Shown here piece by piece: positions 1 to 64,000 of a DNA stretch of 64,000 bases (within the stretch, counting starts at the first letter, position 1; every line of letters begins with the position of its first letter). Made by a program: the position numbers and the translations under genes. Source of the stretch: Parolsenella massiliensis. GTDB lineage: Bacteria > Actinomycetota > Coriobacteriia > Coriobacteriales > Atopobiaceae. Location of the stretch: NCBI RefSeq assembly GCF_900143685.1, contig NZ_LT671675.1, positions 1,109,985-1,173,984 of the forward strand, in the 5' to 3' direction. The notes beneath the pieces are model-generated. The model was not told the DNA's origin, searched no databases, and saw only the letters and a program-made list of their open reading frames with translations.

Positions 1-1243
1 ACGCTAAATGGCTATTTAGCTGCGTGAGGTCAACCTTCGAAACGTCGATTTCGCCTGACATCAGCTTGGGGAGAAGAGAGTCTCGAAGGATGGCGAGCTC
101 TCGGTTTTCTCGCTCAAGCGTTTCTTGCTGCTTAAGAATAGGCTCTGCAAAAGAGCCGAACTCGGCACATAGTGCTTGTTCGGGAATGGCAAGCTCAACC
201 GACTTCATCATCTTGCCTGAGACTTCGGGAAAGGTCGTTCCTGCCCCCATATCGGCTATTCGCTGCTTGTTTCTAACCAAAAAACAATAGACGAACGCAG
301 TACCAATCTCTTCCTTCGGAACGACGGACTTGAATCCTTGGTTTGTAGCTACCTCATCCGCCGCGATCGCTACGTAGCCTATTGGGGCGCGCGAACTAAA
401 TAGAACGCTTCCTTTGGGCAGCAGCTTTGCGCTGCACGAGGCGTAGCCCGCATCAGTTATATCGTCAGCGCCATGGGCGATGAATTTATCGCTGGTGTTC
501 GACAAGTCGCGTGGAGTAATCCAGCCGATTCCATTTGAGCAGTAATAGTCGGACCTTTTCTTTGATGGCGTTGCTCCGCCGATAACCACGCCAATATCAG
601 ACAGGATTCCAGTGAAGTCTGCGTTATCAGAGAACAGCTCGTCGTATTTTGCCAGCAGCAGCTCTTCTAAATAGCCATTTAGCCGATTGTTGAGGGCAAT
701 CTTGTTGTCAAGCGCATCAAGAATGCACGCAATCTCACGCTGCATTTCATAGGTAATATCAGGAACAAGCTCGGCAACGGCAAAGGTCTTGAACTGGAAA
801 TTGGCAAGCCCAGTAGATCTGTTCTGATAACCCCACGTTCTGCCAGCGTTGAACATGTCCTGAAGCCAGTAGTAAATGAAGCGTGAATCAATCGTGCTCT
901 GGAAACGAAGAAGTCGGCAGAAACTTGCAGGGATAACGGCACAGTCGTAGGCATCAAGAAGCTCCCGACTGATAAAGACCGTTCTTCCTGTCGGCCTTGT
1001 GTCCGTTCCGCCAGAGTTTTCAAGAACAATATCTCCAGGCCGCAAAGCGACGCTCTGAACCTTTGCTTCTTTTTCAAAGCGAATCGGAAGCCCGTCGAAA
1101 TGACCTTGTTCGATTGATGGAAAATCAGCCCCTCGGATTATCGCGACTCGCACGGAGGAGTCGAAGGGCGTTTCCTTTCCCCAGCCTCCGCCACGAGAGC
1201 GCTCCAGCAGTTCGCCAATTGGAATTGAGGGGTTAAAACCCAT
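1..1243 (-). CDS. hsdS: Type I restriction-modification specificity subunit HsdS (3' end beyond window)
   Basis: This is the DNA-recognition subunit of the type I system. The frame is open from ATG at 1243 to the window edge (414 codons visible) and starts 11 nt inside the end of hsdM, so it is translationally coupled. Two target-recognition domains can be seen, roughly residues 1-160 and 215-360, each followed by a conserved helix: QREIACILDALDNKI...RLNGYLEELL in the centre, and LERENRELAILRDSLLPKL near the end. The C-terminal SGEIDVS pattern is typical of the last residues of HsdS, so little is missing. In-frame copies of a 17-bp inverted repeat lie at codons 188-193 and at the last visible codons (409-414), which suggests recombination of the second half. 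Family assignment is firm; the invertibility is inference. Confidence 0.9.
   Translation of the reverse strand, partial: MGFNPSIPIGELLERSRGGGWGKETPFDSSVRVAIIRGADFPSIEQGHFDGLPIRFEKEAKVQSVALRPGDIVLENSGGTDTRPTGRTVFISRELLDAYDCAVIPASFCRLLRFQSTIDSRFIYYWLQDMFNAGRTWGYQNRSTGLANFQFKTFAVAELVPDITYEMQREIACILDALDNKIALNNRLNGYLEELLLAKYDELFSDNADFTGILSDIGVVIGGATPSKKRSDYYCSNGIGWITPRDLSNTSDKFIAHGADDITDAGYASCSAKLLPKGSVLFSSRAPIGYVAIAADEVATNQGFKSVVPKEEIGTAFVYCFLVRNKQRIADMGAGTTFPEVSGKMMKSVELAIPEQALCAEFGSFAEPILKQQETLERENRELAILRDSLLPKLMSGEIDVSKVDLTQLNSHLA
3..19. repeat. Inverted repeat copy A at the 3' end of hsdS
   Basis: GCTAAATGGCTATTTAG on the plus strand. It matches the minus strand at 667-683 exactly over 17 bp. 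Together with base 20 it forms 7-bp palindromic arms (GCTAAAT/ATTTAGC) around an asymmetric 4-base centre GGCT. On plus, the frame running in from the left edge would read LNGYLAA and then stop at 25-27. Confidence 0.75.
667..683. repeat. Inverted repeat copy B in the central conserved region of hsdS
   Basis: Exact reverse complement of 3-19, lying in the segment that encodes RLNGYLE between the two recognition domains. The position, between TRD1 and TRD2, is where known shuffling HsdS systems place their recombination sites. The 647 bp between the copies hold TRD2 and the C-terminal helix. Confidence 0.75.
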
Positions 1244-2747
1244 ACCCAATCGCCTCCAGGTTCTTCTTGATCTGTTCCTGCAGGCGATTGGACTCCTCGA
1301 AGCACTTGGAAATCTCGCTAGTCAGACGCGCCATCTTCTCCTCGAAGGGCTCGCCGTCGTCCTCGACCTCGGCTATGCCCACGTAGCGGCCGGGCGTCAG
1401 AATAAAGTCCTGCTTCGCGATATCGTCAATGGTCGCGACAGCCGAGAAACCCTTCTCCTCTTCGAGCTCTCCCCCACGGAACGCCTCAAAGGCACCGGCG
1501 ACCTTGGCAATGTCCTCTTCCGTGAACTCACGCAGCTTGCGAGTAACCATCGTGCCCATCTCACGGGCATCAATGAAGAGCGTCTTTCCGGGCTGCACCT
1601 TCTTCTTGTTCAAAATCCACAGGCAAACGGGAATCTGTGTACTGTAAAAAAGCTGTCCAGGCATGGCAACAATGCCCTCAACAAGGTCGTCCTCCACGAT
1701 GGCGCGGCGGATGTCGCCCTCACCACTCGTCTGGCTTGAGAGGGAGCCGTTCGCAAGCACTAGGCCAATCTTCCCCGAGCTGTTCAGGTGCCAAATCATG
1801 TGCTGCATCCAGGCAAAGTTGGCATTACCGGTAGGAGGTACACCATATTTCCAGCGAACGTCTTCCTGCAGGCTTTCGCCGCCCCAATTCTTCAGATTAA
1901 AGGGAGGGTTCGCCAGGATATAGTCAAACTTCTCGTTTTTGTGTTGATCAGCGCTAAAGGTATCATCGTAGGTACCAAGGTCCGCCTCAATGCCGCGGAT
2001 GCCCAGGTTCATCTTGGCAAGCTTCCATGTGGTGGGATTGCTCTCCTGGCCAAAGATTGTGATGTCCTGCACTACGTTGCCGCCGTGGTGCTCAACGAAA
2101 GAGGCAGACTGTACGAACATGCCGCCCGAACCGCAACAGGGGTCATAGACGCGCCCATGGAACGGCTGGAGAATCTCCACGAGCGTGCGAACGATGCAGG
2201 AAGGCGTATAGAACTCGCCAGCGTTCTTACCCTCCATCGAGGCGAACTTCTGCAGGCAGTACTCATAGGCGCGGCCCAGAAGATCCTTCTCGCTCTCTCC
2301 GTCAGTCATCTGAACGTTGGTGAACAGGTCGACTACCTCACCCAGACGTCGCTTGTCCAGCTCGGGACGAGAGAAGTTCTTGGGAAGTACGTCCTTGAGC
2401 TTGTCGTTCTCTCGCTCGATGGCGCGCATGGCACCATCGATGAGCTGACCTATCTCGGGCGTGTGAGCCGCCTCCGCTATCTTTGACCAACGCGCTTCCT
2501 CCGGAACGAAGAAAACGTTCTGCTCCGTATAGCAGTCGCGATCCTCTTCGTCGCCATACCCCTCGGCGACAAGTTCTTGATAGCGTTCATCGAAGCGATC
2601 AGATAGGTACTTTAGAAAGATGAGACCAAGAACGACATTCTTGTACTCAGTGGCATCAAGATTGCCTCGAAGCACGTCAGCAGCCTTCCAGAGCTGTTCT
2701 TCGAAGCCGAGATCAGCAGTATTCTTGTCGCTCTTATTTTTAGCCAT
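1233..2747 (-). CDS. hsdM: Type I restriction-modification DNA methyltransferase subunit HsdM
   Basis: Adenine-N6 methyltransferase subunit; with HsdS it forms the methylase and with HsdR the restriction complex. At 504 aa it has normal family length. It shows an N-terminal helical HsdM_N region (about 10-145), the AdoMet-binding motif DPCCGSGGM at 202-210 and the catalytic NPPF motif at 280-283, inside the N6-adenine methyltransferase fold, and a C-terminal helical tail (VGIAEVEDDGEPFEEKMARL). The start ATG at 2747 lies 11 nt downstream of the accessory gene, and the stop overlaps the hsdS start. GC content is visibly lower than in the cell-division genes, as is common for acquired restriction systems. 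Confidence 0.95.
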   Translation of the reverse strand: MAKNKSDKNTADLGFEEQLWKAADVLRGNLDATEYKNVVLGLIFLKYLSDRFDERYQELVAEGYGDEEDRDCYTEQNVFFVPEEARWSKIAEAAHTPEIGQLIDGAMRAIERENDKLKDVLPKNFSRPELDKRRLGEVVDLFTNVQMTDGESEKDLLGRAYEYCLQKFASMEGKNAGEFYTPSCIVRTLVEILQPFHGRVYDPCCGSGGMFVQSASFVEHHGGNVVQDITIFGQESNPTTWKLAKMNLGIRGIEADLGTYDDTFSADQHKNEKFDYILANPPFNLKNWGGESLQEDVRWKYGVPPTGNANFAWMQHMIWHLNSSGKIGLVLANGSLSSQTSGEGDIRRAIVEDDLVEGIVAMPGQLFYSTQIPVCLWILNKKKVQPGKTLFIDAREMGTMVTRKLREFTEEDIAKVAGAFEAFRGGELEEEKGFSAVATIDDIAKQDFILTPGRYVGIAEVEDDGEPFEEKMARLTSEISKCFEESNRLQEQIKKNLEAIGYGF

Positions 2748-2758
2748 AACTTGGGTCC

Positions 2759-3424
2759 TTATTCCTCGTCTGATGACGCGTTATAGGATTGATCAGCCTG
2801 CAAGAGGTCACACAGTGCGGACCTCTTATTCTCTAGCTCGCCCAATGTGCATGGATACAGATACAGGTGAACGTTCTGCTCGTACTTCACGTCTGCATAC
2901 ACGTCAGGATTCCCGGAACGAGAACAGGCTAGATCGATCGCCTCACCTACGTTCGCACCCGCACCCACATAAACTCCCGTATAGTCGGTCAGGTCATTAT
3001 CGAAATCGAACTTGGAATAGGTTGCGATAGCAAAGCAACCCGGCGAGTCAAAAAGCCCAGAGGAGACAACCGCAGCGGCCTCCCTGCCACCGTCTCGCAG
3101 CTTGAAATACTCTTTGACTGGAACAGAGCGGCTGGCGTTTACGAGAACCGTCTGTTGAGCCTGCTTGAGAGCCCTGGCAAGATCCCGCTCCTCTTTCTTC
3201 GCTCTTCGCGAGTCAAAAAAGGAATCTCTTGCCGAGGCGGCTTTGTCTGCAATCCCCGCAATGGCACCCTTTGCTTTATCGGCAACTTCCTTACCTTCTT
3301 CGGAGTCCAATACGGGCTGAACGGAGTCCTTGAGGCTTCCAACAGCGCCAACTACCGTCGTTGCCGCCGCAATTATCTGAGCAGCCGTCTTCAGACCCTT
3401 GACGTACGCGTTTACAGCAGCCAT
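2759..3424 (-). CDS. GIY-YIG nuclease-like protein in the hsd operon
   Basis: 221 aa protein placed between hsdR and hsdM with 11-13 nt gaps, so co-transcribed. The first 60 residues are Ala/Gly-rich and amphipathic (AAQIIAAATTVVGAVGSL), then comes a charged helical stretch (65-92). The C-terminal part resembles a degenerate GIY-YIG fold: PGCFAIATY (128-136) in place of the GIY strand, YTGVYVGAGANVGEAI (148-163) in place of YIG, DVYADVKY (174-181), and a glutamate in GELENKRSAL (195-204). I recall similar DVYADIKY-type GIY-YIG proteins in Gram-positives but cannot check this here. Function with the restriction system is unknown: it could be a nuclease, a regulator or unrelated cargo. Confidence 0.5.
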   Translation of the reverse strand: MAAVNAYVKGLKTAAQIIAAATTVVGAVGSLKDSVQPVLDSEEGKEVADKAKGAIAGIADKAASARDSFFDSRRAKKEERDLARALKQAQQTVLVNASRSVPVKEYFKLRDGGREAAAVVSSGLFDSPGCFAIATYSKFDFDNDLTDYTGVYVGAGANVGEAIDLACSRSGNPDVYADVKYEQNVHLYLYPCTLGELENKRSALCDLLQADQSYNASSDEE

Positions 3425-3437
3425 GGCCTAACCCTCC

Positions 3438-6400
3438 TTAGGCAGCATTATCCGCCCAGAGCTCACACTGTTCCATCACGGTAGACAGGGCATACTCCAT
3501 GCCCTCGGGCGGATACTTATGATGTTTCAACAAGCGCTTGATTGCCACGCGCATAGCAGCACGGGCACTCTGTTTCTTTTGCCAGTCTACCGTCCTCATT
3601 TCACGCATCTTTGCGGCTAGCTCCTGAGTAATAGCCACGAGTTCGTCATTTCTCCCGCGATAATAGTCAGCAACAGCTTGCGGCTGAGTCAATGCGCCAT
3701 AAAACGCGAACTCCTCATCAGTTAGGCCAAGATCCTTAGCCCGCTGATTCTCAGAGAGCATCTCTCTAGCCATCTTGAGCATTTCCTCAAACACCTCAGC
3801 GTTTGTAAGTTGCCCATTCAGGTAGCCATTCACCATGCCCCGCATGAGTTCCGAATACTTTTTAGCCTGAGTTACGCTCTTCTTTCGATACCCCTTGATT
3901 TGGTCGTCAATGAGCTTTTTGAGAAGCTCATATGCCAAGTTACGCTCCTTCATATGCGATAGGCTTGCAATAAACTTGGGATCAAAGACAGAAACGGTCT
4001 CGTCCTCAACTTTGAACAGGTCAATGACTCCATCGGTATGGACGATATTCTGTTCGAGCAAAGCAGTGATGCGTTTGTTAACCTGTTTGAGCGTCAACTT
4101 CTTACCTTCGCTGGCGCCATGGCCTCCCCCTTGCTCCGTAAGCTGCAAAATGAGCTCACGAACAACCTGGAAGTAGCCGGCTTCAATTCTCTGTGCGTCG
4201 GTTGCACGGCTCTTCGCCAGACCATATGCCTTGAGCATGATTCCCGCTTGCTCTACAAAGTCACGCGCCGTATCTTCATCGCCAGGTGCCAGCACATGAT
4301 TGACACCACCCGTAATGAGCTCGCTCCTACGTGCGGCAGAATCAGTAGACATGAACTCCGCATAGTCGAAACCAAACATTTTGTCGCGACAAACCGCAAG
4401 CTTTTCCAGGAACTTGGGATAAGCCGTCTTGCCAATATCCATGTCCCCGTACTTTTTCTGGTCGCGCTTGGTGTAGTCCTTCATCGCACGTTTTAACGCA
4501 TTTGCGATGCCCACATAGTCAACGACCAGTCCGCCTTCCTTGTCCTTATAGACACGGTTGACACGGGCGATTGCCTGCATCAAGTTGTAGCCCTTCATGG
4601 GCTTATAGACATACATCGTTGCAAGACTGGGGACATCAAAACCCGTAAGCCACATATCCACGACGATGACGATTTTTAGAGAATCGTTATCGTCCTTGAA
4701 ACGTTTGGCCATCTCTTTGACGTGGGCTTTGTTTCCAACGACATCAAACCACCACTCGGGGTCCTGGTTGCCCATGGTCATGACAACGCCTAGCTTGCCT
4801 TCTTCCTTCCATGAAGGCCGAAGCTCGCACATACGCTGATAGATTGCCATTGCCGCAGGGCGCGAGTACGCGACGATCATCGCCTTGCCAGTTAGCTCGT
4901 GGGCTCGATTAGTCTCGTAATGCTTGACGATGTCCTGGCAAAGGGCATCAATAACTTCGGGAGCACCAAGCACGGCATCAAGATTGGCAAAGCTCCGCTT
5001 GCTAGCATCGATGGTCTCGGCGTTCGCCTGTTCGGTTAGCTCCTCGTATTCGCTATCTACCTTGGCAAGAATGCCCTGGTCAAGCTTGAGAGCAACAACA
5101 CGACTCTCATAGAACACGGGACGCGTGGCATTGTCCTCAACCGCCTGAGTCATGTCATAGACGTCAATGTAGTCGCCAAACACCTCGCGCGTCGAACGAT
5201 CCTCCACCGAAATGGGCGTTCCGGTAAAGCCGATAAATGTGGCGTGCGGGAGGGCTCGACGGATTAGCAGCGCCGTTCCCGTGTGTTTTGTTCCATCGCG
5301 GTCAAATCTCTCTTCAAAACCATACTGGCCACGATGCGCTTCGTCGACCATCACCACAACGTTCTCGCGGTCAGAAAGGGCGGATTCCTCCTCCTCAAAC
5401 TTCTGCATTGTGGTGAAGATGATTCCGTTAGCTCGACGACTGGCAATCCGCCTCGAAAGATCAGCACGACTCTGGGCTTGAACCGGCGTTTGACGAAGAA
5501 AATCCGAGCACCTGGAAAATTGAGCGAACAGCTGGGAGTCAAGATCGTTGCGGTCGGTAATAACCACAATGGTTGGGCTATTCAGTCTCTCCTCTAGGAG
5601 GTGAGCCAAAAACACCATTGAGAGAGACTTGCCAGAACCTTGCGTATGCCAGAACACACCGCCTTTTCCATTGCCTCCAATAGCCTCTTGGACGCTCTCA
5701 AGAGCCTTATTGACAGCAAAGAACTGATGATAGCCTGCGAGAATCTTTGCGTCATCGGAATACAGCATGAAGTTCTTAACAATGTCTACGAGGCGAGCCT
5801 TTGGAAACATGCCGGCAAGGGGCGTCTTCCAATCGGCGAATTGGGTTGCCTCGTAGCTGCCGTCGGCGCTCTTCCATTCAACGAAGCGAGATTCGTTGGA
5901 TGTGATGGTGCCGACTTTTGTGTGCAGCATGTCACTAATGACGCAAAAGGCGTTATATAAAAACAGTGATGGTATCTGCTTCTTGTAGTTTTGAATTTGC
6001 TGATAAGCGTCGGCGTCGTCCGCTTCAGCGCGAGCAGGAGATTTAAGCTCAAACAAAACGAGCGGCAAGCCGTTAACGAAAACGATAACATCCGGGCGTT
6101 TATTGGTCCCTTGCTCTATGAACGTCCACTGGTTCACAACATGAAACGCGTTTCGCTCCGGTCGGTCAAAGTCAACAAGACGCACCAAATCGGTCCTGTC
6201 TTCTTTGCCATCAAACCAACGAACCTCAACTCCGTTCTGGAGCAGGTCCATAAAAGCTCTGTTCTTTGCAACAAGGGAGCCACCCTCGATTTCTTTGAGC
6301 TGAGTAATCGCTGTTTCAATGGCCCTACGACCGAGATTTGGATTGATTGATTCCAAGGCAGAAGGAAGGACATCGGGCAAAAAGGCATCATCAAATGCAT

Positions 6401-6530
6401 CGCTCGACCGCGCAACTTCAGGCCCGTAAAGATACTCGTATCCCTGTTCGGAGCATAGGTAATCAATGATGCCCTGTTCGAATGAATCCTCGTTATATGA
6501 GAGGGCTGAGCTGTACTCCGTAATGTTCAT
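3438..6530 (-). CDS. hsdR: Type I restriction endonuclease subunit HsdR
   Basis: ATP-dependent translocase and nuclease subunit. From ATG at 6530 the protein is 1030 aa, normal for the family. Visible parts are a PD-(D/E)xK nuclease domain (D147 in RPDVIVFVNG, E161-L-K163 in LFELKSP), Walker A TQGSGKS at about 296-302, the helicase DEAH box at about 396-399, GFTGTP, and later superfamily-2 motifs (WLTGFDVPSL, QAIARVNR). I prefer 6530 over a GTG at 6572 because AAGGGG sits 5 nt upstream of it. First gene of the four-gene hsd operon. Confidence 0.94.
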   Translation of the reverse strand: MNITEYSSALSYNEDSFEQGIIDYLCSEQGYEYLYGPEVARSSDAFDDAFLPDVLPSALESINPNLGRRAIETAITQLKEIEGGSLVAKNRAFMDLLQNGVEVRWFDGKEDRTDLVRLVDFDRPERNAFHVVNQWTFIEQGTNKRPDVIVFVNGLPLVLFELKSPARAEADDADAYQQIQNYKKQIPSLFLYNAFCVISDMLHTKVGTITSNESRFVEWKSADGSYEATQFADWKTPLAGMFPKARLVDIVKNFMLYSDDAKILAGYHQFFAVNKALESVQEAIGGNGKGGVFWHTQGSGKSLSMVFLAHLLEERLNSPTIVVITDRNDLDSQLFAQFSRCSDFLRQTPVQAQSRADLSRRIASRRANGIIFTTMQKFEEEESALSDRENVVVMVDEAHRGQYGFEERFDRDGTKHTGTALLIRRALPHATFIGFTGTPISVEDRSTREVFGDYIDVYDMTQAVEDNATRPVFYESRVVALKLDQGILAKVDSEYEELTEQANAETIDASKRSFANLDAVLGAPEVIDALCQDIVKHYETNRAHELTGKAMIVAYSRPAAMAIYQRMCELRPSWKEEGKLGVVMTMGNQDPEWWFDVVGNKAHVKEMAKRFKDDNDSLKIVIVVDMWLTGFDVPSLATMYVYKPMKGYNLMQAIARVNRVYKDKEGGLVVDYVGIANALKRAMKDYTKRDQKKYGDMDIGKTAYPKFLEKLAVCRDKMFGFDYAEFMSTDSAARRSELITGGVNHVLAPGDEDTARDFVEQAGIMLKAYGLAKSRATDAQRIEAGYFQVVRELILQLTEQGGGHGASEGKKLTLKQVNKRITALLEQNIVHTDGVIDLFKVEDETVSVFDPKFIASLSHMKERNLAYELLKKLIDDQIKGYRKKSVTQAKKYSELMRGMVNGYLNGQLTNAEVFEEMLKMAREMLSENQRAKDLGLTDEEFAFYGALTQPQAVADYYRGRNDELVAITQELAAKMREMRTVDWQKKQSARAAMRVAIKRLLKHHKYPPEGMEYALSTVMEQCELWADNAA

Positions 6531-6593
6531 AAGAACCCCTTGACGGGACAAATCGAATTCGATCAAAGACACACTCGAACCAGCATGTCTCGC

Positions 6594-6602
6594 ATTTTAT
6601 CA
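6594..6602 (-). promoter_or_regulatory. Candidate extended -10 promoter of the hsd operon
   Basis: On the minus strand the sequence reads TGATAAAAT, an extended -10 box, about 55-60 nt upstream of the hsdR start at 6530. No good -35 is visible at 17 bp, which is acceptable for extended -10 promoters. Confidence 0.4.
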
Positions 6603-6833
6603 TCGATACATGACAATAACTTGGGTTCAAGGACTGTCGGAGAGCTTTGAGCTGCCAAGGCACGTAGCGAGCGACTCTACTCGGCATATTGTCCGCAAGC
6701 TCACCTTCACTTGCGCAAACGTGCAATGTTCTTCATCACAAAGAAGGCCGGCATGGGTTCACGGCAAGGCTCGCAGAAGCCAAAAAATTAAAATAGAAGC
6801 AGCCATCGAGCGGTGCGAACACGACCGGAAACG

Positions 6834-7132
6834 TCAGACGAGCCTGGCGCAATCGCTTCGCTGATGAAAGAGATGGGCAATCGTAACCGTCTCGCCCGAC
6901 ACCGGGCAAAACACCAGGTAGCTCGTCCCAGAGAGAACGACCCTCCGACAGCCACGTTCAGACAATCTCTTGTCCGAGCGCAGCGGATACATCAACGGGT
7001 GTTGGACAAGTCGCTCTACAAGCTCGGCGTATGCCCTGGCCATCCTGACGCCGCGCCCTCGGAAGAGAGGGCGAGCTCCAGATACGCAAGCGCTCAGTCG
7101 AGCTTCCGTGCAACAGCAGGAGCCTTGCGGAC
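6834..7132 (-). pseudogene. Inactivated RelE/ParE-family toxin
   Basis: Remains of a RelE/ParE toxin just downstream of its antitoxin. The last 69 codons (6834-7043) read as a toxin C-terminus: YAELVERL, RRVVLSGTSYLVF, ETVTIAHLFHQRSDCARLV. The N-terminal half is in another frame: it reads VARKLD, then a TGA stop, then ALAYLELALSSEGAAS, after which a frameshift is needed to reach ARAYAELVERL. No usable start codon is seen in the 5' part either (GTCCGCAAG where a start would fit). So at least one nonsense and one frameshift lesion separate it from a working toxin. A 69-aa product from ATG 7043 is possible but would lack the first two helices. Confidence 0.7.
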
Positions 7133-7133
7133 G

Positions 7134-7403
7134 CTACAGGCCATAGCGCTCCCTCAGAGCCGCCGCCGTCTCCCTCGCATCGGTCCAGTTGCCGGCAGCC
7201 ACGTCCTCCTCGGCGCGTTCAAGAACCTGGTACAGCCTGGACAGGGCTCCCTCGGCCCGGAGTGCGTCATATTCCTCGGGAGACATCGCCACGAACGAGA
7301 CCTTCCCGTTCGTCGTGACCATCACGGGCTCGGAGGCCTCGTTCACGAGTCTGGTGAACTCGGCCGTGTTCTTGAGGTCCTTAACAGACGCGCATACCGT
7401 CAT
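7134..7403 (-). CDS. Phd/YefM-family antitoxin
   Basis: 89 aa antitoxin of the Phd/YefM type: an N-terminal DNA-binding fold (VKDLKNTAEFTRLVNEASEPVMVTTNGKVSFVAMSPEEYDAL) followed by a C-terminal toxin-binding helix (LERAEEDVAAGNWTDARETAAAL). ATG 7403 is chosen because AGGGGAG lies about 6 nt upstream; an in-frame ATG at 7421 has no clear ribosome-binding site. It directly precedes the broken RelE-like toxin, so it now looks like an orphan antitoxin that may still act as a repressor. Confidence 0.82.
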   Translation of the reverse strand: MTVCASVKDLKNTAEFTRLVNEASEPVMVTTNGKVSFVAMSPEEYDALRAEGALSRLYQVLERAEEDVAAGNWTDARETAAALRERYGL

Positions 7404-7564
7404 CTGTCTCTCCCCTCTCATGGCCCAATCATGCCATGTCAGTATCGGCTGCGGCTAAGGCCGGCGCGACATCCGACCGACAACCACAGCGAGTGACACA
7501 TTCCCATCGCCTAGGCTTATTCGACCGCTGGAACCACTACGAGGACTAGAGGCGCTCGATTCGC

Positions 7565-7834
7565 CTAGCGCATTCTCCTGCAGGAAACCAGTGCATAGAC
7601 ATACAAGCAGTCCGTGCCCCTATCAAACTCGTAGATCACATCAAACGGAGCGACCGTCAATCTTCTGACCGACTCACCGTATGTCTTTCTCATCCTCACA
7701 GGCAGAAGTGTTGACCAAAGCTCAGAGTATGTCTCAAGGTTTTCCAGAGACTCGCGAATCCTTTTCGAGACGCGCGCAGACCAGACTTGCGAGAGGTCGT
7801 CAACGAAGCCCTCGGTTACGACGAGCCTAGCCAT
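7565..7834 (-). CDS. RelE/ParE-family toxin
   Basis: 89 aa protein with the look of a RelE/ParE mRNA interferase or gyrase-type toxin: an N-terminal helical hairpin (FVDDLSQVWSARVSKRIRESLENLE) followed by strands GESVRRLTVAPFDVIYEF and DCLYVYALVSCRR. Start ATG 7834 overlaps the end of the upstream small gene by 8 nt, the usual antitoxin-toxin coupling. Longer frames upstream of this ATG simply read the upstream gene in another frame. Unlike the 6.8 kb module this toxin is intact. The exact toxin subfamily cannot be told by eye. Confidence 0.68.
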   Translation of the reverse strand: MARLVVTEGFVDDLSQVWSARVSKRIRESLENLETYSELWSTLLPVRMRKTYGESVRRLTVAPFDVIYEFDRGTDCLYVYALVSCRRMR

Positions 7835-8015
7835 TGGCGTTAGCCCTGCGCTCGGCTTCGGCAAACAGGTTGTCAAGCGAGCCTTCAAAGACCCGACCGG
7901 CAGCGACATCGGCCCGGCCCCTCTCGAGTAGACACCCTGACAGAGACAGCAAAACCGCAGGTAGAAGGCACGCCAAATAAGGGACTACTCGACCACCATC
8001 GATTTGCCTGCTCAC
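7827..8015 (-). CDS. Small putative antitoxin, atypical or truncated N-terminus
   Basis: 62 codons from GTG 8015, bounded by a stop codon immediately upstream. The C-terminal half (LERGRADVAAGRVFEGSLDNLFAEAERRANA) is charged and helical, like the toxin-wrapping tail of many antitoxins, and overlaps the toxin start by 8 nt. The N-terminal half (VVPYLACLLPAVLLSLSGC) is hydrophobic and resembles no antitoxin DNA-binding domain, so the gene may be a remnant fused to unrelated sequence, or the true N-terminus may have been lost. A lipobox-like reading of that segment is possible but unlikely in this context. Confidence 0.4.
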   Translation of the reverse strand: MSRQIDGGRVVPYLACLLPAVLLSLSGCLLERGRADVAAGRVFEGSLDNLFAEAERRANANG

Positions 8016-8046
8016 TTAGCGGTATTGCCACCGCAAGCGCTCCACC

Positions 8047-8670
8047 CTAGCTGTTCTCCATCACGATGCCCATGACCTCGTCGCCCACGTGCTCGCAGGC
8101 GTCGACGCAATACTCGAGGTACATGTAGGTCTCGCGCGTGGCGATGAGGCGCACGGCGTCCGTCTCGCTCGTGTGCAGCTCGCGCATGATGCGCACGAAC
8201 ACGTCGTCGGCCAGGCCCTCCACCGTGTTCACGGCCACGATGTGGTCGTGCATCGTCTTGGACTTGCGGAAGTTCGGCAGCTCGGCCACGGTGTCGCGCA
8301 CCTCGTCGCACGCGCGCACGAGCAACGTCACCATCTCGAGCGCTCCCGCCATGAGCTCGCGCACGTTGTTGTAGTAGAGCCGGTGCAGCACGCCCTCGAT
8401 GCAGTCGGTGACGTCATCGAGCCGGGCGGAGAGCGCCACGATCCCCTCGCGCTCGATGGGCGTAATGAAGGCCGTGAGCACACAGTCCAGCAGCTCGTGG
8501 CGCAGCTCGTCGCCCGCCTGTTCGAGCTCGTGCATCTCGTCGATGCGCGCCTGCAGCCCGTCAGGGTCGTACTCGCGCATCACCTGCTCGAGCAGCCGCG
8601 CCGCGCGGCAGTTGTTCTCGGCGCAGGCATTGAAGTTGTCGAAGTAGAAGCTGTCTGCCTTTCTCGCCAT
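8047..8670 (-). CDS. DUF47/PhoU-like protein, Pit accessory
   Basis: 207 aa all-helical protein of the DUF47 (PhoU-related, YkaA-like) family that accompanies Pit phosphate transporters. It starts MARKADSFYFDNFNACAENN and contains the family pattern of long helices with ITPIEREGIVALSARLDDVTDCIEG and the repeated D/E-rich metal-site segments seen in PhoU folds. Start ATG 8670 follows a GGGAGGGGCC ribosome-binding site; the frame upstream is Cys/Ser/Ala-rich junk. It lies 52 bp downstream of pit on the same strand, the usual order, and probably tunes the transporter. Confidence 0.88.
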   Translation of the reverse strand: MARKADSFYFDNFNACAENNCRAARLLEQVMREYDPDGLQARIDEMHELEQAGDELRHELLDCVLTAFITPIEREGIVALSARLDDVTDCIEGVLHRLYYNNVRELMAGALEMVTLLVRACDEVRDTVAELPNFRKSKTMHDHIVAVNTVEGLADDVFVRIMRELHTSETDAVRLIATRETYMYLEYCVDACEHVGDEVMGIVMENS

Positions 8671-8722
8671 CGCTGGCCCCTCCCTCGCGCGCCACGCCGA
8701 AGCGCCGGCCGCCGCGCATCCG

Positions 8723-9775
8723 CTAGAACAGGAACATGAACAGCTTCGCCATCGCAAAGCTGATGAGGCCGCAGCCTGGGAACGTGAACACCCAGGTGAG
8801 CATCATGTCTCGCACCACGCCAAAGTTGATGGCCGACAGACGCCGCACCGCGCCCACGCCCATGATGGCGCTGGTCTTGGTGTGCGTCGTGGACACGGGG
8901 ATGCCCAGCTCGGTCATCACGAGCAGGCACACGGAACTCGCGAGATCCGCCGCGAATCCCTGGTACTTCTCGAGTTTCACCATGTCCATGCCCACGCTCT
9001 TGATGATGGGCTCGCCGCCAACGCTCGTGCCCACGCCCATCGTGACGCTGCACAGCAGCATGAGCCACACGGGGATCACCACGCCCTCGACGCCCGGCTG
9101 GCCGTTGCACAGCGCCACGCCCAGGAACAGCACGCCAATGAACTTCTGGCCATCCTGCGCGCCGTGCATGAAGCTCATGGCCGCCGCGGCCGCTATCTGC
9201 GCGTAGCGAAAGAAGCCGTCGGCCCGTCGGCGGTCGGCGCCGGCAAAGGCGAGCGTCACGAGCTTGCAGCTGACCCACCCAATCGCAAAGCCCAGAACCA
9301 GGCTCATGACCAGGCCGTATATGACCTTGACCCACTCGTCTCCGTTCACGCCGCCCATGCCTCCCTGGATGGCGATGGCAGCACCGGTGAGACCCGCGAT
9401 GAGGCTGTGGCTCTCACTCGTGGGGATGCCAAAGACCGAGGCCACCACGCTGTAGACCACGATGGAGAACAGCGCCGCGGCAAGCGCGATGAGCGCGGCC
9501 TGGGTGTCGGTGCCAAAGTCCACCATGTTGGAGATGGTGGTGGCCACGCTGGCGTTGAGGCGCGTCATGACGAGCACGCCCGCGAAGTTGAGCGCCGCGC
9601 TCATGAGAATCGCGGGCTTGGGGCGCATGCAGCGCGTCGTGACGCAGGTGGCGATGGCGTTGGGCGCGTCGGTCCAGCCGTTCACGAAGATGACGGCCAG
9701 CGTGAGCAGCGTCGTGATCGCAAGCGGCGGGCTGCTCGTGACCTGGGCCATGAAGTGCGCAAACGAGACGTCCAC
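8723..9775 (-). CDS. pit: Low-affinity inorganic phosphate transporter, PiT family
   Basis: 350 aa integral membrane protein of the PiT family (proton- or sodium-coupled phosphate uptake). The two family signature repeats are visible: FVNGWTDAPNAIATCVTTR near residue 30 and PVSTTHTKTSAIMGVGAVR near 300, plus GIPTSESHSLIAGLTGAAI. About ten hydrophobic segments are present. The start is GTG 9775 with GGGAGGG upstream. With the high-affinity Pst system at 19.5-23.1 kb, the cell has both uptake routes. Forms an operon with the DUF47 gene. Confidence 0.93.
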   Translation of the reverse strand: MDVSFAHFMAQVTSSPPLAITTLLTLAVIFVNGWTDAPNAIATCVTTRCMRPKPAILMSAALNFAGVLVMTRLNASVATTISNMVDFGTDTQAALIALAAALFSIVVYSVVASVFGIPTSESHSLIAGLTGAAIAIQGGMGGVNGDEWVKVIYGLVMSLVLGFAIGWVSCKLVTLAFAGADRRRADGFFRYAQIAAAAAMSFMHGAQDGQKFIGVLFLGVALCNGQPGVEGVVIPVWLMLLCSVTMGVGTSVGGEPIIKSVGMDMVKLEKYQGFAADLASSVCLLVMTELGIPVSTTHTKTSAIMGVGAVRRLSAINFGVVRDMMLTWVFTFPGCGLISFAMAKLFMFLF

Positions 9776-9916
9776 GGAGCCCTCCCCTCTCGCATGCCTC
9801 CCGTCTCAGTTTCCCCCGCCGGCGCGAGGCAAGCGGGCGCGGCGGTAGGCGTCACGGCTTTCCCGGGCAGCGGTCACGATGGCAGCTTGGGCCCAGCGCC
9901 GGTGCCACCGCCGTCA

Positions 9917-9951
9917 CGGTGACAGTTCGACCCCATCCCTAAGTGTCACCG
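9917..9951. repeat. GGTGACA...TGTCACC palindrome upstream of the HAD gene
   Basis: Arms CGGTGACA (9917-9924) and TGTCACCG (9944-9951) enclose a C-rich core GACCCCATCCC. It belongs to the dispersed family also seen near 14.3, 28.9, 46.3 and 54.1 kb. Here it lies between divergent genes, so it is not a terminator for either. Confidence 0.7.
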
Positions 9952-9989
9952 GGTAGAATGGGGCAAACGACAACCGGGAGGAGAATCGC

Positions 9990-10607
9990 ATGGCGGCCGC
10001 TCACAACATCGTGTTCGACATGGGAAACGTGCTCATGACGTTTGACGGGATGTACTTCTCGCGCGTGTTCACCGACAACGAGGAGGACGCCCAGACGCTG
10101 TTCGACGCGCTGTTCGGCCGTCCCGAGTGGGTGCTGCTCGACGCCGGCGCCATCGACCACGACACGATGCTGCGCGTGGCCGAGGCCCGCACGCCCGAGC
10201 GCCTGCTTCCCAACCTTCGCGAGTGCTTCGTCCGCTGGCCCGAGCACTCCCAGGTCATCGAGGGCACGAATGAGCTGGGCAGCCGCCTCAAGGCCGCCGG
10301 CTGGGGCGTCTACGTGTGCTCCAACGCCAACACGCGCATCCACGAGCAGCTCGACCAGGCACCTGTTGCGTCGTTCGCGGACGGCATCGTGGTCTCTGCC
10401 GAGGAGCGCCTCATGAAGCCCGACCCCGCGATCTTCACCCTCTTGTGCGACCGCTACGAGCTTGACCCCGCCACCTGCGTGTTCGTGGACGACAACCTCG
10501 ACAACTGCGAGGGCGCACGCATCGCGGGCATGCACCCGTTCCACTTCGCCGGCGACGTGAGCGCCCTTGAGGACTTCATCGCAGACGAGACGGGCACGCG
10601 CGCCTAG
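9990..10607 (+). CDS. HAD-superfamily hydrolase, subfamily IA
   Basis: 205 aa haloacid-dehalogenase-type phosphatase. Motif I is FDMGNVLM (residues 9-16; the first Asp is the nucleophile, while the usual second Asp is Gly), motif II is CSNANTR, motif III includes MKPDPAIF, and motif IV is VFVDDNLDNCEGARIAGM. The Asp-x-Gly form of motif I is known in YihX/epoxide-hydrolase-like members. Start ATG 9990 has GGGAGGAG about 8 nt upstream. It converges on yigZ with a 4-nt overlap in which both stop codons share CTAG. Substrate unknown. Confidence 0.85.
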   Translation: MAAAHNIVFDMGNVLMTFDGMYFSRVFTDNEEDAQTLFDALFGRPEWVLLDAGAIDHDTMLRVAEARTPERLLPNLRECFVRWPEHSQVIEGTNELGSRLKAAGWGVYVCSNANTRIHEQLDQAPVASFADGIVVSAEERLMKPDPAIFTLLCDRYELDPATCVFVDDNLDNCEGARIAGMHPFHFAGDVSALEDFIADETGTRA

Positions 10608-11296
10608 AACTCGTCAAACACCGGCTCGCCCACCAGGCACACGTCCTGGCCAGCCATGAGTTCGCGCATGGCGGCCACGAACGGTGCCTCCTCGCCCGCG
10701 CGGAACACGAGCGACAGCGTCACGTCTGCCGCGTAGTCACACCCTGCCACATGGGCACCGCTTCGATCCGCAAGGTCTCGCACGCGGTCGTGCATGGCAT
10801 AGGGCACGCCCACCTCCACGGGCACCACGAGCGTCTTCTCCACGACGGCGCCCGTCTCGCGAGCCGCCTCGATGGCACGCTGCGTGGCCGTGGTGTAGGC
10901 GCGCACAAGGCCGCCGGGGCCCAGCAGCGTTCCGCCAAAGTAGCGCGTCACCACGCAGCACACGTTCTTGAGGCCCGCCCCGCGAAGGCACTCCAGCGTG
11001 GGCATGCCGCTCGTGCGCTGGGGCTCGCCGTCGTCGCTCTGGCGCTCGCGACCGTCCGCGAGGATCCAGGCGGGCACGTTGTGGCGCGCGCCATAGTGGC
11101 GCGCCCGCACACCGGCGATGAACTCGTTTGCCTCGTCCTCGCTCTCCACATGCGTGAGCTGGGCGATGAAGCGGCTCTTGCGGTCAACGAACTCGGCCTG
11201 CGCCACCGCGCCGGCCCGCAGCGTGAGATACGAGGCGGCTCCCGATGCCTCGGGGGCCGCCTCGCCATGAGGAGCCGTCTGTCTGGACTTGGCCAC
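10604..11296 (-). CDS. YigZ/IMPACT (UPF0029) family protein
   Basis: 230 aa. The N-terminal IMPACT/UPF0029 domain is clear: FIAQLTHVESEDEANEFIAGVRARHYGARHNVPAWILADG, followed by QRTSGMPTLECLRGAGLKNVCCVVTRYFGGTLLGPGGLVRAYTTATQRAI. The C-terminal part is a DUF1949-like domain. These proteins are linked to translation stress in eukaryotes; the bacterial role is unsettled. The start is GTG 11296, overlapping the HPr stop by one base (TAGTG), so the two genes are probably translationally coupled. Confidence 0.9.
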   Translation of the reverse strand: MAKSRQTAPHGEAAPEASGAASYLTLRAGAVAQAEFVDRKSRFIAQLTHVESEDEANEFIAGVRARHYGARHNVPAWILADGRERQSDDGEPQRTSGMPTLECLRGAGLKNVCCVVTRYFGGTLLGPGGLVRAYTTATQRAIEAARETGAVVEKTLVVPVEVGVPYAMHDRVRDLADRSGAHVAGCDYAADVTLSLVFRAGEEAPFVAAMRELMAGQDVCLVGEPVFDEF

Positions 11297-11550
11297 TACA
11301 GCCTCCGCAGCAGGTGCGCCACGAACTCGGAGGCGTCCTGCTCGTCTGGGCCCTCGATGCGCACGGTGATGGTGTCGCCCTTGTGCGCCTCGAGCCCCAT
11401 GAGGGCGATCGGGTCGTCCGCGGAGGCCTCACGCGAGCCGTGGCTCACGGTCATGCCGCTCTTCCAGCGGGCGCACTCGTTCGAGACGAGCATCACGGAG
11501 CGGGCATGGAATCCCAGGGAGTCCTTGATGGTATGGGTTAGCTCGACCAT
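11296..11550 (-). CDS. ptsH: HPr-type phosphocarrier protein with Asp46
   Basis: 84 aa PTS phosphocarrier of the HPr family. The active-site His15 is present in GFHAR (13-17), although the usual Pro18 is Ser. An ungapped alignment with Bacillus HPr as I remember it places Asp at position 46, where Gram-positive HPr carries the serine phosphorylated by HPr kinase, and Pro at 47. The KGDTITV and EGPDEQDA segments fit the family. Enzyme I is not nearby. It could be the general sugar PTS carrier or a specialised paralogue; the sequence alone does not decide. Confidence 0.88.
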   Translation of the reverse strand: MVELTHTIKDSLGFHARSVMLVSNECARWKSGMTVSHGSREASADDPIALMGLEAHKGDTITVRIEGPDEQDASEFVAHLLRRL

Positions 11551-11646
11551 GATGCCTGCCTCGATGAGAACGCGAACGTGACGTAGTGATTTCCCATGGT
11601 AGCGCTCATGGGACGGGCGGGCACGCGGCGTCCGCCCAGCGGCGCG

Positions 11647-12675
11647 CTAGGCGCGCTCGGCCAGCTCTCGAACGAGGTACTCCGTCTTGTCCCAGCCAAT
11701 GCAGGCGTCCGTGATGGACTTGCCGTAGACGCCGCCGTCCACGGGCTGGTTGCCGTCCTCCAGGTAGGACTCCACCATGAAGCCCTTCACCAGGCCGCGG
11801 ATCTGGTCGTTCCGGCGGCAGGAGTCAAGCACCTCCTTGCAGATGCGGAACTGCTCGAAGGGGCGCTTGCCGGAGTTGTCGTGGTTGCAGTCCACGATGA
11901 CAGCGGGGTTGGCGTAGTTCTCGGCCGTGTAGCGCTCGGCGAGGCGCTCGAGGTGCTCGTAGTGGTAGTTGGGATAGGTGCGCCCGTCCAGGCCGATGTA
12001 GCCACGCAGGATCGCGTGGGCCAGCGGGTTGCCCTGCGTCTCCACCTCCCAGTTGCGGTAGATGAACTCCTGGGGCGCCTGGGCGGCGTAGATGGAGTTG
12101 AGCATGACCGTGGTGGAGCCGGCCGTGGGATTCTTCATGCCCACGGGAACCGAAACGCCCGAGGCCACGAGGCGGTGCTCCTGGTTCTCCACGGAGCGGG
12201 CGCCCACGGCCACGTAGGACAGGATGTCGAACAGGTACTGGAAGTTCGAGGGATAGAGCATCTCGTCGGCCGTGAAGAAGCCGGTGTTCTCGGCCACGGC
12301 GAGGTGCATGTGGCGAATGGCCTTGACGCCCTCGAGCACGTCGCCGGCGGCATCGGGGTCGGGGTTGTGGAGCAGACCCTTGTAGCCGGTGCCCTTGGTG
12401 CGCGGCTTTGCCGTGTAGACGCGCGGGACGATCACGAGGCGGTCCTTGACGTCCTCGGCGAGCTTGGCCAGGCGCGTGGTGTAGTCGAGCACGGAGTCCT
12501 CGCGGTCTGCGGAGCACGGGCCGATGACGAGGAGCTTGCGAGAGTCCTCGCCGCGGATGATGGCGGCGACCTGCGCGTCAAACTCGACCTTCTTGGCGGT
12601 GAGCTCGGCCGACAGCGGCATGCCCTCGCGAATCTCCTGCGGGATGGGCAGACGACGCTTGAAGTTCATGGACAT
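11647..12675 (-). CDS. aroF: 3-deoxy-7-phosphoheptulonate (DAHP) synthase, class I
   Basis: First enzyme of the shikimate pathway (phosphoenolpyruvate plus erythrose 4-phosphate). 342 aa, the length of class I-alpha (AroF/G/H) enzymes. Motifs include LLVIGPCSADRE, VPRVYTAKPRTKGTGYKGLL, VGMKNPTAGS, VIVDCNHDNSGKRPFEQ and GFMVESYLEDGNQ. Start ATG 12675 is preceded by GGGAGG at about 8 nt; the longer frame upstream crosses the divergent rnpB promoter and has no family similarity. Which E. coli isozyme it matches best cannot be told here, so the symbol is approximate. Confidence 0.93.
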   Translation of the reverse strand: MSMNFKRRLPIPQEIREGMPLSAELTAKKVEFDAQVAAIIRGEDSRKLLVIGPCSADREDSVLDYTTRLAKLAEDVKDRLVIVPRVYTAKPRTKGTGYKGLLHNPDPDAAGDVLEGVKAIRHMHLAVAENTGFFTADEMLYPSNFQYLFDILSYVAVGARSVENQEHRLVASGVSVPVGMKNPTAGSTTVMLNSIYAAQAPQEFIYRNWEVETQGNPLAHAILRGYIGLDGRTYPNYHYEHLERLAERYTAENYANPAVIVDCNHDNSGKRPFEQFRICKEVLDSCRRNDQIRGLVKGFMVESYLEDGNQPVDGGVYGKSITDACIGWDKTEYLVRELAERA

Positions 12676-12795
12676 GTGGGGACCTCCCGCATAGACGTGA
12701 CGGCGACCGAGTTTACGAGCCCGCTCGCCGAATGAGGCGAATTGTTCGAAATCATAGCAGCTTTGCGCGCCTCGCGGGGCTTCGCGTTTCTCGCG

Positions 12796-12804
12796 TGCTA
12801 CAAT
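12796..12804 (+). promoter_or_regulatory. rnpB promoter, extended -10 TGCTACAAT
   Basis: TG-C-TACAAT ends 8 nt before the predicted 5' end of RNase P RNA, the right distance for transcription to start at the mature end. A convincing -35 is not visible. Confidence 0.6.
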
Positions 12805-12811
12805 CGCCAAC

Positions 12812-13173
12812 GCGAGGTGGGCCAGACGACCGCGGGGCACGCGAGCAATCGCGCGCCATGAGGAAAGTCCGGGCTCCACAGGGCAGGATGCTGGCTAACG
12901 GCCAGGCGGGGTAACCCGACGGAAAGCGCCGCAGAAAAGAAGACTCCCGCTGGCGCCGCAAGGCGTTGAGAGAAAAGCTGAAACGGTGGTGTAAGAGACC
13001 ACCAGCGTCGTGGCAACACGGCGGCTTGGCAAGCCCCATCCGGAGCAAACGCAAATAGGAGCGCCATGGTGTGGCCCGCACCGCGCTCGGGTTGCGCGCT
13101 CGAGGCCAGTGGCAACGCTGGTCCTAGATAAATGGTCGTCCGCGACAGAACCCGGCTCATTGGCCCGCCTCGC
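12812..13173 (+). ncRNA. rnpB: RNase P RNA, bacterial class A
   Basis: Catalytic RNA of RNase P, which matures tRNA 5' ends. The conserved core GAGGAAAGTCCGGGCTC starts at 12859, followed by the P4-region pattern CAGGGCAGGATGCTGGCTAA and, near the 3' end, ACAGAACCCGGCTCATTGG. The first 13 nt GCGAGGTGGGCCA pair with the last 13 nt (TGGCCCGCCTCGC) with one G-U pair, closing helix P1 and fixing both ends. About 362 nt. Transcribed divergently from the DAHP synthase gene. Confidence 0.95.
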
Positions 13174-13187
13174 ACTGCCAATGTTGA

Positions 13188-13226
13188 CGCTCCCCCGGCT
13201 CCACAGCCGAGGGAGCGTTTCTTGTT
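13188..13226 (+). terminator. Terminator after rnpB
   Basis: Stem CGCTCCCCCGGCT / AGCCGAGGGAGCG with a 4-nt loop, followed by TTTCTTGTT. It sits 15 nt past the RNase P RNA 3' end. Confidence 0.85.
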
Positions 13227-13282
13227 GCGCGCCGCGCTCCCCTTGCCGGATTCCGCGAGACACCCCCCCTGCCTGATCCCGC

Positions 13283-13357
13283 GAGAATGAAATTTGGGAC
13301 ATTCTCGGCAGCAAAAGCCCAGTTGGGAGATGCCCGTATGTCCCAATATTCATTCTC
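13283..13357. repeat. Inverted repeat between rnpB terminator and the zinc-ribbon gene
   Basis: Arms 13283-13301 (GAGAATGAAATTTGGGACA) and 13339-13357 pair with only a few mismatches around a 37-nt loop. It is AT-richer than its surroundings and lies just past the 3' end of the minus-strand gene at 13385. It could end that transcript; no T-run is present. Confidence 0.5.
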
Positions 13358-13384
13358 GGCGAGACGGGCGATGGCGGCGGGCGG

Positions 13385-14179
13385 CTAGCGGATGATGCCG
13401 AGGCGCTCCAGCACGGGGACGACGGTGCACACGACGCCAAGCACGAGCGTGGCCCACGCGAAAGGCGTGGCCACGAACACGTGGAAGGTCACGAACTGGC
13501 TGGCCGCGCCAAAGGCGCTCAGGATGGAGCTGTCAACCGAGCCCACGAACAGCATCCAGGCCACGCACAGCGCAACGAGCACGACGCCGCACGCGATGAG
13601 GAGCTTCTCGCCCGCACCCTTGTGCACGAGAAGCTCGTGGACGTTGATCGCGATGAGCACGAGCGAGGCGGCCCACAGCAGCGTGACGATGGCGAGCGGC
13701 ACGGTGGCCTGGGTCACGGAGGACAGGGCGCTCGCCTGAGACGAGCTCATGAAGTTGCCGGCCAGCGACCCCAGCGAACCGATGGTGCCGGCGAGCTGGC
13801 TCACGCCAAGCACGCCAAAGCCGATGGACGACGGCGCGCCCGCCTGGGCAGACCCGCTCGTGGCATAGGAGATCTGGGCAAGCGGAATCTCGGCCCAGGA
13901 CTGGAAGAGCAGGATGCCCGCCACCACGAGAACGGCGATGAGGGCGTAGGAGAGCCAGACGGGGCTCACGGCAATGCCTGTGTGACGCACGGCGCCAGCA
14001 GTCGAGTAGGCAGCGGGACCAGCCGCGCGGGAGGTCGCAAACGCCGCGGGCTGAGGTGCGGGCTGGGGTGCGGACGCAGGCTGGGATGCGGACTGCGACG
14101 CAGGCGCGAGCGGCTGGCCACATCCCGAGCAGAACTTCGAGCCATCCGGGTTTTGGGTGCCGCACTTGGGACAGAACAT
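13385..14179 (-). CDS. Zinc-ribbon membrane protein of unknown function
   Basis: 264 aa. The N-terminus is a zinc ribbon with two CxxC knuckles (MFCPKCGTQNPDGSKFCSGCG, residues 1-21), then a Pro/Ala/Gln/Ser-rich linker to about residue 65, then four to five hydrophobic segments (about 73-92, 160-182, 193-215, 228-255) joined by small-residue loops. This architecture is common in actinobacterial and clostridial genomes but has no assigned function. Cytoplasmic zinc ribbon with membrane anchor is the likely topology. It stands alone on the minus strand between rnpB and cutC. Confidence 0.75.
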   Translation of the reverse strand: MFCPKCGTQNPDGSKFCSGCGQPLAPASQSASQPASAPQPAPQPAAFATSRAAGPAAYSTAGAVRHTGIAVSPVWLSYALIAVLVVAGILLFQSWAEIPLAQISYATSGSAQAGAPSSIGFGVLGVSQLAGTIGSLGSLAGNFMSSSQASALSSVTQATVPLAIVTLLWAASLVLIAINVHELLVHKGAGEKLLIACGVVLVALCVAWMLFVGSVDSSILSAFGAASQFVTFHVFVATPFAWATLVLGVVCTVVPVLERLGIIR

Positions 14180-14266
14180 GGGCTCCTCCTTTTCGACGGA
14201 AAATGGGAGCGGGGCTCCGTCCGTGCTCCCCTATTTAGTCACAAGCATAGCCCTTGAATCCCTCGC

Positions 14267-14300
14267 AGTGACAGTTTGGCCCCGTCCCCAAGTGTCACCG
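14267..14300. repeat. GTGACA...TGTCAC palindrome overlapping the cutC stop codon
   Basis: On the minus strand it reads CGGTGACACTTGGGGACGGG and then CC, AAA and CTGTCACTG. The TGA in its first arm is the cutC stop codon (14295-14297). Member of the dispersed GGGGACGGGGCC family; probably acts as the cutC transcript end, although no T-run follows. Confidence 0.75.
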
Positions 14301-14951
14301 GGCGAGGCGGACGATGCGCGTGCCGTGGACCTCGGGGACGCCCACCGCCTGCGCGATGTCCTCGGCGTTCTCCCACGTGATGCCGGCGCCGGGCAGGATG
14401 CCGATGCGGCCAGCCGCGCGGGCCACGTATTCGCGCAGACGCCCCACGTTGTCGGCGATGGCCGTGCCGTCTGGCCCGCCGTGCGTGAGGATGCGCGTCA
14501 CGCCATGCTCGGCCAGCCAGTCGATGACCGCAAGCTGCTCGCCTGCGCAAATCTTGTCGAACGCCATGTGAAACGTCACCTGGGCGTCATCCCTGCGCTC
14601 GTGGACGCGCGCAAGCAGCACCTGCGTGGCGGCCGTGTCGAGATGCCCGTCGCGCTCGCAGCCAAAGACGACACCCGTGGCGCCGGCGTCGAGCGCCACG
14701 TCAATGTCGTCTCGCATCATGGCGAGCTCGTCTGCCGTGTAGGCGAAGTCTCCCCCGCGCGGCCGCACCATGACCACAACGTCGACGCCATGCTCTTGGC
14801 CATAGGCGCACGCGGCACGCACGACGCCCGCGCTGGGGCTCGTGCCGCCCTTCGCAAGGTTGTCGCACAGCTCGATGCGAGCCGCACCCGCCGCAATCGC
14901 CGCCGGAACGTGCTCCATGTTCTCGGCGCAGAACTCCCTCACAAGGCCCAT
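14295..14951 (-). CDS. cutC: CutC-family copper homeostasis protein
   Basis: 218 aa TIM-barrel protein of the CutC family. Typical segments are REFCAENMEHVPAAIAAGAARIELCDNLAKGGTSPSAGVV, VVVMVRPRGGDFAYTADELAMMRDDI, GVVFGCERDGHLD, VTFHMAFDKI and RILTHGG. Early genetic work tied CutC to copper tolerance; the enzymatic role, if any, is unclear. The stop codon is supplied by a repeated palindrome. Start ATG 14951 is preceded by GGAGGGGCC. Confidence 0.92.
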   Translation of the reverse strand: MGLVREFCAENMEHVPAAIAAGAARIELCDNLAKGGTSPSAGVVRAACAYGQEHGVDVVVMVRPRGGDFAYTADELAMMRDDIDVALDAGATGVVFGCERDGHLDTAATQVLLARVHERRDDAQVTFHMAFDKICAGEQLAVIDWLAEHGVTRILTHGGPDGTAIADNVGRLREYVARAAGRIGILPGAGITWENAEDIAQAVGVPEVHGTRIVRLAR

Positions 14952-14965
14952 GGCCCCTCCCTAAA

Positions 14966-15001
14966 GGAAAAAGGGCAGGCCCGCGTAGCGAGCCTGCCCC
15001 A
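14966..15001 (-). terminator. Terminator after divIVA
   Basis: Minus-strand hairpin GGGCAGGC/GCCTGCCC (14973-14980 with 14992-14999) followed by CCTTTTTCC, 30 nt past the divIVA stop. It marks the end of the long division and phosphate transcription unit. Confidence 0.85.
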
Positions 15002-15029
15002 GACAGTCAGATATAGGCAACGCTCGAGG

Positions 15030-15707
15030 CTAGTCGAGGTCGTCCACGTCAACGCCGGACATCGGCAGCTGAGAGGGCTGCGCAAGCTGCGTGGCGTCGG
15101 CGTCATAGGCGGGCGCAGGAGCAGCTGCGGGCGCGGCGGCCTGGGCGGCAGCGGCGGAGCCGGTCGGAAGGTTCGTGGACAGCTGGCCGGAGAAGGCGTT
15201 GTCCGCGTCGTCCATGAAGTGCTGGAGCAGGGCCTTGTACTGGTCGCGGAACTGCTCGCGGGACTCCTTGAGACGATCCATCTCGTCGAGCTCGCTCTGC
15301 TTCTCGGCCAGGGCCTGGCGGATGACCTCGCGGGCCTTCTGGTCTGCGTCGTTGCGGATCTTCTCGGCGTTGTCACGGGCCTCGGCGACGATCTTATCGG
15401 CGCTCTGCTGGGCAACGATGAGGACCTTGGAGATCTGGCTCTCAGAGGCAGTGAGACCGGCCGGGGCGGCGACGGGCGCGGCAGCCTCGGCGGGCTGCTG
15501 GCTCTGGAGCTGGGCGATCTGGGCCTGGGCGGCGGCAAGCTGCTGCTCGGAGGCCGTCAGGCGACCCTTGAGGTCTGCAATCTTCTGGAGCATGGCGTCG
15601 ACCTCGCTCGAGCAGCGCTCGAGGAAGGCATCGACCTCGTCGGTGTCATAGCCCTTCTTGGAGGGAGAGAAGCAGAGCTGGTCGATTTCTGCGGGTGTGA
15701 TTGCCAT
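15030..15707 (-). CDS. divIVA: DivIVA-domain coiled-coil protein
   Basis: 225 aa polar or septal scaffold. The N-terminal DivIVA membrane-binding motif is clear (ITPAEIDQLCFSPSKKGYDTDEVDAFLERCSSEVDAML), followed by coiled coil (about 35-70 and 100-155) and a Pro/Ala-rich tail ending SGVDVDDLD. In actinobacteria DivIVA directs growth and septation. It is the last gene of the sepF-proC-yggT-divIVA tail of the division cluster, as in many Gram-positives, although the S4-domain gene ylmH often found between yggT and divIVA is absent. Confidence 0.92.
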   Translation of the reverse strand: MAITPAEIDQLCFSPSKKGYDTDEVDAFLERCSSEVDAMLQKIADLKGRLTASEQQLAAAQAQIAQLQSQQPAEAAAPVAAPAGLTASESQISKVLIVAQQSADKIVAEARDNAEKIRNDADQKAREVIRQALAEKQSELDEMDRLKESREQFRDQYKALLQHFMDDADNAFSGQLSTNLPTGSAAAAQAAAPAAAPAPAYDADATQLAQPSQLPMSGVDVDDLD

Positions 15708-15847
15708 TCTGAGTCCCTTTCGTTCCTATGGGCGTACGCCCAGGTCACGCAGTTAGCTTCTTACCAGTATAACCCGCCTGCCGGCCGGCGCCCGCCGTGC
15801 GCACAAAGGCACGACAAAAGGCGGACACCGTCGGTCGTCGGGACGGT

Positions 15848-15887
15848 CCCAAAGAGGTCCGGCTCCAAAGAGGTCTGACCCCTTTGG
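15848..15887. repeat. CCAAAG(A/G)GGTC repeats and palindrome after yggT
   Basis: CCAAAGAGGTC at 15865-15875 pairs with GACCCCTTTGG at 15877-15887 around one base; a direct copy of CCAAAGAGGTCCGG lies at 15849-15862. It is just past the yggT stop and belongs to the AAAGGGG-type palindromes of the window. It may attenuate transcription into divIVA. Confidence 0.55.
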
Positions 15888-15890
15888 GCG

Positions 15891-16169
15891 CTAGGCCAGG
15901 CCGAGCAGGAGCCTGAAGAGGAGGCGTTCGCCAAAGGACAGGACGAACAGGCCCACGATCGGCGAGAAGTCCATGCCACCCAGCGGCGGGATGAAGCGGC
16001 GGAAGATGTTCATGTAGGGACTCACGATGCGATCGATGACGACGGCGATGTCGTAGACGAGGCTGCCCTCGCGAAGCGGGAACCACGACATGAAGCACCA
16101 GATGATCACGAGCCACTCGTAGAAGTTGACGAGCGCGGAGATGAGGTTGACGATCCGATACATCTCCAT
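15891..16169 (-). CDS. yggT: YggT-family membrane protein
   Basis: 92 aa with two membrane segments (about 5-30 and 65-90) separated by the family loop FPLREGSLVYDIAVVIDRIVSPYMNIFRRFIPPLGGMDFSPIVGLFVL. YggT (YlmG) proteins belong to the cell-division neighbourhood and influence nucleoid or septum organisation. Start ATG 16169 lies 3 nt after the proC stop, so it is coupled to proC. Confidence 0.9.
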   Translation of the reverse strand: MEMYRIVNLISALVNFYEWLVIIWCFMSWFPLREGSLVYDIAVVIDRIVSPYMNIFRRFIPPLGGMDFSPIVGLFVLSFGERLLFRLLLGLA

Positions 16170-16172
16170 GCG

Positions 16173-17003
16173 CTAGCCCCTCGCCAGCTCGGCCGTGCGC
16201 GCAAGCGCGGCGTCGACGGCGTCATAGCAGCCGTCCACGAGCGCCGGCTCGAGCTCGTAGAGGGCAGCGGCGGTGGTGCCGCCCGGGGACGTCACGCGCT
16301 CCATGTAGGCGCGCGGGTGCTCGCCGGAGGCGACGAGGGACTCGGCCACGCCGAGCATCGTGGCGTTCACCATCTCGCGGGCGTCCGCGGCGCGAAGGCC
16401 CGCGCGGATGCCGGCACGCGTGAGCGAGTCCACCATGAGGGCGAAGTAGGCCGGCGCGCAGCCCACGACGGCTCCCTCGGCGTCGAGCTGGTCCTCGCGC
16501 ATGACCTTGGCAGACCCCAGCGCGGCAAACAGCGCGGCCACGAGCTCCACGTCCTCGGCGCTGGCGGAGGTGCCGCCGCAGACGGCAGAGGCGCCCGAGC
16601 GCACCGAGACCGGCAGGTTGGGCATAACTCGCACGACGCGCGCGCCGGGAAGCGCGGACTCGAGCGTGGCCAGCGTGACGCCCGCGGCGATCGAGACCAC
16701 GAGCGTGCCCGCGAGCGCCGCGGCATGGGCCTCGAGCACTGGGGCGAGCACCTGTGGCTTCACGGCGAGGATGACCACGGCGGGCTTGGCCGCGACGAGC
16801 TCCTCGGAGCCGGCGAAGGTGCACACGCCCGCCTCGCGGGCAAGGGCCGAAAGCTTGTCGGCGTTGTGATCGCACACAAGGACGCGCTCGCCGGCCATGG
16901 CGCCGGACTGCACGAGTCCGCGGGCGATGGCGCCACCCATGGAGCCGGCGCCAATGACGCCCACAGTGAGGTCTGCGGGCAGGGCTTTCAGAGAATCGGA
17001 CAT
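16173..17003 (-). CDS. proC: Pyrroline-5-carboxylate reductase
   Basis: 276 aa; catalyses the last step of proline synthesis with NAD(P)H. The Rossmann motif VGVIGAGSMGGAIARGL lies at 14-30, with VILAVKPQ and RVMPNLPV, and the signature GGTTAAALYELE near the C-terminus. Start ATG 17003 is supported by AGGGGACCTC just upstream; the longer frame is antisense to sepF. Its placement between sepF and yggT is seen in other Gram-positive genomes. Confidence 0.94.
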   Translation of the reverse strand: MSDSLKALPADLTVGVIGAGSMGGAIARGLVQSGAMAGERVLVCDHNADKLSALAREAGVCTFAGSEELVAAKPAVVILAVKPQVLAPVLEAHAAALAGTLVVSIAAGVTLATLESALPGARVVRVMPNLPVSVRSGASAVCGGTSASAEDVELVAALFAALGSAKVMREDQLDAEGAVVGCAPAYFALMVDSLTRAGIRAGLRAADAREMVNATMLGVAESLVASGEHPRAYMERVTSPGGTTAAALYELEPALVDGCYDAVDAALARTAELARG

Positions 17004-17073
17004 GAGGTCCCCTTCAGACAACGTGGCGGCACGAGGCCGCCACGAGGTTGCTACGGATGGATTGGAGCGGGCC

Positions 17074-17841
17074 CTAGTCGAGAAGGCCTTCGGAGCGGAG
17101 CTTGCGCTTGTCGGACTCGGCGAGCTCCACGCCCTGCGGAAGTACCACGAACACACGGTCGCCAAGCTCCTCGACCGCACCGTCGATGCCGCAGGCAAGG
17201 CCGAAGCTGAAGTCGAGGATGCGCTTGGCCGTGTCGATCTTGAGGTTCTTGAACGACAGCACCACGGGCTGGTTCGTGCGCACGCGGCGAACGACCATCT
17301 GGACGTCGTCGTAGCTCGTGGGCTTGAGCACGTAAGCAGGCAGCTTTCCGCTCGTCACGCGGGGAACGGCCGTGAGGCCCTTGTCGGCAGGCGTGTTGCC
17401 CGTGGCGCCAAAGACGCCGGGCTGCGTCATGGGCGGCACGTAGGAGGCGCCGTCGTCGGCGGGCTGGGGCTCGAAGTCGCGCGGGGCATCAGCGGTGGCG
17501 CGCCAATCGTCGTCGGCGGCGCGATAGGCAGAGTCTGAGCTGTAGGAGCCGTACGTGCCGTCTGCCCCGTAGGTGCCCGAGCCGTAGCTGTCCGTGGCCG
17601 TGGAAGGCAGGTCGTCGCCGGAGAGGTGGCGGCCCGAGCGGGTGTAGACGTTCACGCTGTCCGCGTCGGGGCGGCTCGGGTTGCCGAGAAGGCCGGTACC
17701 GCGCGGCTCGTCGTGCTGGGGCTGGCGGTCGTCGTAGTAGTCGTCGCCGTCATACGGCTCGTCGTAGTCGCCGTAGCCGTCATCGTAGTAGCCGTTGTCA
17801 CGCGGCTGGAACTTGTCCTTGAGGTTGTCGAGAAATCCCAT
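17074..17841 (-). CDS. sepF: Cell-division protein SepF
   Basis: 255 aa. The N-terminus MGFLDNLKDKF is the membrane-targeting amphipathic helix, followed by a long acidic Asp/Tyr-rich linker (about 14-150) and the conserved SepF domain (LKPTSYDDVQMVVRRVRTNQPVVLSFKNLKIDTAKRILDFSFGLACGIDGAVEELGDRVFVVLPQGVEL). SepF anchors FtsZ to the membrane and, in actinobacteria without ftsA, is the main anchor, which fits the absence of ftsA from this cluster. ATG 17841 has GGGGA six bases upstream; an ATG 12 nt further upstream is less likely. Confidence 0.94.
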   Translation of the reverse strand: MGFLDNLKDKFQPRDNGYYDDGYGDYDEPYDGDDYYDDRQPQHDEPRGTGLLGNPSRPDADSVNVYTRSGRHLSGDDLPSTATDSYGSGTYGADGTYGSYSSDSAYRAADDDWRATADAPRDFEPQPADDGASYVPPMTQPGVFGATGNTPADKGLTAVPRVTSGKLPAYVLKPTSYDDVQMVVRRVRTNQPVVLSFKNLKIDTAKRILDFSFGLACGIDGAVEELGDRVFVVLPQGVELAESDKRKLRSEGLLD

Positions 17842-17883
17842 GATGGTCCCCATGTCTTGATGGACGCCGCGCCGGCGCCCGTC

Positions 17884-18642
17884 TTAGCGACCCGCTGGCA
17901 GGTCGTAGTCGGCAGAAAACACTATGCGTCCCAGTCTAACGAGGGTGGAGCCCTCCTCGACCGCGATTTCGAAATCATCGCTCATTCCGCAGGAAAGCAC
18001 CGGCAGCGCCAGGCCCGTGCGCTCGCGCAGCTCACCGAGAAGCTCGCGGGCGCCACTGAACGTCTCGCGCGCGGCCGCCGGGTCATGGGCGGGCGCCATG
18101 GACATGACGCCCTCGATCCGAATGCCGGGCAGGCTGAGCAGATCGTCCACAGCGGCGCGGACCTCGTCGGGCGAGAAACCGCCCTTGCTCTGCTCGCCCG
18201 ATACGTTGCACTCGAGCAGGACCGGGACGCACAGGCCCTCGCGCTCGGCTCGCTTCGAGACGGCCTCGGCAAGGCTCGCGCTCGAGATGGACTGGACGAG
18301 CGTGGCACGGCCAAGCACCTGGTTGATCTTGTTCTTCTGGAGGTTGCCGATCATGTCGAAGCGCGGCGCCTCGATGCCTGCGGCGGCGAACGCGTCGAGC
18401 TTGCGCACGAGCTCCTGGGGGCGGTTCTCGGCGAAGACCTCGTAGCCGGCGCGCATCGCAGCAACGACCTCGGCGGGTCCCACGGTCTTGGAGACGGCTG
18501 CGAGCGTCACCTCGGAGGCGTCGCGGCTCGCACGCTCGCAGGCACGTGTCAGGCGCTCGAGGATCTGCTCGCGGCGCTCGCGCACGAAGCGGACGTAGTC
18601 CTCGGTAGGCTCGATGGAGGGCATGCCCTCGCTACTGCTCAT
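17884..18642 (-). CDS. yggS: YggS-family PLP homeostasis protein
   Basis: 252 aa single-domain alanine-racemase-like barrel of the PLPBP/YggS (YlmE) family, which buffers pyridoxal phosphate. The PLP lysine is in LAAVSKTVGP, and FAENRPQELVRKLDAF, FDMIGNLQKNKINQVL, LLECNVSGEQSKGGF and LSCGMSDDFEIAVEEGSTLVRLGRIVF are typical. ATG 18642 lies 11 nt inside the end of phoU, so translation is coupled across the junction between the phosphate block and the division block. Confidence 0.92.
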   Translation of the reverse strand: MSSSEGMPSIEPTEDYVRFVRERREQILERLTRACERASRDASEVTLAAVSKTVGPAEVVAAMRAGYEVFAENRPQELVRKLDAFAAAGIEAPRFDMIGNLQKNKINQVLGRATLVQSISSASLAEAVSKRAEREGLCVPVLLECNVSGEQSKGGFSPDEVRAAVDDLLSLPGIRIEGVMSMAPAHDPAAARETFSGARELLGELRERTGLALPVLSCGMSDDFEIAVEEGSTLVRLGRIVFSADYDLPAGR

Positions 18643-19426
18643 CGCTCGCGTCGCCGCCCTCGAGCTCGACCTCGGGAATCTGCTGGGCAAGCTGCTCGTC
18701 GGTGTCGCGGTCAACCACGAGGCCCACGCCGCGGGCGGCATACATCTCCTGAAGGTCATCGTCGTCGAGGTCGCGCAGGTCGTCGAGGCTGCGGCGCTTG
18801 CCGGTGAGAAGGAAGACGAGCCTCTCGCCGATCTCCACGGCGTTGTCGGAGATACGCTCGAGCATGCGCGAGGCCATGATCACGCGGCTCGCGGCGTCCA
18901 TGTCGTCGTCGGGGCCAAGCGTGGCCAGCGAGCGGAAGAACTGCTTGTAGAGCTCGTCCACCGGCTCGTCGAGCACGGGAAGCGACGAGGCAAGGCGAAG
19001 GTCGTCCTCGACGATGGCCGTGATGCAGTTGGACAGCACGCGGTAGACGAGGTGTCCCTCGCTCGCGAGCAGGTCGATGAGCTGACCGGGCACGGCGCGG
19101 CCCGCGCAGCGCTTGGCGGTCTTGGCGATGTTGCGCACGTGGTTGGACATGCGCGCCAGGTTGAAGTTGGCGTAGATCACGAACTGGATGAGGCGCAGGT
19201 CGCTCGCGACGGGCTGCTGCGTGGCGATGAGCATGAATGCCTTCTGCTCGAGCTCCGCGCAGTGCTCGTCCATCTCGCGCGTCTTGGCCTTGACGGCCTT
19301 GGCCTTCTCCTTGTCGCCGTCAGATAGGGCGTCGACGGCGTCGTGCAGCGCCAGGTCGATGTTGGCGTAGATGTAGACGAGCTCCTGGCGCATCTCCGTG
19401 AGCTGGCGGTTGAATGTCTCTCGCAT
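18632..19426 (-). CDS. phoU: Phosphate signalling protein PhoU
   Basis: 264 aa. Two three-helix PhoU repeats: MRETFNRQLTEMRQELVYIYANIDLALHDAVDAL with DLRLIQFVIYANFNLARMSNHVRNIAK, then DLRLASSLPVLDEPVDELYKQFF with IMASRMLERISDNAVEIGERLVFLLTG. About 40 extra acidic residues extend the C-terminus. PhoU restrains Pst transport and, where present, PhoR signalling; no phoRB genes are in this window. ATG 19426 has AAGGAG upstream. A palindrome in the 75-nt gap from pstB may lower its expression relative to pstB. Confidence 0.94.
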   Translation of the reverse strand: MRETFNRQLTEMRQELVYIYANIDLALHDAVDALSDGDKEKAKAVKAKTREMDEHCAELEQKAFMLIATQQPVASDLRLIQFVIYANFNLARMSNHVRNIAKTAKRCAGRAVPGQLIDLLASEGHLVYRVLSNCITAIVEDDLRLASSLPVLDEPVDELYKQFFRSLATLGPDDDMDAASRVIMASRMLERISDNAVEIGERLVFLLTGKRRSLDDLRDLDDDDLQEMYAARGVGLVVDRDTDEQLAQQIPEVELEGGDASDEQ

Positions 19427-19467
19427 GGCGAACTCCTTCGATGGTTGGTCGCGGGGCTGGGACGGCA

Positions 19468-19496
19468 GTGCCAGGGGAACACGTCCCCTTTGGCAC
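19468..19496. repeat. Palindrome between pstB and phoU
   Basis: Arms GTGCCAGGGGA (19468-19478) and TCCCCTTTGGCAC (19484-19496) pair with a small bulge. It shares the CGTCCCCTTTGG core with elements near 42.97 and 62.69 kb. Lying inside an operon, it may act as an attenuator or RNA-stability element. Confidence 0.6.
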
Positions 19497-19500
19497 GCTC

Positions 19501-20304
19501 TCAGCCAAAGCGGCCGGTGATGTAGTCCTCGGTGCGCTGGTCGCTCGGGGAGTTGAAGATCTCGTTCGTGTCGCCGTACTCCACGAGGCCCGCCGGCTCG
19601 CCGGCGTGCTCCTGCAGGAAGAAGGCCATGTAGTCGGAGACGCGGGCGGCCTGCTGCATGGAGTGGGTCACGATGATGATCGTCATCTCGCTCGAGAGCT
19701 CGGCCATGAGGTCCTCGACGCGCTGGACGCTCGTGGGGTCGATGGCCGAGCACGGCTCGTCCATGAGCAGCACGTCGGGCTGCACGGCCAGGGTGCGCGC
19801 GATGCACAGGCGCTGCTGCTGGCCGCCGGAGAGCGCAAGTCCGTTCTTGTCGAGCTGGTCGGCGACCTCCTTCCAGAGGTTGGAGCGCTTGAGCGACTCC
19901 TCGACGATGCCGTCAAGCTCGCTCTTGCTGTTGACGCCCAGAAGGCGCGGGCCAAACGCGACGTTCTCGTAGATGGACTTGGGGAACGGGTTGGGCTGCT
20001 GGAAGATCATGCCCACGCGACGGCGCAGGTCGACCGGGTCGACGCCCTCGGCGTAGATGTCATTGCCGTCGAAGGCCATGAGGCCGGAGGTGTGCGTGCC
20101 CTCGATGAGGTCGTTCATGCGGTTCATGCAGCGCAGAAACGTCGACTTGCCGCAACCCGACGGGCCGATGAACGCGGTGATCTTGTTGGGGGCCACGTCC
20201 ATGGTGACGCCAGACAGCGCGTGGAAGTCGCCGTACCAGAAGTCGAAGTTCTCAACGTGGATGCCCGTGCCACCGTTCTCGGGCGCGTGACGATAGACGG
20301 TCAT
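19501..20304 (-). CDS. pstB: Phosphate ABC transporter ATP-binding protein PstB
   Basis: 267 aa ATPase that energises high-affinity phosphate import. Walker [10 protein letters not shown], the PstB-typical [12 protein letters not shown]-loop [12 protein letters not shown], signature [14 protein letters not shown], Walker [13 protein letters not shown] and the H-loop [10 protein letters not shown] are all present. ATG 20304 is 2 nt after the pstCA stop. The same frame stays open far upstream through pstCA, but that is a high-GC artefact. Confidence 0.96.
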
Positions 20305-20306
20305 GG

Positions 20307-22265
20307 CTAGTTTCCCTTCGACTTCGATGCGGACCTGCGCGAGATGTAGCGCGCGAACAGGTTGAACGCGAGGATCATCACCATGAGCAGCAGCGCCGTG
20401 CCGTAGGCGGCCTGCATGTTGATGCCCTCGTTTGCGAGCTGATAGAGGTGAATCGTCATGGGACGGCCCGAGTCGAGCGGCGTGAGCGGCAGGTTGATGG
20501 CCTGGCCCATGGTGTAGAGCACGACGGCTGTCTCGCCGATGGCGCGGCCAATGGCGAGCACGATGCCCGTGGCGATGCGCGGGAAGGCGCTCGGCAGCAC
20601 GATCTTGGAGACGACCTGCCACTTCGTGGCGCCAAGACCATAGGCGCCCCAGCGGATGTAGCGGGGCACGGCGCGGATGGCCTCCTCGGTGGTGCGCATG
20701 ACGATGGGCAGCATCATGAGGGCAAGGGCAAGGGCCGCCGACAGCATGGACAGGCCAAGGCCCATGGCCTCGACGAACATGGCGTAGCCGAACAGGCCCA
20801 TGACGATGGAGGGCACCGAGGAGAGTGTGTCGGCCGCATAGCGGATGAACGTCACGAGGCGGCCCTGCTTGGCGTACTCGGCAAGGTAGACCGCGGCGAG
20901 CACGGCGATGGGCGTGCAGATGAGCATCGCGAGCGCCGTGACGTAGAGCGTCGAGACGATCGTGGGAAAGATGCCGCCCTCGGCGTTGACGCCCTCGGGC
21001 CAGCCGAAGATGAAGTCGAGCGACATGACGGGCAGGCCGTTGACGGCCACGAAGCCGATGATGATGGCGAGCACCGCCGTGGTGACGATGCCGGCGGCAC
21101 GGAACACGCCGAGCATGACGTCGTTCGTGCGGTTCTTGTTGCCGCCGCCCTTGGCACCCTCGGCGAGCAGGCGCTTGATGCGCGCGCGGCTCCCCTCCCT
21201 CGCCTCGATGACGGCGCCAGTGACGGGCGTCACGGAGTCGGCGGCAAGGGTTGCGGCGGGCGCGTGCTCGGCAGGGGCCTCGGCGTGGTCGAAGTTCACG
21301 CCGCCGGCGACGACGGCGCGGTCGGCCGCCTTGGCGCGGCGGTGGCGCGAGTGGCCGCGGCCCGACTCGCGGGCACTCGAGACGGCACGAACGATGCCCA
21401 CGAGCGAGGCGGAGATGATGAACAGCACGACGCCCATGCCGAACAGGGCGCTGCGGTGCAGACCCGAGGAGTAGCCCATGTCGAGGGCGATCTGGCTCGT
21501 GATCGTGGACAGCGGGCTCGCGATGCCGCCGGGGATGACCGGGGCGTTGCCCACGACCATGAGCACGGCCATCGTCTCGCCGATAGCGCGGCCCATGCCG
21601 AGGACCACCGCGTTCACGATGCCCATCTTGGCAGCGGGCAGCACCACCTTGTAGATCGTCTGCCAGCGCGTGGCGCCCATGGCAAAGCTTGCCTCGCGGA
21701 TGCCCATGGGGATGGAGCGCAGCGCGTCCATCGTGAGCGTGGTGATCGTGGGCACGATCATGATGGCGAGCACGAGCCACACCGTGAGGGCTCCAAAGCC
21801 GAGGCCACCGGTGAGGCCGGCCACGAGCGGGCGCAGGATTACGAGGCCAAAGAAGCCGTAGACCACCGAGGGCACGCCCGCAAGCAGGTCGACGGCGGTG
21901 CTCACGATGCCGGCGAGGCGCTTGCCGGCGATCTCGGTGAGAAAGACCGCGCAGCCCACGGCGAGCGGCACGCCGATGGCAAGCGAGCCCACCGTGACGA
22001 TGCCAGATCCTGCGAGCAACGCGAGGATGCCGTAGTGGCCCTCCGTGGGCGCCCACGTGAGGCCAAAGAACTCGCCGAGGCCGATGTCTGTGATGACGGG
22101 AATGGCCTTCCAGAACGTGAACACGAAGATCAAGATGACCGCGAGCACGGCCACGCACGCGCACGTGAGGAAGAGGTTCTTGAGCGCGAGCTCCTTGAGG
22201 CGGGTCGCGGCCGAGACCTGCTTGAGGTCGGAGCCCGCCTGGGGCTGCTGGGCGGCGTCGCTCAT
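20307..22265 (-). CDS. pstCA: Fused phosphate ABC transporter permease PstC-PstA
   Basis: 652 aa single protein carrying both permeases. Residues 1-300 are a PstC-type permease (EAA loop [19 protein letters not shown] at 191-209, GRAIGET at 225-231). Residues 300-385 are a charged, Ala-rich linker. Residues 386-652 are a PstA-type permease ([19 protein letters not shown] at 539-557, GRAIGET at 573-579). There is no stop or start codon between them that would suggest separate genes. About twelve membrane segments in total. ATG 22265 overlaps the pstS stop by 4 nt. PstC and PstA are separate genes in most bacteria. Confidence 0.93.
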
Positions 22266-23137
22266 CGCGCATCACTCCCCTCTGCGTTGTCCGAGGAGGA
22301 CTTGTGGGCAGGGATGTAGCCGGCGTCGCGAATCGTCTGGTCCATCTCGTCGGACAGGACGTAGGAGATGTAGCCGTACGCCTCGCCCTGTGGGTCGCCG
22401 TTCGTGAAGAAGTAGAGGTCTCGCGAGATGGGGTACGCACCGGTCTCGACGTTGTCCTCGGTGGCCTCCACCCCGTCGATGGCAAGGGCGCGGACGGAGG
22501 TCGTGGCGTAGTCGGAGTCGACGAATCCAATGGAGATGTAGCCAATGGCGCCCGGCGTGCGGCTCACGACGTCTCTCACCTGGCCGGTGCCGGGAAGCAC
22601 CGCGGCCGAGCGGTCGAACGAGGCGTCGCCCATGACGATGGTGCGGAACGCCTCGCGCGTGCCGGAGGCCTCGTCGCGGTTGACGACCTGGATGGCCAGG
22701 TCTGGGCCGCCCACCTCGCTCCAGTTCGTGATCTTGCCGGCGTAGATGTCGCGAAGCTGCTGGGTCGTGAGGCCGCTGACGGAGTTGTCGGGGTTCACGA
22801 TCACGGCGATGCCGTCGTGGGCGATGACGGTGGCGACGAGCTCGTGCTCGGACTCTGCCGCCGTGAGCTCGCGGCTCGACGTGGCGATGTCTGCCGTGCC
22901 GTTCGTGACGGCCTCGATGCCCGCAGAGGAGCCCAGGCCCGAGACGAGCACCTTCGTGCCGGTCTGCTGCTCGTAGCCCTCCGCCGCCATCTCGGCGATG
23001 GGGAGCACCGTGGTGGAGCCGGCTACGGTGAGCGTCTGGGACTCACCCGAGCCCGAGCAGCCGGACATGACGAGGGAGCAGGCAAGCGCCAGCATGCAGC
23101 CCACTAGAGGTAGGCGATGGCAGCGTGACGACCGCAT
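22262..23137 (-). CDS. pstS: Phosphate-binding lipoprotein PstS
   Basis: 291 aa periplasmic-binding-type lipoprotein. The signal peptide ends in the lipobox LVMSGC (Cys26), followed by [18 protein letters not shown], the usual first phosphate-contact segment, [12 protein letters not shown] as another ligand loop, and [15 protein letters not shown]. At 291 aa it is of the smaller Gram-positive PstS type. The start at 23137 overlaps the last 34 nt of pgeF; a shorter start at 23095 would leave a signal peptide of only 11 residues before the cysteine and lacking its basic N-region. Confidence 0.93.
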
Positions 23138-23907
23138 AGGCCTCCTTCAGCTCGATAGGAGTAGAACCGGTCCGTGTTGGAGACCGTCGAGGGGCACGTG
23201 TCGACGATGCGGGCGGGGTCAATCCCCGCCTGCTCAAGCGCGCACCGGATGGCTGCCGACAGGTCAAGGTTCGACGCGGTTTCGGCAGCATGCACAATCG
23301 TACCAAACTCGCCCTCGAACGTTGCGAGCAGCTCGGGTGAGACCTCGTAGTCCTTGCCCGAGACATGTGGGCCCACGTAGGCGCAGACCTCGGCCGGCTC
23401 GCAGCCGCAGGCGTCGCACAGGACGGCAAGTGCCTTGGCGCCGATGCGCGCGAGCGTGCCCCTCCAGCCCGAGTGGACGACGGCAAAGCCGCCGGGGGCC
23501 ACAAGCACGATGGGCACGCAGTCGGCGAAGCACAGAAGCACCGGCACCCCGGGGACCGTGCAGACGATGGCGTCGGCGCCCGCCTGCGCGAGCTCACGAG
23601 CGCGCGCGAGCTCGGCCCGATCGGCCGAGTCAACGACCACGACGGCGTCGCCGTGCACCTGGCGCGGCTCGACGAGGTTTCCGGCGATGTCAGCGGCACC
23701 CAGGGCCGCAAGGGCGCGGGCGCGGTTCTCGGCCACGGCGGCCGGGTCGTCGCCGCAGCGCGAGCCCAGGTTCAGGCTCGCGTAGGGAGGCTCGGAGACA
23801 CCGCCCGTGCGCTCGGTAAACGCGAACGTGACCCCGTTCGGACGACGGGTGTCGCCGAGCAGGGTCACGCCGCTCTCAACGTATCTGCTGAGCGAGGGAG
23901 CCTCCAT
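23104..23907 (-). CDS. pgeF: PgeF/YfiH-family purine nucleoside phosphorylase-like protein
   Basis: 267 aa of the YfiH/YlmD family (formerly multicopper polyphenol oxidase), reported to act on purine nucleosides and in E. coli to proofread peptidoglycan. Metal and active-site segments are visible: QVHGDAVVVVD, LLCFADCVPIVLV and VVHSGWRGTLARI. Its start overlaps the ftsZ stop (TAATG), the common ftsZ-ylmD arrangement of Gram-positives. The next genes of that arrangement, yggS and sepF, follow only after the inserted pst operon. Confidence 0.92.
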   Translation of the reverse strand: MEAPSLSRYVESGVTLLGDTRRPNGVTFAFTERTGGVSEPPYASLNLGSRCGDDPAAVAENRARALAALGAADIAGNLVEPRQVHGDAVVVVDSADRAELARARELAQAGADAIVCTVPGVPVLLCFADCVPIVLVAPGGFAVVHSGWRGTLARIGAKALAVLCDACGCEPAEVCAYVGPHVSGKDYEVSPELLATFEGEFGTIVHAAETASNLDLSAAIRCALEQAGIDPARIVDTCPSTVSNTDRFYSYRAEGGLCGRHAAIAYL

Positions 23908-25013
23908 TACAGGCGGCCGCGCTTCAGGAAGTCGGGGATGTCGAACTCCTTGCTGCCCGTGGCGCTCACGGACGGCTTGGGGGCAGGAGCCGCGGCCGGG
24001 GCGCTCTCCTGGGCGGCCGGGGCGCGGAAGTCGCCGAGAAGCGACGGCTGGGAGTTGGCCTCCTGGAAGCCCGTGGCGATGACGGTGATGCGCACCTGGT
24101 CGCCGAGGCTCTCGTCGACGGTCGTGCCAAAGATGATGTTGGCCTCGGGGTCGACGTTGGAGGCAACGAGGTCGGCGGCGTCGGAGATCTCGGTGATGCC
24201 GAGGTCCTTGTTGCCGGCGATGGAGAGCAGCACGCGGGTGGCGCCGTCGACGGAGCTCTCGAGCAGGCGGCTCGAGATGGCCTCCTGGGCGGCGTCAGTG
24301 GCGCGGCTGTCGCCGGAGGCGAGGCCGATACCCATCATGGCCGTGCCGGAGCCGCGCATGATCGTGCAGACGTCGGCGAAGTCGAGGTTGATGAGGCCCG
24401 GGACCGTGATGAGGTCGGTGATGCCCTGCGTGCCCTGGCACAGCACGTCGTCGGCCATGCGGAAGGCCTCGAGCATCGTCGTCTTCTTCTCGGCGATGTC
24501 GAGAAGGCGGTCGTTCGGGATGACGATGAGCGTGTCGACGTTGGCCGAGAGGTTCTCGACGCCGGAGAGAGCGCTCTGCGTGCGCTTGCGGCCCTCGAAC
24601 GTGAACGGCTTGGTCACGACGGCGATCGTGAGGGCGCCCACGTCGTTCTTGGCGATGTCGGCCACGATCGGGGCGGCGCCGGTGCCGGTGCCGCCACCCT
24701 CGCCGGCCGTGATGAAGACCATGTCGGCACCCGCGAGGGCGGCCTTGATCTCGTCGCGGCTCTCCTCGGCGGACTCGGCGCCCACCTCGGGGTTCGCGCC
24801 GGCGCCGAGGCCCTTGGTGACGTCGGTGCCGATGTGGACCTTCACGTCGGCGTCGGACATGGCGAGCGCCTGGGCGTCCGTGTTGATGGCGACGAACTCG
24901 ACGCCGCGAATGCCCTCCTCGATCATGCGGTTCACGGCGTTCGTGCCGCCGCCGCCAACGCCCACGACCTTGATGACGGCCAGGTAGTTGCTGAGGGTGT
25001 CGTTCGTGCTCAT
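23907..25013 (-). CDS. ftsZ: Cell-division GTPase FtsZ
   Basis: 368 aa tubulin homologue that forms the Z ring. GTP-binding loop [13 protein letters not shown] near residue 18, tubulin signature GGGTGTG at 106-112, T7-loop region [11 protein letters not shown], and the C-terminal tail [12 protein letters not shown] that binds SepF and other partners. ATG 25013 is chosen because a strong AGGAGG lies 6 nt upstream; a further in-frame ATG at 25097 would add 28 basic residues without a ribosome-binding site. Confidence 0.96.
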
Positions 25014-25150
25014 AGGTCCTCCTTGCGTGCGGGTCTTGCGTGCGCGGGCGGCGCTGGGCTGCGCGGTGCCCTTCTGTGTCGTGCTGTGTTTAGCCATAGT
25101 CTCAAACTCTCAAGCTCAGGTTTAGCTCTATGTCAGAACCAAAGCGGCAC

Positions 25151-25180
25151 ATACTTGCACATGCCCCGTTGGCTCGTCAA
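25151..25180 (-). promoter_or_regulatory. Candidate ftsZ promoter
   Basis: On the minus strand TTGACG (25175-25180) and AAGTAT (25151-25156) are 18 bp apart in the 201-bp gap upstream of the ftsZ start. Such internal promoters are common before ftsZ; this one is only a pattern match. Confidence 0.4.
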
Positions 25181-25214
25181 TAAAGAATGTGCGGACTTTC
25201 ACGCGAACTGCAGA

Positions 25215-26537
25215 TTACTCCCCCTCATCGGCATACGAGCCGTCCGAGGAGTACGTGCCCCGGTCGCCGTCGGAGCCGTCGTCGGTGGACGAGGAGTCCG
25301 ACGAGCCGTCGCCTGCGTCGGTGCCGTCGCCGGTCGTGGCGGCGGAGGTCGTGGCCGCGGCGGCCGCGTTGTCGGCGACGACCTGGGCGGCCCCCTTGAG
25401 CGACGTGCCGTCCGCGACCTTGCGGTACGAGGGCTTGCTCGGCACGCGCACGTTCACGTAGGTGAGCCGGTCGCCGTAGGCGTCGAGCACCGTCTGCAGA
25501 GCCTGGGCCTTGGCGGAGATGTCGGTTGCCGACCCCAGCGATATCTCCAGGCCGCTCTGCAGGACCACCGAGATGCTGCCCGTGCTCGCCGCGTAGTAGA
25601 CCTGCGCCTGCGAGGTGATGGACTCGGGAAGCTCGCTTTGGTACTGGAGCACGTCGAGGATGACGTCGTCGGTGGCGGCGGCCCCCTGCGAGGGGTCGAC
25701 CGTTGCCGGGGCGTTGGCGATGAGCAGACATCCCAACTCGCTGGCCTTTGCAAGCGCCGCTGAGGTCGCGTCGTCGGTAGCAGACGTGTCGAGCTGGACG
25801 GGCTCGATCCACACGCCGTCGTCTCCCAGGGCCCACACGCTCGTGCCCGAGCCCATGACCACGATGGCGGCCACCGTGCGCTCCTCGACCGAGACGCCAA
25901 GCGTGTCGGGGAACTCGCGCGTGATGTTGACGTTCTTGACCCAGGGGTTCTTGCGCACGTTCTGCTGGATCTGCGCCACGTCGACGGACAGGAGCGTCGT
26001 GCCCTCGTCGACGGAGGCGAGCTTGGCGATGGTCTCCGCGCTCACGTGCTCGGACGCCGTGGCGTCGATGCCCGAGATGACGAACACCGGCATGTGCGAG
26101 AGCACGAGCAGCGCCACGATGGCCACGGCCGCGAGTGCCGCCACGACGCCCGCCACGATGGCGACGCGGCGGGCCGCCATGGAGCCCGAGGGAGCCCGTC
26201 CAGAACCCGCGCGAGCTTCCCGGGAGCGGCCGGCGCGAGACGGGCCGACCGGGTCGGTGCGCCTTAGGGGAACGCCGCCGCCCATGCCAGGCCTCTGGCC
26301 AGACGTCCTGGGGACCTGGAGCCTGCCCGGCTTGGACCCGCCGAGGCCAGACGCCTGCTTGCGCCCGGTCCCGGGCACGCGCGCAGAGGGGCCCCTCGAT
26401 GCCGAGGAGCCCCTGGGGGTGGCACGACGAGACGCCGACGGACGGGCGCCTCCCAACCTGCCTGCGGACGCGCCGGGGCGGGAGGCCGCCCTAGGACGCG
26501 GTCCCGAGGAACTTGACTTCCGGTTGGAGGTCGACAC
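25215..26537 (-). CDS. ftsQ: Cell-division protein FtsQ with long N- and C-terminal tails
   Basis: 440 aa. Residues 1-119 form a basic Ser/Gly/Pro/Arg-rich cytoplasmic tail, 124-147 a membrane segment, then a POTRA domain (VFVISGIDATASEHVSAETIAKLASV... IQQNVRKNPWVKNVNITREFPDTLGVSVEER) and the FtsQ beta domain to about 385. The last 55 residues are Asp/Ser/Thr-rich. Typical FtsQ proteins have 250-320 residues, so both tails are additions. The start is a GTG at 26537 that overlaps the 3' end of murB by 47 nt. Confidence 0.87.
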   Translation of the reverse strand: MSTSNRKSSSSGPRPRAASRPGASAGRLGGARPSASRRATPRGSSASRGPSARVPGTGRKQASGLGGSKPGRLQVPRTSGQRPGMGGGVPLRRTDPVGPSRAGRSREARAGSGRAPSGSMAARRVAIVAGVVAALAAVAIVALLVLSHMPVFVISGIDATASEHVSAETIAKLASVDEGTTLLSVDVAQIQQNVRKNPWVKNVNITREFPDTLGVSVEERTVAAIVVMGSGTSVWALGDDGVWIEPVQLDTSATDDATSAALAKASELGCLLIANAPATVDPSQGAAATDDVILDVLQYQSELPESITSQAQVYYAASTGSISVVLQSGLEISLGSATDISAKAQALQTVLDAYGDRLTYVNVRVPSKPSYRKVADGTSLKGAAQVVADNAAAAATTSAATTGDGTDAGDGSSDSSSTDDGSDGDRGTYSSDGSYADEGE

Positions 26538-27411
26538 CCGTAGCCTCCCTCACTCTGTCATGCATGGTGCGCATCACGGCAAGCACGTCTGCCGCCGTTG
26601 CGCTCCCGTTGTTCACGATGAAGTTGGCGTGCACCTCGGAGACCTGGGCGCCGCCAACCGAGTAGCCCTTGAGCCCGCAGTCCTCCACGAGGCGCGCCGC
26701 CCCCTTGGGGCCAGCCGGGTTGCGAAACACCGAGCCGCAGCTGGGCTTGCCCATGGGCTGCGTGGAGCGCCTGCGCGAGAAGAGCGCCTCCATCTGCGCG
26801 TCGATGGCGGAGCGCTCCCCATGCTCGAGGGAGAGCGTTGCCTCCAGGACGATGTCGGAGGGGCCCAGGCCGCACCAGCGATAGCCCCACTCGACCTCGG
26901 AGCCCAGGCGACGCATGAGGCCCGTGCCGGGACGCAGCACCACGAGGCTCTCGACCCTGTGGCCGATCCACTCGCGGCGGGTGCCGGCGTCCATGGAGAT
27001 GGCGCCGCCGAGCGTGCCGGGGATGCCGCAGGCGAACTCGAGGCCCGACAGCGACGCCTTGGCCGCGGCCGAGACCACGCGGGACAGCGGCACGGCGGCG
27101 CCGGCGCAGATGGTCGCCGTCTCTGCGGAGGCCTCCACACGGGAGAAGTCGCGGCCGAGCACGATGACGCAGCCGTCGAAGCCCTCGTCGGCCACGAGCA
27201 GGTTCGACCCCTTGCCCACGACGACCCAGTCGACGTCCTGGGCGGTGAGGACCTCGATGACGCGCTGCAGCGCCGATATCGTATGGCACACGGCAAGCAT
27301 GGCGGCGGGCCCGCCGATGCGGTAGCTCGTGCGATGGCTCATGCGCTCGTCTCGGGTGATGTCGGCGTCGACGGCGCCCGAGAGGGCGAGGTATGCGTTG
27401 TACAGGCTCAC
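26491..27411 (-). CDS. murB: UDP-N-acetylenolpyruvoylglucosamine reductase MurB
   Basis: 306 aa FAD enzyme that makes UDP-MurNAc. FAD-binding segments HTSYRIGGPAAMLAV and VVVGKGSNLLVADEGFDG, LEFACGIPGTLGGAISMDAG, then the active-site KPSCGSVFRNPAGPKGAARLVEDCGLKGYSVGGAQVSEVHANFIVN of type I MurB (the catalytic Ser in CGSVFRNP). GTG 27411 overlaps the murC stop by four bases (GTGA). Confidence 0.94.
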   Translation of the reverse strand: MSLYNAYLALSGAVDADITRDERMSHRTSYRIGGPAAMLAVCHTISALQRVIEVLTAQDVDWVVVGKGSNLLVADEGFDGCVIVLGRDFSRVEASAETATICAGAAVPLSRVVSAAAKASLSGLEFACGIPGTLGGAISMDAGTRREWIGHRVESLVVLRPGTGLMRRLGSEVEWGYRWCGLGPSDIVLEATLSLEHGERSAIDAQMEALFSRRRSTQPMGKPSCGSVFRNPAGPKGAARLVEDCGLKGYSVGGAQVSEVHANFIVNNGSATAADVLAVMRTMHDRVREATGVDLQPEVKFLGTAS

Positions 27412-28832
27412 GCGCGCACCGAATCCGCCTCGCGCTTGGCCTCGACGAAGGCCGGGCCCACGAGCGTGACGTCGCCCGCGCCCATCGTCACGAGCAGGTC
27501 GCCGGGGCGCACGTCTTCCACGAGGCGGCTCGTGAGCTCGCGGCGGTTGGGCACGTAGTGGACCTCCACGTCATGACCGAGGCGCTCGACGGCCGAGGCG
27601 ACCGTCTTGCCCGAGATGCCGGGGATAGGCATCTCGCCCGCCGAGAAGATGTCCATGACGTAGAGCACGTCCGCATCGTCAAACGCGCCGCCGAACTGCT
27701 CGGAGAGGGCTTGCGTGCGGCTGTAGCGGTGCGGCTGGAACACCACGACGACACGGTCGTAGTCAAGGCCGGCAGCGGCGGACAGGGTTGCCGCGACCTC
27801 GGTGGGGTGATGGCCGTAGTCGTCGACGACGGTGATGCCATCGATGTCGGCCACGTGCGTGAAGCGGCGCTTGACGCCGGCGAACGTGGAGAGCGCCTGG
27901 GCGGCCTTCTCGACGTCGAGGCCCAGCACGTCGGCCACCGCGATGGCGGCCGTGGCGTTGAGCATGTTTTGACGACCCGGGTTGGCCTTGATGGTGACCC
28001 TCACCGAGGTGCCGGAGGGCGTCGTGACCGTGAGGTGGCTCTCGATGGAGTGGTGCGTGGGCTCGGGCGTGCACACGTAGTCGAACTCGCCCTCGCCGGC
28101 CATGCCGTACAGCACGACGTGGCTCGCGCTGGCCTTGGCCACGCGGCGCACGCGCTCGGACTCACCGCATGCCACGACGTGGCCCTCAGGGCCCACGGAG
28201 TCCATGAACTGGCCGAAGGTCTTCTCGAGGTTCTCGATCGTGCCGTAGTGGTCGAGGTGGTCGGCCTCGATGTTGGTGACGACGGCCACGGTGGGGTTGA
28301 AGTAGAGGAACGACCCGTCCGACTCGTCGGACTCGGCGACGTAGTACTCGGACTTGCCGCTGTGGGCGTTCGTGTCATAGCCCTCGACGAAGCCGCCGAT
28401 GAGGAACGACGGGTCAAGGCCCATGCGGTCGAGCATCGTGGTGACCATGGAGCTCGTCGTGGTCTTGCCGTGGGTGCCCGAGACGGCCACGGTGGTGTGG
28501 CCCAAAGAAAGCGCCGGCAGCGTCTTGGCGCGCGGCCAGACCTCGATGCCCAGCTCGCGGGCGCGGACGACCTCGGGGTTCGACTCGGGGATGGCCGTGG
28601 AGACCACGACGACGTCCGGGTTCACGGCGTCGACCGTTGAGGCCTCGTGGCCAACGTGGACCTCGATGCCGGCGGCCTCGAGCTCGCGGACGTAGCGGGA
28701 GCTCTTGAGGTCGCTGCCCGTCACGACGATGCCGCGCTCGTGCAGGACGAGCGCGATGCCGCTCATGCCCGCGCCACCGATGCCGATGATGTGCACGCGC
28801 TTGAACGGAAGCTTCTCTGAAGTGGTTGCCAT
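27408..28832 (-). CDS. murC: UDP-N-acetylmuramate-L-alanine ligase MurC
   Basis: 474 aa ATP-dependent Mur ligase adding L-Ala to UDP-MurNAc. The N-terminal Rossmann motif HIIGIGGAGMSGIALVL, the P-loop AVSGTHGKTTTSSMV, NIEADHLDHYG, and the MurC-specific VVVFQPHRYSRT are visible. It lies 144 bp downstream of murG in the main peptidoglycan block. Confidence 0.95.
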   Translation of the reverse strand: MATTSEKLPFKRVHIIGIGGAGMSGIALVLHERGIVVTGSDLKSSRYVRELEAAGIEVHVGHEASTVDAVNPDVVVVSTAIPESNPEVVRARELGIEVWPRAKTLPALSLGHTTVAVSGTHGKTTTSSMVTTMLDRMGLDPSFLIGGFVEGYDTNAHSGKSEYYVAESDESDGSFLYFNPTVAVVTNIEADHLDHYGTIENLEKTFGQFMDSVGPEGHVVACGESERVRRVAKASASHVVLYGMAGEGEFDYVCTPEPTHHSIESHLTVTTPSGTSVRVTIKANPGRQNMLNATAAIAVADVLGLDVEKAAQALSTFAGVKRRFTHVADIDGITVVDDYGHHPTEVAATLSAAAGLDYDRVVVVFQPHRYSRTQALSEQFGGAFDDADVLYVMDIFSAGEMPIPGISGKTVASAVERLGHDVEVHYVPNRRELTSRLVEDVRPGDLLVTMGAGDVTLVGPAFVEAKREADSVRA

Positions 28833-28948
28833 GTGAGCTGGCTCCCCTCGTGTCTAAAGGTTAGAGCGACGCGGCGACGCCGCGCATACGACCCTTTACT
28901 TTAGCTCATGGGACACGAGCGGAGGAGCTTGCACCAAATAGGCAGAGA

Positions 28949-28982
28949 CGGTGATTTTTGGCCCCGTCCCCGAGTGTCACCG
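28949..28982. repeat. CGGTGA...TCACCG palindrome overlapping the murG stop codon
   Basis: Same family as at 14267 and 54127: on the minus strand it reads CGGTGACACTCGGGGACGGG then GCCAAAAATCACCG. The murG stop TGA (28977-28979) and its final Arg codon CGG lie inside the first arm. It is the largest interruption (144 bp) in this part of the mur cluster and could reduce read-through into murC. Confidence 0.75.
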
Positions 28983-30101
28983 CGAGGCGGCGACGCGCTC
29001 GAGCTCGTCGGCCAGCTTGACGGCTGCCTGGTCCTGGGCAAGGCCCGCGGCGGCCTCGCGCATGGCCTGGCGCTCATCGGCGTGCTCAAGAAGCTCGAGG
29101 AGCTTCTCGCCGAAGGCGGGCGTGGCCACCTCGTCGTCGGCGAACAGCACGGCAGCACCGGCGTCGGTGAGGTAGCGGGCGTTCGTGGTCTGGTGGTCTG
29201 CCGTGGCAAACGGGTAGGGCACGAGGACCGCGGGTACGCCGAGAGCGGCGATCTCTGCGATAGAGGAGGCTCCGGCGCGCGACAACACGAGGTCTGCGGC
29301 CGCGAGGACGTCGCCCATGTTGTCGATGTAGCTCTCGAGGTGCCAGCGCACGGACTCCTCCTCGGTGAGGGCGAGAGCCGCGGCGGCCTCGTCGTAGCCG
29401 GCCTTGCCCGTCGACTGCACGACGTGCAGGCCCTCCACGGCAAGCAGGCGCCCCTTGAGCGCCGCCATGCCCTCGTTGAGCGTGCGCGCGCCGAGGCTGC
29501 CGCCAAAGACGAGCAGCATCGTGGCGCCCGCAGGCACGCCGAGCGCCCTGCGACCCGCCTCGCGGCTGCCGGCGATGACGCTGGCGCGCACGGGATTGCC
29601 CGTGAGCACCACGTGGTCGGGCTCGCCCTCGCGGGCGAAGACCTCGCGGGCGGCGGGCACGGAGATGCACACGCGGCTCGCGTGGGCGCTCATCATCTTG
29701 TTGGCAAGGCCCGGGACGGAGTTCTGCTCGTGGAGCAGGTAGGGGACGTGGGCGTCCTTGCACCAGCCCAGAAGCGGCACCTCGACGTAGGCACCAAAGC
29801 CGATGGCGACGTCTGGGGCGGCGCCGTCGCCAAAGCGCCTGGCGAGGGCATGCTTGGCCTGCCACACGCGCCAGACGCTCGAGACGGCCGTCCACGGACG
29901 CGAGCGGTCAAAGCCCGTGACCTCGACGTCGACGAGCTCGAATCCCGCCGCCGGGACGAGCGTGCCCTCGAGCTTGGAGGGGCGGCCGTAGAACGTGACG
30001 TGATGGCCGCGGCGCCTCAGCTCCTCGGCAAGCGCGAGCGCCGGGTTGATGTGACCGGCCGTGCCGCCGGCCGCGATTGCGACCTCAAGAGCCTTGCCCA
30101 T
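28977..30101 (-). CDS. murG: UDP-GlcNAc:lipid I N-acetylglucosaminyltransferase MurG
   Basis: 374 aa GT28 glycosyltransferase that makes lipid II on the inner membrane face. G-loops AAGGTAGHINPALALAEEL and FGGSLGARTLNEG, the linker VLTGNPVRASV, and the C-terminal VLSRAGASSIAEIAALGVPAVLVPYP with DHQTTNARYL. Starts 2 nt after the ftsW stop. The stop codon comes from a repeated palindrome. Confidence 0.95.
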   Translation of the reverse strand: MGKALEVAIAAGGTAGHINPALALAEELRRRGHHVTFYGRPSKLEGTLVPAAGFELVDVEVTGFDRSRPWTAVSSVWRVWQAKHALARRFGDGAAPDVAIGFGAYVEVPLLGWCKDAHVPYLLHEQNSVPGLANKMMSAHASRVCISVPAAREVFAREGEPDHVVLTGNPVRASVIAGSREAGRRALGVPAGATMLLVFGGSLGARTLNEGMAALKGRLLAVEGLHVVQSTGKAGYDEAAAALALTEEESVRWHLESYIDNMGDVLAAADLVLSRAGASSIAEIAALGVPAVLVPYPFATADHQTTNARYLTDAGAAVLFADDEVATPAFGEKLLELLEHADERQAMREAAAGLAQDQAAVKLADELERVAASR

Positions 30102-30103
30102 GG

Positions 30104-31657
30104 CTATTCCCTTCTCCCCCGGCCCCCAGATGGGTTGCGCCGGTATCTGTCGACACGAGACGTGCCGCTAGCCCTCACCTCGGGTCCCCTCCTCGAGCGC
30201 AGACGCTCTGCAGGGTCGGGACCCAGGTCTATCCTCTGCCTGCCCGCGCCGCCGTCGACGACACGCAGGTTTCTCCTCGCGTCAGAGGCGCTCGCGAGCG
30301 GCGTGGAGCCACTCGCACGCTGCGGACGGGAGGCTGCGCTCGCGCGCTCGGGAAGCGCCGTCGGGCGATGGGAGCCGGCGGCGTGCACCCGGGGCTCGCC
30401 CACGCCCGTGTCCTCGTCCTCGGCAAGCGTCATGGAGGCGCGCCTGCGGTCGTGGACCGTCTCGGGAAGCGTGGAGTGAAGCGACACGTTCACGATGGCA
30501 CCCACGATCATGAGGCAGCTCATGATCGACGAGCCGCCGTAGGAGATGAACGGCAGGGGCTTTCCGGAAAGCGGGAACACGCCTAGCACGCCGAAGACGT
30601 TGAGGAAGAACTGCGTGAGCAGAAGCGTGATGCCACCAATGGCGATGAGGCGCCCCTTGCTGTCGGAGGCGTTTCTCGCCACGTCGAAGGCCTGGACGGT
30701 CAGCGCCGCGAACGCCGCAAGCACGGCGAGCGTCCCCAGAAGGCCGAGCTCCTCGCCCACGATTGCGAACACGAAGTCGTTGTGGGCCTCGGGCAGGTAG
30801 GAGTACTTCATGCGGCTCATGCCAAGCCCCACGCCCGTGAGGCCACCCGAGCCGAACGCCATGAAGCCGCGCGTGAGCTGATATCCGCTGTCCCACTCGT
30901 CGCTCCAGGGGTTGATCAGCGTGAGCACGCGCTGGCGCGAGTAATCGTCTCTGAGCGAGACCACGAGGGCGGCGACAACGGCAAGTCCGGCGAACTTCAT
31001 GAGCACGTTGCGGTCGAACCCCGAATCGTAGGCGATGACGAACACGAGCAGCGCGATGATGCCCGTCGTGCCCTTGTCGGGCTGCACGAGGATGAGCGCG
31101 AGCGGCACGCCCACGTAGGCGACGGCGCGCTTCAGGAACGTGGGCAGGTCGATGGAGCGCTCGCAGAAGTAGTCGCCCGCCGTGGCCGAGGCGGCAAGCA
31201 GGACGAACACCTTCGCGAACTCGGAGGGCTGCAGGCGAAGCGGGCCCACGGTGAGCCAGCGCGTGGCTCCGTTGGCGCCCGAGCCCGCCACGCGCACGGC
31301 GACGAGCATGCCGATGATGACGACGGCCATGAGCGTAAGGCCCGTCTGCGAGCACAGCCAGTGGTAGTCGACCTTGGCGACGGCAATGGCAAGTGCTACG
31401 CCGATCACGATGAACAGCGCCTGGCGCTTCACGTAGAAGGCGGCGTCGCCCTGCTCGCTCATGGCCTCCACCGAGGAGGCCGAGTAGATCATGACGAGGC
31501 CAAAGCACGTGAGGGCCACCGCAATCGCGATGAGCAGCAGGCAGGGGCGCATGATGCGCGCCGGCACGCCCATGATCTTCTTCTCGAGGCTGTTTGCGCC
31601 CGACGTGCGCGCGCGGGCCTGCGCCCGGGCGCTCGGGCGGATGGCGGAGCTCGTCAC
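30104..31657 (-). CDS. ftsW: Septal peptidoglycan polymerase FtsW
   Basis: 517 aa SEDS-family glycosyltransferase that polymerises lipid II at the septum. About ten membrane segments; typical stretches are LVMIYSASSVEA, WLTVGPLRLQPSEFAKVFVL, LILVQPDKGTTGIIALLV, GYQLTRGFMAFGSGGLTGVGLGMSRMKYSYLPEAHNDFVFAIVGEELGLLG and GKPLPFISYGGSS. The last 130 residues are an Arg/Ala/Ser-rich cytoplasmic tail, longer than usual. Overlaps murD by four bases. Confidence 0.94.
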   Translation of the reverse strand: MTSSAIRPSARAQARARTSGANSLEKKIMGVPARIMRPCLLLIAIAVALTCFGLVMIYSASSVEAMSEQGDAAFYVKRQALFIVIGVALAIAVAKVDYHWLCSQTGLTLMAVVIIGMLVAVRVAGSGANGATRWLTVGPLRLQPSEFAKVFVLLAASATAGDYFCERSIDLPTFLKRAVAYVGVPLALILVQPDKGTTGIIALLVFVIAYDSGFDRNVLMKFAGLAVVAALVVSLRDDYSRQRVLTLINPWSDEWDSGYQLTRGFMAFGSGGLTGVGLGMSRMKYSYLPEAHNDFVFAIVGEELGLLGTLAVLAAFAALTVQAFDVARNASDSKGRLIAIGGITLLLTQFFLNVFGVLGVFPLSGKPLPFISYGGSSIMSCLMIVGAIVNVSLHSTLPETVHDRRRASMTLAEDEDTGVGEPRVHAAGSHRPTALPERASAASRPQRASGSTPLASASDARRNLRVVDGGAGRQRIDLGPDPAERLRSRRGPEVRASGTSRVDRYRRNPSGGRGRRE

Positions 31658-33081
31658 TGGCGCTCCCCCATAGCGGAGATGCGCTGCTCGACGAGACGCT
31701 TGAAGGCCCGTCCGCGCTCCTCGTAGCCCGAGAACTCGTCGAACGACGAGCAGGCAGGCGACAGGAGCACGACGTCGCCGGGACGCGCCTTGTCGATGGC
31801 GGCGTCGAGCGCAGACTCCATGTGGGCGGCGCGCACAACCTCAAGGCCCGAGTGGCGCTGCTCGAGGGCGCAGGCGATGCGCTCGCCGGCCTCGCCAAAG
31901 CACACGGCCACGCGTGCGCAGGCGCACACGTCTGCCGCCATGTCGTCGAGCTCGGTGCCCTTGTCGTGGCCGCCGAGCAGGATGAGCACGCTTCCCGGCG
32001 CGAAGGCCGTGAGCGCCTTGGACACGGCGTCGGTGTTCGTGGCCTTCGAGTCGTTCACGAAGCGGATGCCACCGGCCTCGCCGCACGGCTCGATGCGGTG
32101 CTCGAGCGGGCGGAAGGCCAGAAGGCCCGAGCGCACGTCGATGGCCGAGACGCCGCAGGCAAGGGCCGCGGCACTCGCGGCTAGGGCGTTCTCCACGTTG
32201 TGCTCGCCGGCGATGGCGAGCTCGGACTTGTTGACGAGCTCGGTGCCGCGGCCGTCCTGCCGCACCACGAGCATGCCGTCGGCACGCTCCCAGGCCGCGC
32301 ATGCCATGCCGTCCGCGGGCGCCTCGCCCGCGGCGAGCAGGTGGCACACGCGAAGGCCGCGGCCCTCGAGCCTGGCCGAGATGGCACGGCACCACGCGTC
32401 GCCGTCGGAGACGATGGCGAGGTCGGACGCGTCGAGGTTGGCGAAGACGCGCTCCTTGGCGGCGGCGTAGTTCTCCATCGTCTTGTGCCAGGCGAGGTGG
32501 TCTGGCGTCACGTTGAGCAGCACCGCCACGTGGGGGTGGAGCCTCTTGGTCGTGGCCAGCTGGAAGCTCGAGAGCTCGGCGACGAGCCACTCGCCCGGCG
32601 CCCGGCGCTCGACCTCGCCCACGGCCATCGTGCCGATGTTGCCCACGGCCTCGGCCGGCATGCCGCCGGCGCGCAGCAGGTCGCGCGTGAGCGTCGTGGT
32701 CGTGGTCTTGCCGTTCGTGCCGGTGATGCCCACCCAGCGCTCGGGGCTCTCGCGCCACGCGAGCTCCGGCTCGCCGATGACCTCGTCGGCGTGCGCGGCG
32801 GCGCTCGCGAAGAAGTCGCTGAACTCGGAGATGCCCGGGCTCACGACGGCAAGGTCGTAGTGGCCCTCGATGTCCTCGGTGCCGCACACCACGCGAGCAC
32901 CGGCCGCCTCGAGCGCGCGGGTCGACTCGCCCGGCTCGCTCTTGAGGCCCCCGTAGACGGTGACGGAGCGCGCGTGCCCTCCGCGGCCGTTGTCGAGCAG
33001 GCAGTCCGCCACGGCCTCGCCGGTCTTGCCCAGGCCGAGAACCACGACGTCACCGAGGTTGAGCTCACTATCTTCACACAT
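31654..33081 (-). CDS. murD: UDP-MurNAc-L-Ala:D-Glu ligase MurD
   Basis: 475 aa Mur ligase adding D-glutamate. VVVLGLGKTGEAVADCLL near the N-terminus, the P-loop GITGTNGKTTTTTLTRDLL, NVTPDHLAWHKTMENYAAAK, RPLEHRIEPCGEAGGIRFVNDSKATNTDAV and LILLGGHDKGTEL are characteristic. Two ATGs (33087 and 33081) follow AAGGGGG; 33081 has the better spacing, so it is preferred with modest certainty. Confidence 0.94.
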   Translation of the reverse strand: MCEDSELNLGDVVVLGLGKTGEAVADCLLDNGRGGHARSVTVYGGLKSEPGESTRALEAAGARVVCGTEDIEGHYDLAVVSPGISEFSDFFASAAAHADEVIGEPELAWRESPERWVGITGTNGKTTTTTLTRDLLRAGGMPAEAVGNIGTMAVGEVERRAPGEWLVAELSSFQLATTKRLHPHVAVLLNVTPDHLAWHKTMENYAAAKERVFANLDASDLAIVSDGDAWCRAISARLEGRGLRVCHLLAAGEAPADGMACAAWERADGMLVVRQDGRGTELVNKSELAIAGEHNVENALAASAAALACGVSAIDVRSGLLAFRPLEHRIEPCGEAGGIRFVNDSKATNTDAVSKALTAFAPGSVLILLGGHDKGTELDDMAADVCACARVAVCFGEAGERIACALEQRHSGLEVVRAAHMESALDAAIDKARPGDVVLLSPACSSFDEFSGYEERGRAFKRLVEQRISAMGERQ

Positions 33082-33165
33082 GGCCATTGCCCCCTTGCAA
33101 AACGGCGGACGCCGCCCATGGCACGGCGGCGCCCACGTCAAGGCGCCCACTCGGGCGCCCGCGTG

Positions 33166-34197
33166 CTATCGAAGCTGGAAATACAGCGCAAATCCCACCG
33201 CGGCGAACATGGCGCTCACGATCCAGAAGCGGATGACGACCTTCGTCTCGCTCCAGCCCTTCTTCTCGAAGTGGTGGTGCAGGGGCGCCATGAGGAAGAT
33301 GCGCTTGCCCGTCGTCTTGAAGCTGATGACCTGCAGCATCACCGAGAGCGCCTCGCAGATGAACAGGCCACCCATGATGAGGGAGGTCACCTCGGTCTTC
33401 GTGAGCACGGCCAGCGCCGCAAATCCCGCGCCGAGGGCCAAAGAGCCCGTGTCCCCCATGAAGATGGACGCGGGGTAGCAGTTGTGCCACAGGAACCCCA
33501 CGCAGGCGCCGGCGCTTGCCCCCGCAAAGACGGCGAGGTTGATCTCGTTGTAGCTGAAGGCCACCATCGCCATGGCGAGCATGACCACCATGACGGTGCC
33601 GCCGGCCAGGCCGTCGAGGCCGTCCGTGAGGTTCACGGCGTTCGACAGGCCTGCAAGCAGCAGAAACACGAAGAAGACGTAGAGCCACGGCACGCTCACC
33701 GAGCCAATCTGGGTCGTGAGCACACCGAGGTCGATCGTGAGGCCGCCCGGGAACGTCACCGTGGGGGCGATGCCCACCCAGTTGACGGCAAGCAGGCAGA
33801 ACGCCACGGAGATGACGATGAGGCCGGCCATCTTCTGCGAGGGCGTGAGGCCCAGCGAGCGGCCGTGGCTCACCGACTCGACGTCGTCGAGCAGGCCGAG
33901 AAGCCCCGTGAAGACCGTGGCGCACACGCACAGGATGAGGTCGGGCGTCCAGCGGGCGAGCAGCACCGTGGTGAGCAGAAGTCCCACGAGCATGATGACG
34001 CCGCCCATCGTGGGCGTTCCCTGCTTCACGAGGTGCGTCTGCGGACCGTCGGCACGGACCTGCTGGCCGATGCCATCCTTGCGCATGACGCGGATGAACG
34101 CGGGCATGAGCGCCGCCGTGATGAGACCGGCGACGAACACCGCGACGAACACGAGGTAGGTGGGGTACTGGGACCCGGCAAAGAGGGCAGATAGCAT
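33166..34197 (-). CDS. mraY: Phospho-MurNAc-pentapeptide transferase MraY
   Basis: 343 aa membrane enzyme that makes lipid I from UDP-MurNAc-pentapeptide and undecaprenyl phosphate. Ten hydrophobic segments. Signature regions are GTPTMGGVIMLVGLLL, the DD-type active site (LLGLLDDVESVSHGRSLGLTPSQKM), NLTDGLDGLAGG and LMAPLHHHFEKKGWSETKVVIRFWI. Starts 2 nt after the murF stop. Confidence 0.95.
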   Translation of the reverse strand: MLSALFAGSQYPTYLVFVAVFVAGLITAALMPAFIRVMRKDGIGQQVRADGPQTHLVKQGTPTMGGVIMLVGLLLTTVLLARWTPDLILCVCATVFTGLLGLLDDVESVSHGRSLGLTPSQKMAGLIVISVAFCLLAVNWVGIAPTVTFPGGLTIDLGVLTTQIGSVSVPWLYVFFVFLLLAGLSNAVNLTDGLDGLAGGTVMVVMLAMAMVAFSYNEINLAVFAGASAGACVGFLWHNCYPASIFMGDTGSLALGAGFAALAVLTKTEVTSLIMGGLFICEALSVMLQVISFKTTGKRIFLMAPLHHHFEKKGWSETKVVIRFWIVSAMFAAVGFALYFQLR

Positions 34198-34199
34198 GG

Positions 34200-35672
34200 C
34201 TAGCCCATCACCGCCTTCACAAATCGATCGAGGTAGGCCGCGCGCGACGCCTTCACGAGCACGAGGTCATCGGACGCGAGCACCGGCGAGACGACCCTCG
34301 TGAGCTCGTCGACGTCCGCCACGCGCACGAGCTTGTCCTCGGAGAATCCCATGAGCCTGGCCGCGCGCTCCATGTGGTCGGCGCGTTCCGTGCCCACGAT
34401 GACGAGCATGTCGAGCGGCTTGGCGGCCGCGTAGGCGCCCACGAGCTCGTGGAGGCGGTCCTCCTCCTCGCCAAGCTCGCCGATCTCTCCCAGGACGGCG
34501 ATGCGACGGCCGGCTGCAGCCACGCGCATGCTGCACAGGGCATTCAGGGCCGCGGCGGTGGAGTCGGGGCTGGCGTTGTAGGAGTCGTCAATGACGCGGC
34601 AGCCGCAGGAGGCGCGCACGACCTCTTGGCGCATGTGCGTGGGTGCGAGCTCCGCGAGTGCCTCGGCCGCCTGGCTCGCGTCCGCGCCCATGGAGACGGA
34701 CAGCGCAAAGGCGAGCAGGAAGTCGGGCACGACCTGGGCGCCCGTGAGCGACAGCGTCTCTGAGAACGTGGTGCCCGCGGGAGCGTCTCCCAGCGGTCGC
34801 AGCACCTCGACGCCAAAGCTGGGATGCGCCTCGTCGTCGAGCGCAACGCCCGTGGCCACGAGCGAGCTGCCCTCGCCCACCCCGACGAGCGTCACGGGGA
34901 CGTCGGCGGGCTTGGCGAACGTCTCGGCGATGAAGGGCGTGTAGTCGTTCTCGGCAAACATGACGAGCATGGGGTCGGGCGCCACCGTGCTGCTCGGGGC
35001 GTGGACAAGCGGCGCCACGATCTCTCCCTTGGCGCGGGCGATGCCCTCGCGAGACCCCAACAGGCCAATGTGGCTCGTGCCCACGTTCGTGATGACCGCG
35101 ACACGAGGGCCCGCGCACGCGGCCAGGCGCTCGATCTCGCCGGGGTGGTTCATGCCCATCTCCACGACGAGCACTTCGGCGTCCGTCGGGGCCTCGAGGA
35201 TCGTGATGGGCACGCCGATGAGGTTGTTAAAGTTGCCGGCCGTGGCGTGCACGCGGTAGCGGGTCGAGAGGGCGGCGGCAAGCATGTCCTTCGTCGTCGT
35301 CTTACCCACAGATCCCGTGACGCCCACGACGCACCAGTCCTGGCGGCGCCTCCACCAGCCGGCGAGCCTCAGCATGAACTCCGTGGCGTCGTCCGTCTCG
35401 CAGCGCACGATGGCCGCCCCACGCTCGCGAGCGGCCGCGAGGGCCGCCTCGTCGGGCTCTCTCGTGACGGCCACGACGCCCGCGCCCGCCTCGATGGCGC
35501 GCGCCACGAAGTCGTTGCCATCCACGCGCTCGCCGGGAAACGCCACGAACAGTCCCCGCTCGCCCACACGGCGCGAGTCGATGGCCACGCCGCGCGCGGT
35601 CTGCTCTCCCGTGCCCCAAACAAGCGCGGCGCCCGTGGCGGCGCATATGTCAGACGCGGTGCATTCAATCAT
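34200..35672 (-). CDS. murF: UDP-MurNAc-tripeptide:D-Ala-D-Ala ligase MurF
   Basis: 490 aa Mur ligase adding the D-Ala-D-Ala dipeptide. N-terminal domain with GVAIDSRRVGERGLFVAFPGERVDGNDFV, P-loop GVTGSVGKTTTKDMLAAAL, GNFNNLIGVPITIL, VEMGMNHPGEIERL, NVGTSHIGLLGSREGIARAKGEI and VIDDSYNASPDSTAAALNAL. The usual upstream neighbour murE is absent, so the third residue is added by an enzyme encoded elsewhere. Confidence 0.95.
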   Translation of the reverse strand: MIECTASDICAATGAALVWGTGEQTARGVAIDSRRVGERGLFVAFPGERVDGNDFVARAIEAGAGVVAVTREPDEAALAAARERGAAIVRCETDDATEFMLRLAGWWRRRQDWCVVGVTGSVGKTTTKDMLAAALSTRYRVHATAGNFNNLIGVPITILEAPTDAEVLVVEMGMNHPGEIERLAACAGPRVAVITNVGTSHIGLLGSREGIARAKGEIVAPLVHAPSSTVAPDPMLVMFAENDYTPFIAETFAKPADVPVTLVGVGEGSSLVATGVALDDEAHPSFGVEVLRPLGDAPAGTTFSETLSLTGAQVVPDFLLAFALSVSMGADASQAAEALAELAPTHMRQEVVRASCGCRVIDDSYNASPDSTAAALNALCSMRVAAAGRRIAVLGEIGELGEEEDRLHELVGAYAAAKPLDMLVIVGTERADHMERAARLMGFSEDKLVRVADVDELTRVVSPVLASDDLVLVKASRAAYLDRFVKAVMG

Positions 35673-35702
35673 GCGAATCTCCCGATGGAGGGCATGCCCT
35701 CC

Positions 35703-37475
35703 CTAGTCTTGTGCTGGAACGCTCAGGTCCGTGAGGGCCTCACTCATGATAGCCGAGAAGGGCGCGGCGGCCGCGCTGCCGTGCTGGGAGGTGCCGTACA
35801 GACCCACGTAACACAGCACCTGCGCGTCCTCGCCGTTCGCGAAGCCGATGAACGAGCTGAGGTAGGAGTCGTCCAGGTAGCCGCCCGTGTCGAGCGCCTG
35901 CTGGCCCGTGCCCGTCTTGCCCACGACGTCATAGCCCGCCACCTGGGCGTCCTGGCCTGTGCCCTCGAGGACGACGTCGCGCAAATCGCCGATGACGCTC
36001 TCGCAGGCATCTGCGGAGATGACCTGCTGGCCCTGGCCCCAGTCGGCCTTCTCGGAGCCCTTCTGCACGAGGAAGTGCGGCGTCACGAGCGTGCCCTTGT
36101 TGGCGATCGCGCCGATGGCGCGCACGAGCTGGATCGAGGGGAAGGCGATGCCCTGGCCAAACGCGGCGGCGCCCGTCGTGGCCCCGGTGTACTCGTCTCG
36201 CGAGGGCACGATGCCGGCCGACTCGCCGGGGAAGTCGATGCCCGTCTTCTGGCCGATGCCAAACGCCTCGATGCCCGCGCTGAACTTGTCGGCACCGATG
36301 AGCTGGCCCACGAGCGCGGCTCCGGTGTTCGAGGAGCGGCGCATGATCTCGGTGGGCGTCATGTCCATCGTGTAGTCGCGGCCGTCGATGTCGGTGACCG
36401 TGTCGTCGCCGACCTTCACCTGGGCGGGCACGGAGAACGTGGAGTTCTTCGTGATCGTGCCCGTGTCGTAGCCGATGGCCATCGTGAGCGTCTTGAACGT
36501 GGAGCCAGGCTCGTAGGAGTCAGAGACGCTCATGAGCTTGAGCGCGTCGTTCGTGAGGGTCGAGGGGTCCGTGGGGTCGAACAGCGGCCAGGAGCAGGCG
36601 GCCAGGATCTCTCCGGTGCCAGGCTGGGTGACGATGACGTTACCGCTCTTGGCCTCGGTGTCGTCCATGGCCTGCGTGAGCTGCTCCTCGGCCACGCGCT
36701 GCACGTTCACGTCGAGCGAGACGATGATGTCGGTGCCATCCGTCGCCTCATGGATCTCAGAGGCGCCGCCGGCGACAGGCGTGCCGTCGCGGCCGTGCTC
36801 CATGACCATCTCGCCGTCGGTGCCGGAGAGCACGTCGTCATACTGCAGCTCGAGGCCAGACAGGCCGTGCCCGTCCGTGCCGATGAAGCCGAGCACCTGC
36901 CCTGCCGTGGCACCGTAGGGGTAGACGCGCTTGACGTCGGCGAGGGTATAGACGCCCTGGACGCCCTTCTGGGCGAGCGTGGAGACGACGTCTGAGGCGA
37001 CGTCGGTGTCGACCTGGCGCTTGAGGTAGGCAAACGTCGTGTCCTGCGAGAGCGTGGGCAGGTAGTCCGAGGCAGACCCGCCGAGCTTGTCGGCGAGCAC
37101 GGAGGCGGCGGCGTTCTTGTCGCTCACGGCGTTGGGGTTGCAGTAGAGGGTCTTGCACTCGACGCTCGTGGCAAGCACGTTGCCGTTGCGGTCGTAGATG
37201 GTGCCGCGCTTGGCCTGAATGGTGACGTTGGAGGTGGACGTAGAGGCAGCCCTGGTCGAGAGACTCGAGGCGTCTATGACCTGCAGCCACACAAGCCGTG
37301 CGGCCACCACGGCAAGCAGCACCAGCACGACGAGGGGCAGGCGCCTGCCACCGGCCACCTCACCCGCGCCCCCGCGGCTGCGCCGGCGGCGCTCCTCGTC
37401 ATAGGAGGACGTCTGGCGCGTACGGCGCGGGCGGCCGTCGCGGCCGGGGCCTTGTCTTGAGTCTCGATAATCCAT
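35703..37475 (-). CDS. ftsI: Septal transpeptidase FtsI (class B penicillin-binding protein)
   Basis: 590 aa. A basic cytoplasmic tail (1-46), one membrane segment (about 47-66), the pedestal starting RGTIYDRNGNVLATS (90-104), and a transpeptidase domain with STFK at 325-328 (active Ser325), SSN at 381-383 and KTG at 520-522. It crosslinks septal peptidoglycan together with FtsW. No PASTA domains follow. It lies 38 nt downstream of ftsL. Confidence 0.95.
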   Translation of the reverse strand: MDYRDSRQGPGRDGRPRRTRQTSSYDEERRRRSRGGAGEVAGGRRLPLVVLVLLAVVAARLVWLQVIDASSLSTRAASTSTSNVTIQAKRGTIYDRNGNVLATSVECKTLYCNPNAVSDKNAAASVLADKLGGSASDYLPTLSQDTTFAYLKRQVDTDVASDVVSTLAQKGVQGVYTLADVKRVYPYGATAGQVLGFIGTDGHGLSGLELQYDDVLSGTDGEMVMEHGRDGTPVAGGASEIHEATDGTDIIVSLDVNVQRVAEEQLTQAMDDTEAKSGNVIVTQPGTGEILAACSWPLFDPTDPSTLTNDALKLMSVSDSYEPGSTFKTLTMAIGYDTGTITKNSTFSVPAQVKVGDDTVTDIDGRDYTMDMTPTEIMRRSSNTGAALVGQLIGADKFSAGIEAFGIGQKTGIDFPGESAGIVPSRDEYTGATTGAAAFGQGIAFPSIQLVRAIGAIANKGTLVTPHFLVQKGSEKADWGQGQQVISADACESVIGDLRDVVLEGTGQDAQVAGYDVVGKTGTGQQALDTGGYLDDSYLSSFIGFANGEDAQVLCYVGLYGTSQHGSAAAAPFSAIMSEALTDLSVPAQD

Positions 37476-37513
37476 GAAGCCTAGTGTAGGTGAGTTCGCG
37501 GCAGCGAGGACCC

Positions 37514-38122
37514 TTAGGCGAGCGAGTCCACGTCAGCTGCATTCGCGCCGGCGGTGGATCCGTCTCCCTGCGTCTGGGTGGCCTGGTCAACCTCGCTCGC
37601 CATCTCGTCGGAGCTCTTCTGGGCCTGGGTGGCGTTCGTGGCCTCGTCTGTGGCCTGGGCGTCGGTAGCGTCGGAGGAAGCGTTGTCAGCGGCGGTGGCG
37701 TCGTCTGCGGCGGAGGCATCCGCGACGGAGAGCCTCTCGGCGCCGCCCGCGAGCACCATGCCGTAGCTCTGTGTGGCGATGCGGTCGATGCGCTGGCTGC
37801 TCGAGAGCACGGAGCGCTGGATGCGCAGGTCGTCCTCGAGAGCGCGGGTCTGCTTGAGCTCGGTGCGCATGGTCTCGTTGCTGGCGAGCGTGCCCACGGC
37901 CATGGAGTACACGCCGATGCGGGCGACGCACAGGACGACGAGGGCGGCGCAGATGATGGCGGCGAGCTTGAGGTTGGCGACGAACTGGGACGAGACCCCC
38001 CGACGCTCGAGGTGGTCGAGACCCGAACCCTCGACGACCTCGAAGGAGGTGCGCGCGGCGCGCTGGGGAGTCGCCTCCCCAAGGTAGTCGAGGCGGACGG
38101 CCTCAGAGCCCTGATACATCAT
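37514..38122 (-). CDS. ftsL: FtsL-like septal protein with long acidic tail
   Basis: 202 aa. One membrane segment (about 52-75), then a short coiled coil (about 80-115) ending in RIDRIATQSYGMVLAG, the pattern at the FtsL C-terminus. Position between rsmH and ftsI fits FtsL. An additional 70-residue tail rich in Ala, Asp, Ser, Thr and Gln follows and is not part of the usual family; it would be extracellular. Assignment rests on topology and context because FtsL is poorly conserved. Confidence 0.8.
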   Translation of the reverse strand: MMYQGSEAVRLDYLGEATPQRAARTSFEVVEGSGLDHLERRGVSSQFVANLKLAAIICAALVVLCVARIGVYSMAVGTLASNETMRTELKQTRALEDDLRIQRSVLSSSQRIDRIATQSYGMVLAGGAERLSVADASAADDATAADNASSDATDAQATDEATNATQAQKSSDEMASEVDQATQTQGDGSTAGANAADVDSLA

Positions 38123-38162
38123 TCGTCGTCATCCCTGCTTGCTAGCGTGTCTTTTGAGCAAA

Positions 38163-38199
38163 GAGCCAGCTGGGGGCCCTTTCGGGCCCCTTGGCTCTG
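38163..38199 (-). terminator. Hairpin with GAAA loop between rsmH and ftsL
   Basis: On the minus strand AGAGCCA and GGGGCCC pair with GGGCCCC and TGGCTCT around a GAAA tetraloop, followed by TTTGCTC. This is strong enough to cause partial termination inside the division operon. It could also protect the upstream mRNA. Confidence 0.55.
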
Positions 38200-38212
38200 T
38201 GGTTCGTTGGTG

Positions 38213-38266
38213 GTGCGTTTGAGGTGCGTTTGGGTGCGGTGGTGCGTTGTTTGGTGCGGTGGTGCG
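38213..38266. repeat. Six GGTGCG repeats at about 10-bp spacing
   Basis: GGTGCG occurs at 38213, 38223, 38233, 38241, 38253 and 38261. It is a G/T-rich stretch (C/A-rich in the operon's transcript) in the 193-bp gap between rsmH and ftsL. Spacing near one helical turn suggests protein binding, but slippage-generated repeat is an alternative. Confidence 0.6.
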
Positions 38267-38315
38267 ACGTGCTATGCGCTCAGCCTTGCGGCATCGTGCC
38301 TTGCGTGCGCGCGGG

Positions 38316-39272
38316 CTAGCAGTCGAGCTTCACTGCCGCGCGCGTCTTGGCGCTGCGGGCGCGTGGGTTGCGCTCGAGCTCCTCCTCGCTCGCCACGAGT
38401 GGCTTGCGAGTCTTGACGCGGATGATCGGCACGTGACCGCAGACGCACACCGGAAGGTCCGGCGGGCAGGTGCATCCCTGGCTCATCTCGCCAAACAGGT
38501 GCTTGACGATGCGGTCCTCGAGCGAGTGGTAGCTGATGACGCAGACGCGACCGCCGGGGTTCAACCAGCGGATGGCCGCCTCGAGCCCTCGCTCGAGCAC
38601 CTCGAGCTCGTGGTTGACCTCGATGCGCAGGGCCTGGAACGTCTTGCGCGCCGGGTGTCCCCCGTGGCGCCTCGCCGCCGCGGGGATCGCGGCCTTGATG
38701 GCGTCTACGAGCTCGAACGTCGTCTGGATCGGCTCCTTGGCCCTTCGCCTCACGATCTCGCGGGCGATGCGGGGGGCGAACTTCTCGTCCCCATAGACGG
38801 AAAGGATCCGGGCGAGGTCGGCTTCGTCATAGGTGTTTATGACCTCAGCTGCGGTTTGGGTGTGTTTTCCCGGATCCATTCGCATGTCGAGGGGTGCGTC
38901 CTCGTTGTACGAGAAACCCCTCTCGGGAATATCGAGTTGCGGGGAGGAGACGCCGAGGTCGAACAGGAAGCAGTCCACGCCGGGCACCTCTGCCTTGACG
39001 AGAAGCTCGTCGAGGTCTCCGAAGTTGCCCTTGAGGAACAGGTGACGCCCCTGCGGCACCTCGCGCTCGAAGCGCTCGGTGGCGGCGGCAAGCGCCATGT
39101 CGTCCTGGTCGATGCCGATGGACAGGCCGTCTGGCGCCACGCGACGGGCGAGCTCGACCGTGTGGCCGGCCCCTCCGAGCGTGCAGTCGCAGACGATGTC
39201 GCCGGGCTTGGGGTCGAGCTCGCGCAGGACCTCCCCCAGCATCACGGGTACGTGCCGGTATTCGTCTGTCAT
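38316..39272 (-). CDS. rsmH: 16S rRNA (cytosine1402-N4)-methyltransferase RsmH
   Basis: 318 aa AdoMet-dependent enzyme (formerly MraW). HVPVMLGEVL at the N-terminus, motif I CDCTLGGAGHTVELA, FLFDLGVSSPQLDIPERGFSYNEDAPLDMRMD, RRHGGHPARKTFQALRIEVNHELE and VISYHSLEDRIVK are typical. ATG 39272 is preceded by GTGGAG; a GTG nine bases earlier is less likely. Starts 11 nt after mraZ. Confidence 0.95.
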   Translation of the reverse strand: MTDEYRHVPVMLGEVLRELDPKPGDIVCDCTLGGAGHTVELARRVAPDGLSIGIDQDDMALAAATERFEREVPQGRHLFLKGNFGDLDELLVKAEVPGVDCFLFDLGVSSPQLDIPERGFSYNEDAPLDMRMDPGKHTQTAAEVINTYDEADLARILSVYGDEKFAPRIAREIVRRRAKEPIQTTFELVDAIKAAIPAAARRHGGHPARKTFQALRIEVNHELEVLERGLEAAIRWLNPGGRVCVISYHSLEDRIVKHLFGEMSQGCTCPPDLPVCVCGHVPIIRVKTRKPLVASEEELERNPRARSAKTRAAVKLDC

Positions 39273-39283
39273 GCTCTCCACCC

Positions 39284-39733
39284 CTAGTCCTCGTCGTCGA
39301 GCAGGGCGTCGATGTCGACGTCGAGCTCAGCCTGCTTCTCGGCCCAGACCTCCGTGTTGTACACGGCGAAGTGGTCCGCGTCGCCAACGACGACCGCCTC
39401 GCGGCCGAGGGAGAGCTTCTCCAGGTCGGACTGGGCGATCTTGCCAAGCGCGACGCGGCCGGACTTGTCGATCTCGACCGTGACCGTCTTGGCGTTCAGG
39501 CCCAGACGAAGCGCCTTGTCCTTCTTGGAGCGCGGGTTGAAGCCGTTGGGAAAGCAGCTCTCGACCCACTCCTTGTGCCCCTCGGGGGTGAAGCCCCACA
39601 GCGCGCCCTTCACGAGGATGAGGCAGACCTTGTTGCCGGCCTCCTTGAAGTCGTCGCGATACTCGGCGGGAAGCGTGATGCGCCCCTGGGCGTCCACAGA
39701 AACGGTCTTGGACCCAGTCAGGTACATCTTCAA
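39284..39733 (-). CDS. mraZ: Transcriptional regulator MraZ
   Basis: 149 aa with two SpoVT-AbrB-type repeats: LTGSKTVSVDAQGRITLPAEYRDDF at 5-29 and a second around 80-120 (KTVTVEIDKSGRVALGKIAQSDLEKL). MraZ binds its own promoter region and regulates the dcw cluster in several bacteria. First gene of the cluster; see the promoter repeats just upstream. ATG 39733 follows GAGGGGAG. Confidence 0.94.
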   Translation of the reverse strand: MKMYLTGSKTVSVDAQGRITLPAEYRDDFKEAGNKVCLILVKGALWGFTPEGHKEWVESCFPNGFNPRSKKDKALRLGLNAKTVTVEIDKSGRVALGKIAQSDLEKLSLGREAVVVGDADHFAVYNTEVWAEKQAELDVDIDALLDDED

Positions 39734-39797
39734 CTCCCCTCAGGCATCGCGGCCGGCGTCCCGGTCATGCTCATCCGCGCTCGTTCGCGCTGTTAAG

Positions 39798-39826
39798 AAT
39801 ATAAGGCCCGGGGGTGGCCTGAGCAA
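39798..39826 (-). promoter_or_regulatory. Promoter of the mraZ division cluster
   Basis: On the minus strand TTGCTC (39821-39826) and TATATT (39798-39803) are separated by 17 bp. The -10 box is about 65 nt upstream of the mraZ start. It is the only promoter-like pair in the gap and lies immediately downstream of the triple repeat. Confidence 0.75.
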
Positions 39827-39883
39827 CCCTAAATCCGACTATTTCCCCCTACAACAGACTATCGAGCCCCTGTCATCGACTAT
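39827..39883 (-). promoter_or_regulatory. Triple ATAGTC-N6-AGGG(G) repeat upstream of the mraZ -35 box
   Basis: In the direction of mraZ, three direct copies of ATAGTC-N6-AGGG(G) lie at 39883-39867, 39862-39846 and 39842-39827. The GACTAT starts on plus are at 39837, 39857 and 39878, so the period is 20-21 bp, two helical turns. The last copy abuts the -35 box. MraZ binds direct G-rich repeats (TGGG type) in characterised species, so it is the first candidate to bind here. Confidence 0.65.
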
Positions 39884-39958
39884 CGCCGCCCGCGCCTCCC
39901 CAGCGGTTGTGGCGAACAGGCGTTTGCGCACGAGCGATTGTGGGAGCCTCGCGGCATG

Positions 39959-39988
39959 AAAAAACCCACGACCGAATGTAGTCGCGGG
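39959..39988 (-). terminator. Terminator after xerD
   Basis: Minus-strand stem CCCGCGAC/GTCGTGGG (39981-39988 with 39965-39972) followed directly by TTTTTT. It separates xerD from the mraZ cluster. Confidence 0.85.
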
Positions 39989-40079
39989 CTGCGTGACGAA
40001 GATGTGAAGTCGCAGGTAGATGGGCTATCCGTCGCAAAATCGGACGAACGGTCGCCCTTCTCGGACAAACGGAGCGGGC

Positions 40080-40997
40080 CTAGGCGTTGGCGCGGGGATG
40101 GGCCCCCATGTAGACCTCCCGGATGTGGCTGCGGTCGAGGTGGGTGTAGAGCTGCGTCGTGGAGATATCGGCGTGGCCGAGAAGTTCCTGGACGATGCGC
40201 AGGTCGGCGCCTCCCTCGAGCATGTGCGTCGCGAAGCTGTGGCGCAGCGTGTGCGGGTGCAGCCCCTCGATCCCCACGACGGCGCCAGCCTTGGCCACAA
40301 GCGAGTGAACGCTCTGGCGCGACAGGTGCCTGCCGCGGTTGTTGAGAAACACCGCCGAGGACGAGACGCGTGGGCTCACGAGCTGCGGGCGCCACGTATC
40401 GAGGTAGTCTGCCAAGACGCTCGCGGCCGTGCCCACGATGGGGACGATGCGCTCCTTGTCGCCCTTGCCCACCACGCGCAGCACCTGCTCGTCGAGCATG
40501 ACCTGGCGAAGGTCCAGGCCGCACAGCTCCGAGACGCGCAGGCCGCAGCCGTAGAGCACCTCCACGATGGCGTGGTCGCGCTGGCCGGCAGGCGTGGCCG
40601 GGAACGGCTGGTCGAGCAGCGCCGAGGCCTGCTCGCGGCTGATGACGTCGGGCAGGCGGTCGGGCTTTTTGGGAAGCGGAAGGTCCGCCGCGGGATGCGT
40701 GATGGAGATGCGCTCGGCCACCATGAAGCGGTGGAAGCCCTTGATGGCAGATACCGCGCGCTCGACGCTCGAGATGGCAAGGCCGCTCTCGCGAAGGCGC
40801 CGCACGTGCGCCTCGATGCGCTCGCGCGTGACCTGGTCGGGACGCGTGATGCCCTCGCGCTTGAGGCCGGCGAGGTAGCTCCTCAGGTCGCGCCCATAGG
40901 CCAGCACCGTGTTGCGCGAGCAGCCACGCTCGACGGCAACGTAGTTGAGATACTCCTTGAGTGCGCGCGAGAGGTCCAAGACGATCTGCTCCCCCAT
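40080..40997 (-). CDS. xerD: Tyrosine site-specific recombinase XerD
   Basis: 305 aa recombinase, probably resolving chromosome dimers at dif. N-terminal SAM-like domain (1-105) and catalytic domain with R154 (GCGLRVSE), K178 (GKGDKER), H249 and R252 (HTLRHSFATH), H275 (GHADIST) and nucleophile Y284 (QLYTHLD). Length and order fit XerD/XerC; the choice between them is from general resemblance. No sign of phage or integron neighbours. Confidence 0.9.
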   Translation of the reverse strand: MGEQIVLDLSRALKEYLNYVAVERGCSRNTVLAYGRDLRSYLAGLKREGITRPDQVTRERIEAHVRRLRESGLAISSVERAVSAIKGFHRFMVAERISITHPAADLPLPKKPDRLPDVISREQASALLDQPFPATPAGQRDHAIVEVLYGCGLRVSELCGLDLRQVMLDEQVLRVVGKGDKERIVPIVGTAASVLADYLDTWRPQLVSPRVSSSAVFLNNRGRHLSRQSVHSLVAKAGAVVGIEGLHPHTLRHSFATHMLEGGADLRIVQELLGHADISTTQLYTHLDRSHIREVYMGAHPRANA

Positions 40998-41031
40998 GCC
41001 GGCGCCGCGTGGGCCCGGCGAGATTACGGAC

Positions 41032-41064
41032 GGGTCGCCCCGGGCACGTGACCCGGGGCGACCC
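41032..41064. terminator. 13-bp perfect hairpin downstream of pyrG
   Basis: GGGTCGCCCCGGG (41032-41044) and CCCGGGGCGACCC (41052-41064) with a 7-nt loop, 72 nt past the pyrG stop. There is no T-run, so it may work as a Rho-assisted terminator or RNA-end stabiliser. Confidence 0.55.
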
Positions 41065-41135
41065 TAATACTAGCGTCAGTTCAAACGATGATACGCCATC
41101 GATGCATGCACAGCACGATGGCACCGGTGTTCGCG

Positions 41136-42818
<1,683 letters not shown>

Positions 42819-42894
42819 CTACTTTCTACGGGTCTTCATCCTAGCACCACGGCGGGGCCTGGTCGCACTCTTCACATCATTTTAACGATGGCGG

Positions 42895-42968
42895 CCATTG
42901 GGGACGGGTTCCTCTGGCAGGCCCGGCCTCACGCGCGGGGTCGTGCCAGAGGAACCCGTCCCCAATGG
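42895..42968. repeat. 25-bp perfect inverted repeat between pyrG and the Cof hydrolase
   Basis: Arms 42895-42919 and 42944-42968 are exact reverse complements, built around GGGGACGGG and TCCTCTGGCA, with a 24-nt GC-rich loop. A short CGTCCCCTTTGGCAC tail follows to 42985, the stop codon of the hydrolase. It likely ends the minus-strand hydrolase transcript. Confidence 0.8.
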
Positions 42969-42984
42969 CACGTCCCCTTTGGCA

Positions 42985-43806
42985 CTACGCCAGCAGGTAG
43001 CGCTCGATGGCCTCGGCCACGCCGTCGTGGTCGTTGTCGGAGACCTGGACGTCGGCGGCCTCCACGGCGGCGGGAATCGCGTTGCCCATGGCTACGCCCA
43101 GGCCGGCCGAGCGCAGCATCGCCAGGTCGTTCTCGGCGTCTCCCACGGCAATGGTCGCGGCCTCGTCCACGCCGAGCAGCTCGGCAAGCCTCGCCAGACC
43201 CGTCCCCTTGTCGACGCCTGGAGCCGAGAACTCCATGCTCGACGCCTCGGCGTTCGTGATCACGGCGTCCTTTCCCTCGAGCCGCTCGCGGCAGCGGTCG
43301 CGCGCGGAGACGTCCTCGAAGTGGATGTTGAGCTTGGACTGGGGAACGTCGGTCCTACGGGCGAAGGCGTGGGCGTCCTCCACGATCGTGGCCGTCTCGT
43401 GGTAGAGCGACGCGTAGGCGCCCACGCCGCAGAGCGCGGCCCGGGCCATCTCGTCTGCCTGCATGAAGATGCCCGTGCCACTCGTGACCTCGAGCAGAAA
43501 GGGTCCCTCCTGCTCGGCCACGTCCAGGGCGTGCGCGATGAACGCCGGGTCGAGGTCCGTCTCGGCAACGACGCGCTCGTGCTCCATGTCATAGATGACG
43601 GAGCCGGCGCAGCAGATGGCATAGCGCACGCCAGGCAGCTCGTCTCGGTACTTCGTGACCATGGCCGGGCAGCGCCCCGAGCAGATCGCGACGGTCTTGC
43701 CCGCCGCGGCGGCGCGCTCGATGGCGGCCACGGAGCTCGGGAGCACGCGCTTCTCGGAATCGAGCAGCGTGCCGTCCATGTCAAGCGCGATGATCTCGTA
43801 CGCCAT
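42985..43806 (-). CDS. Cof-type HAD hydrolase
   Basis: 273 aa HAD-IIB phosphatase. Motif I ALDMDGTLLDSEKRV (DxD nucleophile pair), motif II AICSGRC, Lys in GVDKGTGLARLAELLGV, and motif IV VGDAENDLAMLRSAGLGVAMGNA. ATG 43806 is the natural start; the longer frame only adds sequence from the adjacent palindrome. Substrate unknown; relatives dephosphorylate sugar phosphates, FMN or other small metabolites. Confidence 0.91.
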   Translation of the reverse strand: MAYEIIALDMDGTLLDSEKRVLPSSVAAIERAAAAGKTVAICSGRCPAMVTKYRDELPGVRYAICCAGSVIYDMEHERVVAETDLDPAFIAHALDVAEQEGPFLLEVTSGTGIFMQADEMARAALCGVGAYASLYHETATIVEDAHAFARRTDVPQSKLNIHFEDVSARDRCRERLEGKDAVITNAEASSMEFSAPGVDKGTGLARLAELLGVDEAATIAVGDAENDLAMLRSAGLGVAMGNAIPAAVEAADVQVSDNDHDGVAEAIERYLLA

Positions 43807-43840
43807 GCGAGTCCCCCTCAGTCTCGATGGTTCGTGAAAA

Positions 43841-43873
43841 AATGAGACAAGGGGACAGTCCCCTTGTCTCATT
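43841..43873. terminator. 15-bp perfect palindrome between the DUF1846 gene and the Cof hydrolase
   Basis: AATGAGACAAGGGGA (43841-43855) pairs with TCCCCTTGTCTCATT (43859-43873) around three bases, starting 8 nt past the DUF1846 stop. It probably ends that transcript before the hydrolase gene. A/T-flanked ends give a short U-rich tail in either direction. Confidence 0.7.
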
Positions 43874-43881
43874 CCAGTTGC

Positions 43882-45363
43882 CTACCTGTGGTAGATGCCC
43901 GTGCGCTCGTACTTGGGCTCGCAGCACACGTTGATGCCCAGGCGGCGCAGCACCTGCTCGTCGGTCGCGGAGATGATGACCGAGAAGAACGCGTCGAGGC
44001 CGCGAAGCTGGCCCAGGCCGTCGAGCACGCGCGCGGCCACCTCGTCGGTGGCCGAGGTGATGGAGAGCGCCATGAGCGTCTCGTCCGTGTGCAGGCGCGG
44101 GTTGGTCGAGCCCATGAAGTGCGTCTTGAGGTAGCTGATGGGCTCGATGGCGTCGTTGGAGATGACCTCGAGCTCGATGTCGACGCCCGAGACCACCTTG
44201 AGCGCGTTCATGAGCAGCGAGCTGGCGGCGCCCAGGCGCGTCGAGGTCTTGCCCGTGACGACCGAGCCGTCCGGCATGACCATGGCGCCCACGGGCGAGC
44301 CCGTGACCTGCTCCTTCGTGAGGGCGGCCGAGCGCGCCGGCGAGTAGTTCTTGTCGATGCCCGCCTTCTTCATGATGAGCTCGAGGCGGTCGACCTGCTC
44401 GCTCCCCATGCCCGTGCGCTTCACGGCCACGGCGGCCTGGAAGTAACGGCGCACGATCTCCATGCGGCTCGCATCGCGGCACGCCTCGTCGTCGGTGATG
44501 GCAAAGCCCACCATGTTGACGCCCATGTCCGTGGAGCTCTGGTAGGGGCTCTCGCCCAAGATCTTCTCCATGAGGGCGCGAACCACGGGGAACGCCTCGA
44601 CGTCGCGGTTGTAGTTCACCGTGGTCTTGCCGTAGGCGTCGAGGTGGAACGGGTCGATGATGTTGGCGTCGTCCAGGTCTGCCGTGGCCGCCTCGTAGGC
44701 GATGTTCACGGGGTGCGTGAGCGGCAGGTTCCACACGGGGAACGTCTCGAACTTGGCGTACCCCGCCTCGACGCCACGCGTGTGCTCGTGGTAGATCTGC
44801 GACAGGCACGTGGCGAGCTTGCCCGAGCCCGGGCCGGGGGCGGTCACGACGACGAGCGGGCGCGTCGTCTCCACGAACTCGTTTCTGCCGTAGCCGTTCT
44901 CGGAGACGATGAGGTCGACGTCGTGCGGGTAGCCCTCGATGGGATAGTGCAGCTTGCAGGGGATGCCGAGCGACTCGAGGCGGCTGCGGAACACGTTGGC
45001 GGCGGGCTGGTTGGCGTACTGCGTGAGCACGACGGCCGCCACGGCGAATCCCTGGCCGCGGAACAGGTCGACGAGGCGAAGGACGTCCTCGTCGTAGGTG
45101 ATGCCGAGGTCGCCGCGGGCCTTGTTCTTCTCGATGTGGTTGGCGTTGATGGCAATGATGACCTCGACGTCGTCGGCGAGGCTCTTGAGCATGCGGAACT
45201 TGGAGTCGGGCTCGAAGCCGGGGAGGACGCGGCTCGCGTGGTAGTCGTCGAACAGCTTGCCGCCGAACTCGAGGTAGAGCTTGCCGCCGAACTGCGCGAT
45301 GCGCTCGCGAATGTGCTCGGCCTGCAGCTCGATGTACTTGTCGTTGTCAAATCCCTGGCGCAT
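43882..45363 (-). CDS. DUF1846 family protein
   Basis: 493 aa protein of the DUF1846 family, widespread in anaerobic Gram-positives, with known structures but no firmly assigned function. Recognisable stretches are RQGFDNDKYIELQAEHIRERI at the N-terminus, KLYLEFGGKLFDDYHASRVLPGF, the P-loop-like TAPGPGSGKLATCLSQIYHEHTRG, and DMGVNMVGFAITDDEACRDAS. The nucleotide-binding look of the GPGSGK segment suggests a kinase- or ligase-like activity (inference). ATG 45363 has GGAGGG upstream. Confidence 0.88.
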   Translation of the reverse strand: MRQGFDNDKYIELQAEHIRERIAQFGGKLYLEFGGKLFDDYHASRVLPGFEPDSKFRMLKSLADDVEVIIAINANHIEKNKARGDLGITYDEDVLRLVDLFRGQGFAVAAVVLTQYANQPAANVFRSRLESLGIPCKLHYPIEGYPHDVDLIVSENGYGRNEFVETTRPLVVVTAPGPGSGKLATCLSQIYHEHTRGVEAGYAKFETFPVWNLPLTHPVNIAYEAATADLDDANIIDPFHLDAYGKTTVNYNRDVEAFPVVRALMEKILGESPYQSSTDMGVNMVGFAITDDEACRDASRMEIVRRYFQAAVAVKRTGMGSEQVDRLELIMKKAGIDKNYSPARSAALTKEQVTGSPVGAMVMPDGSVVTGKTSTRLGAASSLLMNALKVVSGVDIELEVISNDAIEPISYLKTHFMGSTNPRLHTDETLMALSITSATDEVAARVLDGLGQLRGLDAFFSVIISATDEQVLRRLGINVCCEPKYERTGIYHR

Positions 45364-45471
45364 GCGCCCTCCCTCGCTTGCCCGTGCACCCGGGCGCGCC
45401 CCCGCGACCCAGACCGCACGCACGACTATCATGTTTGCAACACATTGACTTTACTTGACTGGAGGCCCCAC

Positions 45472-46326
45472 GTGAGCGAGACGACCACCGACAATCCCAC
45501 GACAGCGGCACTCGGCGAGCCAACCCAGGCGAGCGGCTCGGGCGACAACATCACGACGCGTCTGCGCCCCATCTTCACCGACGAGGGCCTTGCGCGCATC
45601 CAGGGCTCGCGCGTGCTCGTGATAGGCCTGGGCGGCGTGGGCTCGAGCTGCGTGGAGGCGCTCGCGCGCGCCTGCGTAGGCGAGCTGTTCCTCGTTGATC
45701 GCGACACGGTGGACCCAAGCAACCTCAACCGCCAGGCGCTCGCGTTCGAGAGCACGGTGGGTCGCGTGAAGGCAGACGTCATGCGCGAGATGATCCGTGA
45801 CATCAACCCGAGCTGCCGCGTGGAGTGCCGCCAGCACTACGTGACCAAGGAGAACCTCCCCGAGGTCCTCGCCTGGGCGGGCGCCAAGGTGGATGAGGAG
45901 GGCCGCGTCGTGGGCCGCGGCGAGCTCGACTACGTGGTGGACGCCATCGACACGATTACGCAGAAGCTTGAGCTCGCGCGTCTCACGTGGGGGGCCAACA
46001 TCCCCGAGGTGAGCAGCATGGGGGCCGCCAACAAGCTCAACCCCGAGAAGTTCGCGCTCGCCGACATCTCCAAGACGCACGGCTGCCGCATGGCGCGCAC
46101 CATCCGCAAGGAGTGCGCGCGTCGTGGCGTGCGCCACCTCGAGGTGCTCTACTCGCCCGAGGAGCCCGTGCGCCCGAGTGCGGTGGCCGGCAGCTCCCAC
46201 GGCGGCCTGTCCAACCTGGGCACGGCGAGCTACATGCCGCCCATCATGGGCCAGATGGTGGCCGGCCGCGTCATCCGCGCGCTCATCGGCTACGAGCCGT
46301 GGCGCTGGGACCGGAGCGAGGCGTGA
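45472..46326 (+). CDS. tcdA: tRNA threonylcarbamoyladenosine dehydratase, TcdA/ThiF family
   Basis: 284 aa E1-like enzyme that cyclises t6A37 in tRNA. The nucleotide-binding GLGGVGSSCVEALARA (52-67), DRDTVDPSNLNRQALAFESTVGRVKADVM, VVDAIDTITQKLEL and the TcdA-typical SSMGAANKLNPEKF...DISKTHGCRMARTIRKECARRGVRHLEVLYSPEEPV are all present. The first 30 residues are a low-complexity addition. GTG 45472 follows GGAGG at 8 nt; the frame upstream is antisense to the DUF1846 gene. Its stop overlaps the next start (GTGA). Confidence 0.9.
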   Translation: MSETTTDNPTTAALGEPTQASGSGDNITTRLRPIFTDEGLARIQGSRVLVIGLGGVGSSCVEALARACVGELFLVDRDTVDPSNLNRQALAFESTVGRVKADVMREMIRDINPSCRVECRQHYVTKENLPEVLAWAGAKVDEEGRVVGRGELDYVVDAIDTITQKLELARLTWGANIPEVSSMGAANKLNPEKFALADISKTHGCRMARTIRKECARRGVRHLEVLYSPEEPVRPSAVAGSSHGGLSNLGTASYMPPIMGQMVAGRVIRALIGYEPWRWDRSEA

Positions 46327-46351
46327 CAGAGGTGCCGGGGCCAGGTGTCAC
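46323..46351. repeat. GTGACA...TGTCAC palindrome at the tcdA-tatD junction
   Basis: GTGACA (46323-46328) and TGTCAC (46346-46351) surround GGTGCCGGGGCC. The TGA is the tcdA stop and the GTG the probable start of the next gene, so the element is translated as VTEVPGPGVT. A weaker member of the stop-codon-bearing palindromes. Confidence 0.5.
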
Positions 46352-47102
46352 CGCTGACGTCTACGACATGCATGCACACCTCGGCTTTTATGAGGATGTG
46401 ACGCACGGTGCGCGCGAGCTTGCGGGCTTGGGCGTGCATGCGCTGTGCGCCACGGTGACGCCTGCCGAGTACGAGCGGGTGGCGGCGGAGCTCGCGGGCG
46501 CCCGCAACGTTCGCGTGGGCGTGGGACTTCACCCCTGGTGGCTCGCCGACGGCCGCTGCAACGAGGCAGACGCGAGGAGGGCCGCCGAGCTTGCGGCTAC
46601 GAGCCGCTACGTGGCCGAGGTGGGGCTGGATTTCTCGCATGGAAGGCTGGCATGCGCGCGCGAGCAGGTCACCGCACTCGATGCGATCCTTCGCAGCTGC
46701 GAGGGCGGCGGACACGTGCTATCGCTTCACGCCGTGGCCTCGGCGGGAGCGGTGCTCGACCTTCTCGAGCGCCATGGGACGTGCGGGAACAACGACGTCA
46801 TCATCCATTGGTTCTCGGGATCGGGAGACGAGCTCACGCGCGCGCGGCGCATGGGCTGCCTGCTCTCGGTAAACGCGTTTGGCCTGGAGACGAGGCGCGG
46901 CAGGTCCTACGCCACGCAGATTCCAGCCGAGCAGCTGCTGCTCGAGACCGACCTGCCCGGCGAGGGGGCGCACGCGACCGAGTGGCCGCCCGAGCGCCTC
47001 GCCACGCGGCTGCGCAAGACGCTCGAGACGATCTGCGAGCTGCGCGACGAGGACGTGGCGCCCGCGATCGCCGCCACGAGCCGCCGGCTGCTCGAGCCCT
47101 AG
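46323..47102 (+). CDS. TatD-family metal-dependent hydrolase
   Basis: 259 aa TIM-barrel hydrolase (possible DNase). Metal ligands in DMHAHLGF (HxH), a Glu in YVAEVGLDF, His in HVLSLHAVA, the family motif IIHWFSGSGDEL, and LLLETDLPG near the C-terminus. The start at GTG 46323 would use the tcdA stop overlap; because the first 10 residues come from a repeated palindrome, a start nearer to ATG 46368 is not excluded. Converges on recN. Confidence 0.82.
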   Translation: MTEVPGPGVTADVYDMHAHLGFYEDVTHGARELAGLGVHALCATVTPAEYERVAAELAGARNVRVGVGLHPWWLADGRCNEADARRAAELAATSRYVAEVGLDFSHGRLACAREQVTALDAILRSCEGGGHVLSLHAVASAGAVLDLLERHGTCGNNDVIIHWFSGSGDELTRARRMGCLLSVNAFGLETRRGRSYATQIPAEQLLLETDLPGEGAHATEWPPERLATRLRKTLETICELRDEDVAPAIAATSRRLLEP

Positions 47103-47187
47103 CACTCGTTGATGATGCGTTTCGTCACGCCCAGAGGCCGTCTAGCGCGCAAAAGCGCATCACAAACGGCACCGACGTGCAGAAACG

Positions 47188-48822
47188 CTACGTGTGCGCC
47201 TCGGCGAGGAGCTCGCGGGCGTGGGCGAGCGAGATGTCGGATGCGTCTCCGGAGAGCATGCGGGCAATCTCGGCCACGCGCTCGTCGCCGGAGATCTCGC
47301 GAAGCGAGGTCTCGGGGCGGCCGTCCTCGCCGGTTGCCTTGGACACGAGGTAGTGGCACTCGCCCATCACGGCGACCTGCGCGAGGTGCGTCACGACGAT
47401 GACCTGGTGCGTCTTGGCGAGGTCTGCGAGCACGGCGGCAAGCGAGCGAGCCGTTGAGCCACCCACGCCCGCGTCCACCTCGTCGAACACGAGCGTGTCC
47501 ACGCCGTCGGCCTGGCCGAGAACCACCTTGCAGGCGAGCATGACGCGACTCACCTCGCCGCCCGACGCGATGCGGCGAAGCGGTCGCGCCGTGAGGCCCG
47601 CGCCGGGGCGATACATGAGCTCGACGCGGCTTGGGCCCTGCGGCCCCCACTGCTCGCGGGGGCTGCGCTCGATCGCCACCGTGAGCTCGGCGCCCGCCAT
47701 CTCGAGACGGGTCATCTGCCCCGTGACGGCGGCCGAGAATCGCGGCGCTGCCTCGGAGCGCACGGCGTCGAGCGCGTCTGCCGCCTTGGAAAGGCTCGCC
47801 TCGGCCTCTCGGGCCGCACGCTCGGCCGCACGCTCGCGCTCGCCGGAGTCACCGGCGGCCTCCACGACCTCGCGGGCACGGTCGCGACGCGCAAGCACGT
47901 CTGCCATGCTGGGGCCAAACGTGCGCATGAGGCCCTGCAAAGACGCCATGCGCTGCTGCATGTGCGCGAGCTCCTCGGGGTCGAGCTCCACGGAGTCGCG
48001 GTACTCGCGCAGCTGCGAGGCGCAGTCCTCCACGTCGATGAGTGCGCTCTCGAGAGAATCGGCGAGGTTGGCGAGGGCATCGTCATAGCGCGAGGCATCA
48101 CGCAGCTCGCTCACGGCGCCCGAGAGCAAATCCGTGGCGCCGCCGTCTCCCGACACAGCCTCGCGGGCGGACTCGCTTGCGCGCAGCAGTGCCTCGGCGT
48201 GCTCGGCGCGCGGAAGCGTCTCCTCGAGCTCATCGAGCTCGCCGGCCTGCGGGTTCACCTCGTCGATGCGCCTGAGCTCGAACTGGGCCTGCTCCAGGCG
48301 CTCGTCGCTCGAACGCGCGAGCTCACGCACGCGGTCGAGCTCGGCGGCCGCCGCATCGGCGGCGCGAAGCGCGTCCTGGTAGCGCGAAAGCGCCCGCGCG
48401 GCATCCTCGCCCGTCCAGGCATCGAGCATCTGGGCGTGCATGGCCGGGCTCATCAGGCGCTGGTGCTCGTGCTGGCCACAGAGGTCCACCGTGGATCCCA
48501 CCTGCTGTGCGAGCTCGGCCACGCTCGCCATGTGCCCGTCAAAGCTCACCCGTCCACGGCCCGCAGCCTCGACGCGGCGCCGCACCACGTGACCGTCAGC
48601 GTCATCTGGCCCCAGGTAGACGTGGCCCTCCACGAGCAGGTGGTCGTCCCCCTCGCGGACGGCGCCGGCGTCGGCGCGCTCGCCCACGAGCAGCTTGAGG
48701 GCGCTGAGCAGCGCCGTCTTGCCCGCGCCCGTCTCGCCCGTGAGCACGGTGAGACCGGCGGCGGGACGAATCGTCGCGTCGCGGATGAGGGCCACGCTCT
48801 GGACGTGGAGCTCGTCGATCAT
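47188..48822 (-). CDS. recN: DNA repair protein RecN
   Basis: 544 aa SMC-like ATPase for double-strand break repair. Walker A LTGETGAGKTALLSAL (28-43), Q-loop region, a long coiled coil (about 150-370), signature RIASGGEVSRVMLACK, Walker B VDTLVFDEVDAGVGG, and VIVVTHLAQVAVMGECHYLVSK. ATG 48822 has GGGAGG about 12 nt upstream. It follows nadK by 57 bp, a common pairing in Gram-positives. Confidence 0.95.
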   Translation of the reverse strand: MIDELHVQSVALIRDATIRPAAGLTVLTGETGAGKTALLSALKLLVGERADAGAVREGDDHLLVEGHVYLGPDDADGHVVRRRVEAAGRGRVSFDGHMASVAELAQQVGSTVDLCGQHEHQRLMSPAMHAQMLDAWTGEDAARALSRYQDALRAADAAAAELDRVRELARSSDERLEQAQFELRRIDEVNPQAGELDELEETLPRAEHAEALLRASESAREAVSGDGGATDLLSGAVSELRDASRYDDALANLADSLESALIDVEDCASQLREYRDSVELDPEELAHMQQRMASLQGLMRTFGPSMADVLARRDRAREVVEAAGDSGERERAAERAAREAEASLSKAADALDAVRSEAAPRFSAAVTGQMTRLEMAGAELTVAIERSPREQWGPQGPSRVELMYRPGAGLTARPLRRIASGGEVSRVMLACKVVLGQADGVDTLVFDEVDAGVGGSTARSLAAVLADLAKTHQVIVVTHLAQVAVMGECHYLVSKATGEDGRPETSLREISGDERVAEIARMLSGDASDISLAHARELLAEAHT

Positions 48823-48879
48823 GGCTGTGTTGCCTCCCTGGCACATGGCAGCGGCCGCACGTGGCGGCCGCCTCAAGAA

Positions 48880-49743
48880 CTACTGCTTCTTTCGCATCTG
48901 GCCGTAGAAGACGCGCGAGACCGAGTCATAGAACCCGCCGGCGTCCGAGTCGAGCAGGATGACGTCTCCGGGGCCGCGACGCACGGAGCACGCGACCACC
49001 TGGCCGCCCTCGGGGCACGTCACGAGCTGGCCGTCCACGAACACACTGCTCTCTGCCGGGCGCTCGTCGGACAGCTCGAGCTCCACGATGTCGGACGACG
49101 ACGTGAGAAACGCGCGGGCCAGGATGGTGTGGGGCGCGATGGGCACGCACACCATGCCGTTGAACTCGGGCGTCACGATGGGGCCACCCGAGGACAGCGC
49201 GTAGCCCGTGGAGCCCGTTGCCGTTGCCACCACGAATCCGTCCCCGCGAAGGCGGTCGATGCGGTTGCCCGAGACGGCGACGTCAAACTCGATCATGTCG
49301 CCGAGCGCGCCGCGCGTGAGCGCGAGCTCGTTGAGTGCGAAGTGGTGGGTGTCGCGAAGCAGCCCGCCGCCGCAGTCGAACGTGACGCCCACGTCGAGCG
49401 TGGCGCGACGGCTCTGGTGCATCTCCCCGGCAAGCGCGCGCGAGACGGACTCCACGATGTTCTCGGACCCCGCGCCCGTGAGAAAGCCGAGGTGGCCAAA
49501 GGAGAGCCCGAGGATGGGAATCTCGCGGTAGCCCACGATGCTCGCCGCGCGCAGCAGCGTGCCGTCTCCCCCAAGCGAGACGACGAGGCAGGCACCGTCC
49601 GGGTTGCACACACGGTTGGGCTCGCGCTTCTTGTCATGCGCCCACACGACCTCGGCACCCTCGTGGGAGAGCCACACCTCGAGCGTCGCCGCCGCCTGAA
49701 CGGCGTCGGCACGCGAGTAGTTGGGAACGAGCAGGACCTTCAC
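48880..49743 (-). CDS. nadK: NAD kinase
   Basis: 287 aa enzyme phosphorylating NAD to NADP. GGDGT at 58-62 preceded by CLVVSL, LGLSFGHLGFLTGAG, FALNELALTRG, and GDGFVVATATGSTGYALSSGGPIVTP are family hallmarks. The gene tlyA, often found upstream in the nadK-recN group, is not here; a 357-bp region without a gene precedes nadK. Confidence 0.95.
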   Translation of the reverse strand: MKVLLVPNYSRADAVQAAATLEVWLSHEGAEVVWAHDKKREPNRVCNPDGACLVVSLGGDGTLLRAASIVGYREIPILGLSFGHLGFLTGAGSENIVESVSRALAGEMHQSRRATLDVGVTFDCGGGLLRDTHHFALNELALTRGALGDMIEFDVAVSGNRIDRLRGDGFVVATATGSTGYALSSGGPIVTPEFNGMVCVPIAPHTILARAFLTSSSDIVELELSDERPAESSVFVDGQLVTCPEGGQVVACSVRRGPGDVILLDSDAGGFYDSVSRVFYGQMRKKQ

Positions 49744-50100
49744 GCGGCACTCCCCTCAGGGCCCTTCGGCCCACGAGAAAACATTCGTTCGATGATTCTA
49801 CCACTCAGGGACCGCAAGCCCGCCGGCCGTCAGGCCGAACGGCCACCCCGCGACGGACCCGTCAGCTTCCGGTAAGAGCAAGGCACGACACCGCGCCCAT
49901 CGTGGACCGCCACAATGCCGGCCGAAGGCCGAGCGGCCACCCCCGCGACCTGCGAGACAGCAAGGGCCCGGCAGGTCCCGTAGCAAACATTCCGCAGCGG
50001 CCGAGCGCCTCGTTTCTCCCGAGTCACCCATCCGCGAGGACGTTTGCGAGGGACCTGCCGGGCCCGTTGGGCATCCGTCAGCCAGCGACGTCAGCCGTTC
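49744..50100. other. Non-coding, structure-rich interval between nadK and the APH-like gene
   Basis: No supported gene. It holds a pair of direct repeats (49821-49854 and 49917-49949, both GGCCG-rich with CGGCCAC(C)CCCGCGAC ends) and a long inverted repeat, 49961-49988 with 50042-50069, in which GGGCCCGGCAGGTCCC and GCAAAC match their partners exactly. The paired segments are compatible with a structured RNA or a bidirectional terminator; short frames here have no ribosome-binding sites. Confidence 0.6.
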
Positions 50101-50862
50101 CTACTGATACTCAGCCACGTCAATCCAGCCGCGGAGGAACTCCTCCTCCTTGGCATCGCGGTGACGGGCAAGCTCGCTCGCTGCGACGATGCTCGTCCAG
50201 CGGCGGACGACCTGCACGGGCATGTCGGCCATCTTGCAGAACAGGACGAGGTACTTGTCAGCAAGCGTCAGGTCCTCAAGGGCGAACAGCAGGTAGGTCA
50301 TGGCGGCGTCGGCGGCAGGCGAGCCCTGCGTGGCGTGCGCCCAGTCGCAGACGTAGAGCAGGCCGTCGTCGCCCACGATGACGTTGGACGGGTTGAAGTC
50401 GCCGTGACAGACGCGGTTCTCGACCTTCATGCCGTCGAGGCGGATGAGCAGCTCGTAGCGCGTCGTGGCGTCGATCTCGGTGAGGCCGTTAATCATGCGG
50501 GCGTACTTGTCGCGCTGGCGGTTGAGCAGCGGCGCCGTGTGGCCGTTGACCTCGAGCTGCAGGCGGACGAACTGCTCGAGGTACTCCTCGACGTTCTTCT
50601 TGTCGGCCTTCATGCGCTCGGCGAGCGTCGTTCCCTGGACCTTCTCGGTGGCCAGGGCCCAGCCCTCCTCGCACTTGGAGACCTCGAGGATCTTGGGCAC
50701 GCGGATACCGGTCTCCTGGATGCGGGCAAGGTTGAGCGCCTCGTTGAAGACGTCGCTCTCGGCCTTGGAGGCGTTGAACACCTTGACGATGCGGTCACCC
50801 GTGTCATAGACGACCTTGTTGCCGCGACGGACAAGCTCCACCTTGTTCTCAGGAAGCTCCAT
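50101..50862 (-). CDS. Aminoglycoside-phosphotransferase-like kinase
   Basis: 253 aa protein-kinase-like fold of the APH/choline-kinase group. Catalytic loop CHGDFNPSNVIV (152-163; Asp155 the likely base), metal-binding Asp173 in YVCDWAHATQGSPAADAAMTYLL, and an N-terminal lobe with RIVKVFN. Proteins of this shape without a known substrate are frequent in Firmicutes and Coriobacteriia. There is no indication of antibiotic resistance; a sugar, amino alcohol or small metabolite is more likely. It lies downstream of adhE behind two GC-rich hairpins. Confidence 0.8.
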   Translation of the reverse strand: MELPENKVELVRRGNKVVYDTGDRIVKVFNASKAESDVFNEALNLARIQETGIRVPKILEVSKCEEGWALATEKVQGTTLAERMKADKKNVEEYLEQFVRLQLEVNGHTAPLLNRQRDKYARMINGLTEIDATTRYELLIRLDGMKVENRVCHGDFNPSNVIVGDDGLLYVCDWAHATQGSPAADAAMTYLLFALEDLTLADKYLVLFCKMADMPVQVVRRWTSIVAASELARHRDAKEEEFLRGWIDVAEYQ

Positions 50863-50904
50863 GCTAAGCCCTCCTTAAAGGGTCTGAGTGAGTGATGGTG
50901 GGGA

Positions 50905-50978
50905 GGCCGCCAGCCCCTGGCGGCCACTCCCCTCCCCCCTATTGCTCCCCGCCGGGCGCGGCATCGCATGCGCCCGGC
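50905..50978. terminator. Two GC-rich hairpins after adhE
   Basis: GGCCGCCAG/CTGGCGGCC (50905-50913 with 50917-50925) and GCCGGGCGC/GCGCCCGGC (50951-50959 with 50970-50978). The second starts 15 nt past the adhE stop. Neither is followed by a clear T-run on the minus strand. Confidence 0.55.
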
Positions 50979-50992
50979 GGTTCAGCGGCAAA

Positions 50993-53614
50993 CTAGTCCT
51001 CGTAGTTCTTGGGCTCGCGGCCGTAGTAGGCGTCGAGGTAGAGCTCCTTGATCTCGCTCATGAGCGGGTAGCGCGGGTTGGCCGGCGTGCACTGGTCGTT
51101 GAACGCGTTCTCGGTCATCTCGTCGAGGGTGTCGAGGAAGTACTTCTCGTCCACGCCGTACTCGGCGATCGTGTGCTTCACGCCCACGTGGTCGCACAGC
51201 TCGTTGATCTTCTTGACGAAGTTCTCGAACACCTCGTCATCGTTCTTGCCGGTGACGCCGCAGTAGCGGGCGGCCTCGGCGTAGCGGGCCTTCGCGTGCG
51301 GGTAGGCGTACTGCGGGAACGTGCCCATCTTGGTGGGGACGTCGGCGGCGTTGTAGCGCATGACGCGCGTGAGGATGACGGCGTTGGCCAGGCCGTGCGG
51401 GATGTGGTGGTAGGCGCCGAGCTTGTGGGCCATGGAGTGGTTGAGGCCGAGGAAGGCGTTGGCGAAGGCCATGCCGGCCAGGCATGAGGCGTTAGCCATG
51501 CGCTCGCGAGCCTCGGGGTCGGCCGCACCGTTGTCGTAGGCGCGCGGCAGGTAGTCGAAGACGAGCTTCATCGCGCGCAGCGCCATGGAGTCGCTCCAGT
51601 CGCTGGCCATGACCGAGACGTAGGCCTCGAGGGCGTGGGTAAGGACGTCAACGCCAGAGGCACTCGTGAGGCCCTTGGGCTGCGTGTCCATGTTGTTGGC
51701 GTCGACGATGGCCATGTTGGGCAGCAGCGCGTAGTCGGCGAGCGGCCACTTGATGCCCGTCTCGGCGTCGGTGATGACGGAGAACGGCGTGCACTCAGAG
51801 CCCGTGCCCGAGGAGGTGGGGATGGCCACGAAGTAGGCCTTGGAGCCCATCTCGGGATAGGTGTAGACCCTCTTGCGGATGTCCATGAAGTCCATGGCCA
51901 TGTCCTCGAAGTTGGCCTCGGGGTGCTCGTAGAGGACCCACATGATCTTACCGGCGTCCATGGCAGAGCCGCCGCCGAAGGCGATGATCACGTCGGGCTC
52001 GAAGCTCGTGAGGATCTCGGCGCCCTTGCGAGCGCACTGCAGCGTGGGGTCAGGGGCGACGTCCCAGAAGCAGGCGTGCTCGATGCCCAGCTCGTCAAGC
52101 TTCTGCTCGATGGGCTTGATGAAGCCGTTCTTGAACAGGAACTGGTCGGTGACGATAAACGCGCGCTTCTTGTGCATGACGCGGCCGAGCTCGTCGAGGG
52201 CGACGGGCTGGCAGCCCCTCTTGAAGTAGACCTTCTCGGGTGCGCGGAACCAGAGCATGTTCTCCCGCCTCTCTGCGACCGTCTTGATGTTGAGCAGGTG
52301 CTTGGGTCCGACGTTCTCGGAGACGGAGTTGCCGCCCCAGGAGCCGCAGCCCAGCGTGAGGGACGGAGCGGTCTTGAAGTTGTAGAGGTCGCCGATGCCG
52401 CCCTGCGAGGACGGGGTGTTGATGAGGATGCGGCACGTCTTCATGGCCTCGGCGTGCTTGGCCATCTTCTCCTTCTCCGTCGTGGAGATGAACAGCGAGG
52501 AGGTGTGGCCGTAGCCGCCGTCCGCCACGAGGCGCTCGGCCTTGGCGATGGCCTCGTCAAACGTCTTGGCCTTGTACATGCCCAGGACCGGCGAGAGCTT
52601 CTCGTGGGCCATCTCCTCGGAGGGCTCCACGCTCGTGACCTCGCCGATGAGGATCTTGGTCTTCTCGGGCACGTCGACGCCGGCCATCTTGGCGATGGTG
52701 TGGGCGCTCTGGCCCACGATCTTGGCGTTGACCGAGCCGTTGATGATGACGGTCTTGCGGACCTTGTCGAGCTCGGCGCCCTTGAGGAAGTAGCAGCCGC
52801 GGGCCTTGAACTCGGCCTTGACGGCGTCATAGACGTCCTCGAGTACCGTGACGGACTGCTCGGAGGCGCAGATCATGCCGTTGTCGAAGGTCTTGGAGTG
52901 GATGATCGAGTTCACGGCAAGCTTGACGTCTGCCGTGGAGTCGATGATGGCGGGCGTGTTGCCGGGGCCCACGCCCAGGGCAGGCTTGCCCGAGGAGTAC
53001 GCGGCCTGGACCATGCCCGGGCCACCGGTGGCCAGGATGATGTCGGCGGAGCGCATGAGCTCGTTGGTGAGCTCGAGGGACGGCTGGGCGATCCAGTCGA
53101 TGATGCCCTCGGGGGCGCCGGCGGCCACGGCGGCGTCACGCACGATGCGGGCGGCCTCGATGGTGCAGGCCTTGGCGCGCGGGTGCGGACTGATGATGAT
53201 GGCGTTGCGGGTCTTCAGGCAGATGAGCGTCTTGAAGATGGCCGTGGACGTGGGGTTGGTGGTGGGGATGACGGCGGCGACGATGCCGATGGGCTCGGCG
53301 ATGCGCTTGTAGCCAAAGGACGGGTCGTCCTCGATGACGCCGCAGGTCTTCATGTCCTTGTACTTGTTGTAGATGTACTCGGCCGCGTAGTGGTTCTTGA
53401 TGACCTTGTCCTCCACGATGCCCATGCCGGTCTCCTCGACCGCCATCTTGGCAAGCGGGATGCGCGCCTTGTTGGCCGCGATGGCCGCCGCGTGGAAGAT
53501 CTTGTCGACCTGCTCCTGGGAGAACGTGGCGAACTCGGCCTGCGCCTTGCGCATGGACGCGATTCGCGAGGTGAGGGCATCGAGAGAGTCGATGGCCTTC
53601 TCCGCCTTTGCCAT
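50993..53614 (-). CDS. adhE: Bifunctional acetaldehyde-CoA/alcohol dehydrogenase AdhE
   Basis: 873 aa fermentative enzyme that reduces acetyl-CoA to ethanol in two steps with NADH. The N-terminal aldehyde dehydrogenase half has its catalytic Cys249 in FDNGMICASEQS and PIGIVAAVIPTTNPTSTAIFK near 108-128. The C-terminal iron alcohol dehydrogenase half shows FGGGSAMDAGKIMWVLYE, SSGTGSECTPFSVITD, and the iron-ligand segment GLNHSMAHKLGAYHHIPHGLANA. Length is typical, and no frameshift is seen. Points to ethanol-forming or mixed-acid fermentation. ATG 53614 has GGAGG upstream. Confidence 0.96.
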   Translation of the reverse strand: MAKAEKAIDSLDALTSRIASMRKAQAEFATFSQEQVDKIFHAAAIAANKARIPLAKMAVEETGMGIVEDKVIKNHYAAEYIYNKYKDMKTCGVIEDDPSFGYKRIAEPIGIVAAVIPTTNPTSTAIFKTLICLKTRNAIIISPHPRAKACTIEAARIVRDAAVAAGAPEGIIDWIAQPSLELTNELMRSADIILATGGPGMVQAAYSSGKPALGVGPGNTPAIIDSTADVKLAVNSIIHSKTFDNGMICASEQSVTVLEDVYDAVKAEFKARGCYFLKGAELDKVRKTVIINGSVNAKIVGQSAHTIAKMAGVDVPEKTKILIGEVTSVEPSEEMAHEKLSPVLGMYKAKTFDEAIAKAERLVADGGYGHTSSLFISTTEKEKMAKHAEAMKTCRILINTPSSQGGIGDLYNFKTAPSLTLGCGSWGGNSVSENVGPKHLLNIKTVAERRENMLWFRAPEKVYFKRGCQPVALDELGRVMHKKRAFIVTDQFLFKNGFIKPIEQKLDELGIEHACFWDVAPDPTLQCARKGAEILTSFEPDVIIAFGGGSAMDAGKIMWVLYEHPEANFEDMAMDFMDIRKRVYTYPEMGSKAYFVAIPTSSGTGSECTPFSVITDAETGIKWPLADYALLPNMAIVDANNMDTQPKGLTSASGVDVLTHALEAYVSVMASDWSDSMALRAMKLVFDYLPRAYDNGAADPEARERMANASCLAGMAFANAFLGLNHSMAHKLGAYHHIPHGLANAVILTRVMRYNAADVPTKMGTFPQYAYPHAKARYAEAARYCGVTGKNDDEVFENFVKKINELCDHVGVKHTIAEYGVDEKYFLDTLDEMTENAFNDQCTPANPRYPLMSEIKELYLDAYYGREPKNYED

Positions 53615-54126
53615 AGCTACCTCCAGATCGGTTCACGGACGGGCGTTTTGGCCCGCCCAGACTGACGATTGGCCGCCTGCGACCGGAGAGGCTCGCATGG
53701 GGCCATTGGCCTTTTGGACATGCATAAAAGAGTAAGGCTCCGAACGATGTCTATGATACTGGAGAAATGCCCTGTTTTATGCCCAGTTGGGCGAGCGGTT
53801 GGCCGTCTACCTGCGGTTGAGTAGCGGTTTGTGGTCATTTGAGTGATGAGAGCAACGGGTCAGTTGACTACGGATGCATGGGCAACGCGCACGATTAGCG
53901 CATAGCATTCAATGATAATTGCATACAATTGGATATGTCACGCTAATACGCCGCAGCACAGGCGCCCCGTAACGCAAACCTTGCTTGCATAGGGGCATAA
54001 TCCGCAGGTTGAAACAACGGAAATCGTGTAAACCTGGCGAGTGGTATGGACGGATACCGCTCGCAGCCAAAAACCGACCGCCCGCCTTTGGGAAGACCGC
54101 CCGCCAATCCGCGAGCGGCAGCCGAC
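53615..54126. other. Gene-free interval upstream of adhE
   Basis: A 512-bp stretch, AT-richer than its surroundings, presumably holding the adhE promoter and leader, although I could not pick a convincing -35/-10 pair or a Rex-type operator. Visible structure: a hairpin GCGAGTGGTAT/ATACCGCTCGC (54037-54047 with 54054-54064), a direct repeat GACCGCCCGCC at 54076 and 54095, and a spaced ATTAGCG/CGCTAAT pair (53894, 53941). Confidence 0.5.
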
Positions 54127-54191
54127 GGTGACATTTTGGCCCCGTCCCCAGATGTCACCGTGACAGTTGGGGACGGGGCCGTTTTGTCACC
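54127..54191. repeat. Double GGGGACGGGGCC palindrome overlapping a stop codon
   Basis: GGTGACA and GGCCCCGTCCCC on the left pair with GGGGACGGGGCC and TGTCACC on the right, with TGTCACCGTGACA in the centre: two copies of the dispersed element head to head. The stop TGA and final Arg codon CGG of the membrane-protein gene (54187) lie in its right arm. GGGGACGGGGCC followed by GTTTT makes it a plausible bidirectional terminator. Confidence 0.8.
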
Positions 54192-54636
54192 GCTCGAAGA
54201 TGAGGTGGGTGGCAGTGCAGATGAGCCCGGGTAGAACGAAGGCGATTCCTCCCAGCAAGGTGAGGGCTTTTCCACCTGTCAGGGAGACGTCAGTGAATCC
54301 CAGGAGGAACGAACCAGCAGTCTGGGGCACAACAATGCAGACAATAGACAGGCAAACCAGGACGAGAAGCGAGGCGAGCAGAGCGCGTCGACCGCATCCG
54401 ACAGCCACGGCAACCGCGTAGCCAAGGAGCAGCCACATAAGCGGACGAGACAGAATAACCGCGGCTAGAGTTGCCCCATCGACTCCCGTGATAGTGTTTG
54501 GAACGCCAGTGATAAGGCCATACGCCTCCACGAGCGCGGCACCCCAGACCGGCCCCAACGACGGCAGCCGAAACCAGGCGAGCGCCGCCAGCAACGCAAG
54601 GACAAACAGAATAGCTGCAAGCTTCGGCCTTCTCAT
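54187..54636 (-). CDS. Hypothetical four-helix membrane protein in the secreted-paralogue cassette
   Basis: 149 aa. Four hydrophobic segments (about 5-22, 55-78, 84-104, 118-143); between the first two is a loop GLITGVPNTITGVDGATL. No recognised family. ATG 54636 is preceded by GGGAG at 11 nt; an ATG 36 nt upstream would add a polar stretch. It is 39 nt downstream of a secreted protein gene on the same strand and probably part of one transcript with the two secreted genes. Membrane partner, immunity protein or export helper are possible roles; none is shown by the sequence. Confidence 0.65.
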   Translation of the reverse strand: MRRPKLAAILFVLALLAALAWFRLPSLGPVWGAALVEAYGLITGVPNTITGVDGATLAAVILSRPLMWLLLGYAVAVAVGCGRRALLASLLVLVCLSIVCIVVPQTAGSFLLGFTDVSLTGGKALTLLGGIAFVLPGLICTATHLIFER

Positions 54637-54675
54637 AGCACTAGTCTCCCTTGCTATAGAGGGCAAACGCAACGA

Positions 54676-55110
54676 TCAGTGGACCTCGTAGCTGTATTGC
54701 CACACCTCTGCATAGCCCGATGCGGATCCATAACCAGGTATATATGCCTGTCCGAAGTCGTAGGTCCTTGTTCCTAGAAGGGTTGGAGCCTTTCGGATAT
54801 AGTACTGACGATACGCAAGGCCCTTGGTGGTTTCTCCGAAATAGTAGTCCTGAAGAAAAGTGCCACCGGCTATGCCAGTAAATAGCTGATAGGTATCAAC
54901 GACATCGTCGTACAGGAGCCTTCTCTCGGTCCCTTGGTCTTCATTTTCAACAATGGAAGACAGCGCAAACGAAGGCACTTCTAAAGAAGACGGGGTAAGA
55001 GCAACGGCCTTATGCGGCAGCACGGTAAGCACCATGGAAAGCGCAATCAGTGCGAGAAACGGGGCTGCAATTGGTATTCCCAAGACACGATGCTTGTGAT
55101 TGGCGTTCAT
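54676..55110 (-). CDS. Hypothetical secreted protein, paralogue of the next gene
   Basis: 144 aa with a signal peptide (about 1-38, ending in HKAVA before LTPSS). The mature part shares motifs with the gene at 55142: SFALSSI, YDDVVDTY, YRQYYIRKAPTLL, and a C-terminal YSYEVH. No Cys, no recognisable domain; many Tyr and Gly. AGGAGG lies 5 nt before ATG 55110, a very strong ribosome-binding site. GC content is clearly below the window average, which suggests transfer. Confidence 0.65.
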   Translation of the reverse strand: MNANHKHRVLGIPIAAPFLALIALSMVLTVLPHKAVALTPSSLEVPSFALSSIVENEDQGTERRLLYDDVVDTYQLFTGIAGGTFLQDYYFGETTKGLAYRQYYIRKAPTLLGTRTYDFGQAYIPGYGSASGYAEVWQYSYEVH

Positions 55111-55141
55111 GTCACCCTCCTAAGTTTTGTGTCGCTAGTTA

Positions 55142-55528
55142 TTAGTAAGTTTCATAACTACAGCTAAATCGCTTCAACATCCCGTTATGCGTAGGATCTG
55201 TTGGGCAGGGGTATTGTGCAATCGAGTAAAGTAGAGTATCGGGATACTTTCTCGTGTATCCGTTTCTATAGGTGAGCGTGCGATATACCGGCTCGAACAC
55301 TTTAATGTCATGAGACGACGTTTGGTAACAGAAAAAATAGCCATATGAGTCAAGCACGTCGTCAATCTTGGAACGCTGTACTTCAACAGATGAGAGTGAG
55401 GCCAAAGACAACGAATCGGGAATTGTTGCAGCAGCTACTGCGGGCGTTGAAAACAGCACCTGAGCGGAAGCAAACAAGCCGCAAAGGATGACAGACAATC
55501 TTTTGCGCGAGATAGTATCATGTCTCAT
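55142..55528 (-). CDS. Hypothetical secreted protein, first gene of a three-gene cassette
   Basis: 128 aa with a signal peptide (about 1-32, SAQVLFSTPAVA before AATIPD). The mature part shares LASLSSV, IDDVLDSY, YRNGYTRKYPDTLL and a C-terminal CSYETY with the downstream paralogue. Unlike it, this one has three Cys (FFCYQ, YPCPTD, FSCSYE), so a disulphide is possible. ATG 55528 has GAGGT just upstream. Not recognised; codon use is AT-rich compared with flanking genes. Confidence 0.65.
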   Translation of the reverse strand: MRHDTISRKRLSVILCGLFASAQVLFSTPAVAAATIPDSLSLASLSSVEVQRSKIDDVLDSYGYFFCYQTSSHDIKVFEPVYRTLTYRNGYTRKYPDTLLYSIAQYPCPTDPTHNGMLKRFSCSYETY

Positions 55529-55771
55529 ATTGACCTCACAATCTAATGACGAGTCCTTTAATTACCTACAGCACCTATATGCAGGATGTGGGCTTGGTTT
55601 GCACGACGACTACCGCCGAGCGGCATCGATATTCCGGCCAGCGGGACTGGGACGACTTCAATTCCCATATTTGTCCTTGGACCAGATTCCAGAGCATCTG
55701 TAATATCTAGCCCAGCCACATATCGATGAGCCATTTTGCATCGCCGGGCCAGCTGACAATTCGAAGACTGC

Positions 55772-55826
55772 AAAACGACCCCCTCCCTAACTGGCGAATT
55801 CCAACCGTTAGGAAAGGGGTCGTTTT
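55772..55826 (-). terminator. Hairpin terminator after the gene at 55828
   Basis: AAACGACCCC...CCTAAC pairs with GTTAGG...GGGGTCGTTT; on the minus strand the stem is followed by TTTTGC. The flanking GGGGTCGTTTTGTCA resembles the palindrome at 54.17 kb, and TCA at 55828 is the stop of the gene. Confidence 0.75.
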
Positions 55827-55827
55827 G

Positions 55828-56190
55828 TCATCGAGCGAAAACCCGCTCGAGGCGGAGGACCTCGGAGCGGGCGTCGCCCGTGGCGGTGCGCGCGTCGTAG
55901 CGGGCCCAGGTCCCGTCCGCGAGCAGGACGTCCACGAGGGGACCGAAGCCGCCGCGCAACGTGCTCGAGGCCTCGCGATAGCAAGGGTCGCTCGTAAGGC
56001 CGGGATAGCGCACGGCCAGGACGTCATCACGGCACACGAGGTAGCTCGCCACCACCTGCGCCACGTCCGAGACGCGGCGCCACGTGTCCGCGTCCATGCC
56101 CGCCTGCATCTCGAGCAGCACGGACAGGCAGGGGCCTCCCCCGCCACACGGCAGGAGAGGCCCCTCGGAGTTGTGAATGCGGATGCTCAC
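55828..56190 (-). CDS. Hypothetical protein downstream of thrS
   Basis: 120 aa, 12 nt after the thrS stop on the same strand, so probably co-transcribed. No signal peptide or membrane segment. A Gly-rich start (LLPCGGGGPCLSVLLEMQAG), a helical middle (DADTWRRVSDVAQVVASYLVC) and DVLLADGTWARYDARTATGDARSEVLRLERVFAR at the end. I do not recognise it. Codon use matches the chromosome (high GC at third positions), which supports a real gene. Confidence 0.6.
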   Translation of the reverse strand: MSIRIHNSEGPLLPCGGGGPCLSVLLEMQAGMDADTWRRVSDVAQVVASYLVCRDDVLAVRYPGLTSDPCYREASSTLRGGFGPLVDVLLADGTWARYDARTATGDARSEVLRLERVFAR

Positions 56191-56202
56191 GGCGCAAGAA
56201 GA

Positions 56203-57966
56203 CTAGCTGCGGCGCTCGGCGATCTCTGCGGAGACCTCGGCGATGAACTCGTCCAGGCTCTTCTGGACCGTCTCGTTGGAGCGGTCGCGGACGGAGACGT
56301 TACCGGCCTCGACCTCCTTCTCGCCCAGGATGAGCATGTAGGGCACGCGGTCGATGGAGCGGGCCTCGCGGATCTTGTAGCCGATCTTCTCGTCGCGGTC
56401 ATCGCACACGGCGCGGATGCCGGCGGCCTCAAGCTTGGCGGAGACCTCGTCGGCGTAGGCGCGGCTCTTCTCGGAGACGGGAAGGACCTTCACCTGCACG
56501 GGCGCGAGCCACGTGGGGAACTTGCCGGCGTAGTGCTCGATGAGGATGCCGATGAAGCGCTCGATGGAGCCGAAGCACACGCGGTGCAGCATGATGGGGC
56601 GCTTCTTGGAGCCGTCGGCGTCGACGTACTCCAGGTTGAAGTTGAGCGGCATCTGGAAGTCGAGCTGCACCGTACCGCACTGCCAGGTGCGACCGAGCGA
56701 GTCCTCGAGGTGGAAGTCGATCTTGGGGCCGTAGAAGGCGCCGTCGCCCTCGTTGACCTCATAGTCCATGTGGAGCTGCTCGAGGGCGGTCTTGAGGCCC
56801 TCCTCGGCGCGAGCCCAGTCCTCGTCGGAACCCATGGAGTCCGCCGGGCGCGTGGAGAGCTCGACGTGGTACTTGAAGCCGAACTTCTGGTACACGGAGT
56901 CGATGAGGTTCACGACGCCCACGATCTCGTCGGTGAGCTGGTCGGGACGCACGAACAGGTGCGCGTCGTCCTGGTTGAAGCAGCGCACGCGGAACAGGCC
57001 GTGCAGGGCGCCGCGCAGCTCGTGACGGTGCACGAGGCCGATCTCGCCGGCGCGGATGGGCAGCTCGCGGTAGGAGTGCGGCTTGGAGGCGTAGACAAGC
57101 ACGCCGCCCGGGCAGTTCATGGGCTTGATGCAGTACTCCTCGTCATCGATGACGGTGGAGTACATGTTGTCCTTGTAGTGGTCCCAGTGGCCCGAGGTCT
57201 TCCACAGCTGCTTGTTCATGATGAGCGGCGTGGAGATCTCCACGTAGCCGGCCTTGTGGTGAATCTCGCGCCAGTAGTCGAGCAGGGCGTTCTTGAGGAT
57301 CATGCCGTTGGGCAGGAAGAACGGGAAGCCCGGGGCCTCGTCACGCATCATGAACAGATCCATCTCGCGGCCGATCTTGCGGTGGTCGCGCTTCTTGGCC
57401 TCCTCGATGACGCGCAGGTGCTCGTCGAGCTCGTCCTTGGTGGCGAAGGCGACGCCGTTGATGCGCGTGAGCATCTTGTTGTTCTTGTCGTCCTTCCAGT
57501 AGGCGCCCGAGACGCCCGTGAGCTTGAAGGCCTTCACGGCCTTGGTGTAGCAGACGTGGGGACCGACGCACATGTCGATGTAGTCGCCCTGCTGGTAGAA
57601 CGTGATGCGCGCGTCCTCGGCAAGGTCGCCGATGTGCTCGACCTTGTACTTCTCGCCGCGCTCCTCCATGAGCTTGATGGCCTCGGGACGCGGGAGCTCG
57701 AAGACGGAGAACTTGAGGTTCTCCTTGCAGATCTTCTTCATCTCGGCCTCGATGGCGGGCAGGTCGTCCTCGCCGATCTTCTTGTCGCCAAGGTCGACGT
57801 CGTAGTAGAAGCCCTTCTCGGTGGCCGGGCCGTAGGCGAAGTCCGCCTCGGGGTACAGGCGCTTGATGGCCTGGGCCATGATGTGGGCCGCGGAGTGGCG
57901 GATGACGTGGGTGACCTCGTCTGCCGGGCACTCGTCGACGTGGCCGTCGTTGTAGAGAACCTTCAT
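56203..57966 (-). CDS. thrS: Threonyl-tRNA synthetase lacking the TGS domain
   Basis: 587 aa class II synthetase. It begins MKVLYNDGHVDECPADEVTHVIRHSAAHIMAQAIKRLYP, so the N-terminal TGS domain (about 60 residues) of the standard enzyme is missing, while the editing domain is present (HSAAH, YIDMCVGPHV). Catalytic motifs include IKPMNCPGGVLVYASKPHSYRELPIR (zinc Cys) and GLVHRHELRGALHGLFRVRCFNQDDAHLFV, ending in the anticodon-binding domain. No upstream in-frame start with a TGS sequence and no T-box leader is visible. Confidence 0.94.
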   Translation of the reverse strand: MKVLYNDGHVDECPADEVTHVIRHSAAHIMAQAIKRLYPEADFAYGPATEKGFYYDVDLGDKKIGEDDLPAIEAEMKKICKENLKFSVFELPRPEAIKLMEERGEKYKVEHIGDLAEDARITFYQQGDYIDMCVGPHVCYTKAVKAFKLTGVSGAYWKDDKNNKMLTRINGVAFATKDELDEHLRVIEEAKKRDHRKIGREMDLFMMRDEAPGFPFFLPNGMILKNALLDYWREIHHKAGYVEISTPLIMNKQLWKTSGHWDHYKDNMYSTVIDDEEYCIKPMNCPGGVLVYASKPHSYRELPIRAGEIGLVHRHELRGALHGLFRVRCFNQDDAHLFVRPDQLTDEIVGVVNLIDSVYQKFGFKYHVELSTRPADSMGSDEDWARAEEGLKTALEQLHMDYEVNEGDGAFYGPKIDFHLEDSLGRTWQCGTVQLDFQMPLNFNLEYVDADGSKKRPIMLHRVCFGSIERFIGILIEHYAGKFPTWLAPVQVKVLPVSEKSRAYADEVSAKLEAAGIRAVCDDRDEKIGYKIREARSIDRVPYMLILGEKEVEAGNVSVRDRSNETVQKSLDEFIAEVSAEIAERRS

Positions 57967-58272
57967 GGGAAACCTCTTCCGTTGGTTGAGCTCAGGTAAG
58001 TGTACTAGACATGAAAAACGCCCGCAGCCGCCATGTGGCGACGACGAGCGACTATGTGGCGCCTGTCACACGACCTCGCGGCCCGTGAAGGGACAGACGC
58101 CTAGATTGTCTGGGATGTGCAGGCGTATGCGAGCTCTCGCTGCATCAAGGTGGCCTTTCTGGCTCGCGCGCCTTAGTTGGCGCGCCCGTGTGCGACGCCT
58201 ATGGTTTACCACAAAGCGGCGAGCTTCGCGAGCGGCACGCGACAGCCCCCTACTTTCTTTGCGCAGGTGCCA
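57967..58272. other. Gene-free interval upstream of thrS
   Basis: About 300 bp with no supported gene. It holds an inverted repeat GCGCGCC/GGCGCGC around 58166-58185 and, on the minus strand near 57999-58004, a TACACT box that could be the thrS -10. No T-box antiterminator motif was seen. A 69-codon Arg-rich frame here is not supported. Confidence 0.5.
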
Positions 58273-58303
58273 CAAAAAGGCCCCGTCGCGGGGGCGGGGC
58301 CTT
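58273..58303 (-). terminator. Terminator after the double zinc-ribbon gene
   Basis: Minus-strand stem AAGGCCCCG/CGGGGCCTT followed by TTTTTGTGG, 27 nt past the stop at 58330. Confidence 0.85.
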
Positions 58304-58329
58304 GAGGTCGCTGGGGTGTGGCAGACGCG

Positions 58330-58761
58330 CTACTGGATGCGGGTGCGGCAGTAGGGGCAGACCTTCCAGTCGGCGTTGAGCGGGCGGTGGCACGTGGGGC
58401 AGACGTTGCGGACCTGCGTGTTGCAGTTGGGGCACACGATGAAGTCCTTGTCGATGGGCGTGCCGCACTTGGGGCAGATGCCGTAGTGGGACAGCTGGTG
58501 CTCGCGCAGCGCGATGTCGAGGTCCTGCTCCTCGCGGTCAACGAGGTAGGAGCTCGGACGCAGGATCACGTAGGCGAGAAGGCCCACGATGGGGATCACG
58601 GAGATGATGGCCCACAGCCACCAGGGCTCGGCGCCACGGCGCTGGGCGTCGCGGATGACGTAGACGATGGACAGCACGTACAGCATCACAACGCAGGCGA
58701 GCATGAGGTAGAGCACCATGCGCACCTCGGGGGTGAGGATCTGGTCGATGAGGTTCGACAT
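58330..58761 (-). CDS. Membrane protein with C-terminal double zinc ribbon
   Basis: 143 aa. Two membrane segments (about 13-36 and 48-66), then a cytoplasmic domain with two zinc ribbons: CPKCGTPIDKDFIVCPNCN (95-113) and CPTCHRPLNADWKVCPYCR (120-138), four CxxC knuckles in all. The gene is unlinked to any pathway here. Similar proteins occur across Coriobacteriia without known function. ATG 58761 is preceded by AAAGGAG. Confidence 0.8.
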   Translation of the reverse strand: MSNLIDQILTPEVRMVLYLMLACVVMLYVLSIVYVIRDAQRRGAEPWWLWAIISVIPIVGLLAYVILRPSSYLVDREEQDLDIALREHQLSHYGICPKCGTPIDKDFIVCPNCNTQVRNVCPTCHRPLNADWKVCPYCRTRIQ

Positions 58762-58904
58762 ACGAGACGAGCTCCTTTGCGTCTAGCGGCGCCTGTGGTG
58801 CCACGGAAGAGTCAACTCAATGGATTGTAGCAGCTCGCGGGGGTGCGGCAACCATCGCCACGGCAAGCCCACAGCGACGGCGGGGCGGGGGGGCGCAGCG
58901 AGGC

Positions 58905-58970
58905 AAACTACGCAGATTTCGCCTCCAGACCGGCTCTGGAGGCGAATTGAAGTCTAAAGCTGCGTAGTTT
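58905..58970. repeat. Large nested palindrome after folC
   Basis: Outer arms AAACTACGCA (58905-58914) and TGCGTAGTTT (58961-58970), inner arms TTCGCCTCCAGA (58918-58929) and TCTGGAGGCGAA (58935-58946). All arms are perfect. It lies 38-103 nt past the folC stop and probably ends the one-carbon operon transcript, although only a short T-run follows. Confidence 0.75.
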
Positions 58971-59007
58971 ACAGGGCCGCGCGAGACCAGCATTGGATGC
59001 CGGCGCC

Positions 59008-60444
59008 TTAGCGACCGAGCAGCCCGGCGACCTCGCCGGCAAGCGTGATGGAGCCCACGGCCACGTAGTCCTGCCCGGCAAGCGCGCGGGTGGCCTCGGC
59101 AACGGTCTCGTAGACGGCGACGGGCTCCACCCTGTGCGCGCGAAAGACCTCGGCGAGCCGTTCCGCGGAAAGGGCTCGCGGACTCTGCGTGGCCGTCACC
59201 ACGACGCGCGGGAACGCCGGCGCGAGAAGCCCCACGATGCCGTCGACGTCCTTGTCGGCCAAAACGGCGCACAGAAGCGCGGGTCGCTCGTCCACGTGGG
59301 GCGCCACCTCGGCCATCGAGGCAAGAAACGCGCGGATGGACTGCGGGTTGTGCGCGGCGTCAATAAGGTGCAGGGGAGCTGCGCTCAGCGCATCGAAGCG
59401 GCCGGGCGTGGGGCAGGCAGCGACGCTGTCCGCAAGCGGGCCCACATCGAGGACGCGTCCCAGGTAGGCCTCGGCAAGCGTCACGGCGCAGGCGATGTTC
59501 GCGGCCTGGTACAGCGGCTTCACGGCACGCAGCGGCCCGTAGGCGGCACGCGGCGTCGTGACGGTGAGCTCGATAGGCTCGCCGAGGCGGCCAGGACGTG
59601 CGTCCAGGTTGTAGCCCGAGTGCGGAAGCTCCGGACGCGGCATCGTGGAGCCCTCCTCGACCTCGCCGGGAGCGTCGGCGGCGCAGGCGGGGCGCACGAG
59701 CACGGGCGTGACGCCCTGCTCGGCGCAGCGGCCAAGCAGCACGTCCTCCACGCTCGACGGGGACCACGTGCCCACGCCGAGCACGCAGGCGCGCTGGCCC
59801 GCCTTGATGACAGCGGCCTTCTCGGCGGCAATCTTCTCGAGCGTGTCGCCCAGGATCCGGCAGTGGTCAAGGCCGATGCCCGTGACGCACGTGACGGTTG
59901 GGCGCGTGGCGCTCGTGGCGTCCCAACGGCCGCCGAGGCCCACCTCGAGCACGGCCACGTCTACGCGCGTCTCGGCAAACGCAACGCAGGCCGCCACCGT
60001 GAGCAGGTCGAACTCCGTGACGCGAAACGGCTGATCACCCACCTGCTCGCGACGGGCGTTCACGCGCCGGCCCGCCTCGGCAGCCAGCGCGATGCCGTGG
60101 GCAAACGCCTCGCGAGAGACGGGGGCGCCGGCCACCTCCATGCGCTCGCGCATCTCGACGAGCTCGGGCGAGGTGTACAGGGCGCAGACGAGGCCCTGGC
60201 CCGCGAGGATGGCGGCGGTGTAGCGGCTCGTGGACGTCTTTCCGTTCGTGCCGGCGATCTGGATGACGTCAAAGCTCTCATCGGGCCGGCCCAGCTCGTC
60301 GAGCATCTCGACGACGGTCTCGAGCAGCGGGTCTCCGGTGTTTCCGAAAAATCCCGTGTCGTGCGCCATGGACTCGGCAGCCTCGTAGGTGAGCTCCGGG
60401 GCGCCAAACGGGGCCATCCAGGCAGTGCGCATCTTCAGGGTCAT
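59008..60444 (-). CDS. folC: Folylpolyglutamate/dihydrofolate synthase FolC
   Basis: 478 aa Mur-ligase-like enzyme adding glutamates to folates (and possibly making dihydrofolate). P-loop IQIAGTNGKTSTSRYTAAIL (61-80), YTSPELVEMRERM, AVLEVGLGGRWDATSATRPTVTCVTGIGLDHCRILGDTLEKIAAEKAAVIK, LIDAAHNPQSIRAFL and LLCAVLADKDVDGIVGLL. Starts MTLKMRTAWMAPFGAPELTYEAAESM. It is the last gene of a folate and one-carbon block read from fhs to folC. Confidence 0.94.
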   Translation of the reverse strand: MTLKMRTAWMAPFGAPELTYEAAESMAHDTGFFGNTGDPLLETVVEMLDELGRPDESFDVIQIAGTNGKTSTSRYTAAILAGQGLVCALYTSPELVEMRERMEVAGAPVSREAFAHGIALAAEAGRRVNARREQVGDQPFRVTEFDLLTVAACVAFAETRVDVAVLEVGLGGRWDATSATRPTVTCVTGIGLDHCRILGDTLEKIAAEKAAVIKAGQRACVLGVGTWSPSSVEDVLLGRCAEQGVTPVLVRPACAADAPGEVEEGSTMPRPELPHSGYNLDARPGRLGEPIELTVTTPRAAYGPLRAVKPLYQAANIACAVTLAEAYLGRVLDVGPLADSVAACPTPGRFDALSAAPLHLIDAAHNPQSIRAFLASMAEVAPHVDERPALLCAVLADKDVDGIVGLLAPAFPRVVVTATQSPRALSAERLAEVFRAHRVEPVAVYETVAEATRALAGQDYVAVGSITLAGEVAGLLGR

Positions 60445-60459
60445 AAGGGATGTCTCCTC

Positions 60460-61047
60460 CTAGGCGCTCACGTGCAGAAGGCTCAGGGCCTCCTCGCGCG
60501 AGCGCGCGTCGCTGCGAAGGGAGCCGCGAACGGCGCTCGTGACGGTCATGGCGCCGGCGGCACGGATGCCCCGCATGGTCATGCACGTGTGCTCGGCCTC
60601 GATGACGACGAGTACCCCGAGCGGGTCGAGCTCGGCGACCATGGCGTCGGCCACCTGCGCGGTGAGCCGCTCCTGGAGCTGCGGGCGCGCGGCAAAGCCC
60701 GCCACGCAGCGGGCGATCTTCGACAGGCCCGTGATGCGGCCGTCACGCGGGATGTAGGCCACGTGGGCGCGACCGATGAAGGGCAGCAGGTGGTGCTCGC
60801 ACATCGAGTGGAACGGGATGTCGCGCACGACGACGAGCTCCTCGTTGCCCTGCTCGTGGAACTGCTTGCGCAGGTGGCGGGCCGGGTCGTCGGCAAGGCC
60901 GCCGAAGAGCTCCTCGCACGCGCGGGCCACGCGGTCGGGCGTGCCCAGAAGGCCGGGGCGGTCCGGGTCCTCGCCGATGCCGATGAGCAGCTCGCGGACG
61001 GCTGCCTCGACGCGTGCGCGGTCGACGCTCCCCTGTTGGTTGGTCAT
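60460..61047 (-). CDS. folE: GTP cyclohydrolase I FolE
   Basis: 195 aa; opens the folate (or pterin) pathway by converting GTP to dihydroneopterin triphosphate. Zinc ligands C83 and H86 in [20 protein letters not shown] and C155 in [26 protein letters not shown] are present, with the [31 protein letters not shown] core. ATG 61047 has GGAGAG just upstream; longer frames run antisense to other sequence. The gap to folC is 15 nt. Confidence 0.95.
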
Positions 61048-61099
61048 GGTCTCTCCTTTGGGTGCCGCCACCCCATGCGGGTGGGGCGACGAGCGGTGG

Positions 61100-61969
61100 C
61101 TAGCGTTGCGAGACGTGCGAGAGGGCGCGCCCGGCGGCCGTGACGACGTGGTCCATGAGCACGGCCGTGGTGACCGACCCCACGCCGCGCGGGACGGGCG
61201 TGTAGGCGGCCACGATGGCATCGGCCGCCTGGGCGTCGAGGTCTCCCACGAGCCGGCCCGCCCTCTCGTCCCAGTTGATGCCCACGTCGACGACGACCTG
61301 GCCCGCCCGCAGCGCATCGGCGCCGATTGCGCGGGCACAACCCATGGCCAAGACGAGCACGTCCGCCTCGCGGCAGTGACGCTCGAGGTCTGCCGTCTTG
61401 CTGTGGCACATGGTCACGGTGGCGTTTTTTGCCTGCAGCATCATGGCAACGGGTCGCCCGATGACGAGCGAGCGCCCCACGACCGTGACGTTGGCACCGG
61501 CGAGAGGCACGCCGTAGTGCGTGAGCACGCGGATGACGGCCTCGGCCGTGCAGGGGGCAAAGCCCTCGCCCGCGCCCAAGAACACGGAGGCAAGCGAGGC
61601 GGGCGTGAGGCAGTCGACGTCCTTGCTCGGGGCGAGGGCGTGTGCGAGCGCCCCCTCGTCAAGGGAAGCCGGCAGCGGGCGGAACACGAGGCAGCCATGG
61701 ACCGAGGCGTCCTCGTTGATCTGCGCCACGACGTCCATGAGACGCGTCTGCGAGCAACTCTCGGGCAGGCAGACGCGGCGGACGGAGACGCCGGCCTTCT
61801 CGGCACGCTTCACGAGGCCGCGCTCGTAGGACAGGTCGTCGGCGCGCTCGCCCACGCGGACGACCGCGAGGGTGGGGGTCACGCCCTCGTTCGCGAGGCG
61901 GTCGGCACGCCCGGCGCAGTCCTCGGTGATCGCGGTGGCGACGGGTGCACCGTACAGCAGCTCAGCCAT
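61100..61969 (-). CDS. folD: Methylenetetrahydrofolate dehydrogenase, FolD family, without cyclohydrolase residues
   Basis: 289 aa FolD-fold enzyme. The dehydrogenase part is good: [97 protein letters not shown]. In the ungapped alignment with E. coli FolD, Tyr50 is kept (Y48 here), but the catalytic Lys54 is Leu52 and Gln98 is Phe96 (LVFRPLP instead of LVQLPLP). Both are needed for cyclohydrolase activity in characterised enzymes. It overlaps the fchA gene by 8 nt, so the pair is probably translated together as dehydrogenase plus cyclohydrolase. Confidence 0.92.
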
Positions 61970-62603
61970 GGCTCTGCCCCTTCTTCATGACGCCGATGGC
62001 GTGGTCGGCGATGGCCTGGGCGCGAGGCTCCCACTCGCCGAGCAGGCGCACGCAGTCCTCGTCGATGCTGCGGGCGCGGTCGCGGTCACGCATGGAGGCG
62101 GTGTTCACGCACACGGTGAGGTTGGCGGCGTCGAGGGCGCCGCGGCACAGCATGGCGCCGCAGCCCACGTCGGACAGCAACAGGCGCGAGCAGGAGTGCG
62201 AGAGTCCCTCGAGAAGCTCGATGGCGCGGGCACACGCCTGCATGATCTTGTAGGGAGGGCGCACGGCCTCATGCAGGGCCGCCTCGATGCGGGCTGGCCT
62301 CTCGGGGTCGTCTCTCGGCAGCGCGTAGGCGGCCGAGACGAGCGCGTAGGCGGCCGCGTCCTCGTCGACGAGCGCGAGGAGGTCGGCGCGGATGGCGTCG
62401 GCCTCGCGGATGGCGCGGGCAAGCTCGTCTGAGAGGACGGTAAGCGCCGGCTTGCCCTCGTCGAAGCGCGCGACCATGGCGCATAGCGCAGCCCCGAGCG
62501 CACCCGCGTAGGCGGCAGCCCCGCCCCCGCCAGGCACAGGCTGCCGGGCGGCGAGCGCCTCGGCAAACTGGCGGCAGCTCCTGTCGATCATGGGGTCTTG
62601 CAT
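61962..62603 (-). CDS. fchA: Methenyltetrahydrofolate cyclohydrolase FchA
   Basis: 213 aa all-helical protein of the FTCD cyclodeaminase / FchA family: FAEALAARQPVPGGGGAAAYAGALGAALCAMVARF at 13-47 is the family signature, and the C-terminal part carries LLSDVGCGAMLCRGALDAANLTVCVNTASM. Alternative role: formimidotetrahydrofolate cyclodeaminase of histidine breakdown. The neighbours (fhs upstream, folD downstream with an 8-nt overlap) favour methenyl-THF cyclohydrolase. Confidence 0.9.
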   Translation of the reverse strand: MQDPMIDRSCRQFAEALAARQPVPGGGGAAAYAGALGAALCAMVARFDEGKPALTVLSDELARAIREADAIRADLLALVDEDAAAYALVSAAYALPRDDPERPARIEAALHEAVRPPYKIMQACARAIELLEGLSHSCSRLLLSDVGCGAMLCRGALDAANLTVCVNTASMRDRDRARSIDEDCVRLLGEWEPRAQAIADHAIGVMKKGQSHG

Positions 62604-62633
62604 GTGGTTCTCGTACCTCTCTTGCTGAAGCGT

Positions 62634-62703
62634 CCCAAAGGGGACGTAGCCCTTTGGGACGCATGACGCGCGAGGGTGCCCAAAGGGCTACGTCCCCTTT
62701 GGG
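62634..62703. repeat. 25-bp perfect inverted repeat between fhs and fchA
   Basis: Arms 62634-62658 and 62679-62703 are exact reverse complements with a 20-nt spacer; each holds CCCAAAGGG(G/C) and GGACGTAGCC-type cores. It is in the 113-bp gap just past the fhs stop. It may lower fchA-folD expression relative to fhs. Confidence 0.8.
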
Positions 62704-62716
62704 CACCCGGGATTCG

Positions 62717-64000
62717 TTAGAACAGGCCGGTGATGCGGCCGTCGTCGGTGACGTCGATGTTCTCGGCGGCCGGGTGCTTGGGCAGGCCCGGCATCGTCAT
62801 GATGTTGCCCGTGAGCGCCACGATGAAGCCGGCGCCGGCAGCGACATGTACGTTGCGCACCGTGATGCGGAAGTGCTCGGGTGCGCCGAGCCTCTTGGCG
62901 TCGTCGGTGAAGGAGTACTGGGTCTTGGCCATGCAGACGGGCATGTTCGTGAAGCCCTGCTCCTCGAGCTGGGCCACCTGCTTGGCCGCGGCCGGCGTGA
63001 GGTCCACGCCGTCGGCGTGGTAGACGCGCCGTGCGATGGCCTCGATGGTCTCGCGAATGCCGCCAAGCTCGTAGGCGTAGGTGAACTCGCTGGGCTGCTC
63101 GCACAGACGCACGACCTCCTCGGCGAGCGCCAGGCCGCCCTCGCCACCCTTGGCCCACACCTCGGACAGCGCCACGTTCACACCCAGCTCGCGGCACTTG
63201 CGCTCGACGAGCTCAAGCTCGGCGACGGTGTCCGTGGGGAAGGCGTTGATGGCGACCACGACGGGCAGCCCGAAGACGCTGCGCATGTTCTCCACGTGGC
63301 GAAGCAGGTTGGGCATGCCGGCCTCGAGCGCCTCGAGGTTCTCCTCGCCAAGCGCGGCCTTGGGCACGCCACCGTTGTGCTTGAGCGCGCGCACGGTGGC
63401 CACGACCACGCACGCGTCGGGCGTGATGCCGGCCATGCGGCACTTGATGTCACAGAACTTCTCGGCACCGAGGTCCGCGCCAAAGCCCGCCTCGGTCACC
63501 ACGTAGTCGCCGAGCTTGGCAGCGACGTCGGTGGCCATGACGGAGTTGCAGCCGTGCGCGATGTTGGCGAACGGGCCGCCGTGAACGAAGGCGGGCGTGT
63601 GCTCGAGCGTCTGCACGAGGTTGGGCGAGATGGCGTCCTTGAGCAGCGCCGTCATGGCACCCTCGGCATGCAGGTCGTGCGCCGTGACGGGCGCGCGGTC
63701 AAAGGTGTAGCCCACCACGATGCGGCCCAGGCGCTCCTTGAGGTCGGCGATGGAGGTGGCCAGGCAGAAGCATGCCATGACCTCGGAGGCCACGGTGATG
63801 TCGAAGCCGTCCTCGCGCGGCATGCCGTTGGCCACCCCGCCCAGGCCGCAGACGATGCTGCGCAGCTGGCGGTCGTTCATGTCCACGACGCGCTTCCACG
63901 TGATGCGGCGCGGGTCGATGCCCAGGTCGTTGCCCTGCTTGATGTGGTTGTCGAGCATGGCGGCAAGCAGGTTGTTCGCCGCCCCGATGGCGTGAAAGTC
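62717..64000 (-). CDS. fhs: Formate-tetrahydrofolate ligase (5' end beyond window)
   Basis: Frame open to the right edge; 427 codons of a protein usually about 555 aa. It makes 10-formyl-THF from formate and ATP. Recognisable parts: [30 protein letters not shown] at the edge, [102 protein letters not shown]. The P-loop lies outside the window. First gene of the fhs-fchA-folD-folE-folC block. Confidence 0.95.

Follow-up and report, generated by a model that had tools for sequence, protein, structure and literature searches.

The type I restriction-modification (R-M) locus of Parolsenella massiliensis described here very likely harbors a real TRD2 shuttle, and switching in this strain is predicted by homology. 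We are highly confident of the model as a whole, in which one cassette (B) shuttles between two facing hsdS heads and larger inversions recruit a second cassette (A). In this model the core TAAATGGCTATTTA occurs four times, with alternating direction, and delimits a series of elements that begins on the left with the silent cassette A. Module M, composed of a tyrosine recombinase gene and headL, comes next, then cassette B, and last headR, which is encoded on the opposite strand and linked to hsdM and hsdR. Cassette B lies between the two facing heads, and an inversion of B between its two sites would move the tail from headR to headL. With the neighboring recombinase acting, such a flip of the tail would change the DNA target of the restriction enzyme. 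The head that gains the tail would encode a complete HsdS of 416 or 403 aa, and the other would meet a stop two codons beyond the site and end at 196 or 181 aa. Cassette A would be recruited by larger inversions, between the outermost sites or of module M, and two heads combined with two tails could give four HsdS proteins.

The type I R-M locus and its recombination sites

The window, a stretch of 64,000 nucleotides (G000:C1:1109985-1173984) of a single 2,009,306-base contig, starts inside a minus-strand type I R-M locus. The DNA to the left was read in the overlapping stretch L013 (1092001-1112000), in which window position p corresponds to p+17984. The following features were assigned; coordinates without prefix refer to the window.

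2-1249, minus strand: hsdS, open reading frame of 416 aa; in the present orientation headR plus cassette B, complete
684-1249, minus strand: headR, the hsdS part with TRD1 and the first half of the central helix; overlaps hsdM
3-683, minus strand: cassette B, the shuttle, with TRD2 and the C-terminal conserved region; now read by the hsdM-linked head
3-19, plus strand: site s3, GCTAAATGGCTATTTAG, C-terminal end of cassette B; would close the facing head as LNGYLAA-stop
667-683, minus strand: site s4, inverted copy between TRD1 and TRD2; encodes LNGYL in the central helix
1233-2747, minus strand: hsdM, type I N6-adenine methyltransferase, 504 aa; Pfam N6_Mtase 2.1e-106 and HsdM_N 1.6e-31
2759-3424, minus strand: open reading frame of 221 aa between hsdM and hsdR, without Pfam or PADLOC match
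3438-6572, minus strand: hsdR, type I restriction subunit, 1044 aa; HSDR_N, SWI2_SNF2 and T1RH-like_C; TIGR00348 1.3e-168
L013:14614-15159, plus strand: headL, 181 aa, TRD1 and half of the central helix; its ATG overlaps the recombinase stop (ATGA)
L013:13631-14617: tyrosine recombinase gene, 328 aa; Phage_integrase 8.5e-31, XerA/XerC/XerD models
L013:12283-12923: silent TRD2 cassette A, headless, with the same bounding sites as cassette B

The presence of hsdR, hsdM and an hsdS with two TRDs in a single locus identifies the system as type I. PADLOC recognized the 416-aa hsdS product as Specificity_I (1.3e-106, residues 9-404), the cassette B part matched Pfam Methylase_S (1.4e-25, residues 216-357 of HsdS), and the fold of the product matches the HsdS structures 1yf2, 5ybb, 3okg, 7vs4 and 7bst. 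The end of the frame, read in the left contig copy of the cassette, is DLTQLNSHLA-stop.

The sequence-only reading had placed a facing hsdS head just to the left of the window and proposed to look there for a convergent hsdS half and a recombinase gene. Both are present and adjoin each other; the half hsdS on the plus strand ends with TKLNGYLAA*. Alignment of the recombinase to solved XerA-type proteins revealed that the catalytic R, K, HxxR, H and Y are all kept. The silent cassette A, a spare tail, is an element beyond that prediction. PADLOC assigned headL to the N-terminal half and cassette A to the C-terminal half of type I specificity subunits; neither of the two found a match in Pfam and NCBIfam.

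Several further genes lie in the surroundings. A 221-aa open reading frame (L013:12920-13585) without Pfam or PADLOC match abuts silent cassette A, and to the left of this cassette a helicase C-terminal fragment (PF00271, L013:11287-12096) is apparently a broken gene. A GmrSD-type (type IV) restriction gene at L013:6985-9561, about 4 kb left of the recombinase, suggests a defence cluster. A second recombinase with 57% identity to the one of the locus is located about 140 kb away (G000:C1:1250384-1251367; L131:10312-11373). Its neighbors are type I-like methylase and restriction genes with at most 34% identity to this hsdM and 31% to this hsdR, and the region is possibly another switch in the same genome.

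The 17-bp inverted repeat on which the sequence-only reading was built is exact, with GCTAAATGGCTATTTAG at 3-19 (plus) and an identical copy at 683-667 (minus). It is the longest separated perfect inverted repeat within window positions 1-1300. Dinucleotide-preserving shuffles of this segment reached a maximum of 16 bp in 3,000 trials, and an earlier run of 300 hit 17 bp once; a chance origin of the repeat was rejected, as 0 of the 3,000 shuffles gave at least 17 bp. Both copies are, as claimed, in frame with hsdS: LNGYL corresponds to residues 190-194, between TRD1 and TRD2, and LNSHL to residues 411-415 at the C-terminus. The plus-strand stop was also read correctly (TGA at 25-27, after LNGYLAA). 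The 7-bp dyad ascribed to each copy holds for the one at 3-20, but the other has a dyad of 6 bp. In the AlphaFold model of HsdS (mean pLDDT 80.6) the crossover point falls within a 40-residue central helix (167-206), which contains the site-encoded residues 190-194.

The core TAAATGGCTATTTA fits the form [TC]AAA[TCG]NNNNATTT[AG], which is present at the same place in relatives. The sites bounding cassettes A and B, at L013:12283, 12907 and 15135 and at window 667-683, alternate in direction (+,-,+,-); all four are uninterrupted and near identical. One 17-bp site class underlies the arrangement, and the longest exact inverted match beyond the duplicated cassette described below is 25 bp, around a site.

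These sites bear on a different explanation, namely that TRDs are exchanged by homologous recombination between hsdS copies and that the repeats are conserved coding sequence for the central helix (LNGYL or INDNL). The site does encode a conserved central-helix motif, and in some loci longer homologous stretches occur, for example 77 bp in L017. The palindromic form is, however, also kept at the C-terminal ends of the cassettes, for which disorder is predicted (residues 412-416 of the model), and at the headless outer border of silent cassette A. In addition, switching over 14-bp sites in Streptococcus suis needs xerD (PMC10790761). We regard this explanation as very improbable.

In silico inversions and the assembly gap

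For the in silico inversion of cassette B the gap and the duplicate copy of the cassette were excluded. The flip extended headL from 181 to 403 aa and shortened headR from 416 to 196 aa (ending NRLNGYLAA*), with all frames intact; the length of about 194 aa given earlier for the truncated head was slightly too low. An in silico inversion between the outermost sites joined headR in frame to cassette A. Leaving the gap out of account, the current state contains one complete hsdS, with headR and B complete and headL truncated. Beyond the earlier reading, which did not raise the point, the whole recombinase-head module likely inverts as well. Switching in the P. massiliensis strain, expression of headL and service of both products by HsdM and HsdR are inferred from homology. 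A search of viral_contigs with the exact junction of headL and site gave no match, and the only other genome of the genus that was examined contains no close recombinase.

A rival possibility is that the switch is a fossil, which once inverted and is now locked in this strain, with headL and cassette A as silent leftovers. The second orientation was not seen in the one assembly of the species examined, and the relative L019 has a recombinase gene that breaks off at about residue 293. A decaying locus should show damage to some of its recombinase, sites and frames, yet here the recombinase is intact with all catalytic residues present, the four sites are uninterrupted and near identical, and all frames work after the virtual flip. 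A locked switch therefore appears unlikely.

Another question is whether the truncated head is dead. It could be a working half-subunit which pairs with itself and provides a second, symmetric specificity. Dimerising N-terminal half S subunits have been reported for EcoR124I, and methylation of a palindromic motif was seen with a pneumococcal SpnIV protein whose C-terminal TRD is dead (PMC6265443). The position of the truncation hardly varies, at 2 residues beyond the site, and leaves about 24 residues of the 40-residue central helix in the AlphaFold model. A constant stop may, however, merely reflect a constant cassette end, and in S. suis both wild-type methylation profiles were assigned to complete HsdS proteins (PMC10790761). 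We consider a functional half-subunit unlikely.

Directly left of the window a run of 2,170 N is located (L013:15815-17984), and beyond it lies an identical second copy of cassette B (L013:15135-15814), which is continuous with headL. With the duplicate cassette and the N run in between, the exact present order from headL to headR is tentative. It is an even call whether both are the product of an assembly fault, with a single cassette B between the heads in the real chromosome. In most relatives the facing heads are separated by a single cassette of about 590-740 bp, the contigs on both sides of the gap break exactly at site borders, and sampling of about 500 kb of the genome revealed no other N run. 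On the other hand, the distance from site to site over the gap is 2,172 bp and differs by less than 2% from that across module M, 2,211 bp, and the N-free relative L170 has M twice in tandem with two different cassettes. Because of this gap length and the precedent in L170, a true tandem copy of M and B is possible. The two bases preceding the right cassette copy (ac) correspond to the outer flank of cassette A and not to the end of headL (aa), a one-base difference that is too little for inference. An assembly fault, if there is any, may have arisen at a mixed junction.

Facing heads in the Coriobacteriia

The recombinase of the locus was used as query to collect 80 genome loci, to which further members of the family and class were added. 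The automatic layout calls missed four loci (L019, L164, L169 and L170) that have insertions or lie on short contigs, and these were read by hand. All 17 Coriobacteriia loci in which hsdM could be placed show the order hsdR-hsdM-headR facing headL-recombinase. If every species is counted as a single draw, headR carries the cassette in 10 of the 17 (G000, L015, L016, L018, L132, L142, L165, L166, L169 and L171) and headL in the other seven (L017, L133, L134, L163, L164, L168 and L172). It is also on headL in L019, which has no hsdM on its contig. Where both heads are legible, the losing head meets a stop a few codons past the site, mostly 2 residues beyond the 14-bp core. A shared tail found both ways, and a losing head that ends shortly after the site, support the earlier proposal that the TRD2 module shuttles between two heads.

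The closest matches of the individual parts are spread over different relatives: headL and cassette A are 70% and 75% identical to L018, and headR plus B are 68% identical to L016. By these comparisons the modules of the P. massiliensis locus differ in history.

Some loci deviate in detail. HeadR of L132 is split by a frame break, and L134 and L169 carry extra DNA near the slot. In L019, from a Slackia MAG, the recombinase match stops at residue 293 and unrelated open reading frames precede the head gene; this locus is perhaps a locked switch. L170 (G317:C27:1-8979) contains the recombinase-head module twice in tandem, 97.8% identical and each followed by a different TRD2 cassette, an apparent array expansion. 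The genome G358 holds two switch loci, L163 and L166, with the same core TAAATGGCTATTTA and opposite orientations, and exchange between them is conceivable.

Among the open-access literature we found no papers on such a switch in Coriobacteriia. A published survey of gene-altering inversions (Milman and colleagues, 2023) may list some of these loci. If the switch is real, the Coriobacteriia, common gut and oral bacteria, have a programmed change of their methylome and of their restriction of phages and plasmids, and culture stocks are therefore probably mixtures.

Known switches and the number of complete hsdS genes

The closest experimentally proven relative is SsuCC20p, a phase-variable type I R-M system of S. 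suis and other streptococci (mBio 2023, PMC10790761), and the locus described here is a variant of this switch. SsuCC20p switches over 14-bp sites in dependence on XerD, and switching is lost in an xerD deletion; the recombinase-linked head is transcribed and methylates (PMC10790761). The recombinases of the two systems are homologous (62% identity to the one in S. suis 10581, L029), and in both each of two TRD2 cassettes is flanked by 14-bp sites that share one palindromic form. Both also have a TRD1 head behind hsdM and another directly behind the recombinase, with one complete hsdS at a time. In SsuCC20p, however, the heads are in tandem with a slot each (hsdM-head1-slot-xerD-head3-slot). 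The order here is different: the recombinase-head module is inverted, the heads use a common slot, and the second cassette sits on the far side of the recombinase.

Other known switches are more distant. The pneumococcal cod/ivr loci (SpnIII, Spn556II; PsrA/CreX) also combine a type I R-M system with a local tyrosine recombinase and exchange TRD2 over short 15-bp inverted repeats (PMC4948785, PMC7096588), but they contain three hsdS genes and three repeat classes (15, 85 and about 300 bp), two of which recombine also without PsrA, whereas the locus here has a single 17-bp class. The pneumococcal tvr locus (SpnIV, TvrR) likewise has TRD-coding segments that move and a tyrosine recombinase encoded locally (PMC6265443). 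In contrast to the alternating sites (+,-,+,-) found here, its repeats are unidirectional and it works by excision and reintegration under toxin-antitoxin control; by analogy, the tandem module copy in L170 would fit occasional excision and reintegration. The four-way inverting hsdS/hsdS' systems of the REBASE catalogue (PMC7394358) have a duplicated hsdS, inverted repeats and often a recombinase, but they carry a TRD2 on each hsdS copy and repeats also before TRD1, whereas here one TRD2 serves two heads.

Sites of the form given above surround the recombinase at corresponding places in loci of Clostridia, streptococci, Bacteroidota and Treponema. Those of S. suis 10581 (TAAATCATCATTTA/TAAATGATGATTTA) are identical to the published SsuCC20p sites, and the streptococcal switch is part of a wide family whose members have a common form of site. 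The tandem order (hsdM-head1, slot, recombinase-head3, slot) prevails in Bacillota loci. Inversion of the recombinase-head module distinguishes the Coriobacteriia and brings both heads onto one shared slot.

Enumeration of the inversions between opposite sites gave 16 states, and one complete hsdS is present in 8 of 8 facing states and in 4 of 8 tandem states; the remaining tandem states have none (two states) or two (two states). Complete hsdS genes were then counted in 42 loci whose heads were legible, drawn from several phyla; in this set, too, the losing head usually runs 2 residues beyond the 14-bp core. Exactly one was found in 22 of the 26 tandem loci, none in two and two in another two; one of the zero cases, L028, is due to a frame break. 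In the facing layout 14 of the 16 loci have one; for L034 and L132 the count is zero, as their frames are short or broken. Listed by locus, exceptions to the single complete hsdS include L061 with none and two loci with two, L072 and L063, of which L063 has a different site. With a one-sided binomial expectation of 50:50, the probability of at least 22 of 26 is about 3e-4 when the species are, as an approximation, treated as independent. An earlier pass on cassette orientations had found them opposite in 19 of 21 tandem loci and in all four combinations in facing loci.

These counts could reflect a rule across phyla of exactly one complete HsdS per chromosome, kept in the tandem layout by linked or selected double inversions and in the facing layout by geometry, with the layouts interconverting by module inversion; we would put this rule at an even chance of being correct. 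In the facing layout a single inversion is an exclusive either-or exchange, because one tail is common to two heads. It would swap the specificity and never leave zero or two complete S subunits.

The facing geometry also bears on the paired changes in S. suis, which were left unexplained by authors who saw only single complete hsdS genes (PMC10790761). We infer that two successive inversions, of the outer pair and then of the module, would yield the "TRDs switching place" reported in this species. An inverted xerD was looked for in S. suis assemblies and none was seen (PMC10790761).

Orthologous loci of Ruminococcus link the two layouts, L032 being tandem and L033 facing. Between them, collinearity is kept in the block of hsdR, hsdM and head (83% identity) and in a block on the far side (89%), whereas the recombinase block (94.5%) has the opposite direction, with an alignment that begins at a site. 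Comparison of L061 with L033 revealed the same inversion of the module relative to four collinear flanking blocks.

What the first reader, a model, noticed from the sequence alone, without database searches (positions are those of the whole stretch)
54187..55528. AT-rich three-gene cassette: two paralogous secreted proteins plus a small membrane protein
The proteins at 55142 and 54676 share LSS(V/I), DDV(L/V)D(S/T)Y, YR-x(2)-Y-x-RK-x-P-(x)-TLL and a C-terminal SYE, so they arose by duplication, yet I recognise neither. Both have signal peptides and strong ribosome-binding sites; a four-helix membrane protein follows. Base composition differs from the chromosome. Such a unit could be a secreted effector or bacteriocin pair with an immunity protein, or surface factors. 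This is the best candidate here for an undescribed system.
Basis: partly seen in the sequence, partly recalled or inferred. Interest (0 to 1): 0.6.

Follow-up and report, generated by a model that had tools for sequence, protein, structure and literature searches.

The report
Paired secreted beta-protein cassette in coriobacteria
A gut-type bacterium carries two small, exported, distantly related proteins from an apparently undescribed family that may be a new kind of antibacterial weapon or signal, found only patchily among its relatives and often tied to a transporter gene.

Summary
Confirmed: on the minus strand, A (55142-55528) and B (54676-55110) are paralogous secreted proteins, followed by a small membrane protein M (54187-54636), with GC3 of 0.47-0.65 against 0.96 for neighbours. 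None reaches a family in Pfam, NCBIfam, PHROGs or PADLOC.

They belong to a family of 29 distinct members, sporadic in two bacterial families (24 of 205 genomes). Singles sit beside an ABC permease/ATPase (18 of 20; the other 2 have cut-off context), often with a regulator. Tandem pairs lack it (0 of 5 loci). A and B are not a local duplication: each is its own well-supported clade (97/94, 99/99) spanning both families, always ordered A then B. All five pair genomes also hold an ABC-linked single. AlphaFold gives both a confident four-stranded meander without a significant PDB match; in about half the members four Cys/His residues suggest a metal site. In the sister species one clean deletion removed A and most of B but kept M.

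Best reading: a new family of Sec-exported antibacterial proteins, working like lactococcin 972 but not a member; M possibly immunity. Antibacterial function is inferred, not shown. Main rivals: a transporter accessory protein, or a secreted signal.

The parts
55142..55528 (-). gene A: 128-aa secreted protein, A subfamily; four-stranded meander predicted; C31, H37, C72, H78 (numbering of the 92-residue model) at one end
54676..55110 (-). gene B: 144-aa secreted protein, B subfamily, same predicted fold with longer strands, no cysteine in the loops
54187..54636 (-). gene M: 149-aa small membrane protein, known only from this genus, kept in the sister species under purifying selection (dN 0.097, dS 0.290)
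54794..55527 (-). stretch absent from the sister genome G001 (A and the first part of B); alignment resumes on both sides
55529..55770 (-). AT-rich leader upstream of A (GC 0.50), also kept in G001; presumed promoter region
54126..54192 (.). palindrome with 33-nt arms just after M; one of about 12 genomic copies of a repeat
55771..55827 (.). palindrome with 21-nt arms upstream of A; related to the one after M (36 nt, 78%)

Best explanation
A and B are the two parts of a Sec-exported, unmodified antibacterial protein (a two-component, bacteriocin-like agent) of an undescribed family of small beta proteins. Shown: the family, the pairing, conserved order and close spacing, two old subfamilies, a shared predicted fold, sporadic presence, ABC linkage of the single relatives, loss in the sister species. 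Inferred: the two are made together, leave by Sec, and act together at the envelope of close relatives, as lactococcin 972 does at lipid II; A's loop end is probably held by a metal ion (Cys/His cluster). M, or the ABC transporter encoded with the third paralogue in the same genome, protects the producer.
For: Signal peptides in 27 of 29 distinct members (of the 2 ORFs without one, one search shows a stop after the signal peptide of L067 B, and searches report an in-frame TGA for the L069 member). Five pair loci, always A then B, ORF gaps from -22 to +31 nt. A clade 97/94, B clade 99/99. 18 of 20 singles lie 0-275 nt from an ABC ATPase or permease gene on the same strand, 0 of 5 pair loci do; the ATPases rank DrrA and lantibiotic-protection models among their best, far below curated cut-offs. 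All 5 pair genomes are among the 24 of 205 that hold a single (1.5e-5 if independent). Two-component systems lie beside L029, L072 and the L026 pair. Lower GC than the locus in 29 of 29. G001 lost A and most of B and kept M, and also lacks the single and the permease; pneumococcal scb, a lactococcin-972-like bacteriocin locus with shown activity, lacks the bacteriocin gene but keeps scbBC in 157 of 571 genomes (PMC11796350, section 5). B is broken in 2 of 5 pair loci.
Against: No activity is known for any member. M is not shared by the other pair loci. M is kept in G001 at dN/dS about 0.33, so it may have a job of its own. Mature A and B are slightly acidic (K+R 9 and 7, D+E 10 and 13), whereas many bacteriocins are cationic (recalled). 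The ABC linkage fits a transporter accessory protein equally well. The co-occurrence of pair and single is not corrected for relatedness. Broken B genes come partly from draft assemblies.
Confidence: 0.45

Rival explanations
1. The single proteins are extracytoplasmic accessory subunits of their neighbouring ABC transporter, which exports or expels some other compound; A and B are copies that left the transporter and act on it in trans.
For: Linkage to the transporter in 18 of 20 singles, usually directly after the ATPase; pair genomes always also have an ABC-linked single; the permeases tested have no Pfam family.
Against: The pair has its own A and B clades without a transporter beside it; members are very divergent, while an accessory subunit would be expected to be constrained; in one orthologous set the small protein changes faster than the transporter (dN 0.047 against 0.027 at dS 0.088 and 0.089).
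Confidence: 0.22
2. The proteins are secreted signals sensed by the neighbouring two-component systems or membrane LuxR-type regulators, with the ABC transporter as part of sensing or resetting.
For: Two-component genes directly beside L029, L072 and the L026 pair; LuxR-type membrane regulators beside L025, L027, L065, L069; HTH and/or DUF2975-like genes beside L031, L045, L070, L071.
Against: Folded beta proteins of about 90 residues are large for Gram-positive pheromones (recalled); the regulators are of three unrelated kinds and none was found beside the window pair, the L028 pair, the L064 pair or the L067 pair.
Confidence: 0.15
3. A and B are surface or host-directed proteins (adhesion or immune modulation) in a gut anaerobe, and M is an unrelated membrane gene.
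For: Secreted, divergent, AT-rich, patchy. A fish-streptococcal homologue of streptococcin B is reported to interfere with monocytes (PMC11796350 discussion passage), so roles can overlap.
Against: No cell-wall anchor or adhesin domain was found; ABC and regulator linkage of the relatives is more usual for antimicrobial loci than for adhesins (recalled).
Confidence: 0.13
4. A decaying remnant: old foreign genes with no present function.
For: A and most of B deleted in G001; B broken in 2 of 5 pair loci; low GC3.
Against: In the window A, B and M are all intact with ribosome-binding sites; family residues and predicted fold are kept across two bacterial families; M is under purifying selection.
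Confidence: 0.05

Closest known systems
Lactococcin 972 family (Pfam PF09683) with its three-gene operon, e.g. streptococcin B scbABC
   Same: Small, thought to be Sec-exported, unmodified beta protein; operon with an ABC-type transporter thought to give immunity; strains that lack the bacteriocin gene but keep the partner genes (PMC11796350 abstract, sections 3 and 5 and passages; PMC4786598 passages).
   Different: No PF09683 match for A, B or the other members at E<=10; profile comparison with a marginal lactococcin-972-like protein of G019 gives probability 0.1%; predicted fold is a four-stranded meander, the published one a beta-sandwich (PMC11796350 passage); the L025 ATPase scores 63.6 bits against a cut-off of 254.85 for the lactococcin-972 ABC model; the window locus is a two-protein version without ABC genes.
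Lantibiotic-protection (LanFEG-like) and DrrAB-type ABC transporters
   Same: ATPases of the single loci rank these models among their best.
   Different: All far below curated cut-offs; permeases tested match no Pfam family; no lanthipeptide enzyme was recognised by eye beside the loci.
Two-peptide (class IIb) bacteriocins
   Same: Two different secreted partners from adjacent genes followed by a small membrane protein (definition recalled, not from a call).
   Different: Sec-type signals rather than double-glycine leaders; models of 92 and 106 residues, all beta.
Zinc ribbons
   Same: Cys-x5-His in one hairpin loop and Cys-x(1-5)-His/Cys in the other, expected at the same end of the predicted sheet (ribbon anatomy recalled).
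   Different: Only one of 24 members matched any zinc-finger model (a CCCH finger, E 7e-4); metal binding untested; about half the members lack the residues.

Membership tests
Lactococcin 972 (PF09683) | sequence match to the family model above its cut-off of 22 bits | tested here: not met
   No match at E<=10 for A, B, M or any of 24 members; no match over cut-off in the 12 genomes searched
Lactococcin 972 (PF09683) | beta-sandwich fold | tested here: inconclusive
   AlphaFold models are four-stranded meanders; no significant PDB match for either model
Lactococcin 972 (PF09683) | Sec signal peptide | tested here: met
   Hydrophobic N-terminus in 27 of 29 members, A and B included; no SignalP available
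Lactococcin 972 (PF09683) | lactococcin-972-group ABC transporter beside the gene (TIGR03608) | tested here: not met
   L025 ATPase scores 63.6 bits against cut-off 254.85; no ABC gene of this kind within 6 kb of the window pair
Lactococcin 972 (PF09683) | lipid II binding, inhibition of septum formation | not testable with these tools
   needs purified protein
Two-peptide (class IIb) bacteriocin | two different peptides from adjacent genes | tested here: met
   A then B in 5 of 5 pair loci
Two-peptide (class IIb) bacteriocin | double-glycine leader and dedicated peptidase exporter | tested here: not met
   Sec-type signals; no exporter gene recognised in the pair loci
Two-peptide (class IIb) bacteriocin | synergistic killing | not testable with these tools
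   needs culture assay
Zinc ribbon | four Cys/His ligands from two hairpin loops | tested here: inconclusive
   All four in 11 of 24 distinct members including A; first Cys and second pair both absent in 11; first Cys alone in 2; Fisher p 3e-5 without correction for relatedness; too few independent changes to test on the tree

The most novel reading that the evidence does not exclude
A and B form a hetero-oligomeric antibacterial protein of a family, and perhaps a fold, not described before, with a metal-capped A subunit and a metal-free B subunit; the producer depends in trans on the ABC transporter that travels with a single-gene paralogue, so that pair, single and transporter together make one system peculiar to coriobacteria.
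Probability: 0.25. Interest if true: 0.8.

Novelty: new variant of a known kind. Interest (0 to 1): 0.6.

Why it matters
Collinsella and its kin are common gut bacteria, and how they compete is little known. A family of small secreted proteins with its own transporter and a two-protein version, absent from the protein-family libraries searched, would give direct candidates for new narrow-spectrum antibacterials or signals, and perhaps for a new small beta fold. The loss of the pair with M kept in the sister species is a ready natural experiment.

Tried and rejected
Local duplication of A into B: rejected, because both subfamilies recur together in other genera. Membership in lactococcin 972: tested and not met by sequence. 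Defence-system or phage proteins: no PADLOC match, only chance-level PHROGs matches. No plasmid record matched B and no phage record matched the L064 A protein. The DNA pattern for the Cys/His type gave 0 viral contigs and 6 genome contigs, of which 2 held family members and 4 did not.

M relatives in genus g33 (E 2e-4 to 8e-4) were rejected: the matched frames hold stops, other genes lie there, and no family member is near. M and the 169-aa membrane protein of L028 are not alike by BLASTP.

Weak matches dropped: with the full-length profile A2 about 20 places scored at E 1e-5 to 1e-3, nearly all on long frames of roughly 490-640 aa over the N-terminal columns; they did not reach E 0.001 with the mature-only profile A3 in the genomes searched again and are not counted. 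The same holds for G058. G404 (family f9) is kept in the tree and the adjacency count but not among the 205 genomes.

Rows dropped before counts: 5 near-identical rows before the Cys/His table (24 of 29 used); the broken B of L028 is not among the 29.

Fold searches of both models in PDB and of A in viral models gave nothing with E below 0.001; the best VIA-align Z was 3.6 for A (rmsd 4.0, 55 aligned) and 3.0 for B (rmsd 6.7, 63 aligned). Pore-forming proteins in these lists are at noise level and were not used. A beta-sandwich of the lactococcin 972 kind did not appear in the rows shown, which excludes nothing. Literature searches listed no paper on such a family in coriobacteria; only the listings and the three papers named were looked at.

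Full report
The minus strand carries, between adhE (50993-53614) and a small gene after thrS (56203-57966), gene A (55142-55528), gene B (54676-55110) and gene M (54187-54636) (adhE and thrS recognised from memory). A and B are 31% identical by BLASTP with E=1e-6, and the mature parts alone score above all of 2000 shuffles. GC3 is 0.47, 0.52 and 0.65 for A, B and M against 0.96 for both adhE and thrS. A, B and M have no match in Pfam (E<=10) or PADLOC (E<=1); NCBIfam and PHROGs gave one chance-level match each, for M (E 1.7) and B (E 0.31).

The genome itself holds a third relative at C1:42099-42440, directly after an ABC ATPase and a permease. A profile of the three found more in the family of the window, and a ten-row profile found them in a second family. 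With a mature-only profile of 24 rows, 5 of 140 genomes of the window's family and 19 of 65 of the second family hold members; in 396 genomes drawn across the phylum 5 did, all from these two families. One pair was also met in a named record, Collinsella aerofaciens D40t1 (L114), differing from the pair of G230 by 0 bases in A and 1 in B, and the contig length of L116 (Coriobacteriaceae MAG) equals that of the G387 contig. The second family is therefore taken as that of Collinsella; the window's family is probably Atopobiaceae (inference from memory).

All loci together gave 29 distinct members, 27 with a signal peptide-like N-terminus. They share D-x-V-x-D-T-Y near the start of the mature part, a central Y-K-x-L and a C-terminal aromatic-rich end, often K-C-x-Y-x-x-W. 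All 29 have lower GC than their locus, by 14 points at the median.

Two arrangements stand out. Of 20 single members, 18 have an ABC ATPase, permease or permease-ATPase fusion on the same strand, the nearest transporter gene 0-275 nt away; the remaining two (L045, L050) are near-copies of members that do, and their fetched context is cut. The tandem pairs, in five loci (window, L026, L028, L064, L067), have no such transporter within 6 kb, or within the context held (3.7 kb downstream for the L064 pair). The permease type occurs once in the window's genome, with the single, and not in the sister genome G001. Around many loci are regulators of three kinds: two-component systems, membrane LuxR-type proteins, and HTH genes with DUF2975-like membrane proteins.

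The pair is old. In a maximum-likelihood tree of the 29 members, the five A genes form one side of a branch with support 97/94 and the four intact-enough B genes with 99/99; both contain members of the two bacterial families. The order is always A then B, with ORF gaps from -22 to +31 nt. The alignment is short and several end branches are long, so only the starred branches are used. All five genomes with a pair (G000, G019, G030, G230, G387) belong to the 24 of 205 with a single (1.5e-5 if independent; not corrected for relatedness).

Structure. AlphaFold models of mature A (mean pLDDT 92.8, pTM 0.73) and B (90.4, 0.68) show four long strands in a row. Foldseek found no match with E below 0.001 in solved structures for either or in viral models for A, and VIA-align found no Z above 3.6. 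This does not prove a new fold. Across 24 distinct members 11 have all four (the last being His or Cys), 11 lack the first Cys and the second pair, and 2 have the first Cys only. The fourth position being Cys instead of His in three types (L064 A, L070, L071) favours a metal site over a plain disulfide, but that is inference, and the tree offers too few independent changes to test it.

Sister species. G001, the only other genome held of the genus, keeps the upstream region and M but lacks about 54794-55527 in one clean step; only the last 39 residues of B remain recognisable. M there is 85% identical, dN 0.097 and dS 0.290, against 0.006 and 0.187 for the end of thrS. B is broken in two other pair loci: truncated in G019 and with a stop just after the signal peptide in G387. 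A is open in all five.

How it probably works. The nearest functional analogue is lactococcin 972: a small unmodified beta protein, exported by Sec, that binds lipid II, made from a three-gene operon whose other two genes are thought to give immunity or transport (passages of PMC4786598; abstract, sections 3 and 5 and passages of PMC11796350; passages of PMC7438565). In pneumococcus 157 of 571 genomes encode only the two partner genes (PMC11796350 section 5), which is what G001 looks like with M. The coriobacterial proteins are not members of PF09683. A marginal lactococcin-972-like protein exists elsewhere in G019 (L120; 16-17 bits against a cut-off of 22), so the model can pick up such a protein while giving nothing for this family. 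I commit to a two-component antibacterial protein as the likeliest reading (0.45), with the transporter-accessory reading next (0.22). The weakest link is M: strong relatives are confined to the genus (2 of 140, own genome included) and other pair loci do without it.

Novelty and interest. As a protein family this is absent from the libraries searched; as a kind of system it would be a new variant of Sec-exported bacteriocins. Because function is unproven, interest is set at 0.6.

Noticed in passing
54126-54192 and 55771-55827: Two related palindromes bracket the A-B-M cassette; the shared sequence occurs 12 times in the genome with 0-2 mismatches and 0 times in the reversed control, so it is a repeat family, perhaps terminator-like or REP-like.
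   Followed up: partly
55828-56190 (-): 120-aa gene between thrS and A, weakly like the C-terminal part of Cys/Met-metabolism PLP enzymes (Pfam E 0.002, below cut-off), also present in the sister genome; a shrunken enzyme or a new small gene.
   Followed up: no
L120:1324-1698: A marginal lactococcin-972-like secreted protein in G019, below the Pfam cut-off but matching the whole model.
   Followed up: partly
L067:6167-7113: An A/B pair sits between a methionine aminopeptidase-like gene and what looks like infA, inside a ribosomal-protein operon (infA recognised from memory).
   Followed up: no
L066:4506-6806: A transporter fusion and its single small protein lie just upstream of ribosomal protein genes (rplE recognised from memory).
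   Followed up: no
L064:1940-16668: A 27-kb contig of G230 holds both a pair and an ABC-linked single, with a ParA-like ATPase and a large secreted protein with a CAP-domain match at the cut-off; possibly a mobile element.
   Followed up: no
L025:6143-8053: Large membrane protein with two LuxR-type DNA-binding stretches beside the third paralogue; similar proteins sit beside other single loci.
   Followed up: partly
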